A DNA stretch of 64,000 nucleotides. It comes from Halosolutus gelatinilyticus (GTDB lineage: Archaea; Halobacteriota; Halobacteria; Halobacteriales; Natrialbaceae). The translations under genes and the position numbers were made by a program. This document shows positions 1-64,000 of the stretch, piece by piece. The DNA lies in NCBI RefSeq assembly GCF_023028105.1, contig NZ_CP095492.1:124001-188000 (forward strand). Direction: 5' to 3'. Every line of letters begins with the position of its first letter. Position 1 is the first letter of the stretch. Under the pieces are notes generated by a model. That model searched no databases. It was not told where the DNA came from and saw only the letters and a list, made by a program, of their open reading frames with translations.

Positions 1-554
1 ACCGTCCCCGGCGTCATCCGGCCGCCGATCGGGAACAGCTGCATCTGGTAGCCCAAGATGTATACGAGCAGGATGGCGACCACGTAGTAGGGGACCGACG
101 TCAGAAACGTTGAGAGCGAACTGAACGCGACGTCGAATTTGGTCCCCTCGGCGTAGGCCATCAGCGCACCGAGCGTGATGCCGAGCGTGAACGTCAGCGT
201 GATCGCCATCGCCATCAGGAATATCGTCCAGGGCAGGCGTTCGGCGATGACCGACGCTACCGCCTCCTGATGCCAGATCGATCGTCCGAGGTCGCCCTGG
301 AAGACGGCGACCACGTAGTCGATGTACTGCTGCCAGAGCGGCTTGTCCGGCTGGATGTTCACGTACGATTCGACGAGTGCGTTGAGCTGCTCCATCTCCT
401 GGGTGGTTAACGACCCGCCTTTCTGTTGGATGAGCCGTGCCCGGATGTAGTCCTGTGGTCCGCCAGGGAGCTGTCTGATCATCACGAACGTGAAGGAGAC
501 GACAGCGTAAATCGTCAGCAGCGCCTGCAGCGTCCGTTTCAGGTACCAGTTCAT
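1..554 (-). CDS. ABC transporter permease, DppB/OppB type (3' end outside window)
   Basis: Inner-membrane permease of a peptide/oligosaccharide ABC importer. About 184 residues are visible, and the gene runs off the left edge. The N-terminus (MNWYLKRTLQALLTIYAVVS) is a first membrane helix followed by the DppB-type segment with a QLPGGP-like turn. Hydrophobic helices follow around residues 100-125 and 145-170, ending near FPIGGRMTP, as in binding-protein-dependent permeases. I chose the ATG at 554 because a GGAGG lies 10-14 bases upstream and the frame is closed further up. The binding protein at 1185-2963 lies upstream on the same strand, so the two probably form one importer. Family members import di/oligopeptides, but in archaea and Thermotogales they often carry oligosaccharides, which fits the glycan-degrading neighbours (inference). 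Confidence 0.88.
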   Translation of the reverse strand, partial: MNWYLKRTLQALLTIYAVVSFTFVMIRQLPGGPQDYIRARLIQQKGGSLTTQEMEQLNALVESYVNIQPDKPLWQQYIDYVVAVFQGDLGRSIWHQEAVASVIAERLPWTIFLMAMAITLTFTLGITLGALMAYAEGTKFDVAFSSLSTFLTSVPYYVVAILLVYILGYQMQLFPIGGRMTPGT

Positions 555-654
555 CGCTCGCGCCTCCGTCGGTACGTCGACTGGTTACAACTCCGAACGG
601 TCATCGTCCACCTCCATCGTTGCCTACCATGTGATCACGAATATCTGTATTCAT
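551..654 (-). other. two tiny upstream ORFs coupled to the permease start
   Basis: On the minus strand, an ATG at 654 with a perfect AAGGAGG ahead of it opens a 17-codon ORF that ends at 601. Its TGA overlaps a second ATG (604), whose 17-codon ORF ends at 551. That TGA in turn overlaps the permease ATG at 554. Both junctions read ATGA. The peptides resemble nothing I know. This could be a translational leader controlling permease expression or a chance arrangement. The rest of 655-898 shows no gene. Confidence 0.3.
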
Positions 655-898
655 CACTCTCCTCCTTCATGAGAGATACTGTCACAATTGTTCGTGAATC
701 GGTGATGACTTATATCTGTCGGATGGACCGGCAGATGGTTTACCTGTTCGCAACGTCACTTTCCTCGAAATCGGCGTCCGACAGCGGGAGTCGTCGCACC
801 GTCGAGCCCTACGGTGACCGCCCCACGCGTGCACGAGCGATGTACTCGCCTCAGCGGCGATAGATGCGTTTTTCCCGCCGGGTGCGCTGTCTGGGGAT

Positions 899-1141
899 AT
901 GTCCGAACGAATCCTCGAACGGATCTGTGAGATACGGTGGATCGGAGTGGAATTGCTCATCATCGATGCCATATTGCTCTTGCTCTTGCTCTGGTCGTTC
1001 CTGTACGTAGAGCCTGGGACGTCGACGTACTACGTCGCGCTGCTAAGCCTCGGCCTCATCGTCGCGACGCTGCTCGGCGGCGGCGCGCTGGTGTACAGGT
1101 GCAACCAGATACAGGAAAAGAAACTTGACCGGGCCGACTGA
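899..1141 (+). CDS. small two-helix membrane protein
   Basis: An 80-residue protein of unknown function. Residues about 17-37 (LLIIDAILLLLLLWSF region) and 45-66 are hydrophobic and form two membrane helices. The N-terminus is short and the C-terminus is charged (QIQEKKLDRAD). It sits alone on the plus strand between the two minus-strand transporter genes, so it interrupts the importer operon or was inserted into it. No catalytic motif is visible. Confidence 0.6.
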   Translation: MSERILERICEIRWIGVELLIIDAILLLLLLWSFLYVEPGTSTYYVALLSLGLIVATLLGGGALVYRCNQIQEKKLDRAD

Positions 1142-1184
1142 TCCTCGAAAGAAGACGCTGCGGTCGAACCGCGCTCCGCTCGGA

Positions 1185-2963
1185 TTATTCCTCCGTCGTC
1201 TGGATCAGCGCTTGATTGCTGCCCTCTTTGGACTCCTTGAACAGCTGTTGGGCCGGCCCGTGAACGTACATCACGTCGTCGTCGAGATCCGGGATGTCGA
1301 AGCCATCGCTCGAGAGGTACGACGGGAAGGTAGCATCAGTCAGCTTGAAGTACGGCAGATCCTGGTTGAACCACCACGCGTACTGTTTAACGGCTTCGGT
1401 GACCTGATCATCCGATTGGTTGGCAGCCAGCGCCTGGATCATCTCGCTGAGGTTGACCGTCTCCTGGCTCCCGTCGGGCTGGCCGATCGGCGGCAGTTCG
1501 ACCTCGTCCGTGGGGTGGGCCGAGTGGGACGTCTTCGGCGCCTCTAACACGTCCTGTGCGAAGAAGTACGGATGCGGGCCGCCCAGCAGCGCGTTGAATC
1601 CGAGTTGGAAGTCGCCGTTCCCGCGCGCGGTAAAGAACTGTCCCGGCTCGACCGTCGTCGACGAGAACTCGATGCCGAAGTCAGGCAAGGACTGCTTGAG
1701 CGTCTCGCTGACGCCGATCGGGCCGGGCCACGGCGGACTCATCCACTCAATCGCGATCGGCTCGCCGTTGGTGTCGTACCACTGCCCGTCGGACCGCTCT
1801 AGTCCGGCCTCGCGCATCTTCTCGGCCGCCCTGTCGGGTTTGGACCCGGGCCCGTAGCTCGTCAGCGTGTTCTCTAGGAAGTCGGTCCCGAGCCAGTTCT
1901 CGGCCATCTGGTCGGTCATCCCGGAGATGTATTGGGACGCTTGATGGCGCGGGTTGACGTTCTGTTCGACCGTGTTGCGGTCGATCAGAAACGCCATCGC
2001 CTGGCGGAACTCGCGGGTCGCGAACACCTCGTTGCGGAAGTTGAACATCGGCGCCAGCCCCCCGAAGGCGGGAATGTCGATCTTGTGTAGCGTGTCCGGG
2101 AGTTGTTTCGCGACGTCGGCCTGGACGGCCTGGGTGACGCGCCCGTCGATACGGTCGGAGATCATCATCTGCCAGATGTCCTGGTCGCCGCCGACCGAGA
2201 GCTTCTTGTATGTCGTAATGTTGGTCTCGATCGGATAGTTTTCGTTCCGCTCGAGCATCCACTGGCCCTCCTGCTCGTCTTTGACCTTGTACGGACCGTT
2301 CGCCATCGGATCGTCGTCGTCTTCCGCGTACCGGAACTGGAGGAACTCGTTCGAAATCTCCTCGCGTTCTTGGTCCGAGCTGGCGTTCTCGAACTGTTCG
2401 ACCCAGTCGGCGAACTCGCCGTCGCGCTTGACGTGGATCTCCCGGTTCAGGATCTGGATGAAGATGTCTGGGTTTATCTCTTCTTGGAGCGACAGCTCGA
2501 TCGTGGCGTCGTCGACCGCCTCGGCGCCGTCGATGTAGTTCCAGATCGGATAGTCGATGTGTCGTTCGAGTTCGAGTTGGGTGACAACGTCCTCGGCGGT
2601 GACCGGATCGCCGTCCATCCAGGCGTAGTCGGAACTCAGCGATAGGGTCGCGGTCGTCCCGTCGATCTGGAGGTCGGTGCCGATGCGGTTGTGCCACTCG
2701 CCCGTCTTGTAGTTGTACTGGAACAGGTAGTCCCAGATCAGGTTCGAGAGGCCGCCTACGTACTGGCCTGTGTTGTAGGGGTTATAATGCACTTCGTCCG
2801 GAGAGGAGTTGATCGGCGCCACGAATGTTCCGGCTGCGTTTCCGCCGCCGCTTCCGAAACAACCGGCGAGCGCGACGACGCCGGCTGCCCCGCTCGCCTG
2901 CAGGAGGTCTCGGCGGGAGATGCAGCTGTTCCCGTCGGATACGTGATTGGCATGGTCTGCCAT
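1185..2963 (-). CDS. ABC transporter substrate-binding lipoprotein (SBP_bac_5 family)
   Basis: Extracellular solute receptor for the Dpp/Opp-type importer, 592 residues, normal for the family. The N-terminus is a Tat lipoprotein signal: twin arginines at residues 17-18 (SRRDLL), a hydrophobic stretch, then a lipobox LAGC with Cys35 as the lipidated residue. The mature part has the class C binding-protein layout, including a YAWMDGDPVTAEDV segment and an FRQAMAFLIDRN segment typical of the family. The natural ligand cannot be read from sequence; neighbouring GH51, sulfatase and sugar-acid genes suggest an oligosaccharide rather than a peptide. Transcription likely starts at or next to the ATG, since a TTAAAA box lies about 25 bases upstream. 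Confidence 0.92.
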   Translation of the reverse strand: MADHANHVSDGNSCISRRDLLQASGAAGVVALAGCFGSGGGNAAGTFVAPINSSPDEVHYNPYNTGQYVGGLSNLIWDYLFQYNYKTGEWHNRIGTDLQIDGTTATLSLSSDYAWMDGDPVTAEDVVTQLELERHIDYPIWNYIDGAEAVDDATIELSLQEEINPDIFIQILNREIHVKRDGEFADWVEQFENASSDQEREEISNEFLQFRYAEDDDDPMANGPYKVKDEQEGQWMLERNENYPIETNITTYKKLSVGGDQDIWQMMISDRIDGRVTQAVQADVAKQLPDTLHKIDIPAFGGLAPMFNFRNEVFATREFRQAMAFLIDRNTVEQNVNPRHQASQYISGMTDQMAENWLGTDFLENTLTSYGPGSKPDRAAEKMREAGLERSDGQWYDTNGEPIAIEWMSPPWPGPIGVSETLKQSLPDFGIEFSSTTVEPGQFFTARGNGDFQLGFNALLGGPHPYFFAQDVLEAPKTSHSAHPTDEVELPPIGQPDGSQETVNLSEMIQALAANQSDDQVTEAVKQYAWWFNQDLPYFKLTDATFPSYLSSDGFDIPDLDDDVMYVHGPAQQLFKESKEGSNQALIQTTEE

Positions 2964-2983
2964 GATACGTGGGTAAGTCTACC

Positions 2984-2993
2984 ACTATTTTAA
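2984..2993 (-). promoter_or_regulatory. TATA box of the substrate-binding protein gene
   Basis: CTTAAAATAG on the minus strand, centred about 25 bases upstream of the ATG at 2963. This is the normal haloarchaeal TATA spacing for a leaderless transcript. Confidence 0.55.
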
Positions 2994-3122
2994 GGTTTCG
3001 TAATATATCACAGACGTTCATACGGGACCGCGTTTTTACGTGTTTCCGAGCGCGATCGCGGTGTCGCGGGCCGTTCGAGAGAAACGCTGATAGTCCCCCC
3101 GTGAGAAGTGGGGAGATGTCGC

Positions 3123-5303
3123 ATGCAAGAGCGTAATTTGCTCGCCCACTCCGAGTCGACCGACTCTGATGTGGCGACAGTACGGATCGACACCGACGCG
3201 CGCGAACAGAACGAGGTAAATCCATACATCTGGGGGAAGTTCTGCGAACACCTCGGCCTCAACATCTACCACGGGATGGAGGCCCAGATCCTCTTCAACC
3301 CGGTCTTCGGCGAGTGGAACTTCCGCGCCGGTGAACGCCGCCCCAGCGGCGGGTTCGTCAGCGAAAACAATCACGACAAGATCGAACGGTACGTCCGAGA
3401 ACACGTCCGCTCGCTCGCGTACCCCGAGTCGACAGATCCGGACGCGCTCCTCGAAGCGTACCACGATGGCCTCGCGTTCGGCTGGCTGCCCACCGACGCC
3501 GACGCGTTGCGGTTCAGCCCGGACACCGGCCCCTCGGGAAACCGCGCCCAGCGAATCGAGATCGGACGCGCCGGTGAGGGCGTCTACCAGCGCACGCACC
3601 TCCCCGCCCACCGCGTACGCGAGTTCGAATTCCGCTGCAAGGTGCGGGCCGCCGATCCGACGACCGCCTCGCTCTCGATCGCCCCTACTGGCGGCGACCC
3701 GCTCTCCGCGGCGTCGATCGATGTCGACGAGGACTGGCAGATAGTCGAGGGCCGCATCGACCTCTCTGACGAGGAAATCGACGAGGACGGAATCTTCGAA
3801 GTCGCGCTGACAACGGCCGATCCCGCCAACCTCGTCGTCGAGCGCGTCCTGCTATACCCCGGCGATCACGTCAACTATGCCGATCCCGACATCGTCGAGA
3901 TGCTCCGTGAGTCGGATTTACCGCTGCTGCGCTGGCCCGGCGGTAACTTCGTCTCTGGCTACGACTGGACCGACGGCGTCGGCCCCGTCGACGAGCGTCC
4001 GACCCGCATCAACCCGGCGTGGCACGGTCTGGAGTACAATCTATTCGGCACCGACGAGTTCATCCAGTTTTGCGCGGCCGTCGGCTGTGAGCCGTCGATC
4101 TGCGTGAACGCGGGCGACGGGACGCCCGAGGAGGCCGCGAAGTGGGTCGAGTACTGCAACGGCGACCCCGAGAAAACCGAGATGGGCGCCCTGCGCGCCG
4201 AGCACGGCCATCCCGAACCGTATGACATCACCTATTGGGAGATCGGCAATGAACTCTACGGGCCGTGGCAGGTTCGCTGGACGACGCCCGCGGGCAACGC
4301 CGACCGCTACGAGCGCTTCCGCGAGGCCATGCTCGAGGCCGACCCCTCGATCGAGGTGACCGCGACGGGCCAGGAGACCAACGCCGACACCGACTGGAAC
4401 GACGTCCTCCTGGAGGAGTGCGGCGAGGACGTCCGGGCGATCTCCGAGCATCTGCTCGCCGGCGGCACCGTCGACTCCACGACGGATCCCGACGAGCTGT
4501 ACCACGCGTTCATGGGCTACTCCGGCCAGCTGGGTGAGCAGCTCCGTGATCTCCGCGATCGGATGGAAGCGGCTGGTATCGAGGACCCCAAGCTGGACGT
4601 CACCGAACTCCAGCTGTTCGCGCACTTCCAGGAGGACGAGGACGCCGGCGAGGCCGAGGAACTGGGCCGCTCGGAAGCCGGCGAGAGTGAGGGCAAGAGC
4701 GACGACGGTACGCTTTCCCCGGAGACGATGCCGACGCCGGCGACGATCAGCGAGGCGGTGTACGATGCGACGATCCGCCACGAGTTCCTCCGGATGGGCG
4801 AGTTCGTCGAACTGCTGACCCACTCCGCGACCGTTAACCACGGCGGCGGTCTCTGGAAGGATGGCGAGCGCGTCTGGGCGAACCCGTGTCACTACGGCCG
4901 GTCGATGACCGCCGGCCTGGCCGGCGGCGAGCCCGCCCGCGTCGAACTCGAGTGCGACACCATCTCGACGGAGAACGCGTTCCGCGAGATCGCCCCGTTC
5001 GATGGCGTCCCCGCCGTCGACGCGTTCGCGTCGGTCCACGAGGACGGCGAGCTCGTCGTCGTGCTGGCCAACCGCCGCAGCGCCGACGAGCCGATCTCGG
5101 TGACGCTGGAGGTCGACGCGTTCGACGCGGCCGGCGAGGCGGCCGTCGAGACGCTCAGTGGAGAGACGATGTACGACGAGAACACCCGCGACGATCCCAA
5201 GCGCATCGTCCCCGAGCCCTCGTCCACGTCCGTCGAGAACGGAACGGTCGAACTCGAGCTCCCGTCGTACGCGCTGACGAAGCTGACGATCCCTTCGAAC
5301 TGA
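3123..5303 (+). CDS. alpha-L-arabinofuranosidase, GH51 family
   Basis: Glycoside hydrolase removing terminal alpha-L-arabinofuranosyl residues, 726 residues from the ATG at 3123. An in-frame GTG at 3108 is possible, but the added residues look unrelated. The N-terminus has the GH51 opening (VNPYIWGKFCEHLGLNIY), the middle has LRWPGGNFVSGYDW, and the acid/base glutamate is Glu377 in WEIGNELYGPW. The likely nucleophile is Glu495 in DVTELQLF. A C-terminal beta-sandwich begins around residue 580. An acidic Glu/Gly/Ser-rich insert of about 30 residues lies around 500-540, unusual for the family but common in halophilic proteins. There is no signal peptide, so it acts on imported oligosaccharides in the cytoplasm. 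It is divergent from the transporter gene. Confidence 0.9.
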   Translation: MQERNLLAHSESTDSDVATVRIDTDAREQNEVNPYIWGKFCEHLGLNIYHGMEAQILFNPVFGEWNFRAGERRPSGGFVSENNHDKIERYVREHVRSLAYPESTDPDALLEAYHDGLAFGWLPTDADALRFSPDTGPSGNRAQRIEIGRAGEGVYQRTHLPAHRVREFEFRCKVRAADPTTASLSIAPTGGDPLSAASIDVDEDWQIVEGRIDLSDEEIDEDGIFEVALTTADPANLVVERVLLYPGDHVNYADPDIVEMLRESDLPLLRWPGGNFVSGYDWTDGVGPVDERPTRINPAWHGLEYNLFGTDEFIQFCAAVGCEPSICVNAGDGTPEEAAKWVEYCNGDPEKTEMGALRAEHGHPEPYDITYWEIGNELYGPWQVRWTTPAGNADRYERFREAMLEADPSIEVTATGQETNADTDWNDVLLEECGEDVRAISEHLLAGGTVDSTTDPDELYHAFMGYSGQLGEQLRDLRDRMEAAGIEDPKLDVTELQLFAHFQEDEDAGEAEELGRSEAGESEGKSDDGTLSPETMPTPATISEAVYDATIRHEFLRMGEFVELLTHSATVNHGGGLWKDGERVWANPCHYGRSMTAGLAGGEPARVELECDTISTENAFREIAPFDGVPAVDAFASVHEDGELVVVLANRRSADEPISVTLEVDAFDAAGEAAVETLSGETMYDENTRDDPKRIVPEPSSTSVENGTVELELPSYALTKLTIPSN

Positions 5304-5394
5304 CGGCTGGACCACGTAGAACTGGCGGGACTCGATCCACGCCGGTGCGCTTCCTTCCGCTTCTTTTATTATCGATCGTGATTTCGACTGCCAC

Positions 5395-6966
5395 ATGCGA
5401 ATCCTGCTCATCGATATTGACTCGCTCCGCCCGGATCACCTGAGCGCGTACGGCTACGACCGCGCTACATCGCCGACGATCGACGGGATCGCCGATGAGG
5501 GGGTGCGGTTCGACCGCTGCTTCGTCTCGGACTCGCCGTGCCTCCCGAGTCGGACCGCGCTCGCGACGTGCCGGTTCGGCGTCAAGACCGGCGTCGTCAC
5601 GCACTTCGGCGAGGGGCAATGGTACGACAATCCCGGTAGCGGCCACGATGTCGACCCCGATCGAGCGATGAGTTTCTACCAGCTCGCCCACGAGGGGGTC
5701 CGAACGACGTCGGTGAGCAGCTTCGCCGAGCGACATATGGCCTACCACTTCAGCGGCGCGTTCCAGGAATCGATCCAGCCGACCGCCGAGACCGGCCTGC
5801 TGGCAGTCGAGGACGGCGCGGACGTCACCGACGCTGCAATCACCTGGCTCGACGCCCACGCCCGGGAGGACGACTGGCTGCTCCACGTCAACTACTGGGA
5901 CGTCCATCACCCGTATGTCGGCGTCGACGAGTACAAAGACGAGGTTCGCGAGTCGGGTGACCCGGCGCCGTGGCCGGACGACGAGGCGATCGAGAACCAA
6001 CGCGGGATGACGGGCACGCGCACGGCGGACCTCTGGCCCAATCCGGAAGAGTACGGCGCGGACTGGTACGAGGAGAAGTACGGCGAGTCCCCGATGCCCG
6101 AGCGTATCAAGGGGCGCGAGGACGCCGTACAGATCGTGGACGGGTACGACGCCGCGATCCGCAAGGTCGACCACGAGGTTAAGCGACTGCTCGCGGAGCT
6201 CGAAGACGCGAGGATCCGGGAGGAGACGGCGGTGATCGTCACCGGCGATCACGGCGAGGCGTTGGGCGAGCACGGCATCTACGCGGAGCACTCGCTTCCC
6301 CACCCGGCCTGCCAGCGCGTCCCGCTGATCGTCTCCTGGCCCGGCGTCACGGATGACGCCGCCGGATCGACCGTCGACGAGCACGTCTACCAGTTCGACC
6401 TGATGCCGACGATCTGCGAACTGCTGGACGTGCCCCAGCCCGCCAAATGGGACGCCGAGGCGTTCACGCCCGCGCTCCGCGGCGAGGCGTTCGAGGGCCG
6501 CGACTTCGTCGTCTCCGGCCACGGCATCTACACGTTCGGCCGCGCCGTGTACCGCGACGACTGGCTGTACGTGCGGCTGCTCCACCCCGGCGTGTTCCAC
6601 CATCCCGGGTTATTCAACGACCCTGATCTCCCGAACGACGGGCTGGAACTGCTCCACGATCTGAGCGAGGATCCCCACCAGACCGAGAACGTGATCGGCG
6701 AACGCCCCGACGTCGCCGCGGAACTCCGGAGCGCGCTCGACCGCTGGCTCGTCGAGAACACGTCCGACGGGTGGACCGAACAACGGCCCGTCGAGGCGCG
6801 GGGGAGAGATCCCCTTGCGAAGATGGCCTCGTACGGGCCGTACCTCTACGTCGATCCAGACGACCTCGTCGACCTCTACCAGGACCTGAACCGGTCGGAC
6901 GAGCAGATCAAGCAGATCGAGCGGAGCCTCGCCCAGTTCCCGACGGCGCCTACGGACAAGCGATAG
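5395..6966 (+). CDS. type I sulfatase (alkaline phosphatase superfamily)
   Basis: Sulfate ester hydrolase, 523 residues. The metal site starts at residues 7-9 (DIDSLRPDH). The formylglycine signature is CLPSR with Cys49, followed by TALATCRFG. A second metal site GDHGEALGEHG contains Asp285 and His286. The Cys must be oxidised to formylglycine, presumably by the FGE at 12138-13142. No signal peptide is present, so it is cytoplasmic. It lies 91 bases after the GH51 gene and is probably cotranscribed with it. A close paralogue with the same length and the same C-terminal block (GPYLYVDP) is encoded at 55506-57083. The exact sugar sulfate is unknown. Confidence 0.92.
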   Translation: MRILLIDIDSLRPDHLSAYGYDRATSPTIDGIADEGVRFDRCFVSDSPCLPSRTALATCRFGVKTGVVTHFGEGQWYDNPGSGHDVDPDRAMSFYQLAHEGVRTTSVSSFAERHMAYHFSGAFQESIQPTAETGLLAVEDGADVTDAAITWLDAHAREDDWLLHVNYWDVHHPYVGVDEYKDEVRESGDPAPWPDDEAIENQRGMTGTRTADLWPNPEEYGADWYEEKYGESPMPERIKGREDAVQIVDGYDAAIRKVDHEVKRLLAELEDARIREETAVIVTGDHGEALGEHGIYAEHSLPHPACQRVPLIVSWPGVTDDAAGSTVDEHVYQFDLMPTICELLDVPQPAKWDAEAFTPALRGEAFEGRDFVVSGHGIYTFGRAVYRDDWLYVRLLHPGVFHHPGLFNDPDLPNDGLELLHDLSEDPHQTENVIGERPDVAAELRSALDRWLVENTSDGWTEQRPVEARGRDPLAKMASYGPYLYVDPDDLVDLYQDLNRSDEQIKQIERSLAQFPTAPTDKR

Positions 6967-7025
6967 GGCGGCCCACGTTCGGAAAGCTATTTCAGACGCT
7001 CTGTGGAATCCGTATTCGATAACCG

Positions 7026-7262
7026 ATGACGAAGAGCGTTCCGACCAACGTCTCAGTGTCGACGAGGGTCGCCCGGCGAGTCGCGGAACTCGAGGAGACC
7101 GAGGCCGCGTCGCCACCGCCACTCTACGGCGCTGTCGAGCCGGATGCCCTCGATGCGGTGATCGACCCGTCCATGACGGCGTCAGTCACGTTCACTTACG
7201 CCCGTCGAACGGTATCGGTTGACGCAGACGGGGCTGTCAGCGTCGCTTCATGCGATCAGTGA
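7026..7262 (+). CDS. stand-alone HalOD1 domain protein
   Basis: A 78-residue protein matching the haloarchaeal output domain HalOD1: a PPLYGAVEPDALDAVI segment (residues about 32-47) and a VTFTYARRTVSVDADGAVSV beta hairpin. In haloarchaea this domain is usually found alone or fused to signalling domains, and its molecular role is unproven. It follows the sulfatase by 59 bases on the same strand and may be a regulatory partner of the surrounding sugar genes (inference). Confidence 0.75.
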   Translation: MTKSVPTNVSVSTRVARRVAELEETEAASPPPLYGAVEPDALDAVIDPSMTASVTFTYARRTVSVDADGAVSVASCDQ

Positions 7263-7321
7263 CGGACACTCAGCGATCGCTCGATGCCGGCAAGAATTTC
7301 CGATCGTGGCGACCGTAGCAA

Positions 7322-7331
7322 TAGGATTTAA
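7322..7331 (+). promoter_or_regulatory. TATA box of the sugar-acid dehydratase gene
   Basis: GGATTTAACT is centred about 26 bases before the ATG at 7353. This spacing makes the 7353 ATG, rather than the in-frame ATG at 7368, the natural leaderless start. Confidence 0.5.
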
Positions 7332-7352
7332 CTACTAGAAGGGTATCGTCTC

Positions 7353-8519
7353 ATGCGGACTCACGTCATGAAGATCACTGACTACGAGCTGTTTGAGGTT
7401 CCTCCTCGGTGGCTGATGTTGAAGGTCTCGACGAGCGACGGAACGGTCGGCTGGGGCGAACCCATCGTCGAGGGGCGCGCGAAAACCGTCCAGAGCGCCG
7501 TCGAGGAACTGATGGACAACTATCTGCTGGGCAAGGATCCTCTCCGGATCGAACACCACTGGCAGCGGATGTACCGCGGCGGGTTCTATCGCGGCGGACC
7601 GATCTTGATGAGCGCGATCGCCGGGATCGACCAGGCGTTGTGGGACATCAAGGGCAAGCGCTTCGACGTGCCGGTCTACGACCTACTCGGCGGCCGAACG
7701 TGCGACCGAATCCGCGTTTACCAGTGGATCGGCGGTGATCGACCGTCCGACGTTGGCGATGCCGCCCGAGAGAAGGTCGCCCAGGGGTTCACCGCGCTGA
7801 AGATGAACGTCACGTCGGAACTCCGCAGCATCGACACGCCCGCGGCCGTACAGGAGGCCTGCGATCGCATCGCAGAGGTGCGGGACACCGTCGGCCCTGA
7901 CGTCGACATCGGCGTCGACTTCCACGGTCGAGCGTCGAAGTCGATGGCCAAGCGCCTCGCGAAGGCGCTCGAACCGTATGACCCGATGTTCATCGAGGAG
8001 CCGGTTCTCTCGGAGCACAACGACGCGCTGCCGGGGATCTCTCAGTCGACGACGATCCCCATCGCGACCGGCGAGCGGATGTACTCGCGGTGGGACTTCA
8101 AGGAGATCTTCGAGCAGGGTACGGTGGACCTGATTCAACCGGACCTGTCTCACGCAGGCGGCATCTCCGAGGTCAAGAAGATCGCCGCGATGGCCGAATC
8201 CTACGACGTGGCGCTGGCTCCCCACTGCCCGCTCGGTCCCATCGCGCTGTCGGCGTGCATTCAGGTCGACGCCTGCACGCCGAACACGCTGATCCAGGAA
8301 CAAAGCCTGGACATCCACTACAACCGGACCAATGACGTGCTCGACTACCTCGAAGACCCCGGGGTGTTCACCTACGACGACGGCTACGTCGAACTGCCTG
8401 AGGCCCCCGGCTTGGGCATCGAGATCGACGAGGAGTTCGTGCGCGAGCAGGCCAAGCGAGACGTGAACTGGCACAACCCGATCTGGAAACACGACGACGG
8501 CAGCATCGCGGAGTGGTGA
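7353..8519 (+). CDS. enolase-superfamily sugar-acid dehydratase (galactonate dehydratase-like)
   Basis: Dehydrates an aldonic acid to a 2-keto-3-deoxy acid, the second committed step of non-phosphorylative sugar oxidation. It has 388 residues, normal for the mandelate racemase/muconate lactonizing group. The N-terminal lid has VPPRWLMLKV and GWGEPIVEGRA, as in galactonate dehydratases. The barrel shows Lys in ALKMN, GVDFHGR, FIEEPV, ATGERM, QPDLSHAGG and APHCPLGP, which supply the Mg ligands and the catalytic His residues. Substrate specificity among galactonate, gluconate, fuconate or rhamnonate cannot be decided here, though the motifs are nearest to galactonate dehydratase. It overlaps the next SDR gene at TGATG, so the two are translationally coupled. 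Confidence 0.88.
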   Translation: MRTHVMKITDYELFEVPPRWLMLKVSTSDGTVGWGEPIVEGRAKTVQSAVEELMDNYLLGKDPLRIEHHWQRMYRGGFYRGGPILMSAIAGIDQALWDIKGKRFDVPVYDLLGGRTCDRIRVYQWIGGDRPSDVGDAAREKVAQGFTALKMNVTSELRSIDTPAAVQEACDRIAEVRDTVGPDVDIGVDFHGRASKSMAKRLAKALEPYDPMFIEEPVLSEHNDALPGISQSTTIPIATGERMYSRWDFKEIFEQGTVDLIQPDLSHAGGISEVKKIAAMAESYDVALAPHCPLGPIALSACIQVDACTPNTLIQEQSLDIHYNRTNDVLDYLEDPGVFTYDDGYVELPEAPGLGIEIDEEFVREQAKRDVNWHNPIWKHDDGSIAEW

Positions 8520-9307
8520 TGGCCCAAATACCCTGTTCAGGACGGCTCGATGGCGATGTCGCAATCGTGACTGGCTCAACCCGAGGCATCGGCGAGGGAA
8601 TTGCGAGGCGGTTTGCTGCGGAGGGCGCTTCCGTCGTCGTGACCGGTCGGTCAACTGACGACGGCGAGGCCGTCGCCGAGTCGATCCGCGAGAACGGCGG
8701 CGACGCCGTCTTCGTTCGCGCCGACATGCGCGAGCCGGACGACATCGCCGCGCTCGTCGAGGCGACCGTCGAAGCGTTCGGCGGTCTCGACGTGCTGGTC
8801 AACAACGCCGGCGTCCAGACGGAGACGAGCGTGACCGAGGCGACAATCGAGGACTGGGAGTTCGTCGTCGAGACGGACTTCCGATCGTACTGGCTCTGTG
8901 CGAAGCACGCCGCCGAGCACATGGACGAGGGGTCGATCATCAACGTCTCCTCGAACCACGCGTTCCTGACGATGCCCGGACTGTTCCCCTACAACGCGAT
9001 CAAGGCGGGGATCAACGGGATGACTCGCGCAATGGCGGTCGATCTCGGACCGGAGATCCGCGCGAACACGATCAACCCCGGCTGGATCCTGATCGAACGC
9101 ACCGCCGAGGAGCTGCCCGAGGACGAGCGCGAGCACGTCGAGTCGATCCACCCGCTCGGTCGCCTCGGGACGCCCGAGGACGTCGCCGGCGTCGCCGCGT
9201 TCCTCGCGAGCGACGACGCGGCGTTCGTCACCGGCGCCCAGTTGCTCGTCGACGGCGGGCGCACGTCCGTCATGCAGGACGACACGCTCCCCGACTACCG
9301 TCCGTAA
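8519..9307 (+). CDS. SDR-family sugar dehydrogenase
   Basis: NAD(P)-dependent short-chain dehydrogenase, 262 residues. The cofactor motif TGSTRGIG is at residues 18-25, NNAG at 95-98, and the catalytic Tyr158-x3-Lys162 sits in PYNAIKAG with Ser144/145 ahead. The start is the ATG in TGATG that overlaps the stop of the dehydratase gene; upstream GTG codons at 8513 and 8516 are also in frame but less likely. Pairing with an acid dehydratase suggests oxidation of an aldose, or of a 2-keto-3-deoxy acid as in the rhamnose and fucose diketo pathways (inference). Confidence 0.88.
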   Translation: MAQIPCSGRLDGDVAIVTGSTRGIGEGIARRFAAEGASVVVTGRSTDDGEAVAESIRENGGDAVFVRADMREPDDIAALVEATVEAFGGLDVLVNNAGVQTETSVTEATIEDWEFVVETDFRSYWLCAKHAAEHMDEGSIINVSSNHAFLTMPGLFPYNAIKAGINGMTRAMAVDLGPEIRANTINPGWILIERTAEELPEDEREHVESIHPLGRLGTPEDVAGVAAFLASDDAAFVTGAQLLVDGGRTSVMQDDTLPDYRP

Positions 9308-9334
9308 CGACCCGGTTCGTTTCTTTCCTCCCCG

Positions 9335-10114
9335 CTACCCCTCGTACCGGAACGTCCAGTTGTCGATGGGCACCTGGCCGCCGTCGACGCGCAGTTCGTG
9401 GCCGTTGACGTAGTCGCTGGCCGGCGAACAGAGGAAGGCGATCGTCTGGGCGACCTCCTCGGGTTCGGCGAATCGGCCGAGGGGGTTCAGATCGACGATC
9501 TTCTCGCGGGTCCGGTCGTCGAATCCGTCGGTGAGGCGGGTGTCAACCCATCCGGGTGCGACGGCGTTGACGCGGATCCCCTCGCGGCCGAGCTCCAGGG
9601 CCAGCGACTTGGTGAGCCCGAGGATGGAGAATTTCGCGACGTCGTACTGGGGTGACATTCCGACGCCGTTTTTCGTGTGAATCGAGGTCACGTTGACGAT
9701 CTTCCCGTACCCCCGCTCGCGCATTCTGGTGACTGCGCGCCGGGTGCAGTTGATCGTTCCGAACAGGTGCGTCTCCAGCGTCTCGCGCCAGAGGTCGTTG
9801 GACGGTTCGTTGACGAACCGATCGCCCTTCCCGAATCCGGCGTTGTTCACGAGCACGTCGACCGTCCCGAACGTCTCTTCGGCGACGTCGAACATCGCCT
9901 CGACCTCCGCGCGGTCAGAGACGTCCGCCGCCACCGCGATGGCGTCGCCGTCCTCCTCGCGGATGTCCGCTACGACCGCTTCGGCCGGCGCCTGGTCGAG
10001 GTCGTTCGCGACGACGTTCGCACCGTTCGAGGCGAGTAGTTTCGCCGTCGCCTTCCCGTTTCCTCTCCCCGCGCCGGTGACTAGTGCCGTCCGACTGTCG
10101 AGATCGACGTCCAT
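9335..10114 (-). CDS. SDR-family dehydrogenase
   Basis: Short-chain dehydrogenase of 259 residues. TGAGRGNG is at residues 13-20, NNAG at 90-93, Ser144, and Tyr157-x3-Lys161 in PQYDVAKF. The C-terminus ends with the usual GHELRVDGG segment. The frame stays open 48 codons upstream, but a TTTTTATC TATA box at about 10134-10142 places the natural start at the ATG at 10114. It converges with the other SDR gene and is divergent from the IclR regulator. The shared 465-bp upstream region carries the recurring operators. Confidence 0.88.
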   Translation of the reverse strand: MDVDLDSRTALVTGAGRGNGKATAKLLASNGANVVANDLDQAPAEAVVADIREEDGDAIAVAADVSDRAEVEAMFDVAEETFGTVDVLVNNAGFGKGDRFVNEPSNDLWRETLETHLFGTINCTRRAVTRMRERGYGKIVNVTSIHTKNGVGMSPQYDVAKFSILGLTKSLALELGREGIRVNAVAPGWVDTRLTDGFDDRTREKIVDLNPLGRFAEPEEVAQTIAFLCSPASDYVNGHELRVDGGQVPIDNWTFRYEG

Positions 10115-10181
10115 GCTTCGGAGGAGTGCCCCGAGATAAAAAGCGGTTGTGGCCGGGGCGCGTTTCGCGAGTAGTCCTCCG

Positions 10182-10200
10182 CGTTTCACCTTGGGAAACG
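10182..10200. promoter_or_regulatory. motif b operator (left flank of divergent control region)
   Basis: CGTTTCA-CCTTG-GGAAACG, a 7-5-7 inverted repeat with 6 of 7 arm positions paired. It lies 68-86 bases upstream of the SDR start at 10114. It is one of twelve sites fitting YGTTTTC-N5-GAAAACG in this window. Confidence 0.55.
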
Positions 10201-10306
10201 AATATTTTCTACGCGTCCCTGCACACCTGTTCGTCGGTGAGTAACGCTGCTCTGACACGACGGTTGTTATCTAATGGTGAACACGCGGCGTGCGAGTCGA
10301 ACTTTA

Positions 10307-10360
10307 TTACAAAAATACGGTTGTAAACACACCCCCTCCGTTACAAAAATACGGTTGTAA
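10307..10360. promoter_or_regulatory. two tandem motif a operators
   Basis: TTACAAAAATACGGTTGTAA occurs identically at 10307-10326 and 10341-10360, 34 bp apart. Each has 6-bp inverted arms TTACAA/TTGTAA around 8 bases. The sites lie between the divergent SDR and IclR genes and match three other sites at 28823, 44008 and 57553. This is typical of a dimeric regulator's binding site. Confidence 0.7.
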
Positions 10361-10426
10361 ACATATGCAGCCTTGAAATGGTTATCAGGCGCCAACAAAC
10401 CTCGGTCACTCCACGGGAACTCCGAA

Positions 10427-10482
10427 TGTTTCCTCTCAGTGAACGACATTGTCTTTCGCACACTGTTCTCCAACAGTGAACG
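10427..10482. promoter_or_regulatory. two degenerate motif b operators ahead of IclR gene
   Basis: TGTTTCC-TCTCA-GTGAACG at 10427-10445 and TGTTCTC-CAACA-GTGAACG at 10464-10482, with starts 37 bp apart. Both keep the 7-5-7 geometry but match the consensus imperfectly. They lie about 100-150 bases upstream of the IclR start. Confidence 0.4.
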
Positions 10483-10579
10483 ATCTCCTTCCGGTCGAAA
10501 CTGTAGCTACGCTCGCCTGTTTTCCTCCGCGGTCGACCGGAGCATATAATTCTATATGTCTCCGCTCGAAAGCCCCGCC

Positions 10580-11332
10580 GTGAGCAACGATAGTATTCAG
10601 CAGGGCGAGTCGGCGTGGGTGCAGTCGACGAAGACAGCATTCGACATCGTCGACGTGTTGCGCGAGCGGGACGGTGCCGGCGTGACCGAACTCGCCAGGG
10701 CACTCGACCTGTCGAAAAGCGCGGTGCACAAGCACTTGCAGACGCTCTTGATGCTCGGCTACGTCGCCAAGGACGGCACCGAGTACCGTCTGGGGATCCG
10801 GTTCCTCTCGCTCGGAGCCTACACGATGCAACAACAGCTCGTCGCGTTCGGCGACGTGCGAACCGGTATCGATACGCTCGCCCAGAACGCGCGGATGACG
10901 GCGTTTCTCGCCGTTCCCGACGGCGACGACGGCGTCGTTCTATACGCGTCATCGGCGTCCGGCACGCCCCGATTCCGACAGGGTGACCGGTTCTTCCTCC
11001 CGACGACGGCGGCAGGCCGAACCATCCTCGCGCACCTCCCCGACGACCGGCGCGACGCCGCCCTCTCCGGATTCGACGACGATCGGCGCGCGGACCTCGA
11101 GAGCGAATTCCGGCACGTGAGAGACCGACGGATCGTATTCGATCGAGGGGCGGGCAACGAGTGGCGGTCCGTCGCCGCGCCCGTGCTCGACGAGGACGAG
11201 CGCCCGATCGGTGCCGTCGCCGCCTCCGGGCCTGACGACATCGTCGACAAGCGGCTTAGCGAGGACGTCGCGGGACTCGTTCTCTCGACGGCGAAGTCCG
11301 TGCGAGGCGACGCCGCGTCGAGTGCCGACTGA
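10580..11332 (+). CDS. IclR-family transcriptional regulator
   Basis: DNA-binding regulator of about 250 residues. A winged helix-turn-helix (residues about 15-75; VTELARALDLSKSAVHKHL) is followed by an IclR effector domain (FFLPTTAAGRTILAHLP, then VAAPVLDEDERPIGAVAASG). I prefer the GTG at 10580 because a CTATATG box at 10549-10555 is 26 bases before it. The ATG at 10556 would start inside the promoter, but it is in frame. IclR proteins commonly sense sugar acids or aromatic acids and control the adjacent genes. The upstream operators suggest autoregulation and control of the divergent SDR gene (inference). Confidence 0.9.
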   Translation: MSNDSIQQGESAWVQSTKTAFDIVDVLRERDGAGVTELARALDLSKSAVHKHLQTLLMLGYVAKDGTEYRLGIRFLSLGAYTMQQQLVAFGDVRTGIDTLAQNARMTAFLAVPDGDDGVVLYASSASGTPRFRQGDRFFLPTTAAGRTILAHLPDDRRDAALSGFDDDRRADLESEFRHVRDRRIVFDRGAGNEWRSVAAPVLDEDERPIGAVAASGPDDIVDKRLSEDVAGLVLSTAKSVRGDAASSAD

Positions 11333-11609
11333 ACGCGAGGGCGACGCGATGGACGGTCGCGAGCAGCTACCCGCAGCCGTCCGTCGCCGTCCTGAGGAGC
11401 CTGGCGGGCGCCGACCGTCGACCTCCCGCCGCCGTGTTACCGTCGCGGGTTGGCGTCGCCGCTATCCCGCGGAATACCCCGAACCCGCATCGCCGACACG
11501 CCGCTTCGATAGCGTCTTCGAAGCGCTACCCAGAGTCGAAGTACGCGCAAGAGGATTTCGCCCGCCTGACGTAATTACTTTTATGTTGGTCGGAGGCCGA
11601 GGGAGATGT

Positions 11610-11876
11610 ATGTCGGAACCGAGCGTCGCGAGGAGTTTAGATCACCCGAACGTACAGCTTCAGTGTCGCTGCAGTTGGAGCGGTCTCGATGCGGATATCA
11701 CCGACTGGGACGTCCAGCCGAAACGCGATAGGGTCGTCAGGAAATGTCCTGACTGCGGAGAGCCGGTCCCCGAGTGGGGGACGCTGCGACCGATCGACGG
11801 TGCGTCGCGGATCGCCCGTGGGTCGCTGGCCGACGCGCTCGCCGAGGCTGGCTACCTCGAACGGAACGGGGTCTGA
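11610..11876 (+). CDS. small Cys-rich haloarchaeal protein
   Basis: An 88-residue protein of unknown function. The cysteines are arranged as CRCSW near residue 20 and CPDCGEPVPEWG near residue 46, which looks like a small zinc-binding fold. The start is the ATG at 11610; a TTTTATG box about 27 bases upstream supports a leaderless transcript. It is separated from the IclR gene by about 280 bases with no visible gene. Confidence 0.65.
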   Translation: MSEPSVARSLDHPNVQLQCRCSWSGLDADITDWDVQPKRDRVVRKCPDCGEPVPEWGTLRPIDGASRIARGSLADALAEAGYLERNGV

Positions 11877-12137
11877 CAGCGTCGCTAGGCACGCCCGCCC
11901 CATCTATCTGTCCGAACGCGGATGATCTCCCTTTCCCACCCGCCGTCACCGCTCGGCGTCGAGATTATCATCGGACAAACCGCGTCTCTCAGCCGAGGAG
12001 CGATCCTGGAAGGCGATCTCGATCGGCAATCCTCGCTGCCGCTCGGTTTCCTTTCGGGTGGCGCTGGTACAGTAATCGCCCGGAAAACGCGAGCAAAAAC
12101 GGGTAATCTGCGCCGGACGAGAGCCGCGTCGACTGTC

Positions 12138-13142
12138 TCAAGTGGCGGCGACGACACAGCGGAAGCCGATGTTGCCGGTGGAGCTGTCGGGGGTGTTCTT
12201 GGAGCGGGCGGCGACGCGGTAGCGGTTGCACCACGAGCGGTGACAGAGGTATGATCCTCCGCGCATTACCCGTTCCCTGCCAGTTTCCGGCCCGGTAGGG
12301 TTGTCGTACGAGTAGGCGTCGGTGGTGTGGTAGTCGGCGTCAAACCAGTCGGCACACCACTCCCAGACGTTGCCGGAGACGTTGTATAGCCCGTGGCCGT
12401 TGGGCTCGTACTCGTTGACGGGTGCGGTCTGGACGTAGCCGTCGTCGCCGGTGTTGTGCTCTGGAAAGTCCCCCTGCCAGATATTGCACCGGTGTTCGCC
12501 GTCGGGTCGCAACTCGTCTCCCCATGGGAACTTCCGCTGGTGGAGGCGACCGCGGGCGGCGTACTCCCACTCGGCCTCAGTCGGGAGACGCTTGCCTGCC
12601 CAGTCGGCGTACGCAGCGGCGTCGCGCCAGGAAACGTGGGTCACGGGGTGTTTCAAGAGTGAGCGGTCATCGAGGAGGCTCTCGCCGGGCCCGTTGGGAT
12701 GGAGCCAGTCGGCGCCTTCGACGGCGGCCCACCAGGGGGCCGCGCTCGCGTTCTGTACGATCCGGTCGCGGTCCGCATCCTTCACGAAATTCTCGAAGAC
12801 GAACGACCAGCCGAACCGCTCCGCGTCGGTCGTGTAGCCGGTCTCGCGGACGAACTCGAGGAACTGTGCGTTGGTGACCGCAAACTTGTCGACGTAGAAC
12901 GGCTCGACAGTAACCTCGCGCGTTGGACCCTCCCCGTCCTGGGGAAAACCGGCGTCGGAGTCCGTCCCCATGGTGAACGACCCGCCATCGAGGCGGACCA
13001 TTGCCTTCGTCCTGTCGTCGTCCTCAGCAACCGGTTCGGTTGCTGACGGCACGTCTGTCGATCGGTTATCGGCGGTCCCGTCTCTCGACGGATGCTGTCG
13101 GTCCCGTGACGCGGCACAGCACGCAGGATCGTCGTCCGTCAC
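12138..13142 (-). CDS. formylglycine-generating enzyme (SUMF1/FGE type)
   Basis: Oxidises the active-site Cys of type I sulfatases to formylglycine using O2 and copper. The family hallmarks are clear: GGSFTMG, WEYAARG, NVSGNVWEWCADW, and near the C-terminus GGSYLCHRSWCNRYR followed by SKNTPDSSTGNIGFRC. The cysteine pair with four residues between (Cys300 and Cys305 from the chosen start) matches the catalytic pair of human FGE. I chose a GTG at 13142 because AATTTACTC lies about 24 bases upstream; an ATG at 13202 is also in frame. There is no signal peptide, unlike eukaryotic FGE, so it acts in the cytoplasm. It lies 145 bases downstream of a sulfatase on the same strand and is the only FGE seen for five sulfatases. 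Confidence 0.9.
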   Translation of the reverse strand: MTDDDPACCAASRDRQHPSRDGTADNRSTDVPSATEPVAEDDDRTKAMVRLDGGSFTMGTDSDAGFPQDGEGPTREVTVEPFYVDKFAVTNAQFLEFVRETGYTTDAERFGWSFVFENFVKDADRDRIVQNASAAPWWAAVEGADWLHPNGPGESLLDDRSLLKHPVTHVSWRDAAAYADWAGKRLPTEAEWEYAARGRLHQRKFPWGDELRPDGEHRCNIWQGDFPEHNTGDDGYVQTAPVNEYEPNGHGLYNVSGNVWEWCADWFDADYHTTDAYSYDNPTGPETGRERVMRGGSYLCHRSWCNRYRVAARSKNTPDSSTGNIGFRCVVAAT

Positions 13143-13287
13143 GTCACGACGTATCCCGAGCACCGAGTAAATTCTTACGATGAAGTTCGTCGAACCGACC
13201 ACTGCGATGACAGCGACGTTCGGTGGGGAACATCGGTCGATCTATCTGAGGGCCGATAACGCTGGCCGTGGGTTCCGGGGGAAGGGC

Positions 13288-14751
13288 CTACCGGAAGTTC
13301 TCCGCCCAGTCGGCCGTGTTGACGTCGCTCCGAATGCGCCACTCCAGCAGGGTGTCGAGCAAAGCACGTTTGGCGCCCCGGGCGTCCGGGTCGCCCCACA
13401 GATTCTCGGTCTCCTCGGGGTCGGCGTTCAGATCGAACAACTGTCCCTCGTCGTGGTCAACGAAGTGGACGAGTTTCCAGTCGTCGGTCCGGACCATCGT
13501 CATGAACTCCGTCTCCTCCAGGATGCCGCTTCTGGCGTGTTCGGCAAACACGACATCGCGTCCCGTCCACTCGGAATCGCTTTCAAGCGCGCCGAGCAGG
13601 GATCTGGCCTCCATCGATTCGTCAATCGGCGCGTCGGCGATATCGAGCACGGTCGGTCCGAGATCGAACAGCGAGACGAGATCGTCGATCGTGTCGGGCT
13701 CGAAGCGCCCTGGCGACCACACCATCGTTGGAACGCGGGTGACCTCGTCGTACATCGTCCACTTTTGGATGTGGCCGTGGTCGGTCAGCATCTCTCCGTG
13801 GTCCGACGTAAACACGACGACCGTGTCCTCGTACCCGTTAGCTTCGAGCGCGTTCATGATTTTTCCAACCTGTTCGTCGATCATCGCCACGTTGGCGTAG
13901 TAGTAGGCCCGCTGTCGGCGGAGTTGCTCCGCTGTCGCATCAACGTCGTGCACGACCGAGTCGTGGTCGATTTCCCGGTGGTGCTCGCGGAGGGCCTTCA
14001 TCGGGGCCGGCTGACCGTCGAGGTCGTCACCGTCGAGTTTGGGCGACGGGAGGTCGCGGTCGAGGTACTCCTCCGCGTACTCCGGCGTCGGATCGTACGG
14101 CGGGTGCGGGCCGGGGAATCCCACCTCCATGAACAGCGGCTGGTCGAGCTTTGGCATGTGGTCGAGCCACCGCGTTACGAAGTCCCCGACGAACACATCC
14201 GGGTGAGTATCCTCCGGGAGCTCCCATTCAAAGGCGCCCAGCCGCTCCTCGTAGTCGTCCCACTGGCGGTAGAACTCCCGCTGCTGTTTCAGGAGGCCCC
14301 GCGCCCCCAGCGCTCGATCCCACTCGTCGAGGAAGTACTTCTCGCCAGGTAGCGGCGGTTCGCCCGCGGGAACGTCCCCGAGGTACCGGTCTTTGTTCTC
14401 AACGGGGTAGCGCTCGTCGAATCCCATCGACGTCTCGTAGGGAGCCGTATGCATTTTCCCGATATTTACCGTGTAGTACCCGCTGTCCGAGAGGTCCTCC
14501 ACCCACGAGTGGGTCCATCGATCGCCGTTCCGGTAGATCCCGGTCGTGTGGGGGTAGTAGCCGGTGAACAGGCTCGCCCGAGAGGGTGCACACGACGGCG
14601 CCGTAATGTGGCAGTCAGTAAACGACACCCCATTCTCGACGAGTCGGTCCAGGTTCGGCGTGTCCATATGCTCTGCACCGAGCGCTCGGACCGTGTCGTA
14701 TCGCTGCTGGTCAGTATTGATGAAGACGATATTCGGTCGGTCGTCCGTCAT
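13288..14751 (-). CDS. type I sulfatase
   Basis: Sulfatase of 487 residues from the ATG at 14751. Metal-binding NTDQQRYD (residues 12-19), formylglycine signature CAPSR with Cys54 followed by ASLFTGYYPH, GFPGPHPPYDP, and the second metal site TSDHGEMLTDHGHIQK. The C-terminal subdomain ends with DPEETENLWGDP. It is closer to choline-sulfatase/iduronate-sulfatase-like branches than to the other four sulfatases here. It has no signal peptide. It lies upstream of the FGE gene on the same strand, a direct substrate-activator pairing. Confidence 0.92.
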   Translation of the reverse strand: MTDDRPNIVFINTDQQRYDTVRALGAEHMDTPNLDRLVENGVSFTDCHITAPSCAPSRASLFTGYYPHTTGIYRNGDRWTHSWVEDLSDSGYYTVNIGKMHTAPYETSMGFDERYPVENKDRYLGDVPAGEPPLPGEKYFLDEWDRALGARGLLKQQREFYRQWDDYEERLGAFEWELPEDTHPDVFVGDFVTRWLDHMPKLDQPLFMEVGFPGPHPPYDPTPEYAEEYLDRDLPSPKLDGDDLDGQPAPMKALREHHREIDHDSVVHDVDATAEQLRRQRAYYYANVAMIDEQVGKIMNALEANGYEDTVVVFTSDHGEMLTDHGHIQKWTMYDEVTRVPTMVWSPGRFEPDTIDDLVSLFDLGPTVLDIADAPIDESMEARSLLGALESDSEWTGRDVVFAEHARSGILEETEFMTMVRTDDWKLVHFVDHDEGQLFDLNADPEETENLWGDPDARGAKRALLDTLLEWRIRSDVNTADWAENFR

Positions 14752-16312
14752 ACTGGTCCTCTGTGATGGAACGGTCAAAACGTTTGTCCATCTCTGTCAC
14801 TGTCAGCCGATTCCGGCAGTATGCGAAGACGGTCACAAGCGTCGAACCGAGTCGAATCGCTATAACTCGCGCGATCCGGCCGTTTCCATCTGTCGGCTGT
14901 AACTCGGCTTTCCGCTCGCATCGATTGGTTTTGACGGGATGCCACTGGATCCCGTTCGCGTCCGGGCCCCGTGTGCGAAGTGAAAATGGCAGTAAGTCAT
15001 CTGTGGAATCAATAGGTGATGTCTGTTCAGATCAACCCGCTAAGTTGCCTTCGAAGGCTTGAGTTCGGGATCGGCATCTCCGGCGCCGCCCAGCGCGTTG
15101 CCGACATAACGGGGTCGAAGACGATCGTGCGATCGGCACCGAGCTGACGGCCCCGCGATGGACGTCGCCGACTGCGCGCTCGTCGGTGACCTCTCCGGCG
15201 TCGGCCGGCGTTGACCGAACGGTTCCAGTAGCGGGCAGAAAGGATAGCGCGGTCTTGTTTGCCCTCGGCGGCCGTCTGCTCGTCGAGTGGCTGCTGCGCT
15301 CGCCGCGTATGAACCAAGTAAGCTACTCTCCGCCGTTCATCTGATCGCAGACTCGCTAGTGGTGGAAGCAATCCGCGCAAATCGCCTGCTTCTCCCGAGG
15401 TAAACGCCCGTCAGGGCGTTGCCGACCGTCCCACACGACCACGGTCTCCTCAGGAAACACGGACAAGTCTTCCCTTTTACAAGTGGTCTTCCACTATCCA
15501 GCTCTGCTGAAGCCGACCCCCTGAAACTACTAAGTAGTTTATTCTCTCACGTGCTATTAAAAAGCTCCAAATACTAATATTCTATTACTGAATCCTCTAA
15601 GGACATATTTGGTGCAGATCTCTCTCTATCGCTCACGTCGAAATCAAAACCGTGACGATCGTAACGCGATTCTGTGACGAATTTAGATCGGACAAAGGCG
15701 AGTATAGGTGGCTCTTATCGTCGAATTATCCGTGTCAGTAGCACGATGTGATTGAGTGCCGATCGGTGGTACACTGGTATTCAGCCTTGGACGGCTCCGA
15801 TCTATACTAGATATATCTACACGTGGACTACTCTCTGAAAACACCATATTTGACGGCTATGGAAAAACAGGGAAAATAAACACCTATTTGTTTCTTCACT
15901 CACTGGGAACGTCGAGATCGTATCGATAGGCATAGTTCACACGTCGCACTCCACCGGCCGAACGCGCGAATCGAGAGCGGGCCAGGCGATTCGGCTCTCA
16001 CTTCCGGGCGACTACGTCATTCGGGTCTCCAACCGATTTACGATCAACTGACCAAATTCCAGATGTGGCGATCACGTCTAGTCGCAGCGCCTCGTAGATT
16101 CCCCCGATCGCGCGCATCAGTTCTCCCTGCCGATGACGGGCCTCCTTACACTTGGCGAGGATCTGGCTGGTTCTCCCGTGTGAGAACTGAGATCCGTGGG
16201 AGGAATAGTTTCAGTAGGTACCTACTCCACCTGTCGACTGCGAGCACGATCGACTCGGGATCGTCGGGAGTTTTCGAGTATCGACTGCATCCCCGTATCG
16301 GTGAAGACCGAT
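14752..16312. other. gene-poor region
   Basis: About 1.5 kb with no gene I can support. It includes an A/T-rich stretch (about 15530-15620 and 15780-15900), unusual for this genome, and one isolated CAATAGGTG at 15010-15018 identical to the repeat unit beside ParA. A possible protein fragment at 15356-15492 is listed separately. No origin recognition boxes or RNA genes are evident. Confidence 0.5.
15356..15492 (-). pseudogene. fragment of a small Cys-containing protein
   Basis: The minus strand reads about 45 codons ending in a coherent peptide with VFPEETVVVWDG and QAICADCFHH before a TAG. There is no start codon after the upstream stop. The composition looks like coding sequence, so this may be the C-terminal remnant of a small zinc-binding protein. 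The family is not recognised. Confidence 0.3.
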
Positions 16313-16387
16313 CTATTGGGCTGGTTGACGGTATATTCGCTCGGATAGGGGAAGTCGGTTCAAGGGGCGAGTTCAGTGTGACAGGTC

Positions 16388-16930
16388 CAATAGGTGTAAT
16401 AGATGTAATAGGTGCGGTTCGCACAGTATGTTTGGAAGGTGGGCCACGTGAGGTATGTCCAGTAGGTACTACTTGAGGTTGCTGCGTCGCAACCAGGAAA
16501 CGTAGCAAACCGATGGCCGCAGAGATCGGTTGAACTTGCTCGATCGACAACCGAACAGGGAAGCCAGGTTGAGGCGGTGTTTTAACTACCTTCCCTACAA
16601 TAGGCACCTTCCCTACTTCACCTATTATAGCTATTGCACTTATCGTATATACTTCACCTTTACCAGGGAGCTTTCCTTCGAAACGAAGGGGTGTATTAAC
16701 GGCTGAAATCGGAGCTAGTGATACAATAGGTGTCTGGAGTAGGTGGCTCACCTATCTTACCACAACTACCTATTGTACCTGCTACAGTATTTGACCTGCG
16801 GCGCACGGGGATCGGAAGGAAGCGCTAGACGCACCTTCTTCGTTAGGCTCTCCCGCCTATCGCCACAATAGGTACCTCTTCTATCTGGTCTAGGTCACCT
16901 ATTGCAGCTACTGCACCTATTGAATCTACA
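16388..16930. repeat. left 9-bp phased repeat array beside parA
   Basis: Blocks of degenerate 9-bp repeats, consensus ATTGCACCT (equivalent to CAATAGGTG on the other strand). Clear blocks: three units on one strand at 16388-16414 (CAATAGGTG, TAATAGATG, TAATAGGTG); units at 16624-16659 (ATTATAGCT, ATTGCACTT, ATCGTATAT, ACTTCACCT); units at 16754-16789 (including CAACTACCT, ATTGTACCT); and units at 16892-16927 (AGGTCACCT, ATTGCAGCT, ACTGCACCT, ATTGAATCT). Within a block the phase is exactly 9. The orientation flips between the first block and the later ones. Position next to ParA suggests a partition centromere or replication iterons. Confidence 0.65.
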
Positions 16931-17039
16931 GTAGGTAGAATTATTACGCAGGAATTGAATACATTCACTATCCACTGAAACAGGCGATTTCGGTACAATA
17001 GATACCTATCGCTCTGTTGAAACCGGGTACAAGACAATA

Positions 17040-17930
17040 ATGGGCGAGACAACGACCGATCCACGCGCCGTCAGCGTGGTCATCCTGAAAGGTGGTGTCG
17101 GCAAATCAACGACCTCGATGAACCTCGCGCGGCAGCTCGCCGAGCGAGGGAGGACGCTGTTCGCGGACTTGGACCCGAACGGTCACGCGACGAACGGCCT
17201 CGGATACCGAGACGCCTATCAGAGCGACGTGAACCTCGGCGACGTGATACTCGACGGCGCCGCGACGCCGGCCGATATCATCCGATCGACCGAGCATAGC
17301 TTCGATCTGTTACCCTCGTCGAACACGCTCGAAGACGTCGAAAAAGACCTCGCGGGGGCGATGCAGGGATCGGCGCGAGTCAAATCGAAGATCGTAGATC
17401 CGTTACTGGGCGAGCGATACGACTACGTCGTGTTCGACTGCCCGGCGTATCCCGGGATGCTGAACAACAACGCCCTCGTCGCGACGGGAAACGTCGTGAT
17501 TCCGATCGAACCCGGCTCGAGCGCGATCGGCGGCTACAAGCGGACGATGGAGCGACTCATCGAACCCGCGCGCGAGTACATCGACGTCGACGTGCTCGCG
17601 GTCGTCCCGAACAAACTCGGCGATCGAATCGACCAGCAGACCGAGGATCGCGAACTCCTCGAGAACCTGAACACCGCGAGTTACGAGGTGAACCCCGGGC
17701 AACCGCTACAGGAAGCGGTGCCGGAGTTTGCCCGCATCACCGCCGACGAGTTCGAGCAGATCGACGCCGGCGAGATTCCCGCGCCGAAACCCGGCATTCG
17801 CCACCGATCGGCCCTCTCTCGATCCCTCCAGCACAACCAGCCGTTGCAGGACTACGATCCCGAGAATGACCAGATCGCGTGCTACGAGGAACTCGCGGGG
17901 ATCGTCGCGAACGGAGGGATCGATCGATGA
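17040..17930 (+). CDS. ParA/Soj-type partition ATPase
   Basis: A 296-residue MinD/ParA-family ATPase. The deviant Walker A motif KGGVGKST is at residues 17-24 with the signature lysine Lys17. Walker A' is FADLDPNGHATNGLG and Walker B is YVVFDCPAYPG. It lacks an N-terminal helix-turn-helix, so it probably does not bind DNA specifically by itself. ParA proteins move DNA cargo with a centromere-binding partner. Here the next gene overlaps by 4 bases (ATGA) and 9-bp repeats lie on both sides, so this looks like a complete partition cassette of a plasmid or integrated plasmid. Confidence 0.88.
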   Translation: MGETTTDPRAVSVVILKGGVGKSTTSMNLARQLAERGRTLFADLDPNGHATNGLGYRDAYQSDVNLGDVILDGAATPADIIRSTEHSFDLLPSSNTLEDVEKDLAGAMQGSARVKSKIVDPLLGERYDYVVFDCPAYPGMLNNNALVATGNVVIPIEPGSSAIGGYKRTMERLIEPAREYIDVDVLAVVPNKLGDRIDQQTEDRELLENLNTASYEVNPGQPLQEAVPEFARITADEFEQIDAGEIPAPKPGIRHRSALSRSLQHNQPLQDYDPENDQIACYEELAGIVANGGIDR

Positions 17931-18376
17931 CGAATCCGTTCGACGACCTCGAAACCGCCGAAACCGAATCGGACGCCGCCGAGATGGAGTCGGACGACAC
18001 CGCCGAAGAGATGTCGACGGACGGCGACGCAGATACCTCACCGGCGGACGATGCTGATACGTCACCGACTGCGACGGCCATTCGAGAGTCGAGGGAGCGG
18101 CCGATCGAAGAGGAGCAGACGAGTGACGAAGTAAACGCCGCCGAGTCGGGACCGGCGTTCGAGTACGGCGAGGTCCGCCAGAAACCGCTCTACGCCCGCG
18201 ACGAGACGTGGACGGAATTCGAAAAGAACCTTCGGACGACGATCGCGCCCACGCTCGCCGAGGCGGACGTCGTCGACGAGGAAACGCGAGAGATTCACGA
18301 CGCGGTCCTTCGACTCGCGAACGCAGAGCCGGAGCGGGTAGCGGAACTGGTGCTCGAAGCGCGACGCGAACCCTGA
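17927..18376 (+). CDS. small acidic ParA partner protein
   Basis: A 149-residue protein of unrecognised family. The first 60 residues are extremely acidic and low-complexity (Asp/Glu/Thr/Ala). The C-terminal half (about 85-149) is predicted helical, beginning YGEVRQKPLYARDETW and ending with LRLANAEPERVAELVLEARR. The start ATG overlaps the stop of the ParA gene as ATGA. Coupling to ParA and flanking repeats suggest it is the ParB-like adaptor or centromere-binding component, although no ParB motif is visible. This role is inferred from position only. Confidence 0.75.
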   Translation: MTNPFDDLETAETESDAAEMESDDTAEEMSTDGDADTSPADDADTSPTATAIRESRERPIEEEQTSDEVNAAESGPAFEYGEVRQKPLYARDETWTEFEKNLRTTIAPTLAEADVVDEETREIHDAVLRLANAEPERVAELVLEARREP

Positions 18377-18490
18377 ACGTTTTCTCGCCGAGCACCGGGA
18401 CTATCGATCGATAATTCAGAAGCGACGCAATTCGTCGCTCCTCAGCGATCTCGAATTTGTTCCTGCTGTGCCCGAGTCCCTATTATAAAT

Positions 18491-18550
18491 ATTGCACCTA
18501 TTGCACCTATTTTATCTATTGAGAATGTTCTAGCTATTACAGCTGTTATT
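18491..18550. repeat. right 9-bp phased repeat array
   Basis: Six consecutive 9-bp units and part of a seventh: ATTGCACCT, ATTGCACCT, ATTTTATCT, ATTGAGAAT, GTTCTAGCT, ATTACAGCT, then GTTATT. The consensus is the same as the array on the other side of the ParA operon. Its last bases run into the 3' end of the adjacent pseudogene. Confidence 0.65.
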
Positions 18551-19020
18551 CTCGACTGAAGATGACGGAAAATTCGGTCGTCTCGCTCATGGACTTCAAC
18601 TCTCGTAGTTCAAGTTCGTATTCCTGTCGACGAACAGTAATATATTCGTAGTGAGGGTTTCTACGCCAGAAGAGATACCAGGCAGCAGCATTCCTCGTGG
18701 CGGTCCACGGCGATCACGAACATCGATTCGTTCAATAGTAGCGACTGTACGATTCGGGTCACAGTCAATCATCAGCGTCCCGCACGACGCGTGAATGCAT
18801 TCGTATCGGCCGAAACGAATAGTGTTGTCAACATCAGTATAGAATTCTGTTCGTGTTCGACAACAAACTCGTTACCGGGCGAATCGTCGACTGCCCGAAT
18901 CGCTTCGTCCTTCGCGTCGAATTCCCCGGCCACGGCCGAACTGATTTCCGCCTCGACGGTCGAACCGATGCGCCGGTCTACGTCGAGGTGAATTTTGACA
19001 GAGTTTGAATGGCCGATATG
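18546..19020 (-). pseudogene. frameshifted gene of unknown function
   Basis: Three coherent coding segments lie in different frames on the minus strand. The N-terminal part reads VKIHLDVDRRIGSTVEAE and on to EFVVEHEQN. The middle reads YTDVDNTIRFGRYECIHASC to ERIDVRD. The C-terminal part reads WTATRNAAAWYLFWRRNPHY to FSVIFSRE before TAA at 18546-18548. At least two frameshifts separate them and no start codon precedes the first segment. The composition and continuity show a once-real protein of about 150 residues; the family is not recognised. Confidence 0.6.
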
Positions 19021-19298
19021 TACAGAGTATCACTCGACTGTACGGGGTTCAGCGCGGACGTCCGTCGGAAGCACCGCCGGAGACGCGTGCGCGATCGGTG
19101 AGCAGAGACCTTTGAGCAATGACGGGTTTCAAGAAACGCAAAAACGGAGACGGTCTCACTTCGATAGATGTGAATGTCGGTAGTGTCATAAAAGTACTGG
19201 ATCCGGACGTCGATTTGGATTCAGTGGGTATGATTACTCGACGACTGTGCAGGGTCTCGTGACCGAAAGAATGTTAGTATCTCCACGAGGATACCCAG

Positions 19299-20039
19299 AT
19301 GGCAATGCGAACTGTTAGATTTACGGATCCGACGGGATACGCAAGACACGGCGAGTGGACCGGCGACGTCATCCACGCGGACGGGAAGACGTACGATCTC
19401 GACGAAGTGGATATCCTCCCGCCGACAGAACCGACGAAGATCGTCTGTCAGGCCGGTGGATACATGGACCACCGGAAGGAGTCCGGCTTCGAGGATCGAC
19501 CCGATCGGCCCGAGCTATTCCTGAAGACGCCCAACTGCATCGTCGCTCACGGCAACGCTATCGAATTACCGCCAGGGAGAGACAGCGTCGAGTTCGAAGC
19601 CGAGTTCGGTATCGTCATCGGCGAGCAGTGCCGAGCAGTTCCCGAAGAAGACGCTATCGATGTCGTCGCAGGCTATACTTGCGTCAACGACATCTCAAAC
19701 CGTGACGATCAGGAAAAGGAGCGCAACTGGGTCCGCGGCAAGGCCTTCGACAGCTCGCTCCCGATGGGACCAGTCGTCGCCACGCCCGACGAAGTACCGG
19801 ATGACGCGACACTCACCCTCCGTCACAACGGCGAAGTCAAACAGGAAACGACTCGGGAGCACATGATTTTCTCCGTCGAGGAACTCGTCGCGGACGTGTC
19901 GGAACTGATCACGCTCGAGCCAGGCGACGTCATTGCGACCGGAACGCCGTTCGGTCCCGACGAGTTGGCTGAGGGCGACACCGTCGAAGTCGAGTTCGAA
20001 GGGGTCGGTGTACTCAAGAACCACGTAACATCGCGATGA
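19299..20039 (+). CDS. fumarylacetoacetate hydrolase (FAH) family protein
   Basis: A 246-residue member of the FAH superfamily, which cleaves or dehydrates 2-keto acids. The typical core is present: FLKTPNCIVAHGNAI, the metal-binding Glu pair in EFEAEFGIVIG, YTCVNDISNRD, KAFDSSLPMGPVV, and the C-terminal PGDVIATGTPFG. Members act as 2,4-diketo-3-deoxy-sugar-acid hydrolases or 2-keto-3-deoxy-pentonate dehydratases in non-phosphorylative sugar routes, which fits the dehydratase and SDR genes nearby (inference). The start could be 19299 or the second ATG at 19305. Two broken relatives occur at 43683 and 59462. Confidence 0.85.
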   Translation: MAMRTVRFTDPTGYARHGEWTGDVIHADGKTYDLDEVDILPPTEPTKIVCQAGGYMDHRKESGFEDRPDRPELFLKTPNCIVAHGNAIELPPGRDSVEFEAEFGIVIGEQCRAVPEEDAIDVVAGYTCVNDISNRDDQEKERNWVRGKAFDSSLPMGPVVATPDEVPDDATLTLRHNGEVKQETTREHMIFSVEELVADVSELITLEPGDVIATGTPFGPDELAEGDTVEVEFEGVGVLKNHVTSR

Positions 20040-20290
20040 CGGTGTGACGAGACGCGGCGATTTGTACGTACCGTCTCTGGTCAATGCGACCGGCACCAAG
20101 ACCCGCATTGGCGGCCCCTCGGCCGCGAGGAAGCGTGCGAAGTGATCGACTGCGCAGCAGAGGCGTTCGCCTCTCGAACTCGTGGGCTGCCGCCCCCGAG
20201 CGAACCAGCGAAGACTCCGGGCCGAGGTCGACTATCAACGATGACTTTCCGTAGTTCGACATCGACTGTGTTCAGGAAATTGATGGACGG

Positions 20291-20790
20291 CTACAGCGAC
20301 GTAGTGGGCGCCTCAAGCTCCGAATAGTAGTCGTGTTCCGCGGCAAGTCTCTGTCGAATTGACGTCATGTCCCCTGGAGTGATCGGTGCGAAGAACCCCG
20401 CAACTGAACGAGCTTTTCGTAGTCGTGCGAGGTAAGACTGCCGGGGTTCGGGACGTCATGGCAGCGGCTCCCGTCGATCACGCACGTATCGCCGAAGCAC
20501 TGGCGGAACACGTACTCCGCGGACGTCATGTGATAACACGAACTCACGACGAAGATCGTATCCACATCCTGGCGCATCTCGTCGACCAGGCGGCGCGTGA
20601 AGTACCCATTGCCGATTGTGTCCTCCGCACGGGCTTCGAGGCGGATCCGCGTCGGATCAACGCCGCGGTCTGTGGCATACTCCCGCATCGCTTCGCACTC
20701 CGGGATCGAGACGATCGGGTTGGAATTTCCGCCGCTGAAGATCAGGTGCGACGCCGATCGGAGTTGCTGACCCAGTACGATGACGACCAT
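20291..20790 (-). pseudogene. YdcF/DUF218-family pseudogene
   Basis: The open part (20365-20790) gives LIFSGGNSN, PECEAMREYA, ARAEDTIGNGYFTRRLVDEM, the signature of the DUF218 (YdcF/SanA/ElyC) family. The N-terminus goes straight from VIVLGQQL to SASHLIFSGG, lacking about 20 residues normally between the first strand and the SGG loop. Near the 3' end the frame breaks: FFAPITPGDMTSIRQRLAAE to ELEAPTTSL continues in another frame to a TAG at 20291-20293. Internal deletion plus frameshift make it non-functional. The gap 20040-20290 shows nothing else. Confidence 0.6.
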
Positions 20791-20975
20791 TTCGTGATAG
20801 CATCGTTATCTCGTCTATATTTCTGTCTCGGCACCCGGTCAAGTCACCGTTGCACGAAGTCTTATCCCTCTCTGTTGTTTGGGTCCGGAAAGTTGATGCC
20901 GCCCGACGAGAGCGGAGCGATGCCGTCCGATGGAGCGTACATTTAATACGGGCGCTCGACGACGCTCCTACGAGA

Positions 20976-22244
20976 ATGCCAAACCACGAAGCGAGTCAGC
21001 GGCCAGTCGACCGACCGGAGTGGCGGGTCGGCACGGCAACGGCGCCGCTCACGCCCGATCCCGACGATCCGCACCACCTCATCGGATTCGGCGCCCGCGA
21101 GGGACCGATGGACAGCGTCGAGAACGACATCCGGGCGCGCGCGATCGCGCTCGAGGATCGCGCGGGACGGCGGCTGGTCGTCTTGTCGTTCGAACTCCTG
21201 TTCCTGTTAGAGTCCCAGCGCGAACTCCTCGAACGAGAGTGCGCGGAACGGTGGGACCTTGAGCCGGAGTCGCTGTTCGTCGTCCCGAGCCACACGCACT
21301 ACGGTCCGGACTACGACGCCCACGCCGAGGGCCTCGAACCGGACTACGACCGCGACGAGGATCTGGTCGCCTCGTACCGCGAGTTCGTCGACAAGACGCT
21401 CGTCGACGTCGTCAGCGCCGCGCTTGAGGACGTCGAGGGCGCGTCGCTGTCGTACTACCGCGCCAAGTGCGGCATCGCGATGAACCGCCGCCGCCCGACC
21501 GAAGACGGAATCGGGTTCGACCCCCATCCCGACGGCCCGGTGGATCACGACTTCCCCGTCCTGACCGCCGAGACGGCCGACGGCGCCACGAAGGCGATCC
21601 TGTTCGGGTATGCCTGTCACCCGACGGTTGGAATGGCCCACTGCAACGAAGTCAACGGCGACTGGCCCGGCTACGCGATGGAGGAACTCGAGGAGCGATA
21701 CCCCGAGGCGACGGCCGCGTTCGTCATCGGCTGCGCCGGCGACCAGAAAGCGTATCCCCAGGGAAGCCGCGACCTCGTCCACCAGCACGCACGGACGGCT
21801 GTGACCGCCGTCGAGCGCGCGCTGGTCACGGAGCCGACGCCGATCCGTGGACCGCTGAAACTGGCCGCCGACGAGGTGCGACTCGACGTCGTCGCCCCCG
21901 AGGAAGGGGCTCACAACGAGATCGGGTCGGAGGTGGTCGACCATCGGCCGTACCCGATCCAGGCGATCGGCTTCGGGACCGACCTCGCGATCCTCTCGCT
22001 CTCGGGCGAGGTCGTCGCGGAGTACTCGCGCCAGCTGAAGGCGGAGTTCGACGCGCCGCTATGGGTCGCAGCGTACGCGAACAACACCGGCTACCTGCCC
22101 ACGGAGCGTGTCCTCGCGGAGGGGGGCTACGAGGCCTGGCAGTCGTTCGAGGACGGTCGGTACGCGCCCTCGACGGAGGACAGAATCCTGTCGCTGTCGA
22201 CCGCGCTGGCCGAGCGGGTCGGCGCCCGACGGAGGGACGCGTGA
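20976..22244 (+). CDS. neutral/alkaline ceramidase-like hydrolase
   Basis: A 422-residue protein with the N-terminal fold of neutral non-lysosomal ceramidases. Metal-ligand motifs: VPSHTHYGPDYD near residue 105 and YACHPTVGM near 212. Then CNEVNGDWPGYAM, and GCAGDQKAYPQ near residue 260. Family members in polysaccharide loci are often annotated this way without proof of ceramide as substrate, and a role on a glycan-derived ester or amide is as likely. There is no signal peptide. The ATG at 20976 is preferred because ATTTAATAC lies about 30 bases upstream. Its stop overlaps the next gene's GTG by 4 bases. Confidence 0.82.
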   Translation: MPNHEASQRPVDRPEWRVGTATAPLTPDPDDPHHLIGFGAREGPMDSVENDIRARAIALEDRAGRRLVVLSFELLFLLESQRELLERECAERWDLEPESLFVVPSHTHYGPDYDAHAEGLEPDYDRDEDLVASYREFVDKTLVDVVSAALEDVEGASLSYYRAKCGIAMNRRRPTEDGIGFDPHPDGPVDHDFPVLTAETADGATKAILFGYACHPTVGMAHCNEVNGDWPGYAMEELEERYPEATAAFVIGCAGDQKAYPQGSRDLVHQHARTAVTAVERALVTEPTPIRGPLKLAADEVRLDVVAPEEGAHNEIGSEVVDHRPYPIQAIGFGTDLAILSLSGEVVAEYSRQLKAEFDAPLWVAAYANNTGYLPTERVLAEGGYEAWQSFEDGRYAPSTEDRILSLSTALAERVGARRRDA

Positions 22245-23350
22245 GTGACGACGCGTCCGGCGTCCGCGGCGCGACCGGTCCCCGGATCGCGACCGACTTC
22301 TCGTACCGCGGCATCGACGCCGCGTTCCTCGAGAACAAGGCGCTGCGCGTGCTAGTGCTCCCCGGGAAGGGCGGGGATATCGTCGAGTTCCGCGACAAGC
22401 GGACCGACGTGGACGTCCTCTGGCGGACGCCGCACAACTGGACGCCGCCGGAGGACCGGTACGTCCCGACTGCGGCCGAAACCACGTGGAACGACCACTA
22501 TCCCGGCGGCTGGCAGGTGAATCTGCCCGTCGCTGGCGGCGGCTGGGAGATCGATGGCAACGCCTATGGGATCCACGGCGAGAGCGCCTTGCTCCCCTGG
22601 GACGCCGAGGTCGTGTGCGACGACGACGAGGCAGTGACGCTCCGCTTGACCGTCGAACTCGTCCGCTACCCCTTCGAGATCGAGCGCGAACTGACGCTTC
22701 CCGCCAGGGAGTCCAGACTCGAGATCGAGGAGTCGGTAACCAACCTCGGTGACCGATCGCTGGAGTACGTCTGGCAGCAGCACGTCACGCTCGGCCCGCC
22801 GCTGCTGTCGCCCTCGGCGCGGCTCGACCTTCCCCCCGCCACCGGCATCAACGCTGACTACGGTGACGCCTTCCCGAACGCCCGGCTGAAGGGCGACGCG
22901 AAGTTCGAGTGGCCCCACTCCCCCGGTAAGGACGGCGGCGAGGTCGACCTCCGAGAGATTCCTCCGGAGGACGCGACGATCCACGACCAGTCGTTCGCCG
23001 TCGACATGGACGACGGCTGGTACGCGCTCACCAACCCGGACCTCGATCTGGGCTTCGCGCTCACGTTCCCGCTCGAACCGTTCGAGTGCCTCTGGTACTG
23101 GCAACCGTTCGGCGGCTACCACGAGGCGCCGTGGTTCAATCGCAACTACAACGTCGGCCTCGAACCGACTACGGCCTATCCCGGCGGGAACGTCCCTCGG
23201 GCCCAGCGCGAGAACGGCACGATGAAAGAACTCGAGCCCGGCGAGACCGTCACGGCCAAGTTCTCGGCGATGACTTACGGCGGCCTAGAGAGCGTCTCGG
23301 ACGTCGACCCCGACGGCGCGGTCGAGGGAACCGACGTCGGCGGCGAGTAG
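22241..23350 (+). CDS. aldose 1-epimerase/galactose mutarotase-like protein (DUF4432-like)
   Basis: A 369-residue protein with a galactose mutarotase-like beta-sandwich. Segments LVLPGKGGDIVEFRDKR, TWNDHYPGGWQVNLP, GIHGESALLPWD, QQHVTLGPPLL and LWYWQPFGGYHEAPW are typical of the superfamily. The GTG start at 22241 overlaps the ceramidase-like stop (GTGA), so the pair is translationally coupled. The likely role is binding or interconverting anomers of an unusual sugar; specificity is unknown. It converges with the amidohydrolase gene. Confidence 0.8.
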   Translation: MSDDASGVRGATGPRIATDFSYRGIDAAFLENKALRVLVLPGKGGDIVEFRDKRTDVDVLWRTPHNWTPPEDRYVPTAAETTWNDHYPGGWQVNLPVAGGGWEIDGNAYGIHGESALLPWDAEVVCDDDEAVTLRLTVELVRYPFEIERELTLPARESRLEIEESVTNLGDRSLEYVWQQHVTLGPPLLSPSARLDLPPATGINADYGDAFPNARLKGDAKFEWPHSPGKDGGEVDLREIPPEDATIHDQSFAVDMDDGWYALTNPDLDLGFALTFPLEPFECLWYWQPFGGYHEAPWFNRNYNVGLEPTTAYPGGNVPRAQRENGTMKELEPGETVTAKFSAMTYGGLESVSDVDPDGAVEGTDVGGE

Positions 23351-23430
23351 CCCGTTTCGGGCGTCGCTGTGCTTCTCCGACGGCGTCGTAACCCGGAGAT
23401 CGGTCCGGCCCGTTCGATTCCCGACCCGAC

Positions 23431-25128
23431 TTACTCGTCGAGCAGGTCCAAGATGTTGCCGCTCCGTACCCTGTCTTTCTCCGCCTCGCTGACCGGCAGG
23501 TTCTTCGTGTAGGTGTAGAAGGCATCGAAGTACTTCAGCGGGAGCCTCGGCCCCATAACGAGGTGATCGGTGCCGATCTGCTCGGCGATGTCCCGTCCCT
23601 GGGTCTGCGTCCAATAGTTGAACAGGTCGTCGATCACGAGCAGCGTCTCTCCCGATCGGACCGCGTTGTGTAGCCGGACGTCCTGTCGGTCCACGGTCGT
23701 GGTCTCCCTGACGATGCGTGCGCCGGCCGACCAGGCGCCGGCGACGACGACATCTGCGTCCGGGACGGCCATCAGGAGGTCGATCACGTCGTCGATCGCG
23801 TCGTTTCGCCAGTGCTTGGCCTGGCCCATTCCCTCGAAGTGGCGGAGTTCGACCCGCGGGTGACGACCGCGCTGGTCCTCTAGGGCAGGTACGAGCATCG
23901 CTGGCACGTCGAGTTCCGCGCAGACCTCGAGCAGTTCCTCGGTCTCGGGGGCGTCGATGTCGTAGTCGTGGTAGGCGGGCAGCATCCGCACGCCCCGCAT
24001 GCCGAGGTCCTCGATACAGTGACGGAGGTCGTCTTCCCACCCCGGAAACGTGGGATCGATCGTGGCGAAGGGAATCAGGCGGCCCTCGTAGCCCTCGATC
24101 CCCTCTAGGAGTTCGCGATTCCCGTGCTGGGGATCGCGGTAGAACGCCGCCGCGAGCGACGAGACGACGGCCCTGTCGACGCCGTTCTCGTCCATCCGCT
24201 CGATCAGGTCCTCGGCTGACGCGTCGAAGGGATAGAACGGCCAGTCGCCGACGTAGGCGTTCGCGTCGACGATCTCCTCCTCGTAGGGCTCGTCGAGGTC
24301 GGCAAAGCGCTCGGTCGCTCGTTCGATCCGCGCCTCCCGCTCGTCTTCGGAGAGTCTGTTCTCGATGCCGTCGTGGAGCAGGTGCTCGAAGTTGTACGCG
24401 ACCTGTGCCCTGTCCGCCGGCGGCAGGTCAGCGGCGTCCAGTTTGCCGGCGCACACCGAGAGCCACGTGTCGGTCCCGAACAGCAACCGGTCGACCCCGA
24501 GGTGCTCGGCGGCCATCTCGATCTGCCCGGCCTCGCAGTTGCTCCCGCTGAGATCGAGATACACGTTATCGTGGGACGCGATGTTCCTGATGCGGTGCTC
24601 CCAGTTACCGCCGGCGCTGAGGTGCGCCGAGATCAGCTTGAGATCGGGGTACTGGGTAGCCAGCTCGGCGACGTCCTCGGAGCGCGCCTCGCTCGGCCGC
24701 TCGGAGGGGTAGGGCTCCTCGTTTTGCATCACGTGGGAGATGATCGGAACGTCCATGTCGACGGCCGCCTCCGCAAGCGGACGGAACTCCGGGTCCGTGA
24801 TGTTGATTTCCGTGCCGACGAAGTGGTGTTTGAGACCGACCAGTCCGTCCTCCTCGACCGCTCGCCGGAACTCTTCGACGCCTTTCTCGCCCAGCGATGG
24901 GTGGACCCGCGCCCACCCGTAGAACAGATCCGGATGCTCGTCGACGTACTTCGCGACCATGCGGTTGTGTTCCCGGCACTCCTCGACGGTATCGCCGATC
25001 TCGCCAATGAGGGTTGTCCGGTCGATCCCCAGAGCGTCGGCTTCCCGCCGGAACTGCTCGGCTCGTTCGGCTCGCTTTTCGGGAGTCGATTCGTCCTGCG
25101 TCCAGATGTGGAAGTGGCAGTCGATCAT
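23431..25128 (-). CDS. tandem amidohydrolase_2 fusion protein
   Basis: A 565-residue protein containing two amidohydrolase family 2 TIM barrels. The first (about residues 1-270) starts MIDCHFHIW, with the metal-binding HxH at His5 and His7, and has ISHVMQNEE, LISAHLSAG and LLFGTDTW with the final Asp ligand. The second (about 285-560) begins VDANAYVGDWPF: HxH is absent, and the final GTD is replaced by MGPRLPL, so it cannot bind metal in the usual way. Single-domain relatives include sugar lactonases and decarboxylases. I chose the ATG at 25128 because the family starts there; an in-frame ATG at 25146 is possible. Confidence 0.85.
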   Translation of the reverse strand: MIDCHFHIWTQDESTPEKRAERAEQFRREADALGIDRTTLIGEIGDTVEECREHNRMVAKYVDEHPDLFYGWARVHPSLGEKGVEEFRRAVEEDGLVGLKHHFVGTEINITDPEFRPLAEAAVDMDVPIISHVMQNEEPYPSERPSEARSEDVAELATQYPDLKLISAHLSAGGNWEHRIRNIASHDNVYLDLSGSNCEAGQIEMAAEHLGVDRLLFGTDTWLSVCAGKLDAADLPPADRAQVAYNFEHLLHDGIENRLSEDEREARIERATERFADLDEPYEEEIVDANAYVGDWPFYPFDASAEDLIERMDENGVDRAVVSSLAAAFYRDPQHGNRELLEGIEGYEGRLIPFATIDPTFPGWEDDLRHCIEDLGMRGVRMLPAYHDYDIDAPETEELLEVCAELDVPAMLVPALEDQRGRHPRVELRHFEGMGQAKHWRNDAIDDVIDLLMAVPDADVVVAGAWSAGARIVRETTTVDRQDVRLHNAVRSGETLLVIDDLFNYWTQTQGRDIAEQIGTDHLVMGPRLPLKYFDAFYTYTKNLPVSEAEKDRVRSGNILDLLDE

Positions 25129-25303
25129 TCGTTGTACTAGCGGCATCCTCCCGGAGATTATAGTTTGCGTTCCGGCGACCTATCGGAGGTCTCGGCTGCG
25201 GGACGAAAAAGCGGTCCCGAAGGGCCGCGTGGTAGACCGACTGCCTGCGGTCGTGCTACCTCCGGGCGGTCGCAGCGCGAACTCCTCTACCCCGCGACGC
25301 CGC

Positions 25304-26767
25304 TTACTGTTCCGCCGAGTGCTGGCGCTGGGCCGGCGGGCAGCCGCCCTTCTCGCGGAGGTTCCGAACCGTGACGTCGCTTTCCTCGTCGGTCACGATC
25401 TGCTCGCCCGTGACGTCGATCGCCGCGTTGGTGATCGAGCCCGTGACGCCGGCGAGGTCGAGCCCGTCTCGATCGGCGCCGCTCTGGTGCACGCAGAGGT
25501 TGTCGACGTCGAGCTCGCGATCCTGTATCGTGAGCGCCGCCCCGTCGCCCGCATCGCCGGTGACGCTGACGTTCCGCGCCGTCACGGCGTCGCCGCCGGA
25601 GAGCACGCGGACCGCGTCCGTCCCGTCGGCGTTCAGCTCGAACCGGCAGTTCTGGAGGTCGATCGAGTTCGGCTGCTCGTATGCCGTGCCGTTGCGATCG
25701 TACACCCCGTGGCCCGCCTCGTGGTCGCTGACGACGTCGATGTTTTCGAGGTAGCCGTCGAACTCGTACCAGAGCCACGCCGTTCGGCCGGTGAGCCCGC
25801 CCCACGGGAGCGGCGGTGGCCCTTCGCCGTCGAAGACGACCGTGCAGTTCTTCGCGTAACTGCCCGCCGTCCCAAGTCGAATCGAGGAGACGTTGTTGTT
25901 GCGAAAAAAGCAGTTCTCCACGCCGACCGACCCGCCGCCGCCGGACGGCCGCCCGGGCCCTGACGCGTAGATGGCGTTGTCCGAAAAGTTCTCGAACGAA
26001 CACCGCTCAATCTGGAGGTGGCCCCTGTGTAACAGAAAATTCACCCAGCAGCCGCCCTTTCGGTAGTAGGGGACGGTACCGTCGGGCGAGTGCACGTTTC
26101 GGATCAGGCCGGACCCGTCCGGATCGCTGATGCCCGGAATCAGGTTGAAGGGACCGGTGCGCTCGCCGCCGTCGCCGTAGTCGTCGGTTGGTCCGCCGGG
26201 ACCGTCGCCAGCGCCCACGAACGTAAGATCCCGGAGCACCAACTCGTCGGCGGCGACCGCAGAAATACCGGTCGATGTGTGGTGGGCGGTCTGATCGACC
26301 CGGAAGTTTTCGATTCGGATCGCATCGCCCCAGAGAGTGATGATGTACGGATTCGTGTCCGCCGTCGGCCGAAGCGTCACGTCGCCGCGTCCGACGAGAG
26401 CGACGTTCGAAAGTTCCCGGCCCTCGTCACCTTCACCGAATCGCCAGCGGGTGAATCCATCGCCGGCGATCCAGTAGGTGCCGTCCGGGAAGACGACTTT
26501 CGTGTCGTCGGCGACCGCCTCGTTGAGGGCGTCATTGATCGGTTCCGTGCCGGTGTTATCTGCGCCACAGTCATCAACGATGTTGACGACGGTCGTGTAG
26601 TCCCCGGCCGCTGCGGTCGTCCCGACGGCGCTCAAGCCCGCCGCTGCCACAGCGGTTCCAGCTGCTGCACTCAGAAACGATCGCCGATCCGCGACCCCGC
26701 CGGAATCGTCATTGTTCCGGCTCTTCTTCGTAGCCCTATCTGACTGTCCATGTGAAATTCTAACCAT
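25304..26767 (-). CDS. Tat-exported right-handed beta-helix protein
   Basis: A 487-residue extracellular protein. The Tat signal has DRRSFLSAAAGTAVAAAGL followed by an Ala-rich cleavage region. The mature part is a pectate-lyase-like beta helix: NIVDDCGADNTGTEPI, VVFPDGTYWI, LVLRDLTFVGAGDG and many NxxF/NCxF turns. It ends with TVRNLREKGGCPPAQ, which recurs in the paralogue at 49660-51045. Such helices are usually polysaccharide lyases or hydrolases, but no catalytic cluster can be assigned from sequence. It may attack the glycan outside the cell before import (inference). The start at 26767 places the Tat motif near residue 28. Confidence 0.85.
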   Translation of the reverse strand: MVRISHGQSDRATKKSRNNDDSGGVADRRSFLSAAAGTAVAAAGLSAVGTTAAAGDYTTVVNIVDDCGADNTGTEPINDALNEAVADDTKVVFPDGTYWIAGDGFTRWRFGEGDEGRELSNVALVGRGDVTLRPTADTNPYIITLWGDAIRIENFRVDQTAHHTSTGISAVAADELVLRDLTFVGAGDGPGGPTDDYGDGGERTGPFNLIPGISDPDGSGLIRNVHSPDGTVPYYRKGGCWVNFLLHRGHLQIERCSFENFSDNAIYASGPGRPSGGGGSVGVENCFFRNNNVSSIRLGTAGSYAKNCTVVFDGEGPPPLPWGGLTGRTAWLWYEFDGYLENIDVVSDHEAGHGVYDRNGTAYEQPNSIDLQNCRFELNADGTDAVRVLSGGDAVTARNVSVTGDAGDGAALTIQDRELDVDNLCVHQSGADRDGLDLAGVTGSITNAAIDVTGEQIVTDEESDVTVRNLREKGGCPPAQRQHSAEQ

Positions 26768-26941
26768 ACCCACATTCACGATTAATATCATAGCATAAGT
26801 AAATACGGTTCTCGGTAACCACCTCGAGCAATCGGATCCGCGTACTAGAATTCAACGCTTCGATCCGGCCTATCGATCGTAGAGCCGGCGACGAGTCTGC
26901 CGCCAACTGAGCGTTCAGTATCGATCTCCGTTCCGGTCGCC

Positions 26942-27487
26942 TTACGGCGGGGTGTGCTCGGCACCGAGCAGTTCAGAGAGCGTCTTGAATCGCTCGGGCC
27001 CGTCACCCCACGCCCGCCCGAGGTTGTTCACCGTCTCCTCGTAGGTTTCCGAGACGTGGGCGGCGACGATTTCGCCGGCGAAGATGCGGTGGTCGCCCGT
27101 CCGGAACGATCCGCCGGGACGACACTCAAAACACGCGGCGGCGTCTTCGAGGATCGGCGTTTCGATCTCCGCGGAAGCGGCGGGTTCGAGGCCCGACTCC
27201 GATATCTTGTCGAGGTCCGCGCCGGAGTTGGAACCGCAGTACACGATGTCTTCCGTCTGTGCGGCGCTCGGAAACGCGATCACGTAGTCGTCGGCGTCCC
27301 GGAGACAGTCGTGGGTGTACCGCTCGAGGCCGACGCTCACGGCCATCATCAGCGGATCGTTGGACGAGAACATGCTCCAGCCCGCCGGCATCACGTTCGG
27401 CGCGCCGTCGGCGTCCGGGGCGACGATGAACACGACCGATTCGGGGAACTTGCGGCTCACTGCCTCTCTCGGCGAAACCTGTTTCAC
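26942..27487 (-). CDS. flavin reductase-like domain protein
   Basis: A 181-residue FMN-binding split-barrel protein of the flavin reductase/DIM6 type. Segments VVFIVAPDADGAPNVMPAGW, SVGLERYTHDCL and FAGEIVAAHVSE match the family. The start is taken as GTG 27487 because the family begins just before (SPREAVSRKFPESV); the frame is open far upstream only because it is antisense to the epimerase gene. It probably supplies reduced flavin or binds FMN; the partner is unknown. It is divergent from the epimerase gene. Confidence 0.8.
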   Translation of the reverse strand: MKQVSPREAVSRKFPESVVFIVAPDADGAPNVMPAGWSMFSSNDPLMMAVSVGLERYTHDCLRDADDYVIAFPSAAQTEDIVYCGSNSGADLDKISESGLEPAASAEIETPILEDAAACFECRPGGSFRTGDHRIFAGEIVAAHVSETYEETVNNLGRAWGDGPERFKTLSELLGAEHTPP

Positions 27488-27631
27488 GGTATCACGTCGA
27501 TCTCTCGACCTCGCCGGAGCGTCGTCCGCCCCGGGCAAAGACCTATCGCCTACGGAAAACTGGTCCGGCGACCGAAGCGCGGCGACCGTCGACAGCCAGA
27601 TCCATATGCGATGGCTCGCTATCGGTCTTCT

Positions 27632-28639
27632 ATGGCGACGGTTCTGACAATCGGCGGCGCGCGGTTCATCGGGCGATTCACGGTCCGTGAGTTCCTCCAC
27701 CGCGGGGACGAGGTGACGCTGTTCTCCAGAGGGAAGACCGACGACCCGTTCGGCGACCGCGTCGATCGCGTCCGCGGCGACCGGAAGGACGAAGACGACC
27801 TGCGCGAGGCCGCGGCTGCGGTCGGCCCGGATGTCGTCGTCGACTTCGCCGCGTACCAGCCGGCGGACGTCCGGACCGCGACGACGGTGTTTGACGACGT
27901 CGACGCGTACGTCTACGTGTCGAGCACGAGCGCGTACGAGTGGTCGTCGATCCCGCTCCGCGAGGACGATACCCCCCTGATGTCCTGTGCTCCCGAGCAG
28001 GCGCGGGACGACTCCCACGAGACCTACGGCCGCCGCAAGGCCGAGGGCGACCGCGCCCTCTTCGAGGCGGCCGACCGGGGCGTCGACGCGATGAGCGTGC
28101 GCCCGACGGCGATCTACGGTCCCCACGATTACACCGAGCGCCAGGACTACTGGATCGATCGGGTGAACCGCTTCGACCGGATCGCCGTGCCGGGCGACGA
28201 GTACTGGATGCCGATCCACCTGGGCTACGTCGAAGACGTCGCGCGAGCGATCCGGATCGTCGCCGAGCGAGGCGAACCCGGGGAGGCGTACAACGTCGCA
28301 TCCCGCGACCAGTGTCGGCTCGTCGATCTGATCGAACACGTCGCGAACGCTCTGAACACGTCCGTTACCGTCGCACACGCGAGTCGGCGTGATCTCGCGG
28401 CGGTAGGGCTCTCGCCCGAAGACTTCAGCCTCTGTCGGTCGTACCCCTCGTTCGTTTCGACGGCGAAACTCGCCGACCTCGGGTGGACGTCGACGCCGTA
28501 CGAAGAAGGGTGGGCCGGGGCGGTCGAGGCCTCCCTCGAAACCGACTCCGACGGGACCCAGCACGGCCCCGACCGCGACACCGAAGAGCGCCTCCTCGAA
28601 ACCATTTCGGGCAGCGTACACCGCATCGACGGTCGCTGA
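27632..28639 (+). CDS. NAD-dependent epimerase/dehydratase (extended SDR)
   Basis: A 335-residue Rossmann protein. IGGARFIG is at residues 7-14 for NAD binding; VSSTSAYEW and ETYGRRKAEG give the Tyr-x3-Lys pair; SVRPTAIYGPHDYTER and MPIHLGYVEDVARAI complete the pattern. It is the branch often annotated as NAD-dependent epimerase, related to sugar-nucleotide reductases. Substrate unknown. An in-frame ATG at 27611 adds seven residues; I prefer 27632 because the Rossmann strand follows at once. Confidence 0.85.
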   Translation: MATVLTIGGARFIGRFTVREFLHRGDEVTLFSRGKTDDPFGDRVDRVRGDRKDEDDLREAAAAVGPDVVVDFAAYQPADVRTATTVFDDVDAYVYVSSTSAYEWSSIPLREDDTPLMSCAPEQARDDSHETYGRRKAEGDRALFEAADRGVDAMSVRPTAIYGPHDYTERQDYWIDRVNRFDRIAVPGDEYWMPIHLGYVEDVARAIRIVAERGEPGEAYNVASRDQCRLVDLIEHVANALNTSVTVAHASRRDLAAVGLSPEDFSLCRSYPSFVSTAKLADLGWTSTPYEEGWAGAVEASLETDSDGTQHGPDRDTEERLLETISGSVHRIDGR

Positions 28640-28695
28640 CGCCCGGTCACGGTCTCCGGCAGCGGTCGTCGACTCGACCGGCCGAAGTCGGAATT

Positions 28696-28714
28696 CGTTT
28701 TGAGAGAGTAAACG
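28696..28714. promoter_or_regulatory. motif b operator
   Basis: CGTTTTG-AGAGA-GTAAACG, 7-5-7 inverted repeat, 57 bases after the epimerase stop and 127 bp before a motif a site. An inverted repeat CGCCCG/CGGGCG with a 14-base loop follows at 28769-28794. Confidence 0.5.
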
Positions 28715-28822
28715 CGAGTCGGATCGCCATTCGTTCGTCTGTGACGTGCGGTGATAGTTGCTACATTACGCCCGCTACACCCGTCTAACGGGCGTTCGGA
28801 AGCTGCCGTGCTTCTCGGGCTT

Positions 28823-28842
28823 TTACAGATGTATAATTGTAA
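28823..28842. promoter_or_regulatory. motif a operator
   Basis: TTACAGATGTATAATTGTAA, the same arms, spacing and central TA as the tandem sites at 10307 and 10341. No intact gene starts nearby; only remnants follow. Confidence 0.65.
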
Positions 28843-28868
28843 AATACAGCCGGAGGCCGGACAACAGC

Positions 28869-28887
28869 TGTTTCGAACGAGAAAACG
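28869..28887. promoter_or_regulatory. motif b operator
   Basis: TGTTTCG-AACGA-GAAAACG, 7-5-7 geometry with one perfect arm. It completes a b-a-b triad with 28696 and 28823. Confidence 0.5.
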
Positions 28888-29017
28888 ATCGGAGACGGGG
28901 CGAACCGGCGTCGCGCCGACCGCCGTCCGCCCCGCGACGCCCGCACGGCGGCGAACGGCCGCGGATCGCCGTCTCATCCGAGTTCGAAGCTGGCGGCCGC
29001 CGCCACGTTCTCGCCCG

Positions 29018-29210
29018 TCAGCGTCCGATCGGTTCGCGGTAGGTCATCCGCGCGAGACGACGCTGTCGCTCCAGCCCGACGTCTCGCAGTACCGCCTTCG
29101 CTTCGGAACCGCCAAGGGCGTCGAGGATGACGTCTTGGCCGCCGGTCGCGTCCTCGACGGCCGCGAGAAGAGCAGTTAGCACGTCGCCGTCGGCCGCGAC
29201 GACCTGATTC
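29018..29210 (-). pseudogene. MDR dehydrogenase fragment
   Basis: The minus strand reads VVAADGDVLTALLAAV, EDATGGQDVILDALGGSEAK and AVLRDVG before a TGA at 29018-29020. This matches the central Rossmann part of a medium-chain dehydrogenase (TGGQDVILDALGG is the dinucleotide-fold strand after the glycine-rich loop). Both ends are missing. It abuts the creatininase remnant. Confidence 0.5.
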
Positions 29211-29211
29211 G

Positions 29212-29470
29212 TTCGTGATGGTCTGCCTCGTCGAGCGCCACGAGCAGGTCCGCGATCCTGTCAGCGGCGCCGTCGACGATCGTCTCACCCCTCTCGGCGG
29301 AACTGGTGCGCGTCTCCCCGCCGGCGCTCTCGGGCACGTCAGGACCGTGCGGTTCGGTCGACCCGAGGCCGAAGGCGACGACTTCGGGTCGAGCGTTTCT
29401 ACCTCGTCGATCGTCATCTCTTCGAGGATACCGGTCGTGGGGCCGTCTGCGTCGGATATTGGAACCGTCT
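29212..29470 (-). pseudogene. creatininase-family remnant
   Basis: The minus strand reads ILEEMTIDEVETLDP; after a one-base frameshift it continues as PEVVAFGLGSTEPHGP and later AERGETIVDGAADRIADLLV. GSTEPHGP is the metal-binding signature of creatinine amidohydrolases, and the last segment matches their C-terminal helix. The central 150 or so residues are missing. It is decayed by frameshift and deletion. Confidence 0.55.
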
Positions 29471-29580
29471 GGATCGATGTGGACGGTGCTGGGACGTAAG
29501 CGTTTCCTCGACGAAAACTCGGATCGCGGTCCGAACGCGGTCGCGAGACCAGACCTCGCCTCTCACCGCCGACAAGCGAT

Positions 29581-30354
29581 CTATCCGTCGGCACGCTCTC
29601 GCAGGTCGTCGAACACCTCGCTACCGTGTTCGAGCGATCCCAGGGCGTCCGTCGTCCGGCCGTTCTCGCAGACGAACCACTCGGCGCTGTTCTCCGCCGC
29701 GGTGTCTGCGCAGGCGCCGACGTCGACGGCGCCCTCGCCGACGTCGGCGTGGAGCAGATCGTCGTCGCCCGGCACCGTGTCGGTGAGGTGGACGATCGGC
29801 GCCCGGTCGCCGACGAACTCCAGCAAGTCGAGCGCGTCGTAGCCGGAATGGGTCGCGAGCCCGACGTCGGGCTGGAAGCCGAACCTGCCGTCGGCGGCGT
29901 CCACGAACGTCTCGAACGCGACCTCGCCGTTGACCTCGTCGAACTCGAACGTATGATTGTGGTATAGCACCTCGCAGCCATGCTCTTCGAGGTCGGCTGC
30001 CAGCCCGGCGATCCGGTCGGCGGCCGACCCGACGCCGGCGCGCGTCGAGAACGCGCCGGCGTCGTAGGTCGGGATGACCAGCGTCGAGCAGCCGACCGCG
30101 CCGCACGCATCCACGACCTCGTCGAGCGACGACTCGAGTCGCTCGACGCCGACGTGGACGGACGGAACCTCGAGGCCGGCCTCGCCGAGGGCCTCGTGCG
30201 TTCGCCGCCGCGTGTCCTCGTCCTCCAGCGCGTCGAGGTGCGCGTCGTACAGTTCGACGCCGTCGAACGACGTCTCTCCAACTCGTTCGACGAGTTCCCA
30301 CAGCGGTTCGTCGACGTCTCGCAGCGTAAACAGCTGTACGGCTGTCTGTACCAT
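29581..30354 (-). CDS. sugar phosphate isomerase/epimerase (xylose isomerase-like TIM barrel)
   Basis: A 257-residue AP-endonuclease-2-type TIM barrel. It opens VQTAVQLFTLRDVDEPLWEL, then FDGVELYDAHL, VLYHNHTFEFDEVNG and FQPDVGLATHSGYDAL, which supply the usual His, Glu and Asp metal ligands. The C-terminal part has IVHLTDTVPGDDD. Members isomerise or epimerise sugars, inositols or hydroxypyruvate; the substrate is not identifiable. The start at 30354 matches the family opening; the longer open frame upstream is Arg-rich and unlikely. Confidence 0.85.
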   Translation of the reverse strand: MVQTAVQLFTLRDVDEPLWELVERVGETSFDGVELYDAHLDALEDEDTRRRTHEALGEAGLEVPSVHVGVERLESSLDEVVDACGAVGCSTLVIPTYDAGAFSTRAGVGSAADRIAGLAADLEEHGCEVLYHNHTFEFDEVNGEVAFETFVDAADGRFGFQPDVGLATHSGYDALDLLEFVGDRAPIVHLTDTVPGDDDLLHADVGEGAVDVGACADTAAENSAEWFVCENGRTTDALGSLEHGSEVFDDLRERADG

Positions 30355-30528
30355 AGCCGATACGGGTCGACGGGCGACAAAGAGCTTTTGCAATCGGCCA
30401 GCGGGACGCCCGCCGTCGCGAACGGGTAGTTCCTCTCGAGCCCGACGATCAATACGGGCCGAACGCATCAAGCGGTTACCCCGTATAGGGACCCATTCGC
30501 GAAACCCGCGCATGGGTCCTCTCGTTTC

Positions 30529-30636
30529 GGGAGTCCGACGTTCGACCTCGAGCCGATGCCCGCCTACGAAGCGCGGACGCGCGAACGGGTGCTCGAAGAG
30601 GCGGCAGAAGCGCCGCTGTTGGCGTCATGGGAGTGA
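30529..30636 (+). pseudogene. C-terminal gene fragment
   Basis: The plus strand reads about 35 codons, SPTFDLEPMPAYEARTRERV then LEEAAEAPLLASWE and TGA. The helix resembles the C-terminus of some metallo-beta-lactamase-fold hydrolases (YEARTRERVLEEAA), but that is a guess. The ATG within is too late to make a full protein. The rest of 30355-30664 holds nothing visible. Confidence 0.3.
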
Positions 30637-30664
30637 GCGGCCCCGTTCGAGAGCGGCGTCGCGT

Positions 30665-32137
30665 CTAGTTGCCCGAACTCGCGTCGTCCGGGTCGCCGAG
30701 GCTCTCGGGTCCGGTGTCCGTCGTGACCAGCGATCCGTCCTCGACGAAACCTTCGGGCCGATCTTCGAGCCGGTCGATCAGGGCGTTCCGGGCGCGTTCG
30801 AGGTCGTCTGCGTGGTCGGGGTCGTCCGAGAGGTCGTTCTCCTCGCCGGGGTCGCGCTCCAGGTCGAACAGTAGCTCCTCGCCGGTGACCGGGTTCCAGA
30901 CGTACTTGATGCGTTCGGCGATGACGTACTGGGTCCCGTTCTCGGGGTCGTAGCTCCCGGCCGCGTGCTCGCCGTGGTACCAGTCGCGCCAGTCGTCCCT
31001 GTCGGGGTCGCGGACGAGGTCCAGCAGATTCCGTCCCTCGACCGTGTCGGGGACGGGCGCGTCCGCGACCGAGAGCAGCGTCGGCATCACGTCCTCCAGG
31101 CCGACCGGCTGGTCGACGATCTGCTGTCGTGGCAGTTCCATCGCCCCGGGGAACTGCAGGATCAGCGGCACGCGGGCGGATCCCTCGTAGCCGTAGGTCT
31201 TCCGCCAGAGGTAGTGGTCGCCGAGCATCTCGCCGTGATCGGAGAGGAACACGACGAACGTGTTCTCGAGTTCGCCCATCACCCTGAGCCTGTCGATAAC
31301 CCGCTTGATCTGGTGGTCGATGTGCGTGACGAGCCCGTAGTAGGCAGCCCGCGTGCGGTGGGCGATCGTCGGCGAGAGGTCCGCGACCCACGCGTCCGCG
31401 GCGGGATACTCCGGGATCTTGTCGCCGTACGTCTCGTCGGTCCAGTCGCCCACGTACGGCGTCGGGATGTCGCGGTCGACATACATATCCCAGTAGGCTT
31501 GCGGCGGGTCGAACGGCGTGTGGGGTCTGACGTACGAGAGGTTAAGGAAGAACGGGCGCGTCTCGTCGCGCTCGTCGAGGAACTCCAGCGCCTTCCGCGT
31601 CGTCCAGTTCGTGGGGTGCTGGTACTCCTCCAGGTGCCACGGTCGCGGGTCCCAGGAGTTCCTGCCCAGGCCGTGGGACGTTTCGTCGAACTCGCCGCCG
31701 CTCTCTCGCTCGAGCCACTGCTCGTAGTCGTCGGCGGGGCCGCCGTACAGCGCCTCGTGCTGGTCCATGCTCTCGAACCCGACATGATTCCCCGGCGGGA
31801 TCGAGTGGATCTTCCCGGTTAGTTTGGTCTGGTAGCCCGCGTCCCGAAGCGCTTCGGGCAGCGTGTGCTCGAAGTCCCAGGGCGTCGTCACCCAGCCGGG
31901 AGCGCCGTTCGTCGACGGCGTCTGACCAGTGAGCAGGCTCCGCCGCGCAGGGATACACGACGGTGAGGGCGTGTACGCCCGCGAGAACAGCGCGCCGTCC
32001 GAGACGAAGTTGTCGATGTTCGGCGTGTGTATCAGGGGGTGCCCGTCCGGATCGGTCGGCGATTCGGGGTCCGCACCGACGCAGTCGCCCCGGTGCTGAT
32101 CGGTCATGACAAACAGGATGTTCGGTCGGTCCGACAT
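30665..32137 (-). CDS. type I sulfatase
   Basis: Sulfatase of 490 residues. N-terminal NILFVMTDQHRGDCVG gives the first metal site, and the formylglycine signature is CIPAR with Cys61, then RSLLTGQTPSTNG. The second metal site is LSDHGEMLGDHYLWRKT. No signal peptide. A TATTTTAA box about 27 bases upstream makes the ATG at 32137 a leaderless start. It lies 108 bases downstream of the MDR dehydrogenase on the same strand. Sugar-sulfate specificity is unknown. Confidence 0.92.
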   Translation of the reverse strand: MSDRPNILFVMTDQHRGDCVGADPESPTDPDGHPLIHTPNIDNFVSDGALFSRAYTPSPSCIPARRSLLTGQTPSTNGAPGWVTTPWDFEHTLPEALRDAGYQTKLTGKIHSIPPGNHVGFESMDQHEALYGGPADDYEQWLERESGGEFDETSHGLGRNSWDPRPWHLEEYQHPTNWTTRKALEFLDERDETRPFFLNLSYVRPHTPFDPPQAYWDMYVDRDIPTPYVGDWTDETYGDKIPEYPAADAWVADLSPTIAHRTRAAYYGLVTHIDHQIKRVIDRLRVMGELENTFVVFLSDHGEMLGDHYLWRKTYGYEGSARVPLILQFPGAMELPRQQIVDQPVGLEDVMPTLLSVADAPVPDTVEGRNLLDLVRDPDRDDWRDWYHGEHAAGSYDPENGTQYVIAERIKYVWNPVTGEELLFDLERDPGEENDLSDDPDHADDLERARNALIDRLEDRPEGFVEDGSLVTTDTGPESLGDPDDASSGN

Positions 32138-32245
32138 GCGTCCGAGATTCGTCTGCAGTGTTAAAATAGTATCTCAGACGGCGCCGGGATCGGCCGCCCG
32201 ACGCGCGCGAAGTTCGACCCCGCGGTCAAGTCGCTGGCGAGACGC

Positions 32246-33265
32246 TCAGGGCCGGAGGACGGCCTTGACGACGCCGTCGCGGCGCTCCTGGACGGTGTCG
32301 ATCGCCTCCTCGAACTCCGCGAGCGGGAACTCGTGGGTGACGATACCGTCGACAGTGAGGTCGCCGCGCTCGAACAGCTCGATCACTTCGTCGGTGGCGT
32401 TCGCCGCCGTGACACCGCCCACGACTGACAGCTCCTTGTGGACGATCTCGTTCGGGTCGAGCTCCTTCGGGCCGCCGAAGACGCCGGTCAGCGCGATCTG
32501 GCCCCGCTTCGCGGCGGCCTTGAGGCTCGTGTCCACCACGTCGCCGGAGCCGGCCGCCTCGACGAGGACGTCCGCGCCGCGGCCGTCCGTGTGCTCCATG
32601 ATCGCCTCGACCGGGTCCTCGTCGTACACGTTGACCGTCCGGGTCGCGCCGAGGTCCTCCCCGACGTCGAGCCGCGCCTCGCGGGTTCCCGTGAGGATCA
32701 CGTCATCGATGCCCTTCTCCCGCAGGAGCTGGACGCCGAACAGGCCGAGCGCCCCCGGGCCGAGCACTACGGCGGTGTCGGAGAAGTCTATGTCGAGGCG
32801 CTTCATCGCGTGCAGCGTGCAGCCCGCGGAGTCGACCTGACACGCCTCGACGTCGGACACGTCGTCCGAGATCGGCGTGAGCGTGTGTTCGGGGAAGGCG
32901 GCGTACTCGCGGTACCCGCCCGCCTGAGAGAACCCGATCTCGCTGATGTCGTCGCACTGGTAGTACCGGCCCTCGCGACAGGCCGCGCAGGTGCCACAGT
33001 AGATGAACTGATGGAGGGCGACCCGGTCACCGATCGATACCGACCCGACGCCCTCGCCGAGTTCCACGACCTCCGCGCAGACTTCGTGGCCGGGTGTGAT
33101 CGGGAAGTTCGCCCAGGGTGGGCCCTCACCCTCGATCAGTCCGATGTCACTACCGCAGATCCCCACGGCGCGAATCTTCACAAGCGCCTCGCCGGCGTCG
33201 GGTGTCGGACGGTCGCGCGATTCCTCCCAAATCTCTCCGTCGCCGTTCGTAACGATCTGTCGCAT
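32246..33265 (-). CDS. zinc-dependent medium-chain dehydrogenase
   Basis: A 339-residue MDR alcohol/sorbitol/threonine dehydrogenase-like enzyme. Catalytic zinc motif GICGSDIGL with PGHEVCAEV, structural-zinc cysteines in CGTCAACREGRYYQC, and a nucleotide-binding VLGPGALGLFGVQLL. The likely role is NAD(P)-dependent oxidation of a sugar or polyol. It precedes the sulfatase on the same strand (108-base gap), so they may form an operon. Confidence 0.87.
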   Translation of the reverse strand: MRQIVTNGDGEIWEESRDRPTPDAGEALVKIRAVGICGSDIGLIEGEGPPWANFPITPGHEVCAEVVELGEGVGSVSIGDRVALHQFIYCGTCAACREGRYYQCDDISEIGFSQAGGYREYAAFPEHTLTPISDDVSDVEACQVDSAGCTLHAMKRLDIDFSDTAVVLGPGALGLFGVQLLREKGIDDVILTGTREARLDVGEDLGATRTVNVYDEDPVEAIMEHTDGRGADVLVEAAGSGDVVDTSLKAAAKRGQIALTGVFGGPKELDPNEIVHKELSVVGGVTAANATDEVIELFERGDLTVDGIVTHEFPLAEFEEAIDTVQERRDGVVKAVLRP

Positions 33266-33706
33266 CTAAATCGCCTCTCACTTCGGAGTCGGTTCTCCGT
33301 CGCATTAATCTACCGGTAGGCGACGGCTGCTCAACGGGCGTGTCGATCGCCTACGGGACGCTCATTCTACATTCAAACTCGTTCGTACTATCTCCTGAAT
33401 CACAGACAACTACTAGCATAAAGCCACTCCACAAAATCGTTCCCGACGAGTGAGTGGCGCCGGCGCACTCGTCGCACCGGGGTAGTTAGTTTCCTCCGGA
33501 CATCCACCACATCGCTCGCGTTCAGATCCGGCTACGATCGAAAGCCGTCACAGATGACCGTACGCAACGCCGATGACGAGAGAAAACGCTTCTGATCGCT
33601 CTGCGGGGAATGAGTCGACCGTACAGCCGTTCCCGGCGTGCACAGTCGGTTTCTCGAACGGTGCTGCACGCACGTCGTCACTATCCGTGGCTACCGACGG
33701 ATTCGC
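33266..33706. other. intergenic region with hairpin
   Basis: No gene is visible. An 8-bp inverted repeat GACGAGTG/CACTCGTC with a 13-base GC-rich loop lies at 33445-33473; it could form a hairpin but has no following T-run on either strand. Confidence 0.4.
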
Positions 33707-35374
33707 CTACGATTCGTTATCGGACGCATCGTCGCCGTCAGCGGGCGGGATCGGCTTCTGCAGGTCGTCGAGCACGTTGCGAGTGAACTGTTGGAGACGG
33801 CGGTCCGGTTCCATAACCTCCGGTTTGGCCGGCCCGGCGGCGCCCTCCGCGATCGGTCGGATCGGCCAGCCCTGGTCCCACGACGGGTCCGGGTCGAGCG
33901 CCCACGTAAAGCCGAGCGATCCGCAGCTGAACACCCGCGCTCCCGACGGCGCCTGGTACGCGACCGAGTCCGCGTCGGTGTCTGAGATGATCCAGTCGTA
34001 GTCGCTGGTGCCGCCCTCGTAGTGGAAGAACTTCGTCAACTCGCCGGGGACATCGCAGTCCTCGCGCGTGTAGTCCCACTCGTGGGCGAGGACGCCGACG
34101 ACCTCGTCGCCGGGGGCGAACCCAGTATCATCGAACCACGGGTGATCGAGCGCGTCCTCGACTACGGTCAGGTTGGGGCCCTTGTTGAGACCGGCACCCG
34201 TCCCCATCACGCCGAGCAGTTCGCACTCGGGACGGGGATCCGGGAGGTTACGGAAGCTATCCGTCTCGCTCTGCTCGCCGTACTGTGGGTCGTCCTCGAC
34301 GGTCTCCTTGTAGCAGACCAGGGTACGCTCGTCGTCCTCGAAGCGAACCTGCCAGAGGGCCGTGTTCGCCGCGAGGAACGCGATGTTCGTCCCCGAGTCT
34401 CGCGCGTCATCGAAGGCGTCGCGCTGGGTTCCGCTCCAGTACTCGTCGTGTCCGAGGCTGAGGGCCAGCTCGCGGTCCTGCAGCATCTCGGGGTTCCGGT
34501 GGACGTCGACGTCGGTCGCGTACGAGACGTCGTACCCCTCTCGTTCGAGGAACCGCACGGCGTGGAGCGCGTACCGCATGTGGGGGCCGGGGGCCCCTCC
34601 GATCGGCCGATTGTAGGAGACCTTGTTTGCGGCTGTCCCGCCTGTTTCCTCCTTCTCGGGACTCTTCGCGCTCGTGTGCGAGTAGAGGCTCTTGCCGCCC
34701 CAGCCATTGTACGCCTGCTCGGTGGCCAGCGGGAGCTGAGCCAGCACCTTCGAACTGCGCCCGCGATCGTCGCGTTCGCGGACCGCGAAGAGGTACCCCG
34801 TCGACTCACCCTCGTACTCGCCGCTCGTCGCCACGAATTGAGCGAGGTACGCGCCTGACGTCCACTGCTTGGGCACGTCTAGGGTATCGGTGACCGGCCA
34901 GTCGCACTCGATGAGCCCCGTTTCCGAGTCCCAGTCCGGGATCGGGCGGTTCTCCCCCTGCTTCTCGGGAAGCGAGGTGACGTGGCGTCCGCCCGCCCCG
35001 TCGTACCAGCCGAGCCGGTAGACGTCTATCCGGTAGGTCGCCGCTGGATCGGTGCTCACGTGGAAGTCCAGGCTCTCGCCCGGGACGACGCTCGGCTGCG
35101 AGGGATACCCCTCCACGTGGTGGTTCACGTCGTCGAAGTGCGTGCCCGTGGGCCGGTATCCGCCCGGTGCCGTCGGGAGCCAGTCGTCGTCACCCGATCG
35201 CTGGTTCTCCTCGTTCACGGGATTCGCCGCACCCACGCTGGACAGCGCCGCCATCGTGGGGACGGCGGCTACGCCCGCGCTCGTCTTCAGGTAGCGCCGG
35301 CGCGAAACGCCTTTGTCTCGGCTCCCGTCGGTCGTACTCTCCCCTGTATCCTGTGATCTTGCATCTCTTGCCAT
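33707..35374 (-). CDS. Tat-exported N,N-dimethylformamidase beta subunit-like protein
   Basis: A 555-residue secreted protein from the ATG at 35374. The Tat motif SRRRYLKTSAGVAAVP is near residue 24. The mature part begins with a beta-sandwich (HHVEGYPSQPSVVPGESLDF, then YRIDVYRLGWYDGAGGR), followed by the large domain found in the catalytic subunit of N,N-dimethylformamidase (LPLATEQAYNGWGGKSLY, REGYDVSYATDVDVH, LSLGHDEYWSG). DMFase is a mononuclear iron amidohydrolase; the GHDEYW segment is where its metal site is expected. The substrate in this glycan setting is unknown. The alternative upstream ATG (35410) would put extra residues before the signal. Confidence 0.82.
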   Translation of the reverse strand: MARDARSQDTGESTTDGSRDKGVSRRRYLKTSAGVAAVPTMAALSSVGAANPVNEENQRSGDDDWLPTAPGGYRPTGTHFDDVNHHVEGYPSQPSVVPGESLDFHVSTDPAATYRIDVYRLGWYDGAGGRHVTSLPEKQGENRPIPDWDSETGLIECDWPVTDTLDVPKQWTSGAYLAQFVATSGEYEGESTGYLFAVRERDDRGRSSKVLAQLPLATEQAYNGWGGKSLYSHTSAKSPEKEETGGTAANKVSYNRPIGGAPGPHMRYALHAVRFLEREGYDVSYATDVDVHRNPEMLQDRELALSLGHDEYWSGTQRDAFDDARDSGTNIAFLAANTALWQVRFEDDERTLVCYKETVEDDPQYGEQSETDSFRNLPDPRPECELLGVMGTGAGLNKGPNLTVVEDALDHPWFDDTGFAPGDEVVGVLAHEWDYTREDCDVPGELTKFFHYEGGTSDYDWIISDTDADSVAYQAPSGARVFSCGSLGFTWALDPDPSWDQGWPIRPIAEGAAGPAKPEVMEPDRRLQQFTRNVLDDLQKPIPPADGDDASDNES

Positions 35375-35727
35375 TGCATAACACTCACCAACCCCTCCTA
35401 TAATAAACATTGTCCTACATACGGGATATTCGTCTGTATTGCACTGAAGCCGCCCGATTACATTCCTACTGCTGATGGCGATTCACTCGAGGGCGGCTGT
35501 TTCCGAGTACCGATGCGCGAACAATAATGGGTCACGAAGAGCGCTTCGGAGCACGGACCCGCGAGAGCAACCGCGAATTGCCCGGCCGTATAACGGCGTT
35601 TGGACGAGTGCGAAGGCGGCGTGACCGCGGTTTCCTTGGCCGGTGAACGATTCGAAAACTCCCGACGTCCCTGACGAGAACGGCGTCGGCGAAGCTCTTA
35701 TCACAGTACGAACGAAATCCTCCGACA

Positions 35728-37089
35728 ATGTCCGACGGTCAGCAATCGAAGTCGAGCGGTCGGTCCGTTCAACGGTCTCTCGAACTCGCCGAGCGAGCGC
35801 GCAAACTCGTTCCGGGCGCGTCCCACACCGGGAGCAAGAGCCCGAAACAGTTCGTCCAGGGCGTCTCGCCGACGCACATCCAGCGCGCCGAGGGAAGTCG
35901 ACTCTGGGACGTCGACGACAACGAGTACGTCGACTGCAACGCGGCGCTTGGCCCGGTCCTGCTGGGCCACAGCTATCCGGACGTCACCGAGGTCGTCGCC
36001 GACCAGATCCAGGACGGGACGATGTACACGATGGAGCATCCGCTTCACGTCGAGGTCGCGGAGCTGATCTCCGACATGGTCCCTTGCGCGGAGAAGGTGA
36101 CGTTCGCGAAGAGCGGTAACGATGTCACCACGCTCGCGGCCAAGGTCGCACGCGCGTACACCGACCGCGACGTCATCGCCACGCAAGGCTACCACGGGTG
36201 GCCGGACGTCTGGTTCAGCGACAATGAGAACCTCGACGCTGGCATCCCGGATGTGATCGGCGAGTACACCGAGTCCTTCGAGTACAACGACATCGAGAGC
36301 ATCGAGCGCATCTTCGAGGAGCACCCGGACGACGTCGCCGCCATCGTGACGACGCCCGTCAACCTCGACCCTCCGGAGGACGAGTTCCTCCAGCGACTTC
36401 GCGAGATAGCGGACCGCGAGGGCGCCGTACTGGTGTTCGACGAAGTGCTGACCGGCTTCCGGTTCGCCCCCGGCGGCGCCCAGGAATACTTCGGCGTGAC
36501 GCCCGACCTCGCGTGCTTCGCGAAGGCGATGGCGAACGGGTACTCGATCTCGGCGCTCGCGGGCAAGCGCGACGTCATGGACGTGATTGCCCGCGACGAC
36601 TTCTTCTACTCGATGACCTACGCAGGAGACGCGGCGACGCTGGCTGCGGCGAAGGCGACACTCACCGTCCAGCGCGAGGAAAACGTCCACGAACACATCT
36701 TCGAGATCGGCGAGCAGTTGCGCGACGGGTACAACGACCTCGCGGCCGAGCTCGGCCTCGACGACGTGACCGAGGCGAACGGGTATCCGCCGCGGTTCTC
36801 GATCGGCTTTTCGGGCGATCGCGTCGCGGGACCGTCCGAAGACGAGGTCCACGTCGGCAGGGTTCTCGAGACGCTCTTCATGCAGGAGGCCCACAAGCGC
36901 GGCGTCCTGTTCACCGGCCCTCACATCCCGACCTACAGCCACACTGAGGACGACGTCGACGAGATCCTGCACACGTACCGCGAGTGCCTCGGCGTCCTCG
37001 ACGACGCGATCGAGTCGGGCGACGTCGAGTCGTACCTCGAAGGAGAACTCGTCGGCGCCTCGCTCCGAGAGCGCACCGGCGACGACTGA
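35728..37089 (+). CDS. class III PLP aminotransferase (glutamate-1-semialdehyde aminomutase-like)
   Basis: A 453-residue fold-type I PLP enzyme. VPGASHTGSKSPKQFVQG and NEYVDCNAALGPVLLGHSYP open the domain, LVFDEVLTGFR contributes the PLP Asp, and Lys266 in CFAKAMANGYSI should form the Schiff base. It is like glutamate-1-semialdehyde 2,1-aminomutase, but such paralogues in sugar clusters act as sugar or amino-acid aminotransferases. A CTTATCA box about 28 bases upstream indicates a leaderless ATG. It sits near the DegT-type aminotransferase and Gfo/Idh genes, so it may handle an amino sugar or amino acid (inference). Confidence 0.88.
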   Translation: MSDGQQSKSSGRSVQRSLELAERARKLVPGASHTGSKSPKQFVQGVSPTHIQRAEGSRLWDVDDNEYVDCNAALGPVLLGHSYPDVTEVVADQIQDGTMYTMEHPLHVEVAELISDMVPCAEKVTFAKSGNDVTTLAAKVARAYTDRDVIATQGYHGWPDVWFSDNENLDAGIPDVIGEYTESFEYNDIESIERIFEEHPDDVAAIVTTPVNLDPPEDEFLQRLREIADREGAVLVFDEVLTGFRFAPGGAQEYFGVTPDLACFAKAMANGYSISALAGKRDVMDVIARDDFFYSMTYAGDAATLAAAKATLTVQREENVHEHIFEIGEQLRDGYNDLAAELGLDDVTEANGYPPRFSIGFSGDRVAGPSEDEVHVGRVLETLFMQEAHKRGVLFTGPHIPTYSHTEDDVDEILHTYRECLGVLDDAIESGDVESYLEGELVGASLRERTGDD

Positions 37090-37138
37090 GGCGGCGGCCG
37101 TCTCTCCCGTTCGAGAACAGATCGTTCCGCGCTCGCCC

Positions 37139-37321
37139 TCAGGTTGCCGATGCTGCTTCTCCCACCGTGTCGACCAGCAGCGACTGGAGCACGTAGTAGC
37201 CGCTGACCAGCGCGAGCGCGGCCGCCGACTATACGACTTCGGTCGTCCCGAGCCCGGTCATCGCGATGCCGAGGGCGACGAACGCGAGGGCCGACACCGG
37301 GTAGCCGGCGGCGACGTTCAC
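37139..37321 (-). pseudogene. small two-helix membrane protein with internal stop
   Basis: From a GTG at 37321 the frame reads VNVAAGYPVSALAFVALGIA and MTGLGTTEVV, then an in-frame TAG, then SAAALALVSGYYVLQSLLV and ends TVGEAASAT at 37139. Both halves are membrane helices. The frame is intact apart from the single amber codon, so it decayed recently. Confidence 0.5.
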
Positions 37322-37335
37322 TCGAGCTTCGACAT

Positions 37336-37880
37336 CTAGGCGGTCCCGTACTGTGCCGACGGGTAGGTCTCGTCGTCCTAACCAGGCGCCGCGCGGTAGA
37401 AGACGTAGACGACGCCGTGGGCGAACGGGTGCGGGTAGGTGCCCTTCGGAACGCCGTCCATCGCGCCGAGGTCGTCCCACGAGGAGACGTCGTACGGCTC
37501 CGCGGTGCGTGCCACTCGGTGGTGGCGACCGTGCGATCCGTAGAACGCGGCACGCGCCCGGCGTTGTTGTCGCAGATCGACGGCAGCCCGTGGTTGTCCT
37601 CGACGGGGAGCGAGTTGGTCCCGATGAGCGTCGGTTCCGAGAACGCCCAGGCGTCGTCGAACCGCGTCGCGTAGGGGTCCGCTTCGGGCCCGCGGTAGGC
37701 GACGAACGTCGCGTGCGCCCGCTCGCTGTAGATCGCCTACGGTCCGTGTCGCTCGGAGATGGCGCCGCGGCCTGCCGAATCCGTGCTGAGACAGTACTCC
37801 CCGTCGGTGTCAACCATGGCCGAGATATGCGATCGGTGCAACGAGTAGCTACCGGTGCCGTCGGCGTCAAGAGCGCGGAT
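37336..37880 (-). pseudogene. BNR_4-type beta-propeller pseudogene
   Basis: Coherent minus-strand segments: YSLHRSHISAMVDTDGEYCL, an in-frame TAG, then YSERAHATFVAYRGPEADPY and LIGTNSLPVEDNHGLPSIC. After a frameshift comes FYGSHG, PYDVSSWDDLGAMDGVPKGT and HPFAHGVVYVFYRAAPG, ending with more stops. These match the BNR_4 repeat family (GTNxLPxDDNHG, FYGSH, TYPHPF). The gene carries at least two stops and one frameshift. BNR_4 propellers include polysaccharide-active enzymes such as some ulvan lyases, which fits the locus (inference). Confidence 0.6.
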
Positions 37881-39115
37881 CAGTCGGACAGCAGTTCGCT
37901 TGCTTTCGCCTGAACCTTGCGGATGGCGTCAGCGACGGACCGGATGCCCGCTTCGTCGGCGAGGAGCATCCGGTGGCTGTAGGCAACGTTCGTCCGGCAG
38001 ATCTCCTCGACGCCCGGTAGATGCAGGTTCGGGTAATCCGGGATCTCGGCGTCTGCGGGCAGGAACCGTGCGACTTCGTTGCGGTAGAACGCCGGCTGGC
38101 GGTACAGCGGCATCTCGTAGCCCTCACCGACGGGGACGCCTTCGGCGTTGAGCGCCTGGATGAACTGCTCGCGGGACAACCCGTCGAACGCCTCAGCGTC
38201 GTACCTGAAGTTTTCCACGCAGTAGCCCCGGGCCGTCACTCGGTTGTCGCGCGGCTTGGTGTGTATGCCGTCGATCGACTCGAGTTCGTCGAGGAGCACG
38301 CGCTCGTTGCGCTCGCGGGCCTCGTTCTCCGCGTCGAGCTTTTCCAGTTGGCCGAGCGCGAGCGCGGCTTGCAGCTCCGAGAGGCGCCGGTTCGACGCAA
38401 GGTGGTAGTGGTAGTACCCCGTCGCGCCCTGCCTGCGACCGATGTTGTGCATGAGGCGCGCTCGGTCGGCGAGCACGTCGTCGTCCGTGACGACGATGCC
38501 GCCCTCGCCGCTGGGCAGTGACTTCGATTCCTGGAACGAGAACGTCCCGAAGTCGCCGAACGTCCCCACTTTCTCGCCGCGCCATTCGGACCCTTGCGCG
38601 TGGGCGGCGTCTTCTATCAGGAAGAGATCGTTGTCCTCTACGATATCGGTCAGCCGGTCCATGTCCATCGGGTAGCCGCCGAAATGGACGCCGACGATGC
38701 CGACCGTCCGGTCTGTGATCACCTCTTCCAGATGATCGAGGTCGATGTTATACGTCTCGACGTCGATGTCGACGAACCGCGGAACCCCGCCGACAGCGGG
38801 AACCGCGCTCGCGCTCGCTATGAACGAGTACGAGGGGACGATGACTTCGTCACCCGGCTGGACGCCACAAGCCCGCAGTGCGAGTTCGATCGCGACCGTC
38901 CCGTTGGCGACGGCGATCGCGTGGGCAGCGTCGTGGTACACTGCGAACTCCTCTTCCAGCCGGTCGCAGAACTCGCCGCCGCTGTTGCGACACCAGTCGC
39001 CGCTCTCGAGCGACTCCTCGACGTAGCGCTTGCTCGCGTCGTTCAACTGCGGCCACTCCGGTACTTCGAGCGGTTCGGCGGCTCTGGGGCCACCGTTGAT
39101 TGCAAGCTCCTCCAT
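37880..39115 (-). CDS. DegT/DnrJ/EryC1/StrS aminotransferase
   Basis: A 411-residue PLP sugar aminotransferase. ANGTVAIELALRACG opens the PLP domain, VPSYSFIASASAV follows, Asp169 lies in LIEDAAHAQGSEW, and the Schiff-base Lys198 is in TFSFQESKSLPSGEGG. These enzymes transfer an amino group to a keto sugar. The ATG at 39115 precedes ELAINGGPRAAEPL, the family opening. It is divergent from a Gfo/Idh oxidoreductase by 195 bases, a pairing typical of keto-amino sugar conversions; here it could also work in the catabolic direction (inference). Confidence 0.88.
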   Translation of the reverse strand: MEELAINGGPRAAEPLEVPEWPQLNDASKRYVEESLESGDWCRNSGGEFCDRLEEEFAVYHDAAHAIAVANGTVAIELALRACGVQPGDEVIVPSYSFIASASAVPAVGGVPRFVDIDVETYNIDLDHLEEVITDRTVGIVGVHFGGYPMDMDRLTDIVEDNDLFLIEDAAHAQGSEWRGEKVGTFGDFGTFSFQESKSLPSGEGGIVVTDDDVLADRARLMHNIGRRQGATGYYHYHLASNRRLSELQAALALGQLEKLDAENEARERNERVLLDELESIDGIHTKPRDNRVTARGYCVENFRYDAEAFDGLSREQFIQALNAEGVPVGEGYEMPLYRQPAFYRNEVARFLPADAEIPDYPNLHLPGVEEICRTNVAYSHRMLLADEAGIRSVADAIRKVQAKASELLSD

Positions 39116-39310
39116 TCGATCAGCTGTAGCGTCAGCAACCACAAATAGCTGCCGGTGGTTGGGCGTTGATCGGCCCCTACCCGGTGGTATCGCGGCAGTG
39201 ATCGACGAGCGACACTCGACCGGCGTACAGCAGTGGGACACCGCGGGGGACGACCACACCGAAGATGTCCTACATTTATGTCGATCGGCGCCAATACCGG
39301 AACTCACTAG

Positions 39311-40210
39311 ATGATCGATATCGGTATCCTGGGACTAGACACTAGTCACCCCGGCGAGTTCGCTGGGATTCTCGACGACAGCGACCGGGCGAGCGTAACC
39401 GCCGTCTGGGACGGCGGCGACGTCCACGATGAGTCGCACCTCGAACAGTTCTCCGAGGAGTACGGCGCGACCGTCTGCGACCGATCCGAGGACATGATCG
39501 ACGAGGTCGACGGCGTGATCGTCTCTACGGTCGACTGGGGGACGCACACCGACCTCGCCGTTCCGTTCCTCCACGAGGGGATTCCGACGCTGATCGACAA
39601 GCCGGTTGCGGGAAGTCTAGCGGAGATCGAAGCCATTGAGAACGTCGCGCGCTCGAACGATGCGCCGCTGTTCGGCGGTTCGGCGGTGGCGTTCCACCCC
39701 CGAATCGCCGAACTGGACGCCACCGACTCGCCTCGGACGGTGTTCGGCGTCGGCTACGACCACCCGTTCTACTACGGGGCCCACGTCGTCGACGCCGTCG
39801 AGACGATGATCGACGGCCGGTGGACGAAGATCGACGCCAACGGCGCTCCGGGCGCGAGCGTTAACGTGACGTTCGACGACGGTTCCTACGCGTCGTTCCA
39901 GTTCGACGGGGCCGACGACGCCCACACGTTCGGGTTCCTGGTCACGGACGACCGGCGGACGGACACAGTGGCCGTAAAGAGCGATCAGGACGAGCTGTAC
40001 TGCATGTACCGGTCGTTCATCGACGCGTTCCTGGAGTGCGTCGAGGAGGGGCGCTCTGACGCCGACCGGCTCATCGACGCCGCGACGCTACTGCTGGGCG
40101 CGCAGGCCGCCCTCGAAACGGATGAAACCATCACGCCCTGGTGTCAGACCCTCTCAGATTTCGAGGTCCACGGTTCGGAGTTTCTCGCGGCGTACAGTCC
40201 ATACTACTGA
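39311..40210 (+). CDS. Gfo/Idh/MocA family oxidoreductase
   Basis: A 299-residue NAD(P)-dependent oxidoreductase, shorter than most members. The Rossmann start GILGLDTSHPGEFAGIL lacks the usual GxGxxG, a variant seen in some family branches. The conserved KP motif is LIDKPVAGSL, and FYYGAHVVDAVETM carries the expected catalytic His region. A TTTATG box about 30 bases upstream suggests a leaderless transcript. It is divergent from the DegT aminotransferase. Substrate unknown; probably a sugar or inositol. Confidence 0.82.
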   Translation: MIDIGILGLDTSHPGEFAGILDDSDRASVTAVWDGGDVHDESHLEQFSEEYGATVCDRSEDMIDEVDGVIVSTVDWGTHTDLAVPFLHEGIPTLIDKPVAGSLAEIEAIENVARSNDAPLFGGSAVAFHPRIAELDATDSPRTVFGVGYDHPFYYGAHVVDAVETMIDGRWTKIDANGAPGASVNVTFDDGSYASFQFDGADDAHTFGFLVTDDRRTDTVAVKSDQDELYCMYRSFIDAFLECVEEGRSDADRLIDAATLLLGAQAALETDETITPWCQTLSDFEVHGSEFLAAYSPYY

Positions 40211-40335
40211 GCGTTCAGGCGCTCGCGGCATCCGGCCGTCGTCGGACGAGCCTGCTGATTCTCCCGATCTCACCAGCGAGAGACATCACTGCATCCGTAC
40301 GCTGTCCGAAGGTGGCGGCTCGATACCCTTCAGTT

Positions 40336-40354
40336 CGTTTTGTCGTGCAAAACG
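40336..40354. promoter_or_regulatory. motif b operator, perfect palindrome
   Basis: CGTTTTG-TCGTG-CAAAACG, perfect 7-bp arms, 125 bases after the Gfo/Idh stop. No motif a is seen near it and no intact gene starts close by. The rest of 40211-40573 holds nothing else. Confidence 0.5.
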
Positions 40355-40573
40355 CAGGGCGGCGTTGCTTTACTCTCGTACTGGTGTAACGCAGAACGTT
40401 GCTCTACTCCTTTCGAGGGGCACAGGACTCGACTGCTGAGTCTACCGGATCGTTCGGTCGAATTCATAACGTTCGTTGATAAATGACTCTTGTTCACACG
40501 CGAAAAACGATAGCAAGCGGCGGCCGACTGGGAACATTTGCGTAACTGGTGTCTGTAGTGCCTTGTGAAACGT

Positions 40574-41168
40574 TCACTCGCGTTGGCCCCTTCCGATAAC
40601 TGGTGTGCCTTCGTCTAACCGTCGATTGCCCGTGCCATTCGGTCCCACGACCGTTCGATGCTGGAAAACGGCGGGCGTGGCCTCCGTATCTCCGGCTCGT
40701 ACCGCGCTGCTCGGCCCGCTATCTCGATCCTCGACACCCAACCTGTCGATCGACGTCGATTCGGTGCGGGCGATCGAAGGCAAGAGCCCCGACCCGGTCA
40801 ATACCCCGTAGGGCGTTCGTACAACCCTCGCTGCCCGCTCGTCATCGAGAAGTGCCGCGAGGAGGCCCCGAGAGCCGCAGCGACGGGCGGAGCGAGACGT
40901 GCGCAAGGAACAGCGCGACGGTGACCGCAAACACCCCCTCCAGCGACGACCAGTGCCGCCATGACGCCGTAGAATGAGGCGGCGATGGCCACGAGCGTAT
41001 TCGCGCAGGCGTAGACGCCGTACAGATTCGATCCCACCCCCTTGTAAGAATCGCGTTGAACCCGAATTCTAGCGCGTCCCGAAGCACCCGCCCGCCGATG
41101 AACAGCGAGGCGCCGCGAGAGATCGACTGCAGCGGACTCAACTCGGAGTTCTCCCTGTCGTCGCTCAT
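40574..41168 (-). pseudogene. polysaccharide flippase (Wzx/RfbX-like) remnant
   Basis: From the ATG at 41168 the frame reads LQSISRGASLFIGGRVLRDA then LEFGFNAILTRG. After a frameshift it continues as NLYGVYACANTLVAIAASFY and GVMAALVVAG, and after another as VFAVTVALFLAHVSLRPSL. This is the beginning of an oligosaccharide flippase with its first helices. Downstream sequence to 40574 contains an open but unrecognisable tail. It is truncated and frameshifted. Confidence 0.5.
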
Positions 41169-41254
41169 CTAGTGTCAGCTGACTGTCTCTCTGCCTGTAA
41201 ATACCTGCGTCAGACGCACCGGGCGCCTACCGCGGATCTCGAATCGCCCGCCTG

Positions 41255-42343
41255 TCAGCGATCCTCGAGCAGCGGTGCGACGTACTCTTCGGTGTACCGC
41301 TGGCACCGGTAGACGTTCCCGAGGGATCCCTCCTCGCCGAACGGACTGACGAAGTCCCAGACGACTTCGCCATCGGACGTCACCTCGAACAGGTGCGCCT
41401 CGGTCCCCTCACAGATCAGCGTGTTGCCGTTCGGCAGTCGGCGTGCCCCCGAGATGAACGGCGCGTAGAAGTCGGACTTCGGCGTCCCGGTGTACTCCCA
41501 GACGATCTCTTCGGTCAACGGATCGAGTTCGATCACCCGAGACCAGCCGCGTTCGGTGCCGTTGTCGAAGATGAGCACGTTCCCGTTCTCGAGCACGTAC
41601 GGCAGGTGCTGCCCGTCGAGTTCGTCCGGTCCCCACGCCCAGACGATCTCCCCGCTCGGGTAGTCGATCACGCCGATGACGTCGATGCTCCGGTACGAGA
41701 AGACGATGTTGCCGGGCTCGAATCGTACCGGCCCGTCCCCCTCGCGTTCGCGCTCGTAGGTCTCGTTCGGCTGGATGCGCTGCAGGGTGTTGTTGTGTGC
41801 CCAGTCGAAGGAGTACTCCGAATCGATGCGCTGACGGACGTACTCCCATTCGTCGTTCGAGAGGTGCTCTTCAAGTTCGTCCAAGTGCTCTTCACCGCGC
41901 CACTCCCAGCGAACGTTCTTGTCGCGGTCGATCTCGACGATGTAGGGGTTACGCTTGAGTTCGGGCCCGATCTCGGGGACCATCGTGTCCTCGATCGCGT
42001 GAAGGAACAGCCGGCCGTCGTCGGTCACCTGGAAGTCGTGATCGATCCGGCAGTGGTACGACCAGACGACGTCGCTCTCGGCGTCGAGCTCCCTGACGCC
42101 CGCCGCCTCGATCTTCGAGCGATCTCGCGTCGGGTAGATGAGGTTCCCGTCTGGGAGGAGTCGGCAGTGAGACTGGACCGCGGTCTCAACCTCCCACCGG
42201 TGGACCGGCTCCCCCTCCATGTCGACCAGGTAGATCTTCCCTTTCCCGTCGGGCGCCTTACTCGGATCCTCGTACGTCTCAGCGAACAGTGTGTAGCCGC
42301 CGTAACTGTGATCCTCGTCATAGACAGCAACGCCTGTTGTCAT
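41255..42343 (-). CDS. arylsulfotransferase-like beta-propeller protein
   Basis: A 362-residue protein with the repeating blade pattern of the arylsulfotransferase (ASST) family: GKIYLVDMEGEPVHRWEV, SHCRLLPDGNLIYPTRD, DHDFQVTDDGRLFLHAIE, DWAHNNTLQRI and ISGARRLPNGNTLICEGTEA. His residues in SHCRLLPDG, DHDFQ and DWAHNN sit where the family places its active-site His residues. Bacterial ASST is periplasmic, but this protein has no signal peptide. In a window with five sulfatases it may accept or sense sulfated intermediates; this is inference, and a simple sugar-binding propeller is the alternative. Confidence 0.75.
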   Translation of the reverse strand: MTTGVAVYDEDHSYGGYTLFAETYEDPSKAPDGKGKIYLVDMEGEPVHRWEVETAVQSHCRLLPDGNLIYPTRDRSKIEAAGVRELDAESDVVWSYHCRIDHDFQVTDDGRLFLHAIEDTMVPEIGPELKRNPYIVEIDRDKNVRWEWRGEEHLDELEEHLSNDEWEYVRQRIDSEYSFDWAHNNTLQRIQPNETYEREREGDGPVRFEPGNIVFSYRSIDVIGVIDYPSGEIVWAWGPDELDGQHLPYVLENGNVLIFDNGTERGWSRVIELDPLTEEIVWEYTGTPKSDFYAPFISGARRLPNGNTLICEGTEAHLFEVTSDGEVVWDFVSPFGEEGSLGNVYRCQRYTEEYVAPLLEDR

Positions 42344-42423
42344 AGTTACTGACCGCGTTACCGTTTCGCACCCAGATAATTAACCTTATCCCCCGATGCG
42401 ATCGGGGTCCGCGGCGCCGAGAC

Positions 42424-43464
42424 TTACACGCCCAGGTGGCGTCGAGCGTTCTCGACGTAGAACTTCCGGAGAACTTCGCGGGGGAGGTCGATCGCGTCAA
42501 CGGTCCAGTCGCCCTGGATCGGCGTCGGGTGGTCGATCCCCTCCTCGTCGGTCTCGAAGTAGCGCCAGTGGGCGTCGTAGAACTCCTCGGTGTCGTCGAG
42601 GTCGGGGTCGAAATCCTGCGGGGAGCCCAGCATCAGCGGATCGCGCACGCCGAGGTCCGTTCCAAACATGATGCGGTCCTGGAACTCGACGAAGACGTCG
42701 TGGACCAGATCGGGCCTGTGGCGTCCGATCTCGGGCACCCGCGCCGAGATGTCGACGATGTAGTTCGGGTTGTCGCGCATGACGTCGGCGACGTAGCCGA
42801 CTTCCTCGGCCGCACAGCCCCAGTGGACGCCCAGGATCGTCGTCTCGGAGTGGCGCTCGATCACGTTCTCTAACTGTCGGATGAGCTGCCACCAGTCGTA
42901 GGAGTGTTCCTTGCGGTCGCCCCACCACCAGTCGGGGTTCTCGGAGAGCTCCTCCCACCGCTCGTTCTCGGGCTCCAGCGGTTCGAAGAACGCCTTCGGG
43001 TCAGCGATGTGGAACGCGACCACGAGGTCGAGATCCGCGGCCTTCTCGAGTAGCGGTGCGATCCGTTCGTCGTCGACGGGAACCTGGTTTCCGGAGGGAT
43101 CCTCGTACTGCAACCCCAGCGCCTTGTAGATCTTGATCCCGACGGCACCTCGCCCCGCGGTGCGTTCCAGACGATCGAGTTCGCGGTCGAGCCAGCCGTC
43201 CTCGCCGAACCCGTCGAAGTCGATCCCGCCGAACATGTCGAAGCGATCGGGATACTTCTCGTAGGCCTCCATCTTCCGGTCGAAGCGCTCGCCGGTGCTG
43301 GGCGTTATGTCGACCACCTTCTCCAAGCCGATCCGGTCCATGATCTCGACGGCCTCGTCGACGCGTTTGGCATCGACGTGGGTGTGCATGTCGATCACGT
43401 CGAGGTTCCGTCGCCACTCGGCGTGGTCCGTCTCGACGGTCACGTTCGAGACACCTCCGGCCAC
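42424..43464 (-). CDS. amidohydrolase family 2 protein
   Basis: A 346-residue metal-dependent TIM-barrel hydrolase. The metal-binding HxH is His27 and His29 in VIDMHTHVD. AVGIKIYKALG, VVAFHIADPKAFFEPL, ILGVHWGCAAEEV and IMFGTDLGVRDPL follow, with the final Asp ligand in GTDLG. Family 2 includes lactonases of fucose and rhamnose oxidation, which would fit the sugar-acid pathway (inference). Start is a GTG at 43464; a GTG at 43443 is also possible. Unlike the double protein at 23431, it has a single complete active site. Confidence 0.82.
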   Translation of the reverse strand: MAGGVSNVTVETDHAEWRRNLDVIDMHTHVDAKRVDEAVEIMDRIGLEKVVDITPSTGERFDRKMEAYEKYPDRFDMFGGIDFDGFGEDGWLDRELDRLERTAGRGAVGIKIYKALGLQYEDPSGNQVPVDDERIAPLLEKAADLDLVVAFHIADPKAFFEPLEPENERWEELSENPDWWWGDRKEHSYDWWQLIRQLENVIERHSETTILGVHWGCAAEEVGYVADVMRDNPNYIVDISARVPEIGRHRPDLVHDVFVEFQDRIMFGTDLGVRDPLMLGSPQDFDPDLDDTEEFYDAHWRYFETDEEGIDHPTPIQGDWTVDAIDLPREVLRKFYVENARRHLGV

Positions 43465-43682
43465 GGCCGCCCATCGTTCGGTCCACTCGTCGCTTGTCGA
43501 GAGTGTGTGACACTATCGCTGTCCATCGGTAGAAACTACTCGGGGTCACGCACTTATAGTTTTGTGAGGGGCGGATCGCTGATAGCAGTCGAGCCGACGG
43601 CGTCAGACACTGCCTGAAGATCGATCCTCGACAGCGGGTGCCAGCCGCTGGTTTATTCTCCCGGTACGAGAACGCGGAAGAG

Positions 43683-43780
43683 ATGCGAACGGTACGATTT
43701 CGCGATTCGGACGGAGAGGCACGGATCGGCGAGTGGACCGGCGACCAGATCGTCACCGACGACGAGGCGTTCGAGCGAGG
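43683..43780 (+). pseudogene. N-terminal fragment of an FAH-family gene
   Basis: From an ATG at 43683 the frame reads MRTVRFRDSDGEARIGEWTG and DQIVTDDEAFE, closely parallel to the start of the intact FAH protein at 19299 (MRTVRFTDPTGYARHGEWTG). Homology stops after about 30 residues, where unrelated intergenic sequence begins. Only the first strand-hairpin survives. Confidence 0.55.
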
Positions 43781-43804
43781 AGGCGATGGTGCCTTTGCCG
43801 CTTC

Positions 43805-43823
43805 TGTTTTCTTACGGAAAACG
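43805..43823. promoter_or_regulatory. motif b operator
   Basis: TGTTTTC-TTACG-GAAAACG. It lies just beyond the breakpoint of the FAH fragment and forms the left side of a b-a-b triad. Confidence 0.55.
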
Positions 43824-44007
43824 CCTTTGACGATGGTGCGGCCGCGCGCTCCGTCTATTCGAGGAATGCGGAGAAGATTTCGAGCCGGTAACCCCGATTA
43901 CTGCCGTCTAAACCCGCTGATACCGGGTGTTCTCGAGGCATTTGCTCTGTGGGAACGCTCTACCCGGGAGCCTTCGATAGTTACACCGGGTCAGCCGGCC
44001 AATTGAT

Positions 44008-44027
44008 TTACACCAGTACAGTTGTAA
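44008..44027. promoter_or_regulatory. motif a operator
   Basis: TTACACCAGTACAGTTGTAA, with the same arms, 20-bp length and central TA as the other motif a sites. It lies 258 bases upstream of the Gfo/Idh gene at 44285. Confidence 0.65.
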
Positions 44028-44116
44028 CGTATGGGAGTTGCGACGCGGTATGTGGGCATCTGTCGCAAGAAGATCGCCGCCGGCCCGAACACGATCGTAG
44101 CGAAATCCGCGTAAAC

Positions 44117-44135
44117 CGTTTTCCCTGAGAAAACG
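44117..44135. promoter_or_regulatory. motif b operator, perfect palindrome
   Basis: CGTTTTC-CCTGA-GAAAACG, perfect 7-bp arms, 150 bases upstream of the Gfo/Idh start at 44285. Right side of the b-a-b triad. Confidence 0.6.
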
Positions 44136-44284
44136 CAATGTTGCGCTCGCGTTCACTCTGGCTCGGCGCACCTGACGAGGAGTGTCGGCGCTGTGTCGTC
44201 GGCGCTCCCGCAGAGGGGCTAATCGGCTACGGAATCGATCTGGCGCAATCCTTATGATAGCTAGCGAAAAACAGTCGACAACAC

Positions 44285-45274
44285 ATGATCGAGGTTGGTC
44301 TCATCGGCAGCGGGTTCATGTCGCGAGTGCACGCATCGCGATTCGACAACATAGACGGCGCGGAGGTTACCGCGGTGGCCTCGCCGAGCTACCCGGAAGA
44401 GTTCGCGCGAGAGTTTGCGCCCGACGCCACCGTCTTCGACGACGCGACGGAGCTGTTCGACGAGACTGACGTGGACGCCGTCGACGTCTGTACGCCGACG
44501 CCGACGCACCGCAAACTGGTCGAAGCGGCAGCGGACCGAGGACTGGACGTGCTCTGCGAGAAGCCGCTCGAGCGAACGCTGGAGGAGGGCGCGGCGATCG
44601 CCGATGCGGTGTCCGACGCCGGAGTCACGCTCATGACCGGTCACGTGCTCCGCTTTTTCCCCCAGTACAGGTCCGCGAAAGAGCGGGTCGACGCGGGCGA
44701 GATCGGCACGCCTGGGACGGTCACCTGCCTGCGGCAGTCGCCGTTGCCGGACACGGACACCTGGTTCCACGACGGGAAGATGAGCGGCGGCGTCCTCCAC
44801 GACCTCGCGATCCACGACTTCGACTTCCTGCGGTGGGCGATCGGCGACGTCGAGTCCGTCTTCGCGCGTCGCGTTGAGGCGGGCGACGACCGGTACGCGA
44901 CCGCGACGCTCAAGTTCGAGAACGGGGCCGTCGGCAAGGTCGACGCCCGGTGGCCGACCGACGACTCGATCCCGTTCGTGACCGAGTTCGAGCTGGCGGG
45001 CGACGAGGGGCTGATCGAGTACCGCAGCGAGGATGAGAACCCGATCGAGATCCACACCAGCGTCGACGAACCGCCGTCACGGGATCCCGTTGACATGGTC
45101 TTGGACAAGGATCCGTACCGGCTCGAACTGGAGCACTTCCTGTCTTGCATCCGCGACGGCTCCGAGCCGATGATAACGGTCGACGATGCGATCGAGGCGA
45201 TGCGGATTTCGCTGGCCGCGCGGGAGTCCGTGAAGCGCGGCGTCCCGGTGTCCCCGGGCGAACTAACCGCCTGA
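44285..45274 (+). CDS. Gfo/Idh/MocA family oxidoreductase
   Basis: A 329-residue NAD(P)-dependent sugar oxidoreductase. GLIGSGFMSRVHASRF is the Rossmann loop, VLCEKPLERTLEEG the conserved EKP motif, and GGVLHDLAIHDFDFLRW the catalytic His/Asp region, all canonical. A CCTTATGATAG box about 30 bases upstream marks a leaderless start. It begins a likely operon with the TIM-barrel isomerase (55-base gap) and a second Gfo/Idh gene (89-base gap), and carries the b-a-b operator triad upstream. Sugar-acid, inositol or amino-sugar substrates are possible. Confidence 0.9.
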   Translation: MIEVGLIGSGFMSRVHASRFDNIDGAEVTAVASPSYPEEFAREFAPDATVFDDATELFDETDVDAVDVCTPTPTHRKLVEAAADRGLDVLCEKPLERTLEEGAAIADAVSDAGVTLMTGHVLRFFPQYRSAKERVDAGEIGTPGTVTCLRQSPLPDTDTWFHDGKMSGGVLHDLAIHDFDFLRWAIGDVESVFARRVEAGDDRYATATLKFENGAVGKVDARWPTDDSIPFVTEFELAGDEGLIEYRSEDENPIEIHTSVDEPPSRDPVDMVLDKDPYRLELEHFLSCIRDGSEPMITVDDAIEAMRISLAARESVKRGVPVSPGELTA

Positions 45275-45328
45275 ACGGCCGCCGCGTCGCAACGTTTTTC
45301 CCGCCGGTCGAAGTCTCTCCCGTAACCG

Positions 45329-46096
45329 ATGAACTTCGGGCTATGTACGATCTCGAACGGTGAGGCGCAGGCCGCGACCGTCCTCGACGCCGCTGCGGCG
45401 ACCGGCTACGATGGCGTCGAAATCTGGGGAACGGAACCGCACGTCGGCGACAAGACGCGAGTAGAGTGCGAGGGCATCGCCAACGCGGCGCGCGAGGCGT
45501 CGCTCGAGGTCGCAGCGTACGGATCGTACGTCCGGCCGGGCGCGGACGACTTCGAGGCGGCGCTCGGAACGGAACTGGCCGCCGCCGAGGCGCTCGGCGC
45601 GGACCTCGTCCGCGTGTGGGCCGGCGAGCAAGAGTACGGCGAGCACGAGGACGACCACTGGGACGACACGGTCGCGGATCTCACGACGCTGGTCGACGAG
45701 GCGAGCGGCCGGGGCCTCGGCGTCACCGTCGAGAAACACGGCGGAACGCTCACGAACTGCGCGGAGGGGGCCAGGCGACTCGTCGAGGCCGTCGATCGGG
45801 AGAACCTCGGATTGAACTACCAGCCGATGTTCTCGCTCGCCGCTGACGAGATCGCCGAGGAGGCCGAAGAACTCGCGCCGCTCTCGAATAACGTGCACGT
45901 GCAGGCGGTGCCCGTGCGGAACGGCGAGGAACGCTGTCTCCTCGAAGAGGCGTTCTTCGATGTCGATGAACTGCTCTCGACGTTCGCGGCGAACGGCTTC
46001 GAGGGGTACGTGAACGTCGAATTCGTGACGGAAGAGTACGCCTATGAGCGCGCGATCGAGCGCGACCTCGCGTACTTGCGGTCCTGCGTCGAGTAG
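45329..46096 (+). CDS. sugar phosphate isomerase/epimerase (hydroxypyruvate isomerase-like)
   Basis: A 255-residue TIM-barrel isomerase. MNFGLCTISNGEAQA opens it; ATGYDGVEIWG, LGVTVEKHGGTLTN, LGLNYQPMFSLA and YVNVEFVTEEYAYE supply the usual metal and catalytic positions. It lies between two Gfo/Idh genes. Together they resemble inositol-type or keto-sugar interconversion modules, in which a dehydrogenase makes a keto sugar that an isomerase rearranges (inference). Confidence 0.85.
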   Translation: MNFGLCTISNGEAQAATVLDAAAATGYDGVEIWGTEPHVGDKTRVECEGIANAAREASLEVAAYGSYVRPGADDFEAALGTELAAAEALGADLVRVWAGEQEYGEHEDDHWDDTVADLTTLVDEASGRGLGVTVEKHGGTLTNCAEGARRLVEAVDRENLGLNYQPMFSLAADEIAEEAEELAPLSNNVHVQAVPVRNGEERCLLEEAFFDVDELLSTFAANGFEGYVNVEFVTEEYAYERAIERDLAYLRSCVE

Positions 46097-46184
46097 CGCC
46101 GCTTCGGTTCCGAGAACGTGCCGACGGCGCGGGCGTTTCTGACCGACCGTATCATTTATCATCGTTCTCTCCGAGTGCCGAGGT

Positions 46185-47255
46185 ATGCGACCGCTCAATG
46201 TCGGTATCATCGGGTGCGGAACGATCGCCAGGCGTCACGCGGATCGGCTGACCGAACTCGGAGAAGACATCGCCGGCGTCGCCGATATCAACCCGGATGC
46301 CCGGAGCGACTTCGCGGCCGCGTACGACGTCCCGGAGACGTACGAGCGCTACGAGACGATGATCGCGGACCTGTCGCTCGACCTCGTCGTCGTCGCGGTA
46401 CCGAACTTCCTGCACGCCGGCTGCGCGATCGCGGCACTCGAGGACGACACGGACGTGTTCGTCGAGAAGCCGCTCGCGGACGACCTCGATGCGGCACGCC
46501 GGATCGCCGACGCGGCGGCCGACAGCGACGGACGGGTCGTCGTCGGATTCGTCAGGGGGTTCTCGGAGTGGTTCCGGGATCTCGACGCCCGGGCGACCGA
46601 CGGCGAGTTCGGCGAGATTTACGACGTCGACGTCGAGTACGTCCGGCGACGGGGGATTCCTCAGCTAGGAAGCTGGTTCACCCGGAAGGACCAGTCCGGC
46701 GGCGGCGTCCTGATCGACGCGGGGGTCCACTTCATCCACCTGGCGCTGTCGTTGCTGGGCTTCCCCGACGTCGAGTCGGTAAGCGCATCGACCGGCGCGC
46801 ACTTCGGAAACAAGGACGACTACACGTACATCTCCATGTGGGGCGGCGATCCGATCGACGGCGCGACGTTCGACACCGAAGACTACGCGCGCGGGCTGAT
46901 CAGAACGACGGACGGAGCCACGATCCACGTCCACAGCGCGTGGGCGAGCAACACCGACCCGAGACAGCAGATCCGGGTGCAGGGCAACGAGGCGGGAGTG
47001 ACGGCCGCACACGAGAGTGGGGCCTTCGTCCCGACGATGTACTCGACGGATCGAGAGGCCCTAACGGAAACCGAACTCACGGTCCGGGAGTCCGAAATGT
47101 TCGAGGCGCAGTGGCGGTACGTCACCGACATCGTCCGCGGTGAGCGCGAACACGTCCGAAACACGCTCGAAGAGGGGCTCGTGGTCCAGCGCGTCGTCGA
47201 GGCGATGTACGAGAGCGCCGAGACCGGCCGCGAGGTAGTATTCGCGGAGGACTAG
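46185..47255 (+). CDS. Gfo/Idh/MocA family oxidoreductase
   Basis: A 356-residue oxidoreductase. GIIGCGTIARRHADRL is the NAD(P) loop, DVFVEKPLADDLDAA the EKP motif, and GGGVLIDAGVHFIHLAL the catalytic region with His. An ATTTATC box about 28 bases upstream may give it its own promoter besides the upstream operon. It converges with RidA. Confidence 0.9.
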   Translation: MRPLNVGIIGCGTIARRHADRLTELGEDIAGVADINPDARSDFAAAYDVPETYERYETMIADLSLDLVVVAVPNFLHAGCAIAALEDDTDVFVEKPLADDLDAARRIADAAADSDGRVVVGFVRGFSEWFRDLDARATDGEFGEIYDVDVEYVRRRGIPQLGSWFTRKDQSGGGVLIDAGVHFIHLALSLLGFPDVESVSASTGAHFGNKDDYTYISMWGGDPIDGATFDTEDYARGLIRTTDGATIHVHSAWASNTDPRQQIRVQGNEAGVTAAHESGAFVPTMYSTDREALTETELTVRESEMFEAQWRYVTDIVRGEREHVRNTLEEGLVVQRVVEAMYESAETGREVVFAED

Positions 47256-47361
47256 CGGCCGAACCGGGCGACTGCGGGCGCCACCGCCACGCCGAGCGCT
47301 CTTGTATCGACGCTCGATCACACGCCCGCGGAGAAACGGGTGCCCACGCCGGAGGCGGCTC

Positions 47362-47739
47362 TCAGTCCTTCAGCGCGACGACCTCGATCTCGACGCCGAT
47401 GTCGACCGGGAGGTCCTCGACCTGGACCGCGCTGCGGGCTGGATAGGGCTCACTCATGTACTCCTGATACACGCCGTTGATGGCGTCGTAGTTGTCCATG
47501 TCCTGGACGAACACCGTGCTCTTGACGACGTTGTCGAGTGACGTGCCGGCCGCCTCCAGGATTGCGCCGATATTCTCCAGCGTCTGACGGGTCTCGTCTT
47601 CAATGTCCCCACCGATGATCTCGCCGCTCTCGGGGTCGACCGGACCCTGTCCGGAGACGTAGACCTTCCGACCGTCATCGATCGCCTGGGAGTACGGGCC
47701 GATGCTCGCTGGCGCCTCGTCCGTCGAAACCTCTTCCAT
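47362..47739 (-). CDS. RidA (YjgF/YER057c/UK114) family protein
   Basis: A 125-residue Rid protein that hydrolyses reactive enamine/imine intermediates from PLP enzymes. Motifs: SIGPYSQAIDDGRKVYVSGQ, ENIGAILEAAGTSLDNVVKS, YPARSAVQVEDLP with the conserved Arg, and GVEIEVVAL. The start at 47739 gives the family's normal length. It would protect against imines from the two PLP aminotransferases encoded nearby (inference). Confidence 0.88.
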   Translation of the reverse strand: MEEVSTDEAPASIGPYSQAIDDGRKVYVSGQGPVDPESGEIIGGDIEDETRQTLENIGAILEAAGTSLDNVVKSTVFVQDMDNYDAINGVYQEYMSEPYPARSAVQVEDLPVDIGVEIEVVALKD

Positions 47740-47866
47740 AGTACGTCCGACAACTCTCGACCACGGATAAAAACCGTTTCGGTACCGCGTATAGCTGTCG
47801 TGCAGTCGTGAGCGGATCGGCGGAACCACGACACTTATTTCGCAGACTGACGATACGGCTAACGGT

Positions 47867-48568
47867 ATGAGAGTACTTGCAATCGTCGCCCATCCCGACG
47901 ACGCAGATATCTTCTGCGGCGGAACGCTCGCGAAGCACGCGGACCGGGGCGACGACGTCCGGATTATTCACATGACGAGCGGCGAGTACGGCGGCGTCGA
48001 CACGACCGAGGAAGAAATCGCGGCGATCCGCCGCGAGGAAGCCCGGCGGTCCGCCGCGGAACTGGGGTGCGAGTGCGAGTTCCTCGACTTCGAGGACGGC
48101 CGGATCGAGCAGTCCCTCGAAGATCGGCTGACGATCGTCGACGTCATCAGGGAACACCGACCCGACGCCATCCTCACGCACTGCGAAGACGACATGCATC
48201 CCGACCACCGCGCGACGTCGCGGCTCGTCTCGAACGCATACTACATGGCCTCGCTCCCGCTGGTCGAGACGGACCACGAGGCCCACGACCCGGAGAACGT
48301 CTACTTCTTCGGGAAGCCGACGTCGTCGTTCAACCCCAGCGTCTTCGTCGACATCTCCGGCTATCAGGATCGGAAGGAGCGGGCGATCAACCACCACGAG
48401 TCCCAACTCGAGTTTCTGGAGGACCATGGCGGCATCGACGCCGAGTTCGACAACCTGATCAAGGGCGTCCGCTCGGAGACGCGCGTGTTCGGCAAACGCA
48501 CCGGCGTCGAGTTCGCCGAGGGCTTCGTCCCACACCACAATTCGGCGACCGACTACCTCGGCGAGTAA
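47867..48568 (+). CDS. PIG-L/LmbE family deacetylase
   Basis: A 233-residue zinc-dependent N-deacetylase. AHPDDADIFCGGTLAKH holds the metal-binding HPDD, and LTHCEDDMHPDHRATSRL the third ligand (HPDH). Members remove acetyl groups from N-acetylglucosamine-type sugars. The CACTTATTT box about 30 bases upstream supports the ATG at 47867. Alongside aminotransferases it points to amino-sugar handling (inference). Confidence 0.87.
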   Translation: MRVLAIVAHPDDADIFCGGTLAKHADRGDDVRIIHMTSGEYGGVDTTEEEIAAIRREEARRSAAELGCECEFLDFEDGRIEQSLEDRLTIVDVIREHRPDAILTHCEDDMHPDHRATSRLVSNAYYMASLPLVETDHEAHDPENVYFFGKPTSSFNPSVFVDISGYQDRKERAINHHESQLEFLEDHGGIDAEFDNLIKGVRSETRVFGKRTGVEFAEGFVPHHNSATDYLGE

Positions 48569-48699
48569 GCCTGTACTGTACTATCGCCCGTCGGCACCGA
48601 CCGGCGGCGGAGCGTCCGGCGAGACGGCCGACGAACGCGGCGGCGTCCTCGCGGGTCTCTCGCCGATGGGATTAAGTCCTCGTGGTTGGATATCGGAAT

Positions 48700-49062
48700 G
48701 TGAAACGGTACGAGACGGACGTTCGGGACGTCGTCCTCTACGTCGAGAGCGACGACGGCTGGATCGAAATCGGCACGATGGACGACATCTTCGAACTGGT
48801 CGGTGGCGAGACCTACACCCTCTAATACGACGACTAGCAGCGACAAGTCGCGTGGCTCGATACCGACGAGGAGGGCAACCTCACGTTCGACGTAGGGGAG
48901 GTTCTGTCCGAGATGAGCTTCGATCAGGAGTTCGTGACCACCGTCGCGTCGACAGATCTCGACGAAACAGACGACGACGGGTTCTCGCTGCGAACAGCCG
49001 TGTTCGCCGATCTGATGACGCAAATCTGGGATGCGAAGGGAGACCTACAGACAAACGAGTAG
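48700..49062 (+). pseudogene. conserved haloarchaeal-type gene with two in-frame stops
   Basis: From a GTG at 48700 the frame is continuous for 121 codons to a TAG at 49062. It is interrupted by TAA and TAG five codons apart, after WIEIGTMDDIFELVGGETYT. The protein resumes QVAWLDTDEEGNLTFDVGEV and ends LMTQIWDAKGDLQTNE. No insertion or deletion is needed to link both halves, and codon use is normal. The family is not recognised. Two stops so close together suggest a decayed gene rather than readthrough. Confidence 0.55.
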
Positions 49063-49659
49063 TTCGATTGCTGGGACTCTCGCAAGCAATCGTTGGCGAC
49101 TTGCTGTACGGAGCAGATGGCTCCGCGCCGGTCGTCTTTCGGTGCCCGGCGGCAGTACGGAGGCACTTGCCAGGTGACGAACGCCCTTACCGATCCCCCG
49201 AAACGGGTGATCTGCTGACGTACGTCCCTATCCAAACCCCGCTCGACTGGCCAGCCTCTTCGTCGGGGTTGCACTCGCCAGTGCAGGCCTGATCGATCGA
49301 AAACGCATCGTCGGGACAACTTCACGTGGCCACGAATCGCCACTGTCCGGATGGCGAAGAACGCGGTCGACGTAGCAAGGGCGGGAGTGCGATCTGATCA
49401 GTACCGCGAGTTCTTTGCGTACAACGCGCATCGATGGATCGGTCTCTGTGCGGCCAGAAAGTCCGTTTGAAACCGTCATCTCGCCGGTCAAGTGGGCGTT
49501 CGGTTAGGCAGTGTCTGTCCGAATATCGCTCTGTGAATTCCACAAACCCGTCCCGATATGGCCGGTCGACAGCATCAGCTGAGCCGAGAATTACACGTTA
49601 TCTGTTAATTCACCCAAATATTTATATTAAGCGATGAGGTATGATTGTTCGCAGCAGTC
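49063..49659. other. intergenic region with hairpins and possible remnants
   Basis: No intact gene. A hairpin GATTGCT/AGCAATC (49066-49091) follows the pseudogene stop and a second GGAGC/GCTCC hairpin lies at 49110-49124; they may be terminators. The plus strand also reads RLASLFVGVALASAGLIDRK near 49240-49300, which looks like part of a membrane protein, and a 39-codon ORF at 49351-49470 of unknown origin. An A/T-rich stretch precedes the next gene. Confidence 0.4.
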
Positions 49660-51045
49660 ATGAAAGATGATAATAAATTCACACGACGAGACTGGTTGAA
49701 AATGGCCAGTGCAGTCGGAATTGGCGCGGCAACATTTGGATCGACGGCAGTCGCATCCGACGGCCGGTACGACTATGGGTTCGACACTGTCATCAACATG
49801 GTGAAGGTCGGTGCAGACCCGACCGGTGAAGAGCCCGTGACGCCGTTGATCCACGAGCACGCCGACGACAATACGTTGCTATATTTCCCCGAAGGCCGAT
49901 ACAAGTTGACCCAGTATCGGAACTATCCGACCGACGTAGATGAGTTTGATTCAGCCCTCTACACCCGATACGAGAACTTTGGGTTTAGGGGAGACGGTTC
50001 CGGGAAGTCCGTATTCGTCGCACCCGAAGGTCTCGGAAGCGAAGGGGGCTACTTCGATCGACTCTGGTTCGAGGTACGGTACGGTCGCAACATCCTGATC
50101 GAAGGGTTCACCCTCGACGTCACCGCCGAACGGACCGGTGGCCGTTTCCAGCTCGTGCCGTCTGGCGGCTTCGTGATGCGCGACGTCCGCGTGAAAGGTG
50201 TCTTCGATAACCCCCATGGTCCGTTGCTGTTCTGGGTTCTCGAGCCGGACGAGTACGGGCTCGTCCAGAACGTGCGAGCGCCAGACGGAGCCGAATCACC
50301 GACGGAGACGTTCACTACAAACGGTATGTTCGTCAGTCCGCTCACCCGTGGAACGATCACCTTCAGGGACTGCCACGTCGAAGGATTCACAGACAATGGA
50401 TTGTATGCCTCGAATCCTATCGATCCGGCGGCCATCCAGGTCGAAGGCGGCTACTACGCGAACAACAATATCTCCCAGGTCCGACTCGGCACATCCAAAA
50501 GTTACGTGAGGAACGCCCGCGTTGAGGTCACCGAGGACGTCGATACCTGGTACACAACAAATATGCGTGGGATTCGGCAGGCCGACGGTAGCGGTGTCAC
50601 GGTTGACAACTGTGATGTCGTCATGTCCGCCGATGTGGGCTCAAGCGGTGGCATCGTGAGCAACCAAACGTCAGGGGAACTCCATGTCAAGAACACTCGG
50701 ATCCGGACGGATGCACCGTTTGAATCGCCGGCCATTTTCGTCAAATCAAATGAGGGGAACAACTACTCTGGTGGGATCCATGCACAGAACGTGAGTATTA
50801 CCGGTGACGCGGATGGGTGGTCTGCAGTAGATGTTGTCGATCGATCGAACTCCAGTTTCAAAAACGTCTGTATCAAGCAGACCGGAAATGGCCGGGACGG
50901 AATCACGCTGACGCGCTCGAGCGCGACGATCAGCGAGTCTACGATCGATGTGGCCGGTGAAACCATCGTTGAAGAGGAGGGCGAAGCCGAAACCCGCAAC
51001 CTTCGAGAAGGGGGGAGGGGGGGCTGCCAGTCGCCACGACTGTAG
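49660..51045 (+). CDS. Tat-exported right-handed beta-helix protein
   Basis: A 461-residue extracellular protein, paralogue of the one at 25304-26767. Tat motif FTRRDWLKMASAVGIGAATF; mature part begins VINMVKVGADPTGEEPVTPL and LLYFPEGRYKL, followed by beta-helix coils such as FRDCHVEGFTDNGLYASNP and VDNCDVVMSADVG. The tail is AETRNLREGGRGGCQSPRL, like the paralogue's. It is richer in A/T and less acidic than its neighbours, a sign of a different origin. Function as a polysaccharide lyase or hydrolase is likely but unproven. The start at 49660 gives the proper Tat position. Confidence 0.85.
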   Translation: MKDDNKFTRRDWLKMASAVGIGAATFGSTAVASDGRYDYGFDTVINMVKVGADPTGEEPVTPLIHEHADDNTLLYFPEGRYKLTQYRNYPTDVDEFDSALYTRYENFGFRGDGSGKSVFVAPEGLGSEGGYFDRLWFEVRYGRNILIEGFTLDVTAERTGGRFQLVPSGGFVMRDVRVKGVFDNPHGPLLFWVLEPDEYGLVQNVRAPDGAESPTETFTTNGMFVSPLTRGTITFRDCHVEGFTDNGLYASNPIDPAAIQVEGGYYANNNISQVRLGTSKSYVRNARVEVTEDVDTWYTTNMRGIRQADGSGVTVDNCDVVMSADVGSSGGIVSNQTSGELHVKNTRIRTDAPFESPAIFVKSNEGNNYSGGIHAQNVSITGDADGWSAVDVVDRSNSSFKNVCIKQTGNGRDGITLTRSSATISESTIDVAGETIVEEEGEAETRNLREGGRGGCQSPRL

Positions 51046-52163
51046 TCTGAATCACTTTCAGATAACTACCAACACCATCTGGAGGTTGACTTCTTCTACA
51101 AATTTCAAGTATGCACCAGAATTACTGCTGAAATCCCATAATTCAGAGATTATGCAGGGAAGAATTTTCAATATCTTGTACTTTCACTCGACATCGCGAA
51201 GAATACTCTCTTTGTGTGTCAACGCCAGTCGCGACCACGCGATTTCGGTCGCTCCACAACGAGGACACACCGCTGCATCCGAGGAGTGAATCTTCCCGTA
51301 GTCCCGATGCTCATGCAAGGTCCCGTGGCTAGCACTGACTGCCTTTTGAAACGTCTTGCGTACTCTCCTATCCCCTGCGCCCCAATCCAATCGGATCCCT
51401 CCAGAATTTCACCCCCGTAAAATCGGTTAGTGCGAACTGCTGCAGGCGTTTCGAGCGTGGTCGCCCTGCTAGAGGGGGTCTTGTCCGCTGATTGCAGTCG
51501 CGTTGACCGGTCACCATTTCGGGACCGTGAACGATGGGTCGACCGGGAGGCCCACTACGCCGGCGTCCGGAGTTCCATCCCGGGTCGGTGGCGCAGGCAA
51601 AAGACGACCGCGCGCAACGCGGCAACGGCTAGTGAACGCTCGCAGGAGAGTATGGTGGAGAGTAATCGACTCGTCAAATGTAGTTCTGGTTGTTGCCTCG
51701 CGCGGTGTCTGCTCACGCTCCATAAAATCTAACTGGATCTCGATGCTAGATCCTGCGAGGCGGTTGAATTCAGGTATAAGCACCACGAATTCCACCGCCT
51801 CGCTTCTTCAAACTCTAATCTGAACAGCGCCCTCTCAGGACCACTTCGGAGCCACCGATCTGAACCAGGGCACAAACTGGGCCAGAACCCGAGCCCGAGG
51901 TCAGTCGGTGGTCCCTTACTGTGGTCGTCCACGACCAGACAGTAACCAGAAAGGTGTGCAAGACTGATGGACTGCTTCTGGGTGGTGCGCTGCGCAGAGA
52001 TCAGGTTCGCTGGAGGGACTTGGCTCCAGTCACGCACTTCGTCTCATCAGCGGTGTCGCGTTCCGTTGCGTCAAGCCTTCTGTTGCACAATCTTTGACAA
52101 CGGCGTGCTGTTTGAGGGTGCACGGACCCGGCCCTGAAGCTGCAGCGGCGATAGCGACGTAAC
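51046..52163. other. gene-poor region, possible insertion-element scar
   Basis: About 1.1 kb without an intact gene. The minus strand at about 51187-51290 reads AAVCPRCGATEIAWSRLALT then HKESILRDVE, which could be the end of a zinc-ribbon protein. Other open frames here are short and unrecognised. A long inverted repeat at 51757-51801 is listed separately. The stretch is compositionally mixed, in keeping with a decayed mobile element. Confidence 0.4.
51757..51801. repeat. 15-bp inverted repeat with 15-base loop
   Basis: GAGGCGGTTGAATTC (51757-51771) is matched by GAATTCCACCGCCTC (51787-51801), with 14 of 15 positions paired. The hairpin is far stronger than other palindromes in the window. 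It may be a subterminal hairpin of a transposable element of the IS200/IS605 kind or a transcription terminator; no transposase is visible beside it. Confidence 0.5.
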
Positions 52164-52190
52164 CGTTTACTTGAGGTAAACGTTTAAGTG
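52164..52190. promoter_or_regulatory. motif b operator overlapping the IclR promoter
   Basis: CGTTTAC-TTGAG-GTAAACG at 52164-52182 is a perfect 7-bp inverted repeat. Its right arm begins TAAACGTTTA (52178-52187), which contains the TATA-like GTTTAAG about 27 bases ahead of the IclR ATG at 52213. A regulator bound here would block TBP, so autorepression is likely (inference). Confidence 0.65.
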
Positions 52191-52212
52191 AGGCGATGGC
52201 CATACACAGGAT

Positions 52213-53007
52213 ATGCCCCCAAAGCGGCCGTCAACGGATCGCAAAACGGTCAATGCGGTGCAGAAGACGCTCGACATCGTCGAAGCGCTCCAGGAACTCG
52301 AGGGCGCCGGCGTCACCGAGCTCGCGAACCACGTCGGCATAACGAAAGGGACAGTTCACAACCACTTGGCGACGCTCGAGGAGAACAACTACGTCGTGAA
52401 AGACAACGAGGACACCTACCAGCTAGGGTTTCGGTTCCTAGACACCGCCCATCACGCCCGGAACCGGATCGCCATCTACGATACGATCAAACAGGAAGTC
52501 GACAAACTCGCCGAAGAGACGGGGGAGATGGCGCTGTTTTCGGTCGAGGAACACGGGAAAGACGTCTGCATCTACCGGTCGCTTGGCGACCAGGCGGTCG
52601 AAACGGCGCTGTACATCGGCCACCGCTCGTACCTCCACCACACGGCCGTTGGCAAGGCGATCCTGACCCAGATGAGCGAGGACCAGATCGACGAGATCAT
52701 CGATCGATACGGGCTGCCAGCGGTGGCGGAGGGCACGATCACGGACCGCGACGAACTGTTCGATGAACTGGAGACGATCCGCAAGGACGGCGTCGCCTAC
52801 AACCGGGAAGAGACCATCCGGGGGCTCGTCGGCGTCGGCGTCCCGATCCTGCACCACGAGGAGAACATCTACGGCGCCATCAGCGTCATCGGACCGGTCA
52901 ACCGACTCGACGACGAGACCTTGAACGAGGAAATTGTCGAGATGATTAAACAGCGCTCGAACGTCATCGAAGTGAACTCCACGTCCGTGTACAATTCGGG
53001 CCTGTAA
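52213..53007 (+). CDS. IclR-family transcriptional regulator
   Basis: A 264-residue regulator. The winged helix-turn-helix (about 12-75) has VTELANHVGITKGTVHNHLA, and the effector-binding domain (about 85-255) has HTAVGKAILTQMSEDQIDEI, DGVAYNREETIRGLVGVGVP and GAISVIGPVNRL. It is clearly related to but distinct from the regulator at 10580. The leaderless start at 52213 is supported by the TATA position. The overlapping motif b makes it the best candidate for the protein that binds YGTTTTC-N5-GAAAACG sites elsewhere in the window (inference). Confidence 0.92.
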   Translation: MPPKRPSTDRKTVNAVQKTLDIVEALQELEGAGVTELANHVGITKGTVHNHLATLEENNYVVKDNEDTYQLGFRFLDTAHHARNRIAIYDTIKQEVDKLAEETGEMALFSVEEHGKDVCIYRSLGDQAVETALYIGHRSYLHHTAVGKAILTQMSEDQIDEIIDRYGLPAVAEGTITDRDELFDELETIRKDGVAYNREETIRGLVGVGVPILHHEENIYGAISVIGPVNRLDDETLNEEIVEMIKQRSNVIEVNSTSVYNSGL

Positions 53008-53159
53008 GACCGACTCGCTCCGAACTGCGATCACGCGCCGTCGATACCGGGCCGATCGGGGCTCGGCGTCTAGACCAAACGATTATTACCCAGTAACGGA
53101 TCACATTCGAGCATGCATTCGTATCGAGTGATGGGCGATACCGGCTTCAGAGCGAAACT

Positions 53160-54176
53160 ATGACCGGGGCGAGCGACGATCTGCGGGTCGGGATGCTCTC
53201 GGCGGCACATGTTCACGCGGACGCGTATGCGTCTGCCGTTCGGGACGAGTTGGGTGTCCCGCTCGCCGGGGTTAGCGACGACGACCCCGACCGCGGACGC
53301 GAGTTCGCGGAGCGCCACGACACGCAGTATCGAGAACGCGACGACCTCCTCGAAGCGATCGACGCCGCGATCGTCTGCTCAGAGAATACAACCCACGAGG
53401 AGTGGGTCGCCGCCGCGGCGGACGCGGGCGTCGACGTGCTGTGCGAGAAGCCGCTCGCGACCGAGACGGCGACGGCCGCGTCGATCGTCGAGACGTGCGA
53501 ACGCGCGGGCGTCGAACTCGGCGTCGCGATGCCGCTCCGGTTCTCCGAACCGGCGCTGCGAGCCAGGCGCGCCTATGAACGTGGGCGCATCGGCTCGATC
53601 GAGTACCTGGCGGGGACGAACCGGGGTCGGATGCCCGGCGGGTGGTTCACGGACCCCGACGCGGCTGGCGGCGGCGCGGCGATCGACCACACCGTCCACA
53701 TCGTCGATCTCGTCCACTGGTTGACCGACGAGCGCGTCGCCGAGGTGTACGCCGAACTCGACACGCGCTTTCACTCGTTCGACGTCGAGGACGTCAACGT
53801 CCTCTCGATGGAACTGTCCGATGGGGCGGTGTTCACGCTCGACGGATCGTGGAGTCGGCCCGACAAGTGGGACTTCTGGGGCGACGCGACGCTCGATGTC
53901 GTCGGCTCTGAGGGGACGATTTCGGTCGACTGCTTCGACCAGAAGTACAAGCTGACGCGGGACGGCGGTGACGACCCAGGCATCGCGTCGGTGTTCTGGG
54001 GGTCAGATCCCAACGCCGGCCTGATCCGCGACTTCGCCGACGCGGTCCAAACTGGACGGTCCCCGGAGGTCACGGGGTCCGAAGCGGCGGCCGCCGTCGC
54101 GGTCCTCGACGCAGTCTACGAGTCCGCCGAGCGCAGGATGCCGGTCGAAGTCGAGTACCCAGATCACGTGGCCTAG
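53160..54176 (+). CDS. Gfo/Idh/MocA family oxidoreductase
   Basis: A 338-residue NAD(P)-dependent oxidoreductase. VGMLSAAHVHADAYASAV is a variant Rossmann loop (no GxGxxG, instead SAAHVHA), DVLCEKPLATETATAA the EKP motif, and GGGAAIDHTVHIVDLVHWL the catalytic His region. It follows the IclR gene by about 150 bases and converges with an MDR dehydrogenase. Substrate is unknown. Confidence 0.88.
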   Translation: MTGASDDLRVGMLSAAHVHADAYASAVRDELGVPLAGVSDDDPDRGREFAERHDTQYRERDDLLEAIDAAIVCSENTTHEEWVAAAADAGVDVLCEKPLATETATAASIVETCERAGVELGVAMPLRFSEPALRARRAYERGRIGSIEYLAGTNRGRMPGGWFTDPDAAGGGAAIDHTVHIVDLVHWLTDERVAEVYAELDTRFHSFDVEDVNVLSMELSDGAVFTLDGSWSRPDKWDFWGDATLDVVGSEGTISVDCFDQKYKLTRDGGDDPGIASVFWGSDPNAGLIRDFADAVQTGRSPEVTGSEAAAAVAVLDAVYESAERRMPVEVEYPDHVA

Positions 54177-54321
54177 CGCGCCGGTCGAAGGGAGTTGTTC
54201 GTGCCCGTCGCGAACGTCTGGCGGCCAGTTCCGGGTAGTCGACAGATCATCCCAGCTCGGACGGGCGAGGTTCGATACGGTGTGTGGCTACCGGCGACGG
54301 GCGCGCTGGCAAAGGCCGCTG

Positions 54322-55326
54322 TCACCACTCCAGGAGGACGCCCATCGCGTCCGACCGATCCTCGAGGAGCGCGCCGTAGATCGACGCCGCATCCGCGTAC
54401 TCGGCACGGTGACTGACGAGCGTGTCGACCCGTAGCTCGCCGTCCTGAACGAGGTCGAAGAACAGTTCGGAGTGGCGATGGTTCGTCCACGGGCTCGCCG
54501 GCGTTTCGACGGGTGGGTGCGACGAGTTGTGAGCGCCGATGATCCGGTAACTCGGCGCGTTACAGTGGTCGTGGAAGTCGAATGACGTCTCGCCACGCGG
54601 GCTGCTCAGCACGACGAAGCGACCCTGGTCGCGCAGCACGTCTAGTTCGTCGGTGATCGCGTTCGGATTCCCGGTCACTTCGAAGACAACGTCCGCGAGT
54701 CGGTCGCCGGACGCCTCACGGAGTTCCGTCTCCGGATCGGCCTCGCCGACGTCGACGGGGAGAACGGAGCCGTCTTCGGGAAGGTACTCTAGTCGCCCGG
54801 ACGCGAGATCCAGCGCTGCGACGGGCCGGGCGCCCGCGAGGCGACAGTATCGGACCGCGAACTGTCCCAGGAGCCCGAGGCCGTACACAGCGGCGGTCTC
54901 GCCCCAGGTGAGGTCGCTCCGCCGGACGCCGTTCATGACGATCTCCGCGATCGTGAAAAACGCCGCCTCGTCGTCGGTGACGCCGTCGGGGATCGGACGG
55001 CAGGCGTCGGCGTCGGCGACGGTGTACTCCGCGTGAGAGCCGTAGGTAGCGACCCGCTGGCCCACGTCAACGGCCTCGACGTCGTCGCCAACCTCGACGA
55101 TCTCGCCGACGTTGTTGTACCCGGGATCGAACGGGTAGGTAGCGTGGTTCGCCCACTGCGAGTCGTCGGGGTACTCGCCCGACAGGACGGTGAGTTCGGT
55201 CCCGGTGCTCACGAGCGTGCGGTTGGTTTCGATCAGGACGTCTCCGGGCCCCGGGTCGGGCCGCTGACGGTCCCGGATCTCCACTGACTTCGGTTCGTCG
55301 AATACGATGGTCTCGTTGCTTGCCAT
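54322..55326 (-). CDS. medium-chain dehydrogenase, zinc-free type
   Basis: A 334-residue MDR protein. In place of the catalytic CGSD the sequence has LVSTGTELTVLSGEYP, and the four structural-zinc cysteines are missing. The Rossmann loop is VYGLGLLGQFAVRYC. This branch includes oxidoreductases of unknown specificity encoded in sugar clusters next to Gfo/Idh genes. It converges with the Gfo/Idh gene at 53160. Confidence 0.85.
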   Translation of the reverse strand: MASNETIVFDEPKSVEIRDRQRPDPGPGDVLIETNRTLVSTGTELTVLSGEYPDDSQWANHATYPFDPGYNNVGEIVEVGDDVEAVDVGQRVATYGSHAEYTVADADACRPIPDGVTDDEAAFFTIAEIVMNGVRRSDLTWGETAAVYGLGLLGQFAVRYCRLAGARPVAALDLASGRLEYLPEDGSVLPVDVGEADPETELREASGDRLADVVFEVTGNPNAITDELDVLRDQGRFVVLSSPRGETSFDFHDHCNAPSYRIIGAHNSSHPPVETPASPWTNHRHSELFFDLVQDGELRVDTLVSHRAEYADAASIYGALLEDRSDAMGVLLEW

Positions 55327-55505
55327 TAGCGGGTTACCTGTGACTCACTATCTCTACACGTGCGTAATAAATTTGCCGTGATCGTCACCTCCCCCTCCCG
55401 TGACCGCCACCTACTTGACCGCGTTGAGACATCCGGGAACGTCCTCACCGCGACCCACGGCCGGATCTCTCCGTCGGGGCGCGACGAACTGGTCGTTCCC
55501 ACCGA

Positions 55506-57083
55506 TCACTTCGGGGGGCGGTCTCTGGGATACTCCCGTAGGGACCGTTCGACTGCGGCGACCTGGTTCTCGGACCAGTCGCCCTCGCGGTAGGCCACCA
55601 GCGTCGCTTCGGGATCAACGTAGAGGTACGGCCCCCACGACGTCATCGTCGCCAGCGGTTCGGTCCCCCGCGAGGACGGCGGTCGTCTCTCCGCCCACCC
55701 GTCGGAGACGCGGTCGGTGATCCAGGCGTCGAGTTCGCTGCGCAGTTCGGCCGCCTTCTCCGGGCGGTCCTCGACGAGGTTCGTCGTCATATGGGGATCG
55801 GCGTCGAGGTCGTGCAGGAGTTCGCGGCCGCCGTCGGGCAGGTCGGGATCGTTGTACATCCCCGGGTAGTGGAAGACGCCGGGGTGGAGGAACCGGGCGT
55901 ACATCCACTTACCGCGGTAGACCGCACGTCCGAACGTGTAGATCCCGTGACCGGAGACGATCGTCTCGCGGCCGTCGAACGCATCGCCCCGGAGCGCGGG
56001 AGCGAACGACCGGGCGTCCCAGCCAGAGGGGACGGGGACGTCGAAGAGGTCGCAGACGGTCGGCATGAGGTCGAACTGGTACACCTGCTCGTCGACGTGG
56101 CACCCCGCCGCCTCGTCGGTCTCGCCCGGCCACGAGATGATCATGGGTACCTGCTGACAAGGAGGATGCGGCAGCGCGTGCTCCGCGTACACGCCGTGCT
56201 CGCCGAGCGCCTCGCCGTGGTCGGCGGTGACGACGACCGCCGTCTCCTCGCGGATCCCGGCGTCCTCCAACGCCTCGAGGAGCGTCGTGACCTCCGCGTC
56301 GACCTTCCTAATACTCGCGTCGTAGCCGTCGACGAGGTGCTCGACCGCCGCCCTGTCGTCGAACTCTACCGGCATGCCCCACTCGCCGTGATCCAGCAGA
56401 TCGTCGGTGCCCGTCGAACGGTCATAAGCGTCGGCCGTCGGCCACTGCGTCGCGGAGCGAGGGCCCGTCGTCCGACGGTGCTCCTCGAGCGCGCTTTCGT
56501 CCGGCCAGTCCGGGGCCGGGCCGGAGGAACGGACCGGATCGACGAACTCGTCGATTCCGTCGTAGGGGTGGTGGACGTCCCAGTAGTTGACGTGGAGGAG
56601 CCAGTCGTCCCGGTCGGCGTGCCGTCGAATCCAGTCGGTCGCGATCGGCGTGACGTCGTTGCAGTCCTCGGTCGCGGTCGTCCCGGCGGTCGCGGTCGGT
56701 TGAATGGTCTCCTGGAACGACCCGCTGAAATGGTAGGCGAGGTGGCGCTGGGAGAAGCTACTCACGGACGCGGTATGGACGCCCTCCTCGGCGAGCAGTC
56801 GGAAGCTCAGTGGCCGGTCGTAGTCCGGATCGTGCCCAATCCCAGGGTGGGCGTACCACTGTCCATCGCCGTAGTGAGTGACGACGCCGCTGTTCGCGCC
56901 GAATCGGCACGTGGCCAGTGCCGTCCGCGAGGGGAGGCAGGGCGTGTCCGACGCGTAACAGTTGTCGAAGACGATACCCTCGTCGGCCAGTTCGTCGATC
57001 GTCGGCGACGTCCCGCGATCGCACCCGTAACAGCCCAGATGGTCCGCTCGCAGCGAGTCGATGTCGATGATCAGTACGTTCAC
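55506..57083 (-). CDS. type I sulfatase, paralogue of the 5395 gene
   Basis: A 525-residue sulfatase nearly the same length and layout as the gene at 5395: DIDSLRADHLG metal site, CLPSRTALATCRFG with Cys49 for formylglycine, TADHGEALGEHGVYAEHALP second metal site, GHGIYTFGRAVYRGKWMYAR, and a shared C-terminal GPYLYVDP block. No signal peptide. The two are close paralogues about 50 kb apart, most likely a duplication with drift in specificity. Confidence 0.92.
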   Translation of the reverse strand: MNVLIIDIDSLRADHLGCYGCDRGTSPTIDELADEGIVFDNCYASDTPCLPSRTALATCRFGANSGVVTHYGDGQWYAHPGIGHDPDYDRPLSFRLLAEEGVHTASVSSFSQRHLAYHFSGSFQETIQPTATAGTTATEDCNDVTPIATDWIRRHADRDDWLLHVNYWDVHHPYDGIDEFVDPVRSSGPAPDWPDESALEEHRRTTGPRSATQWPTADAYDRSTGTDDLLDHGEWGMPVEFDDRAAVEHLVDGYDASIRKVDAEVTTLLEALEDAGIREETAVVVTADHGEALGEHGVYAEHALPHPPCQQVPMIISWPGETDEAAGCHVDEQVYQFDLMPTVCDLFDVPVPSGWDARSFAPALRGDAFDGRETIVSGHGIYTFGRAVYRGKWMYARFLHPGVFHYPGMYNDPDLPDGGRELLHDLDADPHMTTNLVEDRPEKAAELRSELDAWITDRVSDGWAERRPPSSRGTEPLATMTSWGPYLYVDPEATLVAYREGDWSENQVAAVERSLREYPRDRPPK

Positions 57084-57153
57084 GTGCCGAACTCTCCGTA
57101 CAGTTGCAAATACGTTGTGGAGGCACCGTCTAGTTTAGCACCTCCGCTGGCCT

Positions 57154-57235
57154 TTATCCGTTGAGTGATTGGTGTGGTCGCTGCGGGTTATAGTAATGTA
57201 CGAACTCTTCAAGCCAGTTTCTGACGCTGGCCCGA
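57154..57235 (-). mobile_element. C-terminal transposase (integrase-core) remnant
   Basis: The minus strand reads GGRASVRNWLEEFVHYYN then PQRPHQSLNG and TAA at 57154-57156. YYNPQRPHQSLNG is the hallmark end of DDE integrase-core transposases (IS3/IS481-like). Only about 27 codons remain. It is direct evidence of past insertion beside the sulfatase genes. Confidence 0.6.
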
Positions 57236-57425
57236 CCGCCCACGAGTTATGGAAGACCGCCGCGTAGCACTCGCTGAGCAGGTCTGCGAGCTGCGTGACC
57301 AACCCAACTCTACGACCTGCTCGCTTCTCAAACTGCGTTAACTAGACGATGCCGTTGTCGAGGTTCCGTCAGTCTCCGCGCCCCTCTGGCGCGGACGATC
57401 GCTCGTCGCGTTACCGCCACAGAAT

Positions 57426-57444
57426 TGTTTTCCATGACAAAACG
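57426..57444. promoter_or_regulatory. motif b operator
   Basis: TGTTTTC-CATGA-CAAAACG. Left side of the b-a-b triad upstream of the sulfatase at 57885, and 127 bp from motif a, as at the 28.7-kb locus. Confidence 0.55.
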
Positions 57445-57552
57445 AAATAACTAGTCTCACGGATGAGATTTGTGCCTCGTCTCACCCCGACGAGGTCCGA
57501 CCCGCCAACGAAGAGTCCAGTTCGGCGATCGAGGACATTCGCCCCACAATAT

Positions 57553-57572
57553 TTACGATAGTATGATTGTAA
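57553..57572. promoter_or_regulatory. motif a operator
   Basis: TTACGATAGTATGATTGTAA, with the conserved TTAC, central TA and TTGTAA. It is 313 bases upstream of the sulfatase ATG at 57885. Confidence 0.65.
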
Positions 57573-57699
57573 TTCGGGTGGCGGTCCGGCTTACGACACT
57601 CCCGATCGATCGCGGCGTATCGAACACGGTCACTACCTAATCAGTAGATATCCGAGCCATGTCGTCGGTTTTCGAGGGTTTTATCGGTTCGAATAGTTG

Positions 57700-57718
57700 C
57701 GTTTTCTCATAGAAAACA
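57700..57718. promoter_or_regulatory. motif b operator
   Basis: CGTTTTC-TCATA-GAAAACA. Right side of the triad, 147 bp from motif a. Confidence 0.55.
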
Positions 57719-57805
57719 AGTCCGGGGCGGCCGCGAGAGGCCCAGTCCCCGACACAAAATCAGGAAGAACAGTGGAGAAGCGCACGCAACGTCAGCCGGC
57801 GCGGT

Positions 57806-57824
57806 TGTTTTCTCTGTCAGAACG
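57806..57824. promoter_or_regulatory. motif b operator proximal to the sulfatase start
   Basis: TGTTTTC-TCTGT-CAGAACG, 61-79 bases upstream of the ATG at 57885. This is the same position relative to a start as the 10182 site has to the SDR gene. Confidence 0.5.
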
Positions 57825-57884
57825 GAGTCGATCGGCTACTCGTCCTAAGGAAACGTTGATTGGAGGAGCACGCAAACGGCCGGT

Positions 57885-59375
57885 ATGCGAATCCTATACA
57901 TCGACGTGGACTCGCTTCGTCCCGATCACCTCGGTTGCTACGGATACCAAAGGGACACGTCTCCCAACATCGATTATCTGGCGGAACGGGGACGCCGGTT
58001 CACCAACTACTACGTGTCTGACGCGCCCTGCCTCCCCTCTCGGACGGCGCTGTTCAGCGGCCGGTTCGGGATCCACACGGGAGTGATCAACCACGGCGGT
58101 GTGAACGCTGAGGTCCGTCCGCTCGGATCCGATCGGGGGTTCCGGCGCAACGACGCGTTCGACGCGTGGCCGAAAGTCCTCGACGAAGCGGGAATCTACA
58201 CTGCGATGATCAGTCCGTTTCCGAAGCGCCACGACGCATGGCACGTGCTCGAAGGGATCCAGGAGTACATCGATCCGGGGAGAAACGGGATGGACCGCGC
58301 CGACGAGATCTATCCCCTCGTTGAGGAGTGGCTCGACGCCAACGCCAAATCGGACGACTGGTTCCTCCACGTCAACTTCTGGGACCCGCACGTGCCGTAC
58401 GATACGCCGACCGAGTACGGCAACCCCTTCGAGGACGAACCGGCGCCGGAGTGGCTGACCGAAGATGTGATCGAGGCGCACTATTCGGGGTACGGCCCCC
58501 ACAGCGCGCGAGAGGTCCACGGCGTCCCGCCGGGATTCGGTGGCGACCTCGACCTGCCCCGCGTGCCCGCAACGATCGGATCGCAAGAGGATTTCAAGCA
58601 GTACGTGGACGGCTACGACGTCGGGATCCATTACATGGATCACTATCTGGGGAGGATTTTCGACCGCCTCCGAGACGCGGGCGTCTTCGAAGACACCGTG
58701 ATCGTCATCAGCGCCGACCACGGCGAACAAATGGGCGAACTCAATGTTTACGGCGACCATCAGACGGCGGACGACAAGACGACGCGCGTTCCGTTGATCG
58801 TTCACGGTCCAAACATCGAACCCGGCACGGACGACGGGTTTCACTACCAGATCGACCTCGCACCGACAGTCACCGAACTGGTCGGCGGTGACGTCCCCGA
58901 ACGATGGGACGGCCAGTCGTTCGCTAACAGCCTGACCGAGGGCGAGGACGCGGGGCGGGAGTATCTCGTCCTCAGTCAGGGTGCGTGGGCATGCCAGCGG
59001 TCGGTCCGGTGGGACGAGTGGATGCTCCTGAAGACGTACCACGACGGGTTCAAAGGCGCCCTCGAAGATACGATGCTGTTCGATCTCGAGGAAGATTCCC
59101 ATGAGACGACGAACCTCGCCGACGACCGCCCGGACGTCGTCGCCGAAGGGGAGGCCAAGCTACAGCGCTGGCACGACGAGCGGATGCGGGAAGCCGCGTA
59201 CGGCACGAACGGCGGCACGCCCGCCGCTCCGCGTGGCGTAACCGACCCCATGTGGGAAGTAATCCGGGAAGGCGGCCCGTACCACGTCCGCGGTCGGCTG
59301 AAGGCGTACGCGCGACGCCTCCGCGAGACCGGCAGGGAGCGTCACGCCGAGGAACTCGAACGCAGGCACGGATAA
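57885..59375 (+). CDS. type I sulfatase
   Basis: A 496-residue sulfatase. DVDSLRPDHLGCYGY holds the first metal site, CLPSRTALFSGRFG the formylglycine Cys49, FLHVNFWDPHVPYDTP, and SADHGEQMGELNVYGDHQ the second metal site. The C-terminus is basic and extended (RGRLKAYARRLRETGRERHA). No signal peptide. It heads a group with the FAH remnant, the luciferase-like oxidoreductase and a Gfo/Idh gene. The b-a-b triad and a proximal motif b lie upstream, suggesting control by the same regulators as the SDR/IclR region. Confidence 0.92.
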   Translation: MRILYIDVDSLRPDHLGCYGYQRDTSPNIDYLAERGRRFTNYYVSDAPCLPSRTALFSGRFGIHTGVINHGGVNAEVRPLGSDRGFRRNDAFDAWPKVLDEAGIYTAMISPFPKRHDAWHVLEGIQEYIDPGRNGMDRADEIYPLVEEWLDANAKSDDWFLHVNFWDPHVPYDTPTEYGNPFEDEPAPEWLTEDVIEAHYSGYGPHSAREVHGVPPGFGGDLDLPRVPATIGSQEDFKQYVDGYDVGIHYMDHYLGRIFDRLRDAGVFEDTVIVISADHGEQMGELNVYGDHQTADDKTTRVPLIVHGPNIEPGTDDGFHYQIDLAPTVTELVGGDVPERWDGQSFANSLTEGEDAGREYLVLSQGAWACQRSVRWDEWMLLKTYHDGFKGALEDTMLFDLEEDSHETTNLADDRPDVVAEGEAKLQRWHDERMREAAYGTNGGTPAAPRGVTDPMWEVIREGGPYHVRGRLKAYARRLRETGRERHAEELERRHG

Positions 59376-59461
59376 GGAGCGGGCCCGTACGGGACGCTTC
59401 GGAGAGAGAGATCAACGGACAGTAGGCTTATAGTCCAGCGAGCAAAATACTGGGCCTGTCA

Positions 59462-59950
59462 ATGCACGTTTGTAGATTCGACGTTGGCGATCGCTCGGAT
59501 ACTCGACTGGGGGTAGTCGACCGAGCTGAGGGGGGGATGACGGAAATCGACGACCTCGACGCGCCCTCCGAGAACTTCCTCCGCGGAGACGCGGATCTCA
59601 ACGCCCTCCGTGGGGGGAGCGACGGCGCGACGCACTCGCACGCGGGCGTGCGTCTCTGCGCTCCGATCGAGCGACCGAGCAATCTCGTCGGCATCAGTCT
59701 CAACTACGCTGGCCACACCGAAGAGAGGGGATACGACGTCCCCGACGAACCGATTTTCTTCGCCAAGTCGCCGTCCAGCATCACGGATCCGGACGAGAGG
59801 ATCGCGTACCACGACGGCGTAACGAACCTCCGCTACGAGGGGGAGTTCGGCGAGGAGGCCAGCGACGTCGACGAGGACGAAGCCGGCATCGGTGACACCG
59901 TCGAAGTCGAGGGAGTCGGCGTCCTCGAAAGCCAGGTGACGGAGTCATGA
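59462..59950 (+). pseudogene. FAH-family gene with in-frame core deletion
   Basis: A 162-codon open frame. The first 125 residues are a normal FAH N-terminus (RLCAPIERPSNLVGISLNYA, PIFFAKSPSSITDPDERIAY, NLRYEGEFG). The sequence then jumps to GIGDTVEVEGVGVLESQVTE, the family's last strand. About 100 residues are missing, including the metal-binding second Glu and the conserved RD, KSFD and PGD segments. The frame is preserved, so a protein may be made, but it cannot be catalytic. Its stop overlaps the next ATG (ATGA). Confidence 0.6.
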
Positions 59951-60927
59951 AGTTCGGCGTCTTCCTGAACCAGTACTACACCGAAGACGGCGAGTTCGAG
60001 GTGACCGACCTCTTCGAACAGGCCGACGTCATCGAGGAGCGCGGATTCGACTCCATTGAGGTCGGCGAACGCCACGTCCACGAGGAGGGGTTCGCCGAGG
60101 CGATCACGACGCTGGCCGCGCTCGCGGAGCGGACCGACACAGTCGAACTGGCGACGACGGCGGTGCTGCCCGCTCTGTACAACCCGCTGCACCTCGCCGA
60201 ACAGCTCGCGATGATCGACCGCATCTCGGGCGGACGTGTCACGTTCGGCGCGGCGCTAGGCTACCGCGAAGACGAACTCGAACCGTTCGGCGTCACGATG
60301 GACGATCGCGTGTCGATGATGCTCGAGTCGATGCACCTCCTGAAGCGCTTCTGGTCCGAGGATAGCGTCACTCACGACGGGGGTAACTGGTCGTTCGACG
60401 GCGCGTTCGTCAGCCCGCGACCGGACGGCGACATCCCGGTCTGGGTCGGCGGTCACGCAGACATCGCGATCAAGCGCGCCGCGTACCGCGGCAGCGGCTG
60501 GATCGCGAGTGCGTCCTCTACTGCGGAAGATCTCGTGAAACAGATCGGCGTCTACGAGGACGCACTCGACGAGTTCGACAAGGACCGCAGCGAGAACGAC
60601 GTGATCCTGATGCGGGACTGTTACGTCGCTGATTCGATGGAGGAAGCTCGCGAGGCGATCGAGCCGTATCTGCTCAACCTCTACCAGCTCTACGCCCGGT
60701 GGGGCCAGACGTACCTCGACGAGCACGAAGTGGAGGTAGACTACGACGAGTTAGAGGAGAAGTTCGTGATCGGAACGCCCGAACAGTGTATTGAGCAGCT
60801 CCGCACGTACGAGGAGTTGGGCGTCGATCACGTCGTCCTGCGGTGCCAGTTCCCGGGCCAGCCCCAGGAGTCCGCGGTCAGGTGCCTAGAGCGGCTCGGC
60901 GATGACATCCTTCCAGCCTTCAAGTAA
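59947..60927 (+). CDS. LLM-class flavin-dependent oxidoreductase
   Basis: A 326-residue bacterial luciferase-like TIM barrel binding FMN or F420. MKFGVFLNQYYTEDGEFEV starts the barrel, and FDSIEVGERHVHEEGF, LAEQLAMIDRISGGRVTFGA and IPVWVGGHADIAIKRAAYRG are typical. Coenzyme F420 is available in haloarchaea, so it may be an F420-dependent enzyme (inference). It is translationally coupled to the broken FAH gene, and the Gfo/Idh gene starts 3 bases after its stop, so these three form an operon. Confidence 0.88.
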   Translation: MKFGVFLNQYYTEDGEFEVTDLFEQADVIEERGFDSIEVGERHVHEEGFAEAITTLAALAERTDTVELATTAVLPALYNPLHLAEQLAMIDRISGGRVTFGAALGYREDELEPFGVTMDDRVSMMLESMHLLKRFWSEDSVTHDGGNWSFDGAFVSPRPDGDIPVWVGGHADIAIKRAAYRGSGWIASASSTAEDLVKQIGVYEDALDEFDKDRSENDVILMRDCYVADSMEEAREAIEPYLLNLYQLYARWGQTYLDEHEVEVDYDELEEKFVIGTPEQCIEQLRTYEELGVDHVVLRCQFPGQPQESAVRCLERLGDDILPAFK

Positions 60928-60930
60928 GAC

Positions 60931-62016
60931 ATGAGTACGATTGACGTCGGTTACATCGGACTAAATCACCATCATACGGAGCCATACCTCGAGAGCCTCG
61001 CGCAACTGCCAGTCGAAGTCACTTGCGCGTGCGAACCGGACGAGGAGATCGACACCGACAGCGTCGAGGGGCTCGGCGACGTCACCCTCTACCGGTCGCC
61101 GGCGGCGCTCCTCGAGGACGAGTCGCCCGACTTGATCTGGGTGACGTTGTCGAACGCGGACGCGCCGGGCGTCATCATCGATGCCGTCGAGCGGGGCGTA
61201 GACGTGTTCACCGAGAAGCCCGTGGCGCGAACCGCTGATGAATTGCGGCCCGTGGTCGACGCCGCTCGCGAGTCGGACGCGACAGTCGGAGTCTCGTACT
61301 CGTGGCGAGGCCACCCGATCGCGCAAGAGCTTCGCGATCGGGTTCGAGGAGGATTTTTCGGCGACGTCCGCGCCTTCGAGGCGCGGTTCCTCGCGTCCCG
61401 GCCGGAGTTCAGGAACACGGACCACTACCTCTTCGACCCGCAGGCGAGTCGCGGAGGGATCGTCCAATGGCTTGGCATCCACTGGATCGACTTGCTCCCC
61501 TGGATCCTCGGCGACCAAATCGAACGGGTCAACGCCGCGCTCGATCACCGATCGGACGCCATCGACGTCGAGGACGGCGGTCTCCTCCAGCTGGAGACAG
61601 CGTCGGGGGCAATCGGGACGCTACACTGCGGCTACTACCTCCGAGAGGGTCGCTACGACACGAACATCGCCGTCTACGGCGACGAGGGACGCGCCGAGTG
61701 GGACCCGATCGGGGCGACCTTCGGGTTCGACGGCCAGACGACGGTCGAACTCGCGTCGACGGACGACAGCTGGAACGGGACCCCCCAACGGACGATCACC
61801 TACGACTACGAGCCGACGTCCGGCTACGGCGGGGAGTGGGGCCTCGAGTTCTTGCGGGCGTTCCTCGACGCCGTCGAGAACGACCGCCCCGTCCCAGTCT
61901 CGCTCGAGGACGCCGCGTCCGTGCTGGAAGTGCTCGACGCCGTGTACGCGTCTGCCGGGTCCGGAGAGTGGGAGAGCGTCGGGGACGACCGCAGAGTGGC
62001 GCTCGAACAGGACTGA
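60931..62016 (+). CDS. Gfo/Idh/MocA family oxidoreductase
   Basis: A 361-residue oxidoreductase. The Rossmann loop VGYIGLNHHHTEPYLESL has His residues in place of the canonical glycines, DVFTEKPVARTADEL carries the EKP motif, and GIVQWLGIHWIDLLPWI the catalytic His region. The GIHWIDLLPWILGD segment is typical. It begins 3 bases after the luciferase-like stop, so it is cotranscribed. Substrate unknown. Confidence 0.87.
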   Translation: MSTIDVGYIGLNHHHTEPYLESLAQLPVEVTCACEPDEEIDTDSVEGLGDVTLYRSPAALLEDESPDLIWVTLSNADAPGVIIDAVERGVDVFTEKPVARTADELRPVVDAARESDATVGVSYSWRGHPIAQELRDRVRGGFFGDVRAFEARFLASRPEFRNTDHYLFDPQASRGGIVQWLGIHWIDLLPWILGDQIERVNAALDHRSDAIDVEDGGLLQLETASGAIGTLHCGYYLREGRYDTNIAVYGDEGRAEWDPIGATFGFDGQTTVELASTDDSWNGTPQRTITYDYEPTSGYGGEWGLEFLRAFLDAVENDRPVPVSLEDAASVLEVLDAVYASAGSGEWESVGDDRRVALEQD

Positions 62017-62479
62017 CGTTTGTCGTTCGGACGGCGCTCGCACGAGTGGGAGAGCCACTCGATACGCTGCGACCTGTCGAACGCCGGTAGCGTCTCCGTC
62101 GGCGGGGTCGGGCCGAGGCACGCCTGTCGACGACCGGAGCGGGGCACCGATCGTTTTCGAGACGACCTGGCCGCTGAGACGGTTTGATCGCCGGGGGAAG
62201 CCAGTTACCGCCGTGACTCGAACTGTTATTGGTCGTATTAGGACGATAGTTGCACGATAGTTCACTGGTGAGGGTCAGGTGCCATCGGGGACACCGATAT
62301 ATAGCAGGCGGGATAGTTCGAAACGTGAGACGAACGATCACTGGCGAAGCAAACCGGAAGGATCGTCGCTACCCGGCTGACGTCACCGACGAATCGCTCC
62401 CACATTGGCGTCCGACGCGGTCGACCACGGGAGTGGTCGCGGACGCATCGGGAGAGCGATGTAGGGGGTGAAATTGTAG
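62017..62479. other. intergenic region
   Basis: No gene visible. A direct repeat ACGATAGTT occurs at 62243-62251 and 62254-62262. No motif a or motif b match was seen here. Confidence 0.4.
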
Positions 62480-63828
62480 ATGCAGCCCCACGAAGCGACG
62501 CTCTACGCAGGATCGGTGACCGAAGATATCACCCCGACGGTCCCGTCGAGATGAGTGGGTACGGCAACAGGACCGGCCTCTCTACCGGCGTCCACGATCC
62601 TCTCAAGGCGACCGCGCTCGTGCTGGATGACGGTGCAGTCGCCGTCGGGATCGTGTCCGTCGACCTGTTGAACGTCTCTCGGGAGCTCACGCGCAGCGTC
62701 CGCCGGTCGCTGGAGGAGCGGGGCGTCCGCCTCGATCAACTTGTGCTCGCGGCGACGCACACCCACGCCGGCCCCCACGTACCCGCCAGAGCGCTCGACG
62801 TCAGCCCCGTGCTCAGCGCCGACACCGACGTCAGCGATACCGTCGATCGAATCGAGCGGAGACTTGTCGACGCGCTCGCCAGCGCCGCCGAACGGGTCGA
62901 ACCGGCCGGCCTCCGGATTGGTCACGCCCGCGAGACGGACGCGCCGCGAAACCGCCGCGCCGCCGGCGGCATCGGCGGCAACGTCCGGATGCCCGCCGGT
63001 CCGGTCGATCCGGAAGTGACCGCGCTACTGATCGAGACGGCTAGCGGAGAGCGGACCGTCGTGTACAACTTCGCGTGCCATCCGGTGTGTACGACCGGCG
63101 ATGAGACGCTCCTGTCGGCGGACTGGCCGGGATACGCCCGGCGACGGATCGAACGCGAGCACGCCGACGCGACGGTCCTCTTCCTGAACGGCGCCGCGGG
63201 CGAAATCAATCCGAGTGGAATGGACCCCGAACGATCCGGCGACGCCGTCTATGAGTACATGGAGCGGATCGGAACGACCGTCGGGGAGGCCGTCCTCCGC
63301 GCGATCGACGACGCGGAGTCGTCGGACGATGCGATCCGGCGGGCGCCGATCTGGGTCGACGAGGCGCGCGTTGGGCTGCCGGTCAAGTCCACACCCCCCG
63401 TCGAGGAGATACGGAAACACGTCGCGTCGCTGGACGAGCAGCTCGAGCAACTCGAGCGCGCTGGCGACGAGGTCGGCCGCGAGAAGGTCTTCCGGGACCG
63501 GCAGTACGCTCGCACGTTGCTCGCGATCGCCGAGTGGGACGCGACATCGCTACCGACCCACATCCCGTACGTGGAGGTTGGCGATCTCGGCGTGCTCGGT
63601 ATCCCGGGGGAAGCACTCGTTCGACACGGCCTTGACCTCAAGGCCGAGGCGCGTGTTTCGACGCTCATCCCGGCCGGATACGCGAACGACTACGTCGGCT
63701 ACGTGCCGACGCTGGCGGACCTCGAGTCGATCGGGTACGAAGTCCGGACGGCGAAGATCGCTCCCGAAGCGATTGTCGAGTTCCGCAGGGCGACGCGACG
63801 ACTCGTCGGTGCCGACGACGCCCTCTAA
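62480..63828 (+). pseudogene. ceramidase-like gene with a one-base frameshift
   Basis: An ATG at 62480 starts TLYAGSVTEDITPTVP, the normal opening of neutral ceramidase-like proteins, but runs into TGA at 62552-62554. The remaining 425 codons (62551-63828) continue the same protein in another frame: MSGYGNRTGLSTGVHDPLKA, LVLAATHTHAGPHVPA with metal ligands, YNFACHPVCTTGDE and LFLNGAAGEINPSG. One extra base near 62541-62550 would restore VPVEMSGYG. So the gene is either broken by a single deletion or contains a sequencing error. Translation from the ATG at 62551 would still give most of the protein. It is related to the intact gene at 20976. Confidence 0.6.
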
Positions 63829-63877
63829 TTCAGCGATCCGCCGTCTTCGGTCGTCAGTGAGAACGAGAGAGCGGCGG

Positions 63878-64000
63878 TTACAGCAGGTACGGCGAGGCGA
63901 CCCAGAGGAGGCACAGCGCCGTCGGGATGGCCGCGACGTAGTACGACTCGCGGCGGGTGACGTCGCTGATGTGCTCGACGACGGTCGCCCAGATGTGCCC
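63878..64000 (-). CDS. C-terminus of a membrane protein (5' end outside window)
   Basis: The last 40 residues of a minus-strand protein read ISDVTRRESYYVAAIPTALC then LLWVASPYLL, a hydrophobic final helix ending at a TAA. The rest lies beyond the window edge, so the family cannot be named. Confidence 0.55.
   Translation of the reverse strand, partial: GHIWATVVEHISDVTRRESYYVAAIPTALCLLWVASPYLL

Follow-up and report, generated by a model that had tools for sequence, protein, structure and literature searches.

A ParA operon flanked by phased 9-bp repeats on a Halosolutus plasmid: a candidate partition system with relatives across the haloarchaea

A ParA operon between two arrays of 9-bp repeats

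The window analysed here is a stretch of 64,000 nucleotides from Halosolutus gelatinilyticus, corresponding to bases 124001–188000 of the 562,212 bp contig C2 in a 4.76 Mb genome of four contigs. It contains a ParA gene followed by a small gene coding for an acidic protein; a 4-bp ATGA is common to the end of the first and the start of the second, and 9-bp periodicity is evident on both sides of the pair (Table 1), in agreement with a preliminary description that placed a ParA gene and an overlapping small acidic gene between two 9-bp arrays. The ParA product belongs to the ParA family, having a KGGVGKST sequence (a deviant Walker A motif of the form KGGxGKST, with the signature lysine), a P-loop that begins near residue 17 of 296, and a Pfam match to AAA_31 at 3.5e-30 as well as one to CbiA; solved ParA/Soj chains in the PDB are also matched, down to 1e-17. 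The layout is type Ib-like, with a short ParA that lacks an N-terminal helix-turn-helix (HTH), a partner gene directly downstream, and repeats alongside.

Table 1. Features of the ParA operon and its flanking arrays (positions in the window)
Feature	Position	Strand	Remarks
Left array, block 1, five inverted units	16387..16467	-	Three contiguous, then +18, +36; gaps 9, 9, 18, 36
Left array, block 2, mostly + units	16584..16655	+	Contiguous 16611-16655; one inverted at 16597
Left array, block 3, mixed orientation	16713..16792	.	Two perfect ACCTATTGT (16723 -, 16768 +)
Left array, block 4, mixed orientation	16833..16936	.	Contiguous + units 16897-16923
Predicted operator, two head-to-head units, ACAATAGAT and ACCTATCGC	16995..17012	.	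43 bp before ParA start
ParA ATPase, 296 aa	17040..17930	+	Deviant Walker A KGGVGKST; no N-terminal HTH extension
Partner, 149 aa, proposed centromere-binding adaptor	17927..18376	+	Translation; architecture conserved in 33 sequences
Codons for NPFDDL (general form xFxxL), candidate ParA-contact peptide	17933..17950	+	
Codons for predicted DNA-reading strand VRQKPLYAR, residues 83-91	18173..18199	+	Covariation at Q85 and P87
Right array, seven + units	18478..18549	+	Gaps 9, 9, 9, 9, 18, 9

The repeats on both sides of the operon are degenerate variants of a unit with the consensus ACCTATTGY, which describes them better than the ATTGCACCT first proposed, an exact string that occurs just twice in the window. 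With a matrix trained on other species we identified 28 units to the left and seven to the right, 35 in all and without overlap, in a total of 743 bp and at a density 13-fold that of the remaining window, and 19 of the 29 gaps of 40 bp or less between neighbours are multiples of 9. The left array does consist of several blocks, the first of them inverted as had been noted, but it spans about 626 bp (16387–17012) rather than 540 bp, and in its later blocks units of both orientations occur and do not all keep to a single frame. The right array, previously read as six units in a row, is present with seven units and one position skipped. On the left (16380–17039) the autocorrelation for lags of 9, 18, and 27 is 0.340, compared with 0.249 in shuffled sequence; on the right (18478–18560) it is 0.518, compared with 0.284. 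The z values, expressed as standard deviations above dinucleotide shuffles, are 9.1 and 7.6 respectively. The contrast between multiples of 9 and other multiples of 3, which cancels the three-base rhythm of coding DNA, has its maximum of 0.104 at 16351, on the left, and does not exceed 0.037 outside the par region anywhere in the 64 kb. The left array region is AT-rich, with a GC content of 47.6% versus 63.5%.

The partner protein

The partner has NPFDDL at its N-terminus, followed by an acidic tail that is predicted to be disordered and then a C-terminal domain of about 75 residues. In an AlphaFold2 model of the C-terminal 79 residues as a monomer (pLDDT 82, pTM 0.61) an extended segment is followed by three helices, at 22–42, 50–63, and 65–77; the remainder of the protein is modelled at low confidence and is probably disordered. 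Searches of Pfam, NCBIfam, and PHROGs returned matches at chance level only and place the partner in no known family, and neither a ParB family member nor an HTH was found in the Pfam and NCBIfam scans, such that the locus does not group with the type Ia ParB/Spo0J systems. The earlier statement that the partner has no ParB motif therefore holds. Foldseek comparison of the full-length and C-terminal models with the PDB gave no usable match, hhalign found no match of the partner profile to omega (probability 0.1%), ParG, or CopG, and no ribbon-helix-helix protein was recovered by Foldseek, hhalign, or Pfam. A match to TFIIE alpha in a PDB profile search (E 0.008), involving the acidic tail, was dismissed as compositional. 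One hypothesis is that the C-terminal domain has a ribbon-helix-helix fold.

The tail of ParG, the partner protein of plasmid TP228, bears an arginine-finger-like motif (PMC7308502). Of 145 haloarchaeal partners, 137 have an xFxxL motif within 14 residues of a start codon. The tails share no conserved arginine, and in 65 of 137 partners the first 40 residues contain none at all. Activation of ParA by the partner, if it occurs, may thus differ from that by the ParG tail.

Relatives among the haloarchaea

A genome scan with ParA identified about 32 close haloarchaeal loci, and in each of those that cover the partner position a partner gene comes next, with the same arrangement of NPFDDL, variable acidic tail, and conserved C-terminal domain. 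A profile of that domain matches 152 of the 294 Halobacteria genomes, representing 53 of 79 genera; ParA adjoins the partner gene in 98 of 100 sampled copies, and when the phylum was sampled the 19 partner-positive genomes were all from the same order. Because the family is missing from roughly half of the haloarchaeal genomes, it is not the sole way to keep a haloarchaeal plasmid. Plasmid searches placed the pair on Halobacterium pNRC100 and pNRC200 and on plasmids of Haloferax, Halobaculum, Haloarcula, Halorussus, Haladaptatus, Halocatena, Salinigranum, and others. The Soj/ParA genes of pNRC100 and pNRC200 are thus members of this family, each with ParA, a partner (VNG_RS11100 on pNRC200), and a 9-bp array; in the literature found they have been annotated as soj/parA only, with the partner a hypothetical protein and no array reported (PMC7439475).

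Two partner matches stand apart. One (L117, G257:C2:68997-72424) is an orphan without ParA and has no 9-bp array beside it (z 1.4); its contig also has a second partner match. The other (L060) is an unannotated partner-like match at 2501–2725 of Haloferax mediterranei pHME132, with no annotated ParA alongside, and is possibly a decayed operon.

A 9-bp period upstream of the operons

The period is general. In the 600-bp regions that precede 144 operons (a set that includes the orphan L117), mean autocorrelation is 0.338, 0.330, 0.313, and 0.309 at lags 9, 18, 27, and 36, and 0.249–0.264 at the remaining lags from 2 to 39, such that peaks are confined to these four. Periodicity at 9 bp has a z above 4 in 126 of the 144 upstream regions, and about ten of the 144 operons have no clear array; the absence of arrays near orthologous operons, which had been raised as a possible objection, is therefore not what is seen. 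Gaps between units of the same orientation are exactly 9 in 718 cases and 18 in 195, with no other gap up to 26 occurring more than 11 times; because folding at 9 was used to seed the unit matrices, these counts taken alone are partly circular, which the autocorrelation is not. There is a median of 14 units per locus, extending over hundreds of bp. Downstream arrays were considered as a general feature and rejected, with a best period of 9 or 18 in a minority of loci only.

Among relatives of the window's class, a palindrome of two head-to-head units, AATAGGNNCCTATT, is present with no more than one mismatch in 29 of 39 upstream regions, usually 35–49 bp before ParA; the window copy has two mismatches. 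A repressor of the operon would be expected to bind at such a position, and the array very likely doubles as an operator. It could be argued that the arrays are nothing but operators, with the partner autorepressing the ParA operon, the many units tuning expression cooperatively, and the segregation site lying elsewhere; most relatives have the palindrome some 43 bp ahead of ParA, which is consistent with this, and ribbon-helix-helix partition proteins such as ParG also repress their own operons (PMC7308502). However, so many units over such distances exceed what an operator needs, as do the separate downstream array of the window and a further unit cluster at 526.7 kb of C2, and we regard this explanation as unlikely. 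The reading we prefer is that the array is probably the centromere of the plasmid.

Unit sequences and covariation with the partner

Although the period is shared, the sequence of the unit is specific to one class of plasmids. ACCTATTGY is the class of the window and of most Natrialbaceae; others are TCTACTGTG (pNRC200), TGCTATTCA (pNRC100), ACCTAAGGC/AGCTACCTT, ACAAWTTGT, and ACACAGTNN. Palindromic units were considered as a general rule and rejected: three classes score 0.76–0.84 for similarity to their own reverse complement compared with 0.62 for scrambled units, and the window's class scores 0.56.

Similarity of the units follows identity of the partner domain, with a Spearman coefficient of 0.55 over all pairs and 0.46 over pairs below 70% identity; neither value was reached in any of 500 permutations. 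This covariation, in statistics that do not model phylogeny explicitly, is partly shared ancestry. With overall identity removed, the columns that best track the unit are Q85 and P87, both in the predicted strand VRQKPLYAR, and a pair of alternating strand residues (i, i+2) facing the DNA is what would be expected of a ribbon-helix-helix reader. Covariation averaged over the strand is above that of the rest of the domain, a difference matched in none of 500 permutations with 49 representatives and in 15 of 500 with 24.

A second plasmid of the same cell provides a useful comparison. Contig C3 (200,542 bp) has its own ParA-partner operon at 16.7–18.7 kb (L199), the ParA of which is 43% identical to that of the window; its partner has KKTVYVR where the window partner has RQKPLYAR, and its 9-bp array (contrast 0.144) is built from a different unit, ACACNGTNN. 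A strict pattern of the window unit has 11 matches in its own genome, of which ten are on C2, one on C4, and none on C1; one of the ten is the small extra cluster at 526.7 kb. Among 18 pairs of arrays in which both members come from one genome, too few for a firm test, none share a unit above a similarity of 0.86. No 9-bp array was found at ParA-like genes without a partner, on C4 and in phiH1, PhiCh1, and ChaoS9.

These patterns bear on two further explanations. The arrays might be replication iterons of an origin that the ParA operon merely adjoins, given their AT-richness (GC 0.476 against 0.635) and the presence of orc1/cdc6 near the operon in Halobacterium pNRC200, Haloferax pSVX82-2, and Halocatena. 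A search of C2 for Cdc6_C-type initiators, however, found none adjoining the arrays, the sole match lying at C2:95 kb, about 45 kb away, and the unit covaries with the partner domain while ParA genes lacking a partner have no array; because the match is so distant and the arrays follow the partner, we consider iterons very improbable. It is equally improbable that ParA and its partner position some other cargo, in a MinD- or McdA-like manner, next to unrelated repeats. ParA-family ATPases do position many kinds of cargo, and the partner has no recognizable DNA-binding family, but the operon is typical of plasmids and its arrays are replicon-specific and covary with the partner.

We note separately that in phiH1, PhiCh1, and ChaoS9 (L192–L194) a small overlapping gene follows the viral ParA, with no 9-bp array upstream.

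Comparison with known partition systems

By the tests that we applied, the locus is a member of neither the delta/omega nor the ParF/ParG family, although it resembles both. The centromere of pSM19035 is composed of contiguous 7-bp repeats in either orientation that overlap the par promoters, and the ATPase is activated only if four or more of the repeats are contiguous (PMC9499535). The likeness lies in contiguous, short, non-palindromic repeats in both orientations and in a ParA with a small partner, for which DNA binding is here proposed; the pitch, however, is 7 bp there (WATCACW) and 9 bp here, the partner is not detectably homologous to omega, its acidic tail lacks a conserved arginine, the units have diversified into classes, and the system is archaeal. 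In TP228, ParG has a flexible N-terminal tail, coats an array of degenerate boxes, and also represses its operon (PMC7308502). A ParA homologue with a small tailed partner and an array of degenerate boxes are common to ParF/ParG/parH and the system here, and the two differ in boxes and spacer, in the ParG tail motif, which is not conserved here, and in having no detectable homology.

Two archaeal systems described in the literature consulted differ from it in both sites and proteins. SegB, the DNA-binding partner in SegAB, binds 13-bp palindromes scattered on the chromosome (PMC12284271; PMC5120986). SegAB likewise has a ParA homologue with an overlapping downstream partner gene and sites upstream of the operon, but its chromosomal palindromes contrast with the phased plasmid arrays described here, and no SegB was among the PDB chains matched by the partner profile. 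The pNOB8 system AspA-ParB-ParA is also one of archaeal plasmid partition, in which AspA spreads along the DNA, starting at a site beside the gene that encodes it (PMC5120986); it has three proteins and one 23-bp palindrome, compared with two proteins and 9-bp arrays. We found no description of the partner family or of the 9-bp rule in haloarchaea, and the earlier suggestion that the system is new to haloarchaea stands within the literature searched, subscription papers and preprints lying outside it.

A model for partition

We think it likely that ParA, the partner, and the arrays constitute the partition module of the 562-kb plasmid, with the partner coating an array that serves as both centromere and operator and driving ParA through its acidic tail; this reading is drawn from sequence, and by analogy the system would work much as delta/omega or ParF/ParG does in bacteria. 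The order of the genes, the arrays and how far they are conserved, the divergence of the units, and the covariation are observed directly; binding, repression, stimulation of ParA, and segregation are inferred. The C-terminal domain would bind the 9-bp units, one protein unit, probably a dimer, to each repeat, and partner units sitting side by side along the array would make it a centromere. At the two-unit palindrome before ParA the partner would act as a repressor of the operon that encodes it. Nucleoid-bound ParA-ATP would be contacted by the acidic disordered tail, with its xFxxL motif, and thereby released, such that plasmid copies move apart. The 9-bp pitch would be fixed by the packing of neighbouring proteins and hence would not have diverged, and joint divergence of the unit and the partner's reading strand is, we propose, what keeps plasmids in one cell free of cross-talk.

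On balance, though with less confidence, we favour the broader view that haloarchaea have a ParA partition class of their own, with an undescribed family of centromere-binding proteins and a fixed-pitch array, in which the letters of the unit and the reading strand have co-diversified. The resulting specificity classes would allow several megaplasmids to coexist in one cell, amounting to an incompatibility code that may be read from sequence. In a 2016 review, the simultaneous segregation of several replicons in halophilic archaea and the appearance of archaeal centromeres were listed among the open questions (PMC5120986). The locus and its relatives offer a concrete and testable answer: the genes are named, a centromere is predicted, and one rule (a period of 9, with the unit set by the partner) works in about half of the haloarchaeal genomes sampled, including pNRC100, pNRC200, and a Haloferax plasmid. 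If it is true, incompatibility groups of haloarchaeal plasmids would be predictable from sequence and stable vectors could be built.

Two minor observations concern the remainder of C2. The cluster at C2:526700–526760 is small and isolated; it has about five ACCTATTNN units, lies a long way from the par operon, and may be a remnant or a second centromere site. Inspection by eye also showed that a formylglycine-generating-enzyme-like gene (12138–13202) adjoins a sulfatase-like gene (13288–14778) on the minus strand at 12138–14778 of the window.
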